DNA of 24,083 bases, taken from a virus. The position numbers were made by a program, and so were the translations under genes. The notes beneath the pieces were generated by a model. That model had not been told where the DNA came from. It made no database searches and saw only the letters and a list, made by a program, of their open reading frames with translations. The stretch spans positions 1 through 24,083 of the IMG/VR virus record IMGVR_UViG_3300025108_000383; one strand, written 5' to 3'. Below, piece after piece: positions 1 to 24,083 of the stretch; the stretch's first letter is position 1, and each line of letters begins with the position of its first letter.

Positions 1-4
1 TTTA

Positions 5-316
5 ATGCGTAACTACTACAAAAAAGGCGGTAAGGTTAAAAAAGGTTCTATGAAAGGCCACACCATAAGCGGCGGGCAAAAACGCCCTACCAAATCTGGT
101 GCTGGTATGACCGCCAAAGGTGTAGCTAAGTATCGTCGGGATAACCCCGGAAGTAAGTTAAAAACAGCAGTAACTGAAGACAAACCAACTGGCAAACGTG
201 CCGCACGACGTAAGTCATATTGTGCACGTTCCGCTGGTCAAATGAAGAAGTTTCCGAAGGCGGCTAAAGACCCTAATTCTAGGTTACGCCAAGCTCGAAA
301 ACGCTGGAAATGTTAG
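5..316 (+). CDS. small basic phage protein, DUF6321-like
   Basis: A 103-residue, strongly basic protein. The N-terminus (1-20) is Tyr/Lys/Gly rich (NYYKKGGKVKKG). The block from about residue 30 to the end has the pattern GMTAKGVAKYRRDNPGSKLK, then KSYCARSAGQMKK and a C-terminal ARKRWKC with cysteines at 73 and 103. I recall this pattern as the family called DUF6321, seen in marine phages and without a known function. The charge suggests nucleic-acid binding, but that is inference. Only four bases lie before the ATG, so its ribosome-binding site is outside the window. Its stop codon overlaps the AGGAG site of the next gene. It is the first of four small basic proteins likely made together. 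Confidence 0.8.
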   Translation: MRNYYKKGGKVKKGSMKGHTISGGQKRPTKSGAGMTAKGVAKYRRDNPGSKLKTAVTEDKPTGKRAARRKSYCARSAGQMKKFPKAAKDPNSRLRQARKRWKC

Positions 317-319
317 GAG
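315..319 (+). promoter_or_regulatory. ribosome-binding site AGGAG for the gene at 326
   Basis: AGGAG lies six bases before the ATG at 326 and overlaps the TAG stop (314-316) of the preceding gene. It is one of the strongest Shine-Dalgarno matches in the window and fixes the start of the 120-residue protein. Confidence 0.75.
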
Positions 320-325
320 CATATT

Positions 326-688
326 ATGCCAGAAGTAGACGGTAAGAAATTTCCTTATACCAAAAAAGGTATGAAGGCCGCTAAAGAAGAAGCGAAAAAA
401 TCAGGCAAGAAGATGAAGACCAAGAAGTACATGGCTGGTGGTATGGCCGGTGGTGCTGCACCTATGGCTGCGGCAGGTGCCCCCGCTATGCCCATGTCTG
501 AGGAAGAGAAAAAACGCAAGATGATGGAAGCCATGAAAGCCAAAGCTGGTGGTATGGGTGGCGGTGCCCCCGCGCCCAAGATGCCCGCCATGAAGAGAGG
601 CGGTAAGGTTAAAGGCTATAAATCTGGCAAAAAAGTACGCGGTGCGGGCATTGCTAAACAGGGCGTACGTAAGTGTAAGATGCGCTAA
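326..688 (+). CDS. small basic Lys/Ala/Gly/Met-rich phage protein
   Basis: A 120-residue protein. It opens with PEVDGKKFPYTKKGMKAAKE, a short start I recall from many marine phage proteins. Two low-complexity Ala/Gly/Met/Pro stretches (about 38-58 and 74-90) flank a charged SEEEKKRKMMEAMKAKAGG segment. The tail, MKRGGKVKGYKSGKKVRGAG followed by IAKQGVRKCKMR, is a recurrent C-terminal motif in marine phage small proteins. No enzyme motif is visible. The start is well supported by an AGGAG site. Together with its neighbours it forms a basic-protein cluster upstream of the neck genes. A minor virion or DNA-associated protein is plausible, but the function is unknown. Confidence 0.8.
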   Translation: MPEVDGKKFPYTKKGMKAAKEEAKKSGKKMKTKKYMAGGMAGGAAPMAAAGAPAMPMSEEEKKRKMMEAMKAKAGGMGGGAPAPKMPAMKRGGKVKGYKSGKKVRGAGIAKQGVRKCKMR

Positions 689-690
689 TC

Positions 691-858
691 ATGCCTATGC
701 GTCGGTACTACAAATCTGGCGGTAAAATATGCGCGAAAGGTAAATCGTGGGCGAAACGTACCTTCGATACTTACCCTAGCGCATACGCTAATATGGCTGC
801 ATCTAAATACTGCAAAGACCCGAATTACGCTAAGGGGTCTAAAGGCAAGAAGAAATAA
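691..858 (+). CDS. small basic phage protein (55 aa)
   Basis: A 55-residue ORF beginning MPMRRYYKSGGKICAKGKSW and continuing AKRTFDTYPSAYANMAASKY, then CKDPNYAKGSKGKKK. The YYKSGGK start echoes the YYKKGGK start of the first gene. The AKRTFDTYPSAYAN block is a pattern I recall from small marine phage proteins. Its TAA stop shares the A of the next ATG (TAATG, 856-860), so translation is probably coupled. A second in-frame ATG at 697 is an alternative start. It has two cysteines and no catalytic motif. The function is unknown. The overlap, the motif and the lack of any competing frame make it a convincing real gene. Confidence 0.78.
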   Translation: MPMRRYYKSGGKICAKGKSWAKRTFDTYPSAYANMAASKYCKDPNYAKGSKGKKK

Positions 859-1148
859 TGGGTGATCTAAAGAAATGGCGTGACCAAGACTGGGTTCGCA
901 TCGGCACTGACGGTAAAGTTAAAGGTAAGTGCGGTACATCTAAGGACAAGAAAAACCCGGATCGGTGTCTACCACGAAGCAAAGCTAACTCTTTAAGTAA
1001 GGGCCAGCGAGCTGCTACCGCAAAGAAGAAAAAGCGGGAAGGCGCTAAAGGTAAAACAGTTGTAAAAAATACGAAGCCCGCTACCGTTAAGCTACGCACT
1101 GGAGGGTTGGCTAGACGAAAACGGCATACATGTACTTGTGGAAAATAA
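858..1148 (+). CDS. small basic phage protein, DUF5872-like
   Basis: A 96-residue protein. The core 'KKWRDQDWVRIGTDG' (5-19), 'GKCGTSKDKKNPDRCLPRSK' (23-42) and the Lys-rich 'KGQRAATAKKKKREGAKGK' (48-66) follow the W...DWV-I...C-G...P-C-P-SKA...R...KKR plan that I recall as DUF5872. Four cysteines (25, 37, 92, 94), the last two in HTCTCGK at the end, could bind a metal, but this is not shown. It starts in a TAATG overlap and is followed three bases later by the neck gene. The function is unknown. As the last member of the basic cluster, a virion- or DNA-associated role is an inference. Confidence 0.78.
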   Translation: MGDLKKWRDQDWVRIGTDGKVKGKCGTSKDKKNPDRCLPRSKANSLSKGQRAATAKKKKREGAKGKTVVKNTKPATVKLRTGGLARRKRHTCTCGK

Positions 1149-1151
1149 ATT

Positions 1152-1898
1152 ATGGCTACTTCAGGAACTACACTATTTGACTTAGATTTTACTGAAGTTG
1201 CTGAAGAGGCGTGGGAACGCGCTGGTCGTGAGATGCGCACGGGGTACGATTTAAGGACAGCGCGTCGGTCAATGAACTTGTTGACTATTGAATGGCAGAA
1301 CCGTGGTATTAATCTGTGGACAATAGATGAGGGGTATATCCCTTTAGTAAAAGGCCAAGCAGATTACGAACTACCGGCTGATACAGTAGATATTTGTGAG
1401 CACAATCTGCGCGTAAGTTCAGGTAATACCGCTCTCCAAGCAGATGTTAATCTAAACCGTATAAGCGTTAGTACCTACGCAGCTATCCCAAACAAACTGA
1501 CGCAGGGTAGGCCCCTACAGTTGTGGGTACACAGACTAGGTGCTGCGGGGACGTACCGGTCGGGACAAAGCTCCGGCACCACTACAACGTTCACTCAAAA
1601 CTCTCCCTTTGTTACCGTGTGGCCTGTGCCAGACGAGTCTAGTAAATACCAACTCTACTACTATCGTATGCGGCGTATACAAGACGCTGGGCAAGGTATA
1701 GAGGACGGTGATATGCCGTTCCGGTTCTTACCTTGTGCGGTGGCGGGGCTTGCGTACCATATAGCTATGAAGGTGCCAGAGCTAGCGCCAAGAATAGAGA
1801 TGTTGAAAGTAGCGTACGAAGAGCAGTTTACTTTAGCTGCACAGGAAGACAGAGAGAAGACAGCCGCTAGGTTCGTGCCAAGTATAGGGCGCTGCTAA
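1152..1898 (+). CDS. phage neck / tail accessory protein (gp4- or tubular-A-like)
   Basis: A 248-residue protein starting ATSGTTLFDLDFTEVAEEAW, then ERAGREMRTGYDLRTARRSM and NLLTIEWQNRGINLWTI. This N-terminal helical plan (E-A-x-E-R-G-x-E-[LM]-x-[ST]-G-Y-D, then ARRS-N-L-x-x-EW-NRG) is one I recall from marine podovirus head-completion or tail-accessory proteins, comparable to P22 gp4 or T7 tubular protein A. The middle contains β-type segments (VTVWPVPDESSKYQLYYYRM), and the C-terminus returns to helix (LAPRIEMLKVAYEEQFTLAA). It would sit under the portal and join head to tail. The start lies three bases after the previous stop, and its TAA shares one base with the next gene. Assignment to a specific ring is uncertain. 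Confidence 0.65.
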   Translation: MATSGTTLFDLDFTEVAEEAWERAGREMRTGYDLRTARRSMNLLTIEWQNRGINLWTIDEGYIPLVKGQADYELPADTVDICEHNLRVSSGNTALQADVNLNRISVSTYAAIPNKLTQGRPLQLWVHRLGAAGTYRSGQSSGTTTTFTQNSPFVTVWPVPDESSKYQLYYYRMRRIQDAGQGIEDGDMPFRFLPCAVAGLAYHIAMKVPELAPRIEMLKVAYEEQFTLAAQEDREKTAARFVPSIGRC

Positions 1899-2257
1899 TG
1901 GCTAGGAAGTTCGCATCCGCCAAGATAGCGATTGCCGTGTGTGATCGTTGTGGGTTTCAGTATAAATTAAAAAAACTGAAGTCCGAAGTCATACGCCACA
2001 AAGAAACAAACCTCAAAGTTTGCCCTGATTGTTTTGACCCCGATCACCCACAGAATAATCTGGGGGACGTTAGGGTAGAAGACCCACAAGCTGTACGTAA
2101 CCCACGACCGGATACAAGTTTCTCGTTCGCTGGTAGTGCGACTAGCAGTAGAGCTGTCTACTGGGGGTGGAGTCCTGTAGGTGGCGAGGGAGGAGAAGGC
2201 ACAAATAATCCGTTAGTAGGCGATACCAAAATAGGTGAGGTCACGATAACAACATGA
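1898..2257 (+). CDS. phage zinc-ribbon protein in neck module
   Basis: A 119-residue protein. Residues 15-18 (CDRC) and 42-45 (CPDC) form a paired CxxC arrangement with a 23-residue spacer, a standard treble-clef or ribbon zinc site. The following DPQAVRNPRPD (62-72) is a pattern I recall from a widespread phage family whose members all carry the two CxxC pairs. The C-terminal third is Gly/Ser/Thr rich and probably disordered. It begins in a TAATG overlap with the neck gene and ends in an ATGA overlap with the adaptor gene, so all three are probably made at linked rates. The function is unknown. A small structural or assembly role in the neck is an inference; a DNA-binding regulator is less likely here. 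Confidence 0.72.
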   Translation: MARKFASAKIAIAVCDRCGFQYKLKKLKSEVIRHKETNLKVCPDCFDPDHPQNNLGDVRVEDPQAVRNPRPDTSFSFAGSATSSRAVYWGWSPVGGEGGEGTNNPLVGDTKIGEVTITT

Positions 2258-2901
2258 GCATGACGTACACACAGCTAAAGGACAACATAGCGGACATTAC
2301 TGAAAATACGTTTACCGACGACCAGTACAAACTGTTTACTCAGGTAGCGGAAGAGAACATATTACAGGCAGTAAAAATACCCGCCTTGCGTAGAACAGAT
2401 ACCTCGTTGGCGCTTACCAGTGGTACGACCACTCGTACATTACCATCTGACTACTTATACACGCATAGTGTAGCGGTAAAGACGGCGGCCAATAAGGTTA
2501 AGTATCTAATACCTAAAGAAAACAACTTTTTATTCGAGGCGTACCCTGATGACACAGTAACTGGGGAGCCTAAGTATTACGCGCAATTTACTGCAGATAC
2601 TATAGCGGTTGGCCCTAGTCCTGATTCTAACTACTCGCTTGTTATTACCTACGGCAGATACCCAGAGTCGCTAGTTGATGCCGATGCCGCAACGCCGGGT
2701 TCGTTGACTTGGTTAAGCGAGAACGCTAGCGCAGTACTATTAAATGGGGCGTTAGTAGAGGCAGCTAGATTTATGAAGGCAGAACAGGATATAGTGGCTA
2801 ACTACCAACAACTGTACGCGTTGTCTCTACAAGTGTTCAAACAAGAAAACGATACGCGGGCGTACACTGATGATTACAGAACGAGCGGGCTGGTAGGATA
2901 G
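2254..2901 (+). CDS. phage head-tail adaptor protein (SU10-type)
   Basis: A 215-residue protein. The N-terminal helix pair (TYTQLKDNIADITENTFTDD, then QYKLFTQVAEENILQAVKIP) precedes a β-region with LRRTDTSLALTSGTTTRTLP and SDYLYTHSVAV. A central KYYAQFTADTIAVGPSPDSN strand pair and the helical end (SENASAVLLNGALVEAARFM, then KAEQDIVANYQQLYALSLQV) complete the usual adaptor plan, where a 'YL..ASALVEAY.F.K.E.D....Y...Y' tail is typical. I recall this as the SU10-like phage adaptor family that links portal and tail. The start overlaps the preceding stop (ATGA). An internal ATG at codon 3 is a possible alternative start. Length and fold features agree with the family. Confidence 0.72.
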   Translation: MSMTYTQLKDNIADITENTFTDDQYKLFTQVAEENILQAVKIPALRRTDTSLALTSGTTTRTLPSDYLYTHSVAVKTAANKVKYLIPKENNFLFEAYPDDTVTGEPKYYAQFTADTIAVGPSPDSNYSLVITYGRYPESLVDADAATPGSLTWLSENASAVLLNGALVEAARFMKAEQDIVANYQQLYALSLQVFKQENDTRAYTDDYRTSGLVG

Positions 2902-2902
2902 T

Positions 2903-3319
2903 ATGGCTATAACGCAAACAATGACAACGGCGTGTAAACAGAACCTGTTAAAAGGGGACGTGGATTTTGACTCTGATACGTTCAAGATAGCGTTGTATAC
3001 AAACGCTGCCGATTTAGATGCGAGTACGGCAGTTTACACTACTGCGGGCGAAGTATCTGGTACAGGGTATGTCGCGGGCGGCAATACACTAAGCGGAGCT
3101 GCGGTAGCAACAAGCGGTACAGTTGCATACGTAGATTTTGCAGACAGCGAGTGGACTAGCTCGACTATAACTGCACGAGGGGCATTGATATATAAATCTG
3201 GTGGTAGTAACCCGTCTATAGCAGTGCTTGATTTTGGCGGAGATAAATCTTCTAGTAACTCTACATTTAAAATTACGTTCCCCGGGGCGGGGACAAGTGC
3301 AATTATTAGGATTGAATAA
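2903..3319 (+). CDS. predicted virion surface/structural β-protein
   Basis: A 138-residue, Thr/Ser/Gly/Ala-rich, cysteine-poor protein with alternating strands. Features are DTFKIALYTNAADLDASTAV near residue 25, EVSGTGYVAGGNTLSG near 48, WTSSTITARGALIYKSGG and AVLDFGGDKSSSNSTFKITF, ending in IIRIE. This layout (ATxxCNQ-like start, DTFK-ALYT, GTGYTAGG, ITARGALIY, AVLDFG, IIRI end) is a very common small phage protein that I recall next to tail or fibre genes and usually annotated only as structural or hypothetical. A virion surface role is inferred from its all-β look and its position before a fibre gene. It ends in a TAATG overlap with that gene. Confidence 0.65.
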   Translation: MAITQTMTTACKQNLLKGDVDFDSDTFKIALYTNAADLDASTAVYTTAGEVSGTGYVAGGNTLSGAAVATSGTVAYVDFADSEWTSSTITARGALIYKSGGSNPSIAVLDFGGDKSSSNSTFKITFPGAGTSAIIRIE

Positions 3320-4272
3320 TGGCTATAGACTATACAACTAACTTAGGTTTGGCTAAACCCCAGCAGGGCACCGAAGACGGGGCGTGGGGTACTGTAGTCA
3401 ACAACCAGATAACGACGTTAATAGAAGAAGCTGTAGCGGGGAAGAAGGACGTTAATAGTTGGTCTTCCAACGCGCAAACCATAACCACCACTGATGGAGC
3501 GTCGTCCATAGGTAGGGCGGCAATCCTCGTCTTAAAAAATTCTGGGGGGCTAACAGCAGCAGGTACGTTGACCGTCCCTACAGTGTCAAAGATATTTGTT
3601 GTGCGCAACGAAACCAGTTACAACGTGACAGTAAAAACAAGTGGCGGGTCGGGTGTGGTTGTACCCACCAACAAGAGTATGATTGTTCTGTGTGACGGCA
3701 CTAACGTAGTGGAAGCGACGAACGAAGTTATAGGTAACTTAGCGGTTGGCGGCACGATTAACGTCACAGGGGCGGCTACATTTTCAGCAGCAGCTACTGT
3801 AGGTACCACGTTAGGTGTTACTGGGAACGTGTCAGTAAACACAGACAAACTTGTTGTTACTGCCTCAAACGGCAACACTACTTCCGCAGGTACTATATCA
3901 GCAGTTAATCTAACTGGGTCGCTTACAGCAAGTGTCACGGGTGCGAGCGGTGGTGCCATTGATGCTTCTGGTATGACCGCGTTAATCGGTAAACGCATAA
4001 TTTCGGATAACTCCAGTAACGTTACATTTACGTTACCTGACGCTGGGTCTGCAGACGCGCCTGTAGGGTCTACATGGATTATTGTAAACGCCCATGAAAG
4101 TGCGGATATAACATTACAAGCTGCGAATGATAACTACATATATCTGGCTACGGGCAGTGTCTACTCGGCAGGGAGTCAAAATGGAACCCGCACCATTACG
4201 CAAGGCGGGGTTGCAGAATTGGTTGTAACACATACCGACAAGTACGTCGTGTTTGGTGGGGGTGTTAGTTAG
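3319..4272 (+). CDS. tail fibre/spike-type protein
   Basis: A 317-residue protein. The N-terminal DYTTNLGLAKPQQGTEDGAW-G and NNQITTLIEEAVAG form a motif I recall at the start of many marine phage tail fibres. Residues about 140-215 repeat the β-helix-like pattern 'NLAVGGTINVTGAATFSAAA', 'GTTLGVTGNVSVNTDKLVVT' and 'TSAGTISAVNLTGSLTASVT'. The C-terminal 100 residues form a second β-rich domain (RIISDNSSNVTFTLPDAG, GSTWIIVNAHESADITLQAA), possibly a receptor-binding tip. It starts in a TAATG overlap and its TAG overlaps the GTG start of the next gene. A receptor-binding role is inferred from family type; the receptor cannot be guessed. Confidence 0.72.
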   Translation: MAIDYTTNLGLAKPQQGTEDGAWGTVVNNQITTLIEEAVAGKKDVNSWSSNAQTITTTDGASSIGRAAILVLKNSGGLTAAGTLTVPTVSKIFVVRNETSYNVTVKTSGGSGVVVPTNKSMIVLCDGTNVVEATNEVIGNLAVGGTINVTGAATFSAAATVGTTLGVTGNVSVNTDKLVVTASNGNTTSAGTISAVNLTGSLTASVTGASGGAIDASGMTALIGKRIISDNSSNVTFTLPDAGSADAPVGSTWIIVNAHESADITLQAANDNYIYLATGSVYSAGSQNGTRTITQGGVAELVVTHTDKYVVFGGGVS

Positions 4273-4727
4273 TGTCTTCTGGGGCTATAGCATTAGTCGG
4301 AGCGTCTGGTTCAGGAAGTACAAACGTATCGCTTATGACGGTAGGTTTTACTGAGTCTAAAGAAATTGACTTCTACGGGTTTGCTAGACAGCCGTGGCCG
4401 GTATTTTCTGACGAGGGTACGCCCGAGATAGGTGATTTGGCTCCAGCAACGGTAACTGTGGGGGGCGTAAACTATAGCGTATATGCCCTTAACTGGAGCA
4501 GTACTAGCGGTTTAAAGTTTGTAGTTTTAGACGATGCTCAATCATTATCAGTATCCTCTGTTACTTCCATAGCTACGAGTCAAGGCACATACACCTTATC
4601 TGGCGCTACGTTTAGCAGTACAAACAAATCAGGTAGTAATTACAGCCAATGGCTTTTAACCACGGAAGATAACTACTTTAATTTTGCAGAAGATGCACAA
4701 ACAAACGTTACGTTTACGGCGGTATAG
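4272..4727 (+). CDS. predicted β-rich structural protein, GTG start
   Basis: A 151-residue, Ser/Thr/Val-rich protein with no cysteine. Short strand-like blocks such as ATVTVGGVNYSVYALNWSST and LKFVVLDDAQSLSVSSVTSI precede a terminal segment with 'QWLLTTEDNYFNFAEDAQTN'. I do not recognise the family. The composition and position directly after the fibre suggest a tail-fibre accessory or decoration protein. The GTG start at 4272 is set by a TAGTG overlap with the fibre stop and a preceding G-rich stretch (GGTGGGGGTG, ending about eight bases upstream). Confidence 0.6.
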   Translation: MSSGAIALVGASGSGSTNVSLMTVGFTESKEIDFYGFARQPWPVFSDEGTPEIGDLAPATVTVGGVNYSVYALNWSSTSGLKFVVLDDAQSLSVSSVTSIATSQGTYTLSGATFSSTNKSGSNYSQWLLTTEDNYFNFAEDAQTNVTFTAV

Positions 4728-4729
4728 TT

Positions 4730-5188
4730 ATGTACCAGCTTAGAGTAATAGAGCCTACCGCCGTTGACATGAGCATTGTTGATACGCTGTACAACGGTAA
4801 TAAGAAGGTCATTGACGAAAACTCGAACAACATACCGTTAGGGCGTATAAAAGGTAAGCTATCTAGCGTAGCGCCTAACAAATTAAATATAGAAGTGTTA
4901 GACGGATCTGGTGAGGTGGTAGCGTACACAGCAGGGCGTATACGCAAAAACGCTTACCACTGCACGACAATAGTGACTAAAAGCGCCAGAGTGTTTACCA
5001 TATCAACCCAAGAACCGTGGCACACAATACTAAAAGAGCAGGGGTGTACGCATTTACTCGCGTATGTTGTAGTCGGTACCCCCATGCACGCGCTGATGGT
5101 GCAATCTATTGGGCGCACAGATTTATACAAGGCGATGCCAAATGAGGCTACCGAAGGTAATACTGTTATTAGTTTGGAGTTGTTGTGA
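4730..5188 (+). CDS. unassigned phage protein, possibly GNAT-like fold
   Basis: A 152-residue protein that I do not recognise. Its order of segments is strand-rich N-terminus and middle (NKLNIEVLDGSGEVVAYTAG, RVFTIST), then helix and strand (PWHTILKEQGCTHLLAYVVV), then a helix starting GTPMHALMVQSIGRTDLYKA. This resembles the end of an acetyltransferase-like (GNAT) fold, but the acetyl-CoA loop (R/QxxGxG/A) is not visible, so catalysis is not supported. It follows the previous gene by two bases and overlaps the next gene by four (GTGA). A small virion or tail-tip protein is possible; the function is unknown. Confidence 0.55.
   Translation: MYQLRVIEPTAVDMSIVDTLYNGNKKVIDENSNNIPLGRIKGKLSSVAPNKLNIEVLDGSGEVVAYTAGRIRKNAYHCTTIVTKSARVFTISTQEPWHTILKEQGCTHLLAYVVVGTPMHALMVQSIGRTDLYKAMPNEATEGNTVISLELL
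5176..5179 (+). promoter_or_regulatory. ribosome-binding site GGAG for GTG start at 5185
   Basis: GGAG ends five bases before the GTG at 5185, inside the end of the preceding gene. It supports use of this GTG, which overlaps the previous TGA, over any later start. Confidence 0.6.
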
Positions 5189-5391
5189 GTAACGAGGACG
5201 CGTTGAACGAGATAAGAGCACACGAGCGAGAGTGCACAATACGGTACGAAAATATAGAGCGGCGGCTTGACGAGGGTAGTGATAAGTTCAAGCGTATTGA
5301 AAACCTAATTACTGGTTTGTATGGCCTTATCATAACAGGTGGGCTTGCTATTTTCGGTGTTGTTGCTGCGCTTGCTTTCCGCGTAAGTTAG
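5185..5391 (+). CDS. small membrane protein with N-terminal helix (holin/antiholin candidate)
   Basis: A 68-residue protein. Residues 1-40 are charged and helical with coiled-coil-like spacing (ALNEIRAHERECTIRYENIE, then RRLDEGSDKFKRIENL). Residues 41-65 form one hydrophobic segment (ITGLYGLIITGGLAIFGVVA). This soluble-helix plus single-TM layout is like small haemolysin XhlA-type phage proteins, and I recall 'EIRAHERECxxRY' proteins beside phage lysis genes. It sits about 1 kb upstream of a clear 3-TM holin and M15 peptidase. A lysis-control or membrane role is inferred; it could also be a tail-tip membrane component. It has a GTG start with a good GGAG site and overlaps the previous gene by four bases. 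Confidence 0.65.
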   Translation: MSNEDALNEIRAHERECTIRYENIERRLDEGSDKFKRIENLITGLYGLIITGGLAIFGVVAALAFRVS

Positions 5392-5398
5392 TAGGGGC

Positions 5399-5405
5399 GA
5401 GGGGG
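5399..5405 (+). promoter_or_regulatory. ribosome-binding site GAGGGGG for ATG at 5410
   Basis: GAGGGGG ends four bases before the ATG at 5410, in the 18-base gap after the TAG at 5389-5391. It fixes the start of the 117-residue protein. Confidence 0.6.
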
Positions 5406-5409
5406 TGTT

Positions 5410-5763
5410 ATGGAATTGGATGAGAATACTGGTGTTACAATTCCTGTCAGAAACCTTATTGCGATGATTGTTTTTACTGCTGTCAGCACGATGGCTTATT
5501 TTGGTATACAGGAGCGACTTAACAGCTTAGAACACGCAATAGATAAAATACAATCTGACATTGACCAGAACAGTGAGTTTAGAATTAAGTGGCCTAGAGG
5601 TGAGTTAGGCTCTCTGCCTGACGATGCACGGCAGGATATGTTAATTGAGTATATGCTTGACCGGCAAGATAAAGACACCGAGCATTATGAGGAGTTGTTA
5701 GACGCTATTACGAATGTCAGGTTGCGTCTTGCAGCTTTAGAAAAAGGCGTTGAGGTAAAATAA
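5410..5763 (+). CDS. conserved small membrane protein of marine phages
   Basis: A 117-residue protein. Residues 14-32 (RNLIAMIVFTAVSTMAYFG) form one membrane segment. The following 35-55 region is a helix with heptad-like spacing (ERLNSLEHAIDKIQSDI), then NSEFRIKWPRGELGSLPDDA (54-73) and a long charged helix to the end. The 'MELDENT-V...P.RN' start and 'NSEFRIKWPRGELG-LPDDA' block are ones I recall as conserved across marine phages without a function. It lies between another small TM protein and the lysis genes. It may anchor a complex to the inner membrane; the topology (short N-terminus in, long C-terminus out, or the reverse) is unknown. Its stop is two bases from the next possible start. 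Confidence 0.7.
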   Translation: MELDENTGVTIPVRNLIAMIVFTAVSTMAYFGIQERLNSLEHAIDKIQSDIDQNSEFRIKWPRGELGSLPDDARQDMLIEYMLDRQDKDTEHYEELLDAITNVRLRLAALEKGVEVK

Positions 5764-5765
5764 AA

Positions 5766-5942
5766 ATGCACAATAAGATTTGGGACGACTTGAAAGCTCT
5801 ATGGACAAAATACAGCCAGTTGATACGGGCGAAATTGACAGCCGGTCGAGCGTTAATCAAAGCAGAATACGAACTTTGTAAAATAAGGCTGAAAGAGTCG
5901 AAGGCAAAGTTGAGCGTCTGGCTGAAAAGCTGGGCAAAGTAA
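5766..5942 (+). CDS. small basic helical ORF (58 aa), one of two competing frames
   Basis: A 58-residue frame: MHNKIWDDLKALWTKYSQLI, then RAKLTAGRALIKAEYELCKI and RLKESKAKLSVWLKSWAK. It is basic, Trp/Leu/Lys-rich and amphipathic throughout. GAGG at 5752-5755 lies ten bases before its ATG, and it follows the previous stop by two bases, which supports translation. Its stop at 5940-5942 is 16 bases short of the next gene, whose start has no clear ribosome-binding site. A second frame (5801-5959) covers most of the same DNA and ends coupled to that gene, so either or both may be expressed. No family recognised. Confidence 0.45.
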   Translation: MHNKIWDDLKALWTKYSQLIRAKLTAGRALIKAEYELCKIRLKESKAKLSVWLKSWAK

Positions 5943-5959
5943 ACGATAGCTCTCTGTAA
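5801..5959 (+). pseudogene. second-frame ORF interrupted by an in-frame TAA
   Basis: In the frame of the ATG at 5801 the reading is MDKIQPVDTGEIDSRSSVNQ-SRIRTL, then TAA at 5879-5881, then NKAERVEGKVERLAEKLGKV-NDSSL and a TAA at 5957-5959 that shares its last base with the next ATG (TAATG). Ignoring the internal TAA gives a plausible small protein with a Glu/Arg/Val/Leu coiled-coil tail. The coupled stop-start matches the habit of this genome. One base change (TAA to TAT or TAC, giving RTLYNK) would restore it. Alternatives are a recent mutation, a sequencing error, stop readthrough, a -1 shift from the 5766 frame, or chance. Confidence 0.35.
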
Positions 5960-6351
5960 TGAAATACTTGGCGTTCGATGCTTACATAGATTTCGAGCCG
6001 CCAGACGAAAGAACTGATGGCTCTATTCTCACCCCAGAAGAACTTAGTCATTACATAGTGGAGTGGGCAACAACAGAGAGCTACAGTGAGCGTGAAATAA
6101 ACACTGAAGGGGCGCAGCGGTTTGTTATTGAGTTTACAGATGCAGATTACGAGCAAAATGAAGTCGATGTCCAGTTCAGTTTACGGGCGGTTGATACAGA
6201 TGGACTCGAAAGCGCCCCTGCTTTTTATCAGCTTACACTTGCTCCTAGCGATTTTACTGTTGGCAGTACAGCCAATGTACCTCTTGGTGATGGAGTCGTT
6301 CTGGTTCTTTTTATTCTTTTTGCTGGGGTTGTCAATAGGACTATACACTGA
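5959..6351 (+). CDS. Fn3-like domain protein with C-terminal membrane segment
   Basis: A 130-residue protein. Residues about 9-95 fit a fibronectin-type-III-like β-sandwich. DGSILTPEELSHYIVEW (20-36) is the usual strand A'/B to C region, RFVIEFTDADY (54-64) the middle, and VQFSLRAVDTDGLESAPAFY (71-90) the F/G end, where 'xRAVDxxGxES' is the classic signature. The last 22 residues contain a hydrophobic stretch GDGVVLVLFILFAGVV (110-125). Fn3-like domains are known in phage tail and baseplate proteins, but a TM tail is uncommon. Its start overlaps the broken 5801 frame and its TGA overlaps the holin ATG (TGATG). It could be a lysis-region membrane protein or a virion adhesin; the function is unknown. 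Confidence 0.6.
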   Translation: MKYLAFDAYIDFEPPDERTDGSILTPEELSHYIVEWATTESYSEREINTEGAQRFVIEFTDADYEQNEVDVQFSLRAVDTDGLESAPAFYQLTLAPSDFTVGSTANVPLGDGVVLVLFILFAGVVNRTIH

Positions 6352-6361
6352 TGAAGTTTGA
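6290..6361 (+). other. nested 23-residue membrane ORF (possible, not established)
   Basis: In a second frame inside the end of the Fn3-like gene, ATG at 6290 opens a 23-residue frame, MESFWFFLFFLLGLSIGLYT-DEV, that stops at 6359-6361, ten bases into the holin gene. It would be a single hydrophobic segment with a short charged end. A weak GGTG precedes the ATG. T-rich DNA in this stretch gives hydrophobic peptides in several frames, so chance is a serious alternative. Small TM peptides next to holins are known (antiholins, small spanins), but a lipobox is absent. Confidence 0.2.
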
Positions 6362-6830
6362 TAGTATTAAAACAATTATAGGCGCAGTTGCGCCGACACT
6401 AGGTACGGCTTTGGGCGGCCCTCTTGGGGGTGCTGCAGCATCTGCAATAGCGGGAGTGTTAGGGTGTAAGAATGATGAGAAATCCATCGAGAAGGCACTA
6501 CAAACCGCCAGTCCAGAACAACTGGTTGAGATTAAAAAGGCCGAGCTGGATTTTGAGAAACGACTTGCGGAATTGGAAGTCGATGTATTCGAGCTTGAAA
6601 CGGCTGATGTCCAAGACGCTAGACGTTCTTTTGCAGGTGATTGGACACCTCGTATACTGGCCGTTGCTAGTTTTATTATGTTTGGTGGTTATATTTTTAC
6701 TGTTACTTTTCTTCCTGTCGAGAGCACTTCAGAGACTACTGTCGCGCTAGTGTTAGGGTATATGGGAGGCATTGTAAGTGCTGTGACTTCATACTACTTC
6801 GGAGCGAGTAATACCGATGACAAAGTTTAA
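6351..6830 (+). CDS. holin, 3-TM type
   Basis: A 159-residue protein. An N-terminal Gly/Ala-rich hydrophobic segment (residues 8-38, IIGAVAPTLGTALGGPLGGA, then AASAIAGVLG) is followed by a charged helix (43-90, with EKALQTASPEQLVEIKKAEL and DFEKRLAELEVDVFELE). Two TM segments follow (about 101-122 and 129-150). WTPR (98-101) just before the second TM is a mark I recall of the holin family called 'holin of 3TMs, for gene-transfer release'. Holins open the inner membrane at a set time so the lysin can reach the wall. It overlaps the upstream gene by one base (TGATG) and the M15 gene by 14 bases, which is the expected holin-endolysin pair. Confidence 0.83.
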   Translation: MKFDSIKTIIGAVAPTLGTALGGPLGGAAASAIAGVLGCKNDEKSIEKALQTASPEQLVEIKKAELDFEKRLAELEVDVFELETADVQDARRSFAGDWTPRILAVASFIMFGGYIFTVTFLPVESTSETTVALVLGYMGGIVSAVTSYYFGASNTDDKV

Positions 6831-7167
6831 ATACTTTAAATTAGAAGAGTTTGACTGCCAAGAGACTGGCGAGAACGACATGCAGGAAGAGTTTATTTAT
6901 GCGTTAGACCGCCTGCGAGAAGAGTGCGGGTTTGCATTCACAATTACTTCTGGGTATAGAAGCCCTACGCATTCAATCGAAGCTAAGAAAGCTGTTCCGG
7001 GAACTCACAGTCAAGGTATAGCTGCTGATATAAAGGTTACTGGTGGGGCACAACGATTTAAAATTGTAGAACAAGCGCACCGTCTCGGGTTTGGTGGTAT
7101 TGGCGTGGCTAAGACGTTTGTTCATGTTGATATTAGAAGCACAACGCCCGTGCTGTGGGTGTACTAG
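6817..7167 (+). CDS. endolysin, M15-type peptidase (D-Ala-D-Ala carboxypeptidase fold)
   Basis: A 116-residue single-domain enzyme. Residues 44-50 TSGYRSP, H64-x6-D71 within THSQGIAADIK, and FVHVDIR (101-107; H103, D105) form the M15 zinc-binding and catalytic pattern SGYRS...HxxGxAxDI...HxD. It is the Peptidase_M15_3 type and cuts peptide cross-links of peptidoglycan. The N-terminal KYFKLEEFDCQETGEN-D is the usual start of this family. It has no signal peptide, so it would need the upstream holin to reach the wall. The first 14 bases overlap the holin gene. The length is normal for the family. Confidence 0.86.
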   Translation: MTKFKYFKLEEFDCQETGENDMQEEFIYALDRLREECGFAFTITSGYRSPTHSIEAKKAVPGTHSQGIAADIKVTGGAQRFKIVEQAHRLGFGGIGVAKTFVHVDIRSTTPVLWVY

Positions 7168-7170
7168 GGG
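7166..7170 (+). promoter_or_regulatory. ribosome-binding site AGGGG setting the start at 7176
   Basis: AGGGG overlaps the TAG of the endolysin gene (7165-7167) and ends five bases before the ATG at 7176. It favours this ATG over an upstream in-frame GTG at 7155, which would lengthen the protein by seven residues. Confidence 0.6.
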
Positions 7171-7175
7171 TAACA

Positions 7176-9050
7176 ATGCCGTTACGTAAATTAGAACTTG
7201 CACCGGGTGTGAACAAAGAAGGCACCCGATACAGCACCGAAGGTGGGTGGAACGACTCCGACAAAGTACGGTTTCGCAAGGGCTTACCTGAAAAAATTGG
7301 TGGGTGGCGTCGGGTGTCCGAAGCTACGTTCAACGGGGTTGCCCGATCTATTCATACGTGGGTTAATCTAAGTTCTGACAGGTACACAGCCGTAGGCACG
7401 AACACTAAGTTTTATATAGAGTACGCCAGCGCGTATAACGACATAACTCCACTAAGAAGTACCACTAGCGCGGGAGACGTAACTTTTTCTGCGGCTGATG
7501 GGGACGCTACTATAACCGTTACTGACACAGCACACGGGGCTTCGGTAAACGATTTTGTCACCTTTTCGGGTGCTGTTTCTTTGGGCGGTAACATTACAGC
7601 GGCTGTCCTCAACGCAGAGTATCAGATAACAGAAATAGTAAACGCCGACAGCTACAAGTTTGAGGCAAGTGCTACAGCTAATAGCTCTGACTCGGGTAAC
7701 GGTGGGGGTAGTGTTGTAGGTAAGTACCAAGTCTCTGTGGGTTCTGATGTAGTAACCGCTAGAACGGGCTGGGGTTCTGGTACGTGGGGCGCGAATACTT
7801 GGGGTGCGGGACAAAGTTCTACTTTGTTTTTACGTACGTGGAGCCAAGCAAACTTCGGGGAAGATTTAGTATTTGGCCCTAGAGAGGGGCAGCTATATGT
7901 GTGGGATGGGCAAAATGCAGTCACTACACGGGGTGTTTTAGTGTCCAGTCTGGGAGGCGCGTCTAGTGTCCCAACAAAACAGAACATCATATTGGTATCA
8001 GACATAAATAGATTTGTATTTTGTTTTGGTACCCACGCGTATTTAGACGGTACGGAGACGCTTGACCCGCTGCTCATTCGGTGGTCAGATCAAGAGAGCC
8101 TTGTAGAATGGGCACCATCTAGCACAAACCAAGCGGGTAGCCTACGTTTATCAAACGGTAGTGCGATTGTTGCTGCGGAACAGGCACGACAAGAAGTTCT
8201 TGTATGGACAGACGCCGCGTTGTACGCACTGCAGTATGTTGGGTTTCCTGACGTATGGACAGCACAACTTGTTGGAGAGAACATATCCATAGCCTCACAG
8301 AACGCTGTGGCGTACGCCAATGGTATTGCTTTTTGGATGGGTAAAGATAAGTTTTATACATACGATGGCAACGCAAAACCTCTCCCTTCTTCTTTGCATA
8401 GGTATGTATTTGACGATATAAACCTATCGCAGCTTGGGCAAGTTGTGGCGGGGACTAACGAAGGATTTAACGAGGTGTGGTGGTTCTACCCGTCTACTGA
8501 CCAAACAGTAAATGACAAATATGTAGTCTACAACTACTTAGAGAATATATGGTACCACGGCAACTTGGGGCGTACGGCGTGGGAAGATTCTGGTATTCGT
8601 CAAGCTCCACTAGCTGCAACCTACAGTAATAATCTGGTAGAGCATGAGATAGGGGTAGATGACAGAGAGACAGCTACACCTGCGAGTATAAACGCATACA
8701 TAACATCTTCAGAATTTGACTTAGAGGACGGTCATAACTTTGCCTTTGTTTGGAGAGTAATTCCTGACCTTACGTTCACAGGGTCTACCGAGGGTGCGCC
8801 ATCCTTATCTATGACACTGTTTCCTCTGGACAGCTCGGGTTCTGGGTATAATACGCCAACTTCAGAGGGGGGTGTAAACACAGGCACTATAACTCAAGGA
8901 GTTACTGTAAGCGTAGAACCTTATACAACACACATAAACACCCGTGTGCGAGGGCGACAGATGGCGATAAAAATAGAGTCTACAGATTTAGGAGTAATGT
9001 GGCAGTTAGGCTACCCTCGCATAGACATGCGACCTGACGGGAGACGCTAA
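7176..9050 (+). CDS. tail nozzle / tubular-B-like structural protein
   Basis: A 624-residue protein. The first 60 residues (PLRKLELAPGVNKEGTRYST, EGGWNDSDKVRFRKGLPEKI, GGWRRV) are a pattern I recall at the start of long marine podovirus structural proteins. The body is β-rich with motifs such as ITPLRSTTSAGDVTFSAADG, LFLRTWSQANFGEDLVFGPR and LYVWDG, then a propeller-like run (VLVWTDAALYALQYVGFPDV; AFWMGKDKFYTYDG; VWWFYPST; YVVYNYLENIWYHG). Such repeated 'xVWxxxxxL' strands suit a tail-tube nozzle or P22-gp10-like hub. It would form the distal short tail below the adaptor. The typical start and an AGGGG site select 7176. It ends in TAATG with the next fibre gene. Confidence 0.62.
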   Translation: MPLRKLELAPGVNKEGTRYSTEGGWNDSDKVRFRKGLPEKIGGWRRVSEATFNGVARSIHTWVNLSSDRYTAVGTNTKFYIEYASAYNDITPLRSTTSAGDVTFSAADGDATITVTDTAHGASVNDFVTFSGAVSLGGNITAAVLNAEYQITEIVNADSYKFEASATANSSDSGNGGGSVVGKYQVSVGSDVVTARTGWGSGTWGANTWGAGQSSTLFLRTWSQANFGEDLVFGPREGQLYVWDGQNAVTTRGVLVSSLGGASSVPTKQNIILVSDINRFVFCFGTHAYLDGTETLDPLLIRWSDQESLVEWAPSSTNQAGSLRLSNGSAIVAAEQARQEVLVWTDAALYALQYVGFPDVWTAQLVGENISIASQNAVAYANGIAFWMGKDKFYTYDGNAKPLPSSLHRYVFDDINLSQLGQVVAGTNEGFNEVWWFYPSTDQTVNDKYVVYNYLENIWYHGNLGRTAWEDSGIRQAPLAATYSNNLVEHEIGVDDRETATPASINAYITSSEFDLEDGHNFAFVWRVIPDLTFTGSTEGAPSLSMTLFPLDSSGSGYNTPTSEGGVNTGTITQGVTVSVEPYTTHINTRVRGRQMAIKIESTDLGVMWQLGYPRIDMRPDGRR

Positions 9051-10111
9051 TGCCAGATGACGTAGGTTTCCGTGCCCCTGCACTACCACTAGCCCCTGCA
9101 GAATATAATCAAACGTTGTTTCAACAGACGTTTAAGATTCTTCGTCTGTATTTTAACCAAATAGACCAGCAATTTCGTGGGGAGTTAGGTTCTACTACAG
9201 TAAGTGGTAACTTAACTGTTACCGGCACTACTACACTCAATGGCGCGTTTACCGCCAATAATCAATACTCACAGTTTACCTCTTCAGTTATTAGTAGCTA
9301 TAGACACGGCCCTATTGTTGAGTTGTTTGCTAACTCAACTGACGCGACAACTGAGGGCGGTGCATTTGTTTTTACTGGGTTAAACGAAGACGATAGAAAA
9401 GTATCTTACGGGTCGTTTTATGTTAACAGAACTAATAAATCAGATGATGGTGAGCAAAAAGCCTCTTTAGTATTTACCGTAGCTGACGGCAGCGGAGCGG
9501 TTGACCCTTTTACTGATTACACTAATGATAGTTTTAAAACGGGTCACTCATTAGCGTTAAACATTAATGCAGACTACTTTATAACCACTGGGTACTTACG
9601 CTCAGACGCTGGGGAGTTAAAGCTAGGCTCAAAACAAGCAATAAAAGAAAGTGCGTTGCAGGGGGACTCTGGACAAAGTACGTATGACCTGCATATGCCT
9701 GAAAGTAGCAGAGCTAAAGTTATGCAGATAGGCGGCATAGGCCCGTTTGATGCGTGGATTTCAGCAAACCAATCCGTAGCTCAGATGATACAATACCGAG
9801 GCCAGAACATGATTATAGTGTCAGGCGGAGCACTTGAATTTGAATTACCCGCTTGTGCAGCGTCCTCAGATATTAGTGCAACTACTTGTAATATAGGCGA
9901 CATTTTTCAGATAAGTAATGCTGCTGGTGGGGCATTAACTATAGACAGAGATGGTAGTGGTACAGCCCAAACGGTATATTATTTTCCTAGCTTGACGCTA
10001 ACTGCGTTTACTAATAACCCTACGTTAGCTGTTGGCGGTACTATGATGCTACAGGCAGTAGCAGCTAATATCTGGATGGTATTTAACGACTCAGGGTTAT
10101 CAGATGCCTAG
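9050..10111 (+). CDS. second tail fibre-type protein
   Basis: A 353-residue protein. Residues 10-41 (ALPLAPAEYNQTLFQQTFKI, LRLYFNQIDQQF) form an amphipathic helix that I recall as an N-terminal attachment region of marine phage fibres. Residues about 47-68 carry a β-helix-like repeat (GSTTVSGNLTVTGTTTLNGA). The middle has strand-rich blocks (YGSFYVNRTNKSDDGEQKAS; HSLALNINADYFITTGYLRS). The C-terminal third, from about 245, resembles a fibre tip (MIIVSGGALEFELPACAASS; DIFQISNAAGGALTIDRDGS). It follows the nozzle-type protein with a TAATG overlap and overlaps the chaperone-like gene by eight bases. A receptor-binding role is inferred. Confidence 0.66.
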   Translation: MPDDVGFRAPALPLAPAEYNQTLFQQTFKILRLYFNQIDQQFRGELGSTTVSGNLTVTGTTTLNGAFTANNQYSQFTSSVISSYRHGPIVELFANSTDATTEGGAFVFTGLNEDDRKVSYGSFYVNRTNKSDDGEQKASLVFTVADGSGAVDPFTDYTNDSFKTGHSLALNINADYFITTGYLRSDAGELKLGSKQAIKESALQGDSGQSTYDLHMPESSRAKVMQIGGIGPFDAWISANQSVAQMIQYRGQNMIIVSGGALEFELPACAASSDISATTCNIGDIFQISNAAGGALTIDRDGSGTAQTVYYFPSLTLTAFTNNPTLAVGGTMMLQAVAANIWMVFNDSGLSDA

Positions 10112-10367
10112 CATACAAGATTTAATAGATAGTGGTGATCTTGCAGCAGCTTTAGCCGCAGCCGCAGAAACTTATGAAGGTAAGATGCGCAGAATAAGAA
10201 AGGACTTGTTACAAGAGAGCGATATAACTCAACTGGCTGATGCACCTCTTACAGACGCTAAGAAAGCGGAGTGGGCTGCTTATAGGCAGGCTCTACGCGA
10301 CATGCCGGTAACTAACGCATCGGCAACTACATACGAAGAAATTGTTTGGCCTGTTAAACCAGACTAG
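10104..10367 (+). CDS. phage tail assembly chaperone-like protein
   Basis: An 87-residue protein. The C-terminal half has the run RIRKDLLQESDITQLADAPL, TDAKKAEWAAYRQALRDMPV and a final YEEIVWPVKPD. This LxxSDxTQLxDAPLTxxKKxxWAxYRQxLRD ... VWPxxP pattern is the small domain I recall as 'phage tail assembly chaperone' (Phage_tail_APC type). The N-terminal 25 residues are acidic and Ala-rich. It overlaps the fibre gene by eight bases, and in other phages this domain sits beside or at the end of fibre proteins. Role as an assembly factor is from family knowledge; the client is not known here. Confidence 0.75.
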   Translation: MPSIQDLIDSGDLAAALAAAAETYEGKMRRIRKDLLQESDITQLADAPLTDAKKAEWAAYRQALRDMPVTNASATTYEEIVWPVKPD

Positions 10368-10375
10368 GGGGGAAT

Positions 10376-10840
10376 ATGGAACTTAAAAACGGGGTAACGA
10401 ACCAAGTACCGCCGCCAGAAGTTGTAATGGGGGCGTTGGAAAATTCAAATGTAAACGTGGAAGACGCGACCAAGCTGTTTACGGGTTTTATTACTATGCC
10501 CACAACAGTCCAAGTGCAGGTGAATAACACTGTGTTTGTGTACGCTGAAGCCAACAAGGAACATAAGGGTGAGGTTGTATGTTATATATACAATATCGAC
10601 ATAGAAAAAAATATGACTGATAACATCCTCAAGTTCTTGGACACCGTGCACCGTCGTGGAGTGGCTGCGGTTACGTTTCTTACCAAAGATAGTATGTTCT
10701 ATCGTGGGTTTATGCGGGCCTTACCTGACATAAACACGAGAGGTACTAAGGCAGGTATTGGGGAACAACAAAAGCGTAACTTATTTGTCGCCCGTGTAGT
10801 GTTTGGCGATAAACCGAAACCTAAGAAAAAGAAACGATGA
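10376..10840 (+). CDS. unassigned phage protein with Lys-rich tail
   Basis: A 154-residue protein beginning ELKNGVTNQVPPPEVVMGAL. Residues about 50-115 alternate strands and helices: VQVQVNNTVFVYAEANKEHK, EVVCYIYNIDI, NILKFLDTVHRRGVAAVTFL, then MFYRGFMRAL. This order is loosely GNAT-like, and it lies directly before a true GNAT gene, but no acetyl-CoA loop is visible. The end (about 147-154) is KPKPKKKKR, a charged tail like those of the small basic proteins at the start. A strong G-run (10367-10372) serves as ribosome-binding site. It overlaps the next gene by four bases (ATGA). The function is unknown. Confidence 0.6.
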   Translation: MELKNGVTNQVPPPEVVMGALENSNVNVEDATKLFTGFITMPTTVQVQVNNTVFVYAEANKEHKGEVVCYIYNIDIEKNMTDNILKFLDTVHRRGVAAVTFLTKDSMFYRGFMRALPDINTRGTKAGIGEQQKRNLFVARVVFGDKPKPKKKKR

Positions 10841-11298
10841 AAGTGACTGTTCGAGAAGGCGTATCCGCAGACATAACACCTATGGTGACGATGGGTAAGC
10901 GTATGCACGAAGAGAGCGTGTTTGCTAAGTTTAACTGGAACGACGCTAAGGTCACGCAGTTCGGCAAGTTAGCAGTATCGCGTGACGACACTTGTTTCTA
11001 CGTAGCTGAAGTAGATGGTGTACGTGCGGGTATGATTGTTGGCGCGTTAGTCCCTTATTACTTTGGAGACGACCTGCAGTTAGGTGAGTATCTATGGTAT
11101 GTGGCCCCTGAGTACCGTGGCACTTCCGCAGGTATACGGTTAGTTAAGAAGTTCATAGAGTTTGGAAAGGCTCACGACGTAAAAGAAGTGTGTATGGGCG
11201 TAAGCACGGGGATAACCCCCGACACAACAGGTAAACTCTTACAAAGATTAGGGTTTAATTCCATCGGCGGTATATTTAAGTATGGGGTAGGTGCATAG
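10837..11298 (+). CDS. GNAT-family N-acetyltransferase
   Basis: A 153-residue protein. Motif A is YVAPEYRGTSAGIRLVKKF (88-106), with the acetyl-CoA pyrophosphate loop R94-G-T-S-A-G99. Upstream strands (TCFYVAEVDGVRAGMIVGAL, 52-71) and the C-terminal TGKLLQRLGFNSIGGIFKYG (131-150) follow the GNAT plan. It would transfer an acetyl group from acetyl-CoA to an unknown amine. Similar single-domain GNATs are common near marine phage tail genes; they might modify a virion or host protein, but no substrate is shown. It starts in an ATGA overlap and is followed by a three-base gap to the giant gene. Confidence 0.83.
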   Translation: MKVTVREGVSADITPMVTMGKRMHEESVFAKFNWNDAKVTQFGKLAVSRDDTCFYVAEVDGVRAGMIVGALVPYYFGDDLQLGEYLWYVAPEYRGTSAGIRLVKKFIEFGKAHDVKEVCMGVSTGITPDTTGKLLQRLGFNSIGGIFKYGVGA

Positions 11299-11301
11299 CG
11301 T

Positions 11302-14300
11302 ATGTGCGGCGGGTGGGTTGGTAGAGTAACTGGCTTAGATAATTTTCGAGACGAAATCCTCGATGACTTTCTTGGTGTTGTGCCCGGAAAAGGCGGTCTG
11401 GTAGGAGACGCGCTTGAGGACGTAAACGACTTTTTATTTCGTGGCGGGCTTGAAGACGTTATCCGTGATGCTGGTCGTTGGATAGATGACGAGATAATTC
11501 AACCTGTATACGAGTTTCAAAAAGTATTTTTCCAAGTACTTATAGACGACCCACTCTATGCTGCCGCAATGATTACTGCGGGGCTAATCTATCCCCCCGC
11601 CATACCCTACATCGTCGCAATAAAAACAAAATCCGACGGTGGAACATGGGAGGAGGCAATCATAGCGGGGGCAACGGCTTACGTAACGCAGCAAGTAGCG
11701 CTACAAGTTGGTGAGTACGTTCCCGGTATAGAGTCTGAGTTAGCCGTAGCATTAACTGACGCGGGGCTATCTGCTTCCACTGCTGCATCCGTTGCCCAAG
11801 TCGCAGTAGGACTTACTGCTTCTGGACTTACCACTGGCACAATCGAAGTTATATTTGGCGGCAGTTTTAGTGATGGGTTCGCAGAAGGAGCGATTACATA
11901 CGGTGCGCAGTTCGCTGTAAGTAAAGCCGCAGGATTTATTGAGGACAAGACTGGATTTGAGTTTAGGCAATCAAAAGCACAGACTGATGCCGATGGCAAC
12001 GTAGTAACCGACGAGTTTGGTCAAACGGTGTATGAGACTAACGCTTCGGGTGAAATTGTAAAAGAGTTTAAGAAATTACCTAACGTAGTTCAGGCACTGG
12101 TCGTTGACTCCATTGCGGCGGAGTTACAAGGGAAGGAAATAACAAAAGAACTACTGTTAGGGTCTATATCAAGATCACTCATAACTGAAGAAGTTGTGGG
12201 GGAAACATTATCTAAGATAGACACTGCCCTGTTGGGCGGTGATGGCAACCTAACTGAAGACGGAGAATACTTCTTATCGTTTCTTACGCCCGCAGTGCAA
12301 GATGCAGCTACTGCGATAGCGAGTATGGGTGTAGGCGCTGAGTCGGGCGCTGCAGCAGCAAATTTACTACTTGAGGCGGTAGAAGAGTACGGTCTTGAAT
12401 CATTAGGAGAGGAGTTTGTAAACAACGCCTTATTTGCTGTAGACAGTCTGCGAGGCGTTATAGATGAGGTCACCGCCGCTAAAACTGCTCTCGACGAAGC
12501 GGTCGTTGGGTACGAAACAGTCGCAGAGGCTAGGAACGCTATCGCTTCAGAGCTTAATACTATAAGTGAACAGTATCAGCTAGAAATAGACCGTATAGCA
12601 TCTGACCCTAGTGGTGCGCTGTACACCACGTTGGTGGAGCAATTTAACAATAGTTTACAAGCTGTAACTGATGCCGACGGGAACATAAGGTACGAAGTAA
12701 AAGCGGGGGATGCGGGGTATCCTGCTAACTTGGGTTACACTTCAGTGGAAGAGTACTATCGTGATGTTGTTACGCAAACCCCGACCTACATAGACGATAA
12801 CGGTAACACTCAAGAATACGCCTCGTTTGAGCAGTTGCAGTTTGGACTACAAGAATCAAAACGCGCTGCGAAGCTATACCAAGATACCCGTGAACAGTAT
12901 GAAACCCAACTTCTTGACTACAACTCACAGTTAGAGGCACTCCAGACTGCGTTTGATACGGCGTCAACGGATTACAAAACCGCCAACGACAGCCTGCTAT
13001 CCGATGTCGAAGCCCTCGACGAAGAATTTAAGGTCAACGCTACAGCCCCTGCGATAAAAGAATTCGTGGAACTTATAAACCCCACGTTTAATGCGGATCA
13101 ATACGTAGCTTTAAATGAGCTAAACATATCTGCTTTAGATGCGCATAGACACTACGTGGAAGAAGGAGCTAGGTTAGGTTATTTTGTAAGTGACGCCCAA
13201 GAAGATGCGTTTGAAAAGAACGCAATAGGACAGTTACGTTCTGCGGCAGAGACTGCGATAGGCGTCCCAACTGAACGTATGACTACCGCACAGTTAGACG
13301 AGTTTAACCGACTTGTGAACACTGCGAGCGACGACATTTACTACGATGATCTCGGCAACTTCACTGCTGATAAGGCGATACAGCGAGAGTATTTAGACGC
13401 TGAAGGCAACCCGATTGTGGGGCCATTCACGCCAGAACAAGTAGCTAGTATAGCCAGTGCGTCATTGAGTTACAGTCCTGATTTTGTAAACACCATTGCG
13501 GATATAGCTGGTGGTTACGATTCCTACCTCGCAGGTGAAGGGGCTACTGTAGAAGAGCTACTGGCGCAGGATAAACAGACTATAGCAAAAGCCAACGAGG
13601 TTTCGTGGCTGGACGTGCTTAACGCTGGCGGAGTCGGTTACAACGAGACTACTGGACGTAAAGAGTATGTGACTGCATTGAAAGACGGGGAAAACAACCT
13701 CACGTTTTTTGACGCCATAACAGGTCAGAACAATTTGTTGGTTCAAGGCCAGTCAATAGACGAGCTTGCGGAGACATCGCCGCAGTCGTGGTACGAAGCT
13801 ACAAAAGAGATATTTAGCGGAATTGCAGAGACAGCAAAAACGCGTATAGGTGATACTGCAGAGTTGATTTCTGAAGCGCAATTAATTAAGTCGCAGGCAA
13901 ATGAAGAAGTGGGTCGCATCGTTGCAGATGAAGGTGAGAAAGCCCTGTGGACTGCGGGCATACTGGCCAAACATGCGATTATCGAGTCCCTTGATTTTGC
14001 GTTTACCAAAATTGATGAAGCAGCTATTGCTTTGTTTGATCCCACACAAGCGAGTAGCGTACTTAACTGGAGTCAAGAGGGCGTACAGGCTAAGAAAGAT
14101 ATGCTTCTCACTGCCGCGACGGACGCGTATGAGTTTGCCAGTAACATACCTCAATACAAAAAAGATTTCGCTGGAACCACTATCAGTGGGCTGGCGGGGC
14201 TTACACAAGATGTTGTCAGCTTAATACGATGGTCGGGGGAAAACACAAAAAACACCACCGCGTACCAGTTTGCCGAGAATCTAATACAGACCACCAACGG

Positions 14301-17300
14301 GTGGAAAACCGATGAATTTAAGGCTGGTAGTGCTGAGTTAAATCGGAAACTGAGCGCCCGAGCGGTCGATGACCCCAACACCCCACAGAACGAAGCTGTC
14401 ATAGATACACTGGGTATTATATTTGGTGCAGCCGCTGACCACCCTTACGAGTTTGGTCTGGATTACATATATAAAGAAGGTATACAGGAGATTGCCCCTT
14501 TAATCGTGGGTGGGTTTACGTACGCAGCGGGTAAAGTTGGCGCTGGGGTGCTAGGGAAAGATGTATCAAAGGAGTTCCTCACTAAGCTAGGTTTCGCAGC
14601 CTCAGGGCTGACTGACATCGCCGAAAGTGCTGGGGGTACAACTGAAGCAGCATACGATGAAGCACTCGCGGAAATAGAGGCCGCATTAATAGCTCGTAGA
14701 GACAGTAATGAAAACATTACATGGTCAAACAAACAGATAGAACAGATAGCCGACTACTATGCGCAGGACATAGCGGTTAAAAACGGTATGTTTGCGGCTA
14801 TGACCACTGCTGCTTTGTTATGGGCGGGGAGTGCGGCATTAGAAAAACCCAACATAGGTCTAGGAACTGGCTTCGATAAGTATGACGACGCGTTTCAAAC
14901 TTACGCCCGAAAGATGGATACCGATTACAAAGCGTGGTTAGCTCAAAGCGGTAAAGTTGCTGGGAAAGAAGCTGTAAGTGAATTCACCGAAGAGTTCCTC
15001 ATAAACGATAACCTCGAAACTATGCTTGCGGAGTGGAACCCTGAGCGTAATGTAGAAGGTAACAATTTATTCAATGGCTTTTTAGGTGCGGTAATAGCTG
15101 GCCCAGTTACGTTCAGCATTGATGCTATTGTGAACGCGCCCTCTATTGATGGGCTAGACGCGACACCGTCGTTTGAAGAAGCTACAGGGCGTACGCGGTT
15201 CCAATCTACCGGTGACACAACCGCTGACTTGTTATTGCTTAATAGGGACGTGCAAGAAACAGTGTATGCAGGCACTGCTGACTTGGCGACAGTATTAGGT
15301 ACTTACGGTCTAAGCACTGACACGTTAGACGCGCTACAAGATGCCGCCAATGACCCTGACTTTTTAGGTAGCTACGGCCAGATACCTGACTTAGCGGATA
15401 GGTCGCAGAACAACGATGTACGTAAACCGCCGCCTAACTTTACAGAGTTCCCAACAGGCACACAGAACGAGTTGTACTACGACCCCAACACCGACGCTAC
15501 GTATAAATTTAACAACGGTGATTGGCAGTTAGGTGGTTCCGGCAACAATTTATCGGCGCTAACCCCTATATCGGCTAATCCTGCCGATGCGTATAACTAT
15601 GAGCGTCAAGGCGCAAATGATGCGGTTGTGAGCAAACCGGCTACGTTTAGTGTGTTTACAGACCCTGTGTCGGGTTTAGAGTATGTGTTAGAGAGGGCTG
15701 TGGCGTACGAGCTGTACACAGATGATGAGGGGACGTTTAATTTTCAGGACAAAAGTGGAGCTTACTTACACGCGTATATAAGTGACGCCCCGTCTACCGC
15801 TCAGTTGGCGCAAGAATTAAAGCGTATAGCCGACCAAGTGGTCGCAGAGAAATACTCTAATGTTACAGATACCACCGACTTAGCACTTGTTAATAGTGCT
15901 AGAAATTTCTATACGGCTCTCCCAGCTCTAACCGGGTATGTCGTAGACACAACTGCACAGGCGTTCGTATCACCCTTTGAGCAAAGGGCTGACTATTTGT
16001 TTAGGGATACACCTCAACAAGTGCTGGCAGAGGAAAATCCACAAAGCGGTAACACCCTAACAGGGCTTATAAAAACGCTAAACACCCTTGCTTACCGCTT
16101 TACGAATAACAATATTACTCAGACGCAGTTCGATATTCTATGGCCGCAGTACAAGTATCTCTTTGAGACTACGTACCCGATAATACAAACACAACGAGAA
16201 CTGCGTGGGCTATCTGCTGATGATGATATTTACTCTACACAGTTCATAGACGGAAGCGTACCTACAATTTTTAGTACGTTGCCCGAAGCGAGCGGTACTG
16301 TACAACTAGACAGTCAGTACGGCCCGGAGTTTAATCCCAGCTCCAGCTACGATTTTAATAACCCAGAAGCTAGTTACATACCTGATAATTTAGTGACGGC
16401 GGGGGCGGAAGTAACTCCAGAGGTTTTACTCGCGGCTTTATACCCAGAAGGTTATGTTACTGACGGATCGGGTAGGTTTTACGCACAGAAAGCGTTACCT
16501 ACAGAGCCTGTCACGACAGGGTTGTATGACAGTTGGACAGACGACCCAGAATACCGACCAATATCTACACAAGGCCAGTCTTGGCGCGACCCATTAAGCG
16601 CATCTGATGCTGGTGCTCAGGTGCTTACGTCTAACAAACCTATAGACACCCGTACGCTTTACGAACGACTTAATACGCTAGACGACGGAGGTACCCTACC
16701 TAGTAATTGGGCGGGGTCTAATGAATTTTATTACAACAACGGTGTCTGGACGTATGAAAATAGTAACGGGCAAGAGTCTTACCTTAAAAAACTTAGGAAG
16801 AACGCTGACGGTACTTTATACCGCGATGCTAATGGTAACTACGAACGGACTGACGAAAATGTCACAACAAGCGAGGAGCTGTTGGAGCGCCTCTACCCCA
16901 CACAGTTGTACCCTGCAGGGCCGCCAACACTAAGTTCTGCTGGTATAGATTATACAACCACTAAAGAACTTAACGACCAGTACGAAGCTGACTTACTCCA
17001 ATACTTTTTCACCGAGTCTATCGACAACGGGTGGGCTGCTACTGATGCCGCAGACTACGTGTTCCGTAACGGACAAGCCATTGCCGACAACATGCGCGGT
17101 ATGGATGCGGCAGCGTTTGATGCGTACTACGTAACAGGCGCAGAAGGACAAACGTTTAATACCATTGACCCCTCGCCGCCGTTTACTGCTAGTTCGTTCA
17201 AGAAGTTTATGCTTGATAAGTATAACTTCAACGAAGAGGACTACTACGCCAGCCTAGCTAATCTAGGTAGTGACCCTACTGCTGTAGATAATGCACTAGA

Positions 17301-20300
17301 CGTATTTTTTAGTGCCAACCCAGACTCTGCTAAGTTAAATAGCCCTACCGTACAAGGCTTTATAACCGATAACTACAACTCCGAAGCTGATGTCACCGCC
17401 GCGTTGAAAGCGGAGTTTGGGGAAGACTATATACCGACGGCAGAGGAGTTAGACAAGTACGTTGGTTCCCGCTGGATTAGCGGGCAGAAAACTAACATTA
17501 CGGAAAGAATAGACGCTGAGTTCTACACTGATGCAGAAAAAACAGAAGATGTACAGAACATTGCGAGCATAGCGAGTAGCCGAGCGGAAACACTGGGCTA
17601 TGCCCCTGATGCGTTTACCGAAGCGGAGTTTGCTAACCTAATAAACCCTGAGCTTGGTCAAGAAGCAAATGTCAACATACTCAACAACTATTATCAAAGC
17701 AGAACTATTGATGAGAATAGGTGGGTTGATTTATTAAAAGAGCGGTTAGGGGATGAACTCTACCTAGAGTTCGGTAGACAGGGTAATGATACTCTATCGG
17801 ATTTTCAAGCTAGCGATTTAGCGGGTGAACGAAGCAGGGAGTTGTACGCCAAATACAAGATAGGCTCTAACGTAGGGACAGTAGAGACTGCTGACCTCGC
17901 CGCCGCGTTCGCTGAAGCTGAAGCAGGGCTACCCGTTACAGGCACGCCACCTACACCACCTACGCCACCAAGAGAGCGTTTAGATGGTGCATCACTCAGA
18001 GAACTTGCGAAATCACAGTACGGGTTTACAGACGCGCAGTACGATTCATTCGTAGCATATACATTTAGACCTGACCTTGTTGATGAAGAGAATACGACTT
18101 TCACCGCGCCCAGTGTAAAAACATTAGCCGCTGCTGAAGAGGCAGCGCAACTATACCTTACTGAAAACGAAGTGTACGTAGATAGCACAGATATTCTGGA
18201 CGCTACGTTTAGTCAGTGGGCGCAAACAGAAGAAGAAGTCCTCGCCGAGTTCCGAAAAGAGCGTCCTGATTACGAGCTAACTCAAGCGGATATAGATAAG
18301 TATGTAGGTGTTATCGGTTTTTCAGACCCTGACGGCGGCCAAGCAGCGAATCTAACTAGCATTGACGCCGAGTTTGCAACCGAAGCCGAAAGAGACACGG
18401 CAGTAGCGAACTTCTTAGCAGCACCTATTGGTGGGGGTTTTACAAATGCCGATGTTTATAGTGAGGCCGAGGCACGGGCGGCGTTAGAAGAAGGGTTTAT
18501 AGGACGTAGTAGTTTTGCTGACGAGTCACTTACCAGTGTGATAACCAACGGTGTTAATAGAAAAATACCCTCTTTTTCAAACATTGCAATTAATTTATTA
18601 GGCGAACTACAAATACAGTTTGATGATTCGGTATCGGTAGAGGATCAACGTAAGTACGCAAGAGGGCGTCTTAACGCCACCGGTTATTGGGCTGATATAG
18701 TAGCGTCTGTAGCAGCCGGTGAGAGTTACACCACCGCCGACGTATATGCCCTTGAGTCTTATCAAAATCTTATAGCGGAAGAGAACGCCAAAGTTACTAC
18801 GGTAGATGAAGTTAGGGCGTACTTTGAATCAGAAGGGTTTGACGTTAGTAACTTAACAGACGAAGAGTTAAGAGCTATACCCGGGCTAGTTGGCGATACC
18901 TTAGATAACCGCATAAGTGATATAGACTCGGCAAACGAAGTCGACGCTATTAGTGTTACGAAGCAGGAAGTTATTGATTACCTGATAGATCTGGGCTACC
19001 AAGAGAGCGATGTTAAAGCTGCAGCTGACAACGGCGAATTTTCTGGGTTTACCGGTGTAAACGTGTTGGAGAGAGATCTTGGTACATTCACTAGCAGTTT
19101 CCAAGAAACATACGAAACAGAAGAACAGCGTGATGCGCGACTAGAAGCAGAGCAACAACGAGCAGACACAATAACAGCGTTTGGTAGCTACACGCCGACA
19201 GAAGAAGAGATAGCACAGTTCCTTGATAACAATGAAGGTATTGCTGATTACATAGCCCCGCGCCAGTTTACTCGTGCTGAAGCAGAAGCTGCGGTTGCCG
19301 CACAAGGCATATCACCGACAGTTACCGACAACGATGGGAACGAAGTACCTAATCCCACGTTTGAAGTGTTGGTCAACGGCTTAATAAACTTACAAGGTGA
19401 TGAAACCACACAAGCTACACAAGAAGCTGCAGCGGTTACACAGGCTGATCCTTACTATATAGATCAAGGGGAAGTAGACGCTGAGTTCGCTAAGTATGGG
19501 TACTTCGATACTACCGGCATTGATACGTCTACTTACACAGGCGAGGCGTCGGAGAGCAACCTTGAAGGTACTATATCGAGTTTTGTAGACGCAAACTACT
19601 CTGACGAAGCCGAAGCAAGAGCTGCATTAGAAGCGGAAGGGTTTATCATACCTGAAGACTTTGACTTCACTCCGTTCGTAGGCCAGTTCAACAATGCCGA
19701 GTTAGGAAACAGAGTAACTCCGTTTGCAGCTAATAACATTGTTACTGCAGAAGAGGCTAGGGCTGCGTTAGACGCCGTAGAAGGTATTGATGCTTACGCT
19801 GTAGATGAAAACGGCGACTACCTTATTACTGATGAACAGCTCGCGGGGCTAGAGTTATCTGGACAATACCTACAAACTGATCTGGGTAGCCGCGTAGACG
19901 CACAGACGGTGACCGATGCCGAAGCAATAGCGGCATTACAAGCTGTGTTTGGTGCTGAGTACGTACCGTCGGCAGAGGAGATAGCACAGTTTCAGGGTCT
20001 AACACCGCAATCAGGTTTGTCTACTGAAGTCGCTAGGTATCAGGACGAGACACTGAACCGACTTGAAGGGGATATTGGTGACTTAACTGAAACTGTATCA
20101 ACCCTAGAAGCACGCATAAACGGCATACTGGCAGCGGGCGGTACTTTAGACCAAGCGATAGCAACCGTATCCAACGATCTAAACATATCTATAACCGCTC
20201 TGCAGGACATCGTTACTGCAAACGCTGATAAGTTTACTACCGACCTGCAAAACACGCTGTTAGAAGCCAACATCTATACTGATCAGCGAATAAACACTAT

Positions 20301-21468
20301 CAACCAAGCGTTGCAAAATGCAATTCAGCAGTTTGGTAGCGATATAGAGGCAGCGAAAGCAGCGGCAGCGGCAGAACTAGGACTCGAAGTTGGTACCCTG
20401 CAAGGGTTTATCAATGCTAACGAGCAGGCACTTACCGACCTCGGCACTGATGTAACCAGCCTGACAACACGTGTTGAGGACGTGGAAGACACGCTTGCGG
20501 GCGTCGTATCTCAGATAGGTCAACCTGCGGTTTACGATGGAGTCGGTAACGTAATAACTCCAGCGACAGGGCTGTACGCTGACATCGACGCGATGATAAC
20601 CGCTGGATTTACCAGCGAACAAGCTACAGCAGCTATACAAGCTGTGTTGGGCGACCCCGCCACCGGAACCGGTATCTATGCGTACATAGACACTTTGGAC
20701 TTGGCAACGACTGCTCAACTAGCCGCGCAGGTAAGCAGCTTAGAAGATTATGTCAGTGCACAGGGCTTCGCCACTACCGATGATTTGTCGGGACTGTCTG
20801 ACCAGATACAGGTAGTAGCAGACGCGTTAGGTAAACCAGCGGAACAAGTCACGCAAGAAGACTTGGATTATGTCAACGATGTAATACAGAGCAACATATT
20901 ACAGCCTGATGCTACGTTCACACAGCAAGACTTAGCGTATGATGTAAACCAAGACGGAATTGTAAACCTCGACGATTACGCAATTCTTGAGCAGTTGTAC
21001 GGCGGTGATGTTTCCGTAGAGGGACTTGACCCCACATCACAATTTGCAGCCACGGGAGTTTTTGCTACACTAGCAGAGCAAGAACGTCAACGACAAATTG
21101 ATGCAGAGGCTGCTAGGGCTGCGGATTTAGCTACGCAACAAGATATAAATGAGCAACTTGAGCAACAAATAGCCCAACAAACACAAATTACCAACGTGGT
21201 TATGCTCGACCAAGCGATAAGAGAAGCGGAGCAGGCGGCTGCACTTCAGCGTCAACGGCAGATACAAGCCCAGCAACTAGACTCAGACTTGGCCGAAATA
21301 GATTACATATACGATTTTGAGGGGATATTACAGCGCCCAGAGCAAGAGCCTTTGTACGGCTCTCCGTTTGGTGCAGGTGCCCAACAATTTGGTATGCGAC
21401 GAGCCGCAGCGAAAGGCGGCCTAATAAAGAATGAAACTGATCGACTGATACAGTTATTAGGTGAATAA
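11302..21468 (+). CDS. giant virion-type repeat protein (3,388 aa)
   Basis: One uninterrupted 10.2-kb frame. Visible parts in order: an N-terminus with a hydrophobic stretch (about 77-103, DPLYAAAMITAGLIYPPAIP); a coiled-coil-like region (about 400-575); a motif NPTFNADQYVALNEL...AHRHYVEEG (593 on); hydrophobic Gly/Ala segments at about 1065-1085, 1163-1180 and 1257-1276; two NE[LF]YY...TY segments near 1389 and 1807; a degenerate repeat array (about 2024-2910) with a PPTPPTPP hinge at 2216-2223; a coiled coil from 2914; a dockerin/EF-hand-like loop (3214-3225); and an end with IDYIYDF and AAKGGLI (3369-3375). Only one cysteine (residue 2) is seen. This layout matches giant proteins I recall from marine phages. 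An internal ejection protein or long appendage is inferred. GGGG/AGG before the ATG serves as ribosome-binding site. No polymerase or lysozyme motif seen. Confidence 0.72.
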   Translation: MCGGWVGRVTGLDNFRDEILDDFLGVVPGKGGLVGDALEDVNDFLFRGGLEDVIRDAGRWIDDEIIQPVYEFQKVFFQVLIDDPLYAAAMITAGLIYPPAIPYIVAIKTKSDGGTWEEAIIAGATAYVTQQVALQVGEYVPGIESELAVALTDAGLSASTAASVAQVAVGLTASGLTTGTIEVIFGGSFSDGFAEGAITYGAQFAVSKAAGFIEDKTGFEFRQSKAQTDADGNVVTDEFGQTVYETNASGEIVKEFKKLPNVVQALVVDSIAAELQGKEITKELLLGSISRSLITEEVVGETLSKIDTALLGGDGNLTEDGEYFLSFLTPAVQDAATAIASMGVGAESGAAAANLLLEAVEEYGLESLGEEFVNNALFAVDSLRGVIDEVTAAKTALDEAVVGYETVAEARNAIASELNTISEQYQLEIDRIASDPSGALYTTLVEQFNNSLQAVTDADGNIRYEVKAGDAGYPANLGYTSVEEYYRDVVTQTPTYIDDNGNTQEYASFEQLQFGLQESKRAAKLYQDTREQYETQLLDYNSQLEALQTAFDTASTDYKTANDSLLSDVEALDEEFKVNATAPAIKEFVELINPTFNADQYVALNELNISALDAHRHYVEEGARLGYFVSDAQEDAFEKNAIGQLRSAAETAIGVPTERMTTAQLDEFNRLVNTASDDIYYDDLGNFTADKAIQREYLDAEGNPIVGPFTPEQVASIASASLSYSPDFVNTIADIAGGYDSYLAGEGATVEELLAQDKQTIAKANEVSWLDVLNAGGVGYNETTGRKEYVTALKDGENNLTFFDAITGQNNLLVQGQSIDELAETSPQSWYEATKEIFSGIAETAKTRIGDTAELISEAQLIKSQANEEVGRIVADEGEKALWTAGILAKHAIIESLDFAFTKIDEAAIALFDPTQASSVLNWSQEGVQAKKDMLLTAATDAYEFASNIPQYKKDFAGTTISGLAGLTQDVVSLIRWSGENTKNTTAYQFAENLIQTTNGWKTDEFKAGSAELNRKLSARAVDDPNTPQNEAVIDTLGIIFGAAADHPYEFGLDYIYKEGIQEIAPLIVGGFTYAAGKVGAGVLGKDVSKEFLTKLGFAASGLTDIAESAGGTTEAAYDEALAEIEAALIARRDSNENITWSNKQIEQIADYYAQDIAVKNGMFAAMTTAALLWAGSAALEKPNIGLGTGFDKYDDAFQTYARKMDTDYKAWLAQSGKVAGKEAVSEFTEEFLINDNLETMLAEWNPERNVEGNNLFNGFLGAVIAGPVTFSIDAIVNAPSIDGLDATPSFEEATGRTRFQSTGDTTADLLLLNRDVQETVYAGTADLATVLGTYGLSTDTLDALQDAANDPDFLGSYGQIPDLADRSQNNDVRKPPPNFTEFPTGTQNELYYDPNTDATYKFNNGDWQLGGSGNNLSALTPISANPADAYNYERQGANDAVVSKPATFSVFTDPVSGLEYVLERAVAYELYTDDEGTFNFQDKSGAYLHAYISDAPSTAQLAQELKRIADQVVAEKYSNVTDTTDLALVNSARNFYTALPALTGYVVDTTAQAFVSPFEQRADYLFRDTPQQVLAEENPQSGNTLTGLIKTLNTLAYRFTNNNITQTQFDILWPQYKYLFETTYPIIQTQRELRGLSADDDIYSTQFIDGSVPTIFSTLPEASGTVQLDSQYGPEFNPSSSYDFNNPEASYIPDNLVTAGAEVTPEVLLAALYPEGYVTDGSGRFYAQKALPTEPVTTGLYDSWTDDPEYRPISTQGQSWRDPLSASDAGAQVLTSNKPIDTRTLYERLNTLDDGGTLPSNWAGSNEFYYNNGVWTYENSNGQESYLKKLRKNADGTLYRDANGNYERTDENVTTSEELLERLYPTQLYPAGPPTLSSAGIDYTTTKELNDQYEADLLQYFFTESIDNGWAATDAADYVFRNGQAIADNMRGMDAAAFDAYYVTGAEGQTFNTIDPSPPFTASSFKKFMLDKYNFNEEDYYASLANLGSDPTAVDNALDVFFSANPDSAKLNSPTVQGFITDNYNSEADVTAALKAEFGEDYIPTAEELDKYVGSRWISGQKTNITERIDAEFYTDAEKTEDVQNIASIASSRAETLGYAPDAFTEAEFANLINPELGQEANVNILNNYYQSRTIDENRWVDLLKERLGDELYLEFGRQGNDTLSDFQASDLAGERSRELYAKYKIGSNVGTVETADLAAAFAEAEAGLPVTGTPPTPPTPPRERLDGASLRELAKSQYGFTDAQYDSFVAYTFRPDLVDEENTTFTAPSVKTLAAAEEAAQLYLTENEVYVDSTDILDATFSQWAQTEEEVLAEFRKERPDYELTQADIDKYVGVIGFSDPDGGQAANLTSIDAEFATEAERDTAVANFLAAPIGGGFTNADVYSEAEARAALEEGFIGRSSFADESLTSVITNGVNRKIPSFSNIAINLLGELQIQFDDSVSVEDQRKYARGRLNATGYWADIVASVAAGESYTTADVYALESYQNLIAEENAKVTTVDEVRAYFESEGFDVSNLTDEELRAIPGLVGDTLDNRISDIDSANEVDAISVTKQEVIDYLIDLGYQESDVKAAADNGEFSGFTGVNVLERDLGTFTSSFQETYETEEQRDARLEAEQQRADTITAFGSYTPTEEEIAQFLDNNEGIADYIAPRQFTRAEAEAAVAAQGISPTVTDNDGNEVPNPTFEVLVNGLINLQGDETTQATQEAAAVTQADPYYIDQGEVDAEFAKYGYFDTTGIDTSTYTGEASESNLEGTISSFVDANYSDEAEARAALEAEGFIIPEDFDFTPFVGQFNNAELGNRVTPFAANNIVTAEEARAALDAVEGIDAYAVDENGDYLITDEQLAGLELSGQYLQTDLGSRVDAQTVTDAEAIAALQAVFGAEYVPSAEEIAQFQGLTPQSGLSTEVARYQDETLNRLEGDIGDLTETVSTLEARINGILAAGGTLDQAIATVSNDLNISITALQDIVTANADKFTTDLQNTLLEANIYTDQRINTINQALQNAIQQFGSDIEAAKAAAAAELGLEVGTLQGFINANEQALTDLGTDVTSLTTRVEDVEDTLAGVVSQIGQPAVYDGVGNVITPATGLYADIDAMITAGFTSEQATAAIQAVLGDPATGTGIYAYIDTLDLATTAQLAAQVSSLEDYVSAQGFATTDDLSGLSDQIQVVADALGKPAEQVTQEDLDYVNDVIQSNILQPDATFTQQDLAYDVNQDGIVNLDDYAILEQLYGGDVSVEGLDPTSQFAATGVFATLAEQERQRQIDAEAARAADLATQQDINEQLEQQIAQQTQITNVVMLDQAIREAEQAAALQRQRQIQAQQLDSDLAEIDYIYDFEGILQRPEQEPLYGSPFGAGAQQFGMRRAAAKGGLIKNETDRLIQLLGE
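17371..20040 (+). repeat. degenerate ~45-60-residue repeat array in the giant protein
   Basis: Residues about 2024-2910 hold roughly ten to twelve units. The shared frame is [VT]T-x-x-E-A-x-A-A-L-x-A-x-G-[FY] ... [PT]-T/S-x-E-E-[IL]-x-x-[FY]-x-G ... [IV]-D-A-x-[FY]. Clear units start near 2024 (SEADVTAALKAEFGEDYIPT), 2302, 2497 (VTTVDEVRAYFESEGFD), 2767 (SDEAEARAALEAEGF), 2813 (IVTAEEARAALDAVEG) and 2869 (TVTDAEAIAALQAVFGAEYV). The DNA of equivalent parts differs mainly at synonymous positions, so the array is old and held at the protein level. A Pro-Thr hinge at 2216-2223 splits it. It is known to me as a type in marine phage giant proteins; no function is known. Confidence 0.7.
20941..20976 (+). 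other. dockerin/EF-hand-like calcium loop in the giant protein
   Basis: Residues 3214-3225 read DVNQDGIVNLDD, followed by YAILEQL. The Dx[ND]x[D]Gx[IV]xxxD spacing is the loop of dockerin and EF-hand proteins, with ligands at positions 1, 3, 5, 9 and 12. Only one loop is seen; dockerins normally carry two. Calcium binding is therefore possible but unproven. Confidence 0.6.
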
Positions 21469-21471
21469 ATT

Positions 21472-23631
21472 ATGTCAAGTTTTGACTGGCTAGATAACCT
21501 TAGCAACAAAGCGTCTGACCTTTGGGATAGCACAGATTGGGGTACCGTTGCTCAATTAGGCGCTGGGGCGTATTTAACAGCCCGGGGTGTAGGCTCTCCG
21601 ACGTCTGACCCTGTGGGTTATCAAGGCAAAGTAGTGAAGCGCGTACCTATTCGTGAGCGTGTGCCACAGACGTATGACCCTAATAGACGCCCGGGTGAAG
21701 CAGGACGTCGTTATTTTACCAGTACGCAGTTCTTAGATAGCCCACAAGCAGCGAGTAACGTATCCAAGAGCGAGCGCATTTTAGACCCTACAGGTGCTCA
21801 AATTATAGGCACTGAAGCCATACCAGACCGTGTGTTGGGTGATACTCAAATTATTGGTACCACTGCAGTGCCCGACACGGTGCTAAGTGACAACCCAGTG
21901 ATTGGTACTGCTGTAGTGCCAGAAACTATTGACGACCCAGACAACCCCGGCACCGCTATCCCCAACCCTGCAAGGGAGGGCAAACAGTTTACAGCCGAGG
22001 GTTATGAGATACTTGATACGGCGTCGTATGACCCCGCTAAAGCGTACACATCTGACGGGTACGAAGTTATCTCTCAAGGAGAACGCAGCCTATTTAATAC
22101 CTATACTGACGACGGATTCTTAGTCCTTGACCCAACTTTATACGACCCTAACAAAACGTACAGCGAAACTGGGTTTGAGGTTTTGTCACCCAGTCAACGT
22201 GAGGAAGGCAAGCAGTACACTGCCGAAGGTTTTGAGGTACTAGACACCGATGCGTATGACCCTGATGCAACATACAGCGAAGAGGGTGTGCGTGTGGTAT
22301 CCCCAGAAGGTTTTTACACGCAAGAAGAGATAGCACGACAAGGAGCCAGAGCGGAAGCGTTAGGGCTAGCTGCTCTTAATGAAGCCAACCCTGTGTTAGC
22401 TGCGAAAGGCGGGATAATGAAGACTCGGGAGTACAATCGCGGGGGAAATGTACAACAAATGACCGGTGGGCGGTATTTGGCCGGAACCACTGACGGTATG
22501 GCTGATGAGGTACCTTCTAGTATAGACGGTGTGCAGCCCGCTGCATTAAGCGACGGCGAGTTTGTCATACCTGCAGATGTAGTGAGTCACTTAGGCAACG
22601 GTAACTCTACCGCTGGAGCAAAGGTATTAGACGATATGATGACCAACGTACGTAAAGCACGCACGGGTAACCCGGAGCAGGGGAAAGAAATTAACCCACA
22701 ACAAGTTATGTCGCGTGCGGGTGGCGGCCTTGCCAACTTACCGCAGTATGCAAGTGGAGGCACAGTAAAACGTTTTAGCAACGGGGGTACGACAGCAGAT
22801 GAAGCTACGGCGGCTTCTGATTTAGACACCCCAGATTTTACTGCTGAAGTAGCGGGAACCGAGGATTCGCTGGCTAACTGGGCCGGTGATTATGTAACTG
22901 ATTTTCTTGGTAGGGCGCAAGGCTTGGCTGATCTGCCGTATGAAGCCTATACTGGCCCATTAACTGCGGGTGCTTCGGGTATTCAACAAGAAGCGTTTGG
23001 CACTGCGGGCACTATGGATACGAGTGGCACCCAGATGGGAGCGTTCGACCAAGCAGCAGCACAACAGTACATGAACCCTTACATGGACGCTGCACTACAA
23101 CCACAAATACGTCTCGCACAAGAAGAAGCTGCGCGGCAGCGACTAGAAAACGCCAGCCGTATGACTCAAGCCGGTTCGTACGGAGGGTCACGCCAAGCTA
23201 TATTGGAAGCGCTAAACCAGCAAAACTTAGCTCAAAATATATCCGATATTACAGCACAAGGGTACAACACAGCGTATGAACAAGCACGTGACCAGTTTGG
23301 CCGCGAGAAAGACTACGGCCTTGCTGCACTACAAACGCAAGGCGAGCTAGGCCGAATACAGCGTGATATTGCAGCTGAAGGTATAGCTGCAGACAAGGCG
23401 CAGTTTGAGGAAGAGCGAGACTTTGAATACAAGATGCCTACGTATTTGTCTTCACTCTTGCAGGGGCTACCCACAAACGCGAGAAACACTACTTACACAC
23501 AACAAGACTCGCTGTCACAGGCCATAGGCAATACCGCAGGTGTTTCAGAATTGTACGATTTTCTTTTCCAAAACAACAACGATAGCAGCAACAATAACAG
23601 CAACAACAATGACAGCAACAGCAGCAATTAG
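21472..23631 (+). CDS. repeat-bearing virion-type protein (719 aa)
   Basis: Residues 1-100 start SFDWLDNLSNKASDLWDSTD and continue to basic VVKRVPIRERVPQTYDPNRR. Residues 108-155 are three 16-residue repeats and 170-283 six 19-residue repeats. Next come AAKGGIM (310-316), a Gly-rich RGGNVQQMTGGRYLAG, and the block DGMADEVPSSIDGVQPAALS-DGEFVIPADVVSHLGNG (about 341-378). I recall that block as a common mark of marine phage structural proteins. ASGGTVKRFSNGG follows at 427-439. The C-terminal half is helical and Gln/Ala-rich (YMNPYMDAALQPQIRLAQEE; GGSRQAILEALNQQNLAQNI). The last 19 residues are Asn/Ser/Asp only. A virion or ejected role is inferred. AGGTGA precedes the ATG; the gap to the giant gene is three bases. 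Confidence 0.7.
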   Translation: MSSFDWLDNLSNKASDLWDSTDWGTVAQLGAGAYLTARGVGSPTSDPVGYQGKVVKRVPIRERVPQTYDPNRRPGEAGRRYFTSTQFLDSPQAASNVSKSERILDPTGAQIIGTEAIPDRVLGDTQIIGTTAVPDTVLSDNPVIGTAVVPETIDDPDNPGTAIPNPAREGKQFTAEGYEILDTASYDPAKAYTSDGYEVISQGERSLFNTYTDDGFLVLDPTLYDPNKTYSETGFEVLSPSQREEGKQYTAEGFEVLDTDAYDPDATYSEEGVRVVSPEGFYTQEEIARQGARAEALGLAALNEANPVLAAKGGIMKTREYNRGGNVQQMTGGRYLAGTTDGMADEVPSSIDGVQPAALSDGEFVIPADVVSHLGNGNSTAGAKVLDDMMTNVRKARTGNPEQGKEINPQQVMSRAGGGLANLPQYASGGTVKRFSNGGTTADEATAASDLDTPDFTAEVAGTEDSLANWAGDYVTDFLGRAQGLADLPYEAYTGPLTAGASGIQQEAFGTAGTMDTSGTQMGAFDQAAAQQYMNPYMDAALQPQIRLAQEEAARQRLENASRMTQAGSYGGSRQAILEALNQQNLAQNISDITAQGYNTAYEQARDQFGREKDYGLAALQTQGELGRIQRDIAAEGIAADKAQFEEERDFEYKMPTYLSSLLQGLPTNARNTTYTQQDSLSQAIGNTAGVSELYDFLFQNNNDSSNNNSNNNDSNSSN
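21793..21936 (+). repeat. three 16-residue tandem repeats
   Basis: Residues 108-155 of the 719-residue protein align as GAQIIGTEAIPDRVLG, DTQIIGTTAVPDTVLS and DNPVIGTAVVPETIDD, a 48-base period with the shared core [IV]IGTxA[IV]P[DE]. They are followed within 15 residues by a second, different array. Confidence 0.75.
21979..22320 (+). repeat. six exact-length 19-residue tandem repeats
   Basis: Residues 170-283 divide without gaps into six 19-residue units (57-base period): GKQFTAEGYEILDTASYDP, AKAYTSDGYEVISQGERSL, FNTYTDDGFLVLDPTLYDP, NKTYSETGFEVLSPSQREE, GKQYTAEGFEVLDTDAYDP and DATYSEEGVRVVSPEGFYT. The core is YTxxG[FY]EV[LI]. Units 1 and 5 are almost the same, and units ending YDP (1, 3, 5) alternate with others, suggesting duplication of pairs. 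Confidence 0.82.
23572..23628 (+). repeat. Asn/Ser/Asp low-complexity tail (AAC/AGC-rich triplets)
   Basis: Residues 701-719 read NNNDSSNNNSNNNDSNSSN, coded by runs of AAC, AAT, AGC and GAT/GAC triplets. It ends the 719-residue protein and is likely disordered. Triplet slippage could change its length between relatives. Confidence 0.75.
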
Positions 23632-23639
23632 AGAGAATT

Positions 23640-24083
23640 ATGGCTAATTACAGAGACGGTATAGCGGGACTGGCCAGTGGTATTAACCATACTGCGGCTA
23701 TGAACATGAACACCCCACAGAAGATAAAGCCTAAAGGCGGTAATCAAGGTATTACTGACCAGCTTGTCGATGCTGCTGCATACGCGGAAGTTGTCAACAA
23801 ACAAAAAGCAGCTAAGAACCAGATGCTAATGGCGCAAGCGCAGAAAGAAGGCACTGTAGCCGAGCAAATGCAGCAAGCGGCTATGGGTGGTGCAAGGGAG
23901 AAGTTATCGGGTACAGCACAACAAGTTGCCGATACTATGGGTACTCGACAGAAGCGAGCAGAAGGTGCGCAGCGTAATATGTTGAAAAAGGCTATGAACC
24001 CTCGACAGGGTATAGCTTCCATGATGCCGCGCCCAGCCCCACAACAGCGCCCTGCGCCGCCTACTCCTCAAGGTATGCCCCAA
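23640..24083 (+). CDS. Gln/Ala/Met-rich virion-type protein, 3' end cut by window
   Basis: An open frame from ATG 23640 with no stop in its 148 codons to the window edge. It begins MANYRDGIAGLASGINHTAA, then MNMNTPQKIKPKGGNQGITD and QLVDAAAYAEVVNKQKAA. The rest is helical and rich in Gln, Ala, Met and Lys, ending Pro-rich (PRPAPQQRPAPPTPQ). GAGAGAA lies upstream with close spacing, after the preceding TAG at 23629-23631. The KPKGGNQ piece shows the same KGG theme as its neighbours. Its position after two large virion-type genes suggests another virion or ejection component. Family not recognised. Confidence 0.65.
   Translation, partial: MANYRDGIAGLASGINHTAAMNMNTPQKIKPKGGNQGITDQLVDAAAYAEVVNKQKAAKNQMLMAQAQKEGTVAEQMQQAAMGGAREKLSGTAQQVADTMGTRQKRAEGAQRNMLKKAMNPRQGIASMMPRPAPQQRPAPPTPQGMPQ

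Follow-up and report, generated by a model that had tools for sequence, protein, structure and literature searches.

Two unlike tandem repeat arrays lie in the first half of a 719-residue viral protein, and the question that this locus raises is what they do there. The protein is encoded at 21472–23631 on the + strand of a stretch of 24,083 nucleotides (hereafter the window), which is positions 1–24,083 of the IMG/VR record IMGVR_UViG_3300025108_000383. An earlier note, made from the sequence alone, described three units of 16 residues and six of 19 residues, and both arrays are real. Between residues 96 and 300, the strongest lag is 38 (40 identities over 167 positions), followed by 19 (33 of 186) and 16 (26 of 189). 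Identity at lag 38 reaches 0.368 in residues 166–290, where the best of 5000 shuffles gives 0.2375, and residues 105–157 hold 17 lag-16 identities, where the best of 5000 shuffles gives 13, so that shuffling never attains either periodicity. The lag-16 test places the three 16-residue units at residues 107–154 (21790–21933, + strand), while lag analysis, shuffles and a profile of the units place the six 19-residue units at residues 171–284 (21982–22323, + strand), in the order 21982–22038, 22039–22095, 22096–22152, 22153–22209, 22210–22266 and 22267–22323. The whole, 21790–22323, agrees within one codon with the 21793–22320 given earlier. The 19-residue units follow each other without gaps. 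The two arrays stand back to back, as described, except for 16 residues (155–170; 21934–21981, + strand) between them, which, judged by eye, may be a degenerate fourth 16-residue unit.

The 19-residue units are of two alternating types, as the earlier note had seen: units 1, 3 and 5 end in YDP, and units 2, 4 and 6 belong to the other type. Units 1 and 5 are indeed the closest pair, but calling them nearly identical went too far, since they share only 13 of 19 residues and 74% of bases. All keep a Y-[TS]-x-x-G pattern with conserved Tyr/Phe and Gly positions, and the array is acidic (24 Asp and Glu against 7 Lys and Arg in 114 residues). Tandem Repeats Finder detects neither array in the DNA, and the periodicity therefore exists at the protein level only.

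The arrays are inserted in a composite protein. A conserved N-terminal block (residues 1–90; 21472–21741, + strand), with two predicted helices followed by GYQG ... RRPGEAGRRYF, precedes them, and further helices are predicted just past the 19-residue array (residues 284–311; 22321–22404, + strand). Then come the SDGEFV module, DGMADEVPSSIDG..LSDGEFVIPADVVSHLGNG (residues 335–407; 22474–22692, + strand), which is the most conserved part, and a helical domain, B (residues 460–685; 22849–23526, + strand). The protein ends in an Asn/Ser-rich tail (23569–23628, + strand), encoded by a 15-base tandem repeat that is present in the DNA at 23572–23620. Many relatives have two adjacent genes instead of this single reading frame: an A-type protein, made of the N-terminal block, a variable part and then the DGMAD...SDGEFVIPADVV module, and a B-type protein, mostly of about 260–350 residues. 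By simple motif matches, the SDGEFV and B motifs fall in one reading frame in 15 of the 110 relatives' loci (window not counted), and in many of the remaining loci they lie on neighbouring reading frames. Comparison with these loci indicates that the 719-residue protein is a fusion of two normally adjacent genes, a point which, like the slot of variable length described below, the earlier note had missed. The N-terminal block, the SDGEFV module and the helical domain are all kept across relatives.

The window protein itself has no PHROGs match at E up to 0.01, the whole 719-residue sequence matches no known family in PHROGs, Pfam (best E 0.19, below the cut-off) or NCBIfam, and PDB sequence searches returned nothing significant. 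Its relatives are more informative. The profile phrog_4287, annotated "DNA ejection protein", is matched by 31 of 91 relatives (best E 1.8e-9), and the match falls in B wherever its position was looked at; in L035, a relative from the same clade, it covers the C-terminal domain (residues 435–625, 2e-9). The family profile also aligns with gp27 of Sinorhizobium phage phiM5 (98.4% probability, E 1.1e-14), which is itself a phrog_4287 protein over almost its whole length (6.5e-91) and whose record (L121, 4785–6191) states that it was "detected in phage particle proteome". Domain B of phage DSL-LC04 aligns with the family profile at 98.6%. Like phiM5 gp27 and the corresponding proteins of MinM2 and DSL-LC04, the window protein has a homologous helical C-terminal domain with [YF]xNPY and GG[ST]R motifs, and its gene comes after a gp10-like tail gene. 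Unlike it, these relatives are not joined to the SDGEFV module and have no repeat slot, and phiM5 gp27 ends in an S74 chaperone. By analogy with phiM5 gp27 and its family, the 719-residue protein is probably located in the virion.

That chaperone opens another reading. The Peptidase_S74 chaperone is usual in fibres and spikes, and phiM5 gp27, which is distantly homologous to the B domain, bears the annotation tailspike/chaperone of endosialidase. Surface rods, moreover, are often built of small β-hairpin repeats. The window protein could then be an outward-facing fibre or spike whose arrays bind the host or hold the fibre, the number of repeats tuning reach or avidity. However, the chaperone in phiM5 gp27 is found at the C-terminus only, the protein being otherwise an ejection-family member; no S74, fibre or spike profile is found in the window protein with PHROGs, Pfam or NCBIfam; and its C-terminal half is predicted as long helices. 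A fibre or spike role is, in our view, quite unlikely.

In the DSL-LC04 equivalent of the A-type protein, the SDGEFV module matches several tape-measure PHROGs, and it aligns with the family profile at 91% probability; the window's own SDGEFV stretch reaches no better than E 0.6, with phrog_17300. The likeness to the tape measure proteins of long-tailed phages is limited to this short module, and the tail genes of the window, unlike those of tape-measure phages, are podovirus-like, so that the phage presumably lacks a long tail whose length could be set. The proposed role is the one of T7 gp14/gp15/gp16 and P22 gp7/gp20/gp16, ejected internal proteins which form a conduit across the envelope, even if the searches matched the window protein to the T7 or P22 ejection proteins neither in sequence nor in fold. 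PMC8954989 describes podovirus internal proteins as being ejected to build a conduit through the periplasm, with variable size and mosaic domains. PMC10386132 assigns phiM5 to a LUZ24-like lineage that has marine relatives, and describes internal virion protein genes near the tail-tube genes.

The surroundings of the gene also speak for an ejection protein. A P22 gp10-like stabilisation/tail protein (phrog_3287), a marker of the podovirus tail module, is encoded at 7155–9050 (+ strand). Directly upstream of the 719-residue reading frame lies the gene of a giant protein of 3388 residues (11302–21468, + strand), a homologue of which is kept upstream in many relatives, and downstream lies a reading frame cut by the end of the window (23640–24083, + strand), a homologue of which also follows the fusion protein in L035, L003, L004, L036 and L037. 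MinM2 and DSL-LC04 have their genes in a similar order, but for the giant gene, which precedes the fusion gene in the window. On the basis of its sequence, the locus is a podovirus tail and ejection module.

Other features of the window may be mentioned. The giant protein contains degenerate repeats of roughly 50 residues (by eye), with motifs such as FGxxYxPTxEExxxYxG, and a dockerin/EF-hand-like stretch at residues 3197–3230 which is sub-threshold (E 0.038); tblastn of its first 1000 residues against phage records found nothing. The tail module also encodes a GNAT-like acetyltransferase (10837–11298, weak NCBIfam rimI match) and a MepK-like peptidase (6817–7167, E 1.1e-5, below the cut-off), and an annotated GNAT is found downstream of the gp10-like gene in phage CRP-902 too. 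The window starts with two small Lys-rich proteins without family match (5–316 and 326–688).

The arrays occupy a slot, bounded by the motifs GRRYF and DGMAD, whose length ranges from 35 to 546 residues in 60 distinct slots including that of the window, a count restricted to proteins in which the bounding motifs could be recognised; many slots have about 60–70 residues. Five of the 60, those with z ≥4, were submitted to a shuffle test (200 shuffles each), and at most 1% of the shuffles were as good in each of them: the slots of the window, L074 (lag 42), L017 and L069 (lag 12) and L005 (lag 107). The last four are unrelated to the window's in sequence (by eye). In L017 (2225–4297), the slot has HTH-like Pfam matches (Xre-like-HTH, E 4e-6), and helical, HTH-like or Pro/Thr-rich stretches are seen in the slots of L017, L005, L063, L071 and L109. 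With contents so different, and some of them repetitive, the slot is, as far as these comparisons tell, a place where varied sequences have grown. Even between the window and L035, identities amount to 70 of 101 residues in the module and 131 of 226 in the B domain, against 61 of 182 aligned residues in the slot.

Such variety could mean that what fills the slot hardly matters, since four of the 59 other slots are repetitive and yet unrelated in sequence. The slot would then be a tolerant, nearly neutral insertion site and the repeats a filler harmless to folding, a reading with which the wide range of lengths, the lack of relationship between the contents in different clades and the variation of copy number within a clade (see below) are all consistent. 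Along with the outward fibre role, this is the main rival of the interpretation that we prefer, in which the arrays form a spacer. Closer relatives of the window help to weigh it.

The expectation that the length of the array varies among strains is borne out. The 19-residue units read with a profile number six in the window, three in L035 (685-residue protein), about three in L004 and two, weakly, in L003, L036, L037 and L049; in L035 a further degenerate unit of 23 residues is seen by eye. Because L035, L004 and the L003/L037 group had themselves contributed units to this profile, the counts are partly circular, and non-circular searches served as controls. A profile of the window's six units scores 168.6 bits on the real slot, against 7.4 bits for the best of 300 shuffled slots, and, among 5153 reading frames, the window units alone retrieve L035 at E 1.3e-8, followed by L004 (E 0.035); L003, L036, L037 and L049 (E 0.8–1.3) score barely better than unrelated reading frames (1.5). 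When L035 units are added to those of the window, in a profile that still excludes their own units, L004 and the L003 group reach E 0.057–0.12, the following reading frame being at 3.7; the values of 0.06–0.1 for L003, L036 and L037 and of 0.12 for L004 are weak support. In a tree of 55 relatives built from the module and the B domain without the slot, the six distinct carriers of 19-residue units form one clade (100/99), the bootstrap being not fully settled according to a program warning.

Queried with the repeat region, IMG/VR yielded no relative, and tblastn of the same region against 50,697 phage records found nothing at E up to 1. Twelve loci fit a DNA pattern for two successive units; none has a unit at E <1e-3, and they are taken as chance matches. 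Searched alone, the repeat region matches phrog_28832 (function not assigned in PHROG) over a stretch of 31 residues (E 0.0063). The queries L035 and L004 yielded one and three loci and no contig beyond those already in the set, and a scan of genome contigs added one relative, L212, which matches residues 325–597 only. The set of relatives comprises 32 from the IMG/VR scan with the protein and the best 80 of at least 552 from a profile scan, which returned an identical set of contigs when repeated; further carriers may exist among the relatives beyond these best 80.

The units are old. Where two 19-residue units have a residue in common, the codon agrees 34 times out of 94, against 36.1 expected from the codon usage of this gene, and the 16-residue units share 9 of 21 codons, against 7.2 expected; sharing at chance level indicates that the duplications are not recent. 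The aligned slots of L003, L036 and L037 show neither gaps nor a difference in length, so that no recent change is seen in this trio. A tandem repeat of DNA or a recent expansion is thus ruled out, and the idea that the arrays grew recently has to be given up. Growth by pairs, also put forward in the earlier note, is supported: units 2-3-4 of L035 share 26 identities with units 2-3-4 of the window and again 26 with units 4-5-6, against just 14 in the two out-of-phase registers. The 38-residue phase of two types is therefore common to the window and L035, the evolutionary unit looks like a pair of 19-residue units, and the two proteins may differ by the addition of a single pair.

The preservation of these units bears on the neutral filler. 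The Y-[TS]-x-x-G pattern, the exact spacing and the phase shared with L035 have been kept despite codon sharing at chance level, which suggests selection on the protein. In L003, L036 and L037, moreover, the slot is as conserved as its flanks. Against this background, we regard a neutral filler as unlikely, if not negligibly so.

Structure prediction gives a partial picture of the region. An AlphaFold2 model of the full protein, obtained from 91 sequences, has a mean pLDDT of 66 and a pTM of 0.41; the 19-residue units are mostly at 68–85, whereas residues 102–146, most of the 16-residue array, are at about 32–50 and not confidently modelled. The 16-residue units are thus probably flexible in this model, and most of that array may be disordered. 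Within each 19-residue unit, the model has a strand or bridge close to positions 3 and 9, and in most units positions 13–15 form a helical turn of three residues. The same pattern in each unit is obtained when the repeat region is modelled alone from six sequences (mean pLDDT 57, pTM 0.27). A hairpin per unit, as proposed from the sequence, is therefore retained: each 19-residue unit is predicted, with moderate confidence, to be a small β-hairpin followed by a helical turn.

The stronger proposal, that the units stack as the turns of a regular β-solenoid or rod and make a rigid strut, does not fare as well. The exact gapless spacing, the conserved Tyr/Phe and Gly positions and the periodic strand-turn-strand-helix pattern of both models would suit such a fold, but long strands are lacking, the bridges in each unit span one or two residues at moderate or low confidence, and the pTM values and the mean pLDDT of the fragment are low. 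A fold search of the PDB with the repeat fragment gave no match, a result which is in itself no evidence of a different fold. We hold a regular solenoid to be quite improbable. The B domain is modelled mostly as long helices (pLDDT 62–86), and long helices are the sole matches in the fold search with the whole model; fold matches in BFVD are mostly uncharacterised phage proteins.

The interpretation that we favour, by a modest degree, is that of a spacer of variable length in a fused ejection protein. The 719-residue protein would belong to a short-tailed phage, lie inside its virion and serve in DNA ejection, and the arrays would act as an acidic, modular spacer that determines how far the N-terminal block stands from the ejection domain. 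That the repeat-bearing stretch varies widely in length between related phages makes an adjustable spacer probable; its position, its length variation and its two-type phase are the features from which we infer this role. The spacer would lengthen or shorten by whole units, mostly by pairs, when the ejected proteins have to span the tail and the envelopes of different hosts. A more far-reaching version, in which several lineages have independently filled the slot with tandem units whose number corresponds to the distance across the host's envelope, so that the ejection protein carries a modular ruler, would account for hairpin units of 19 residues here and two-copy or low-complexity repeats in other lineages; it is a highly doubtful one.

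The ejection family was already known, while neither the libraries nor the papers searched showed the clade-specific, repeat-filled slot; in open-licence PMC full-text searches, no title or abstract start that was found describes the repeats. The ejection proteins of environmental podoviruses are poorly known, and this clade offers a natural series of about two, three and six units in a slot between conserved blocks. With such a series one could ask whether ejection proteins are fitted in length to the cell envelope, much as tape measures are to the tail.
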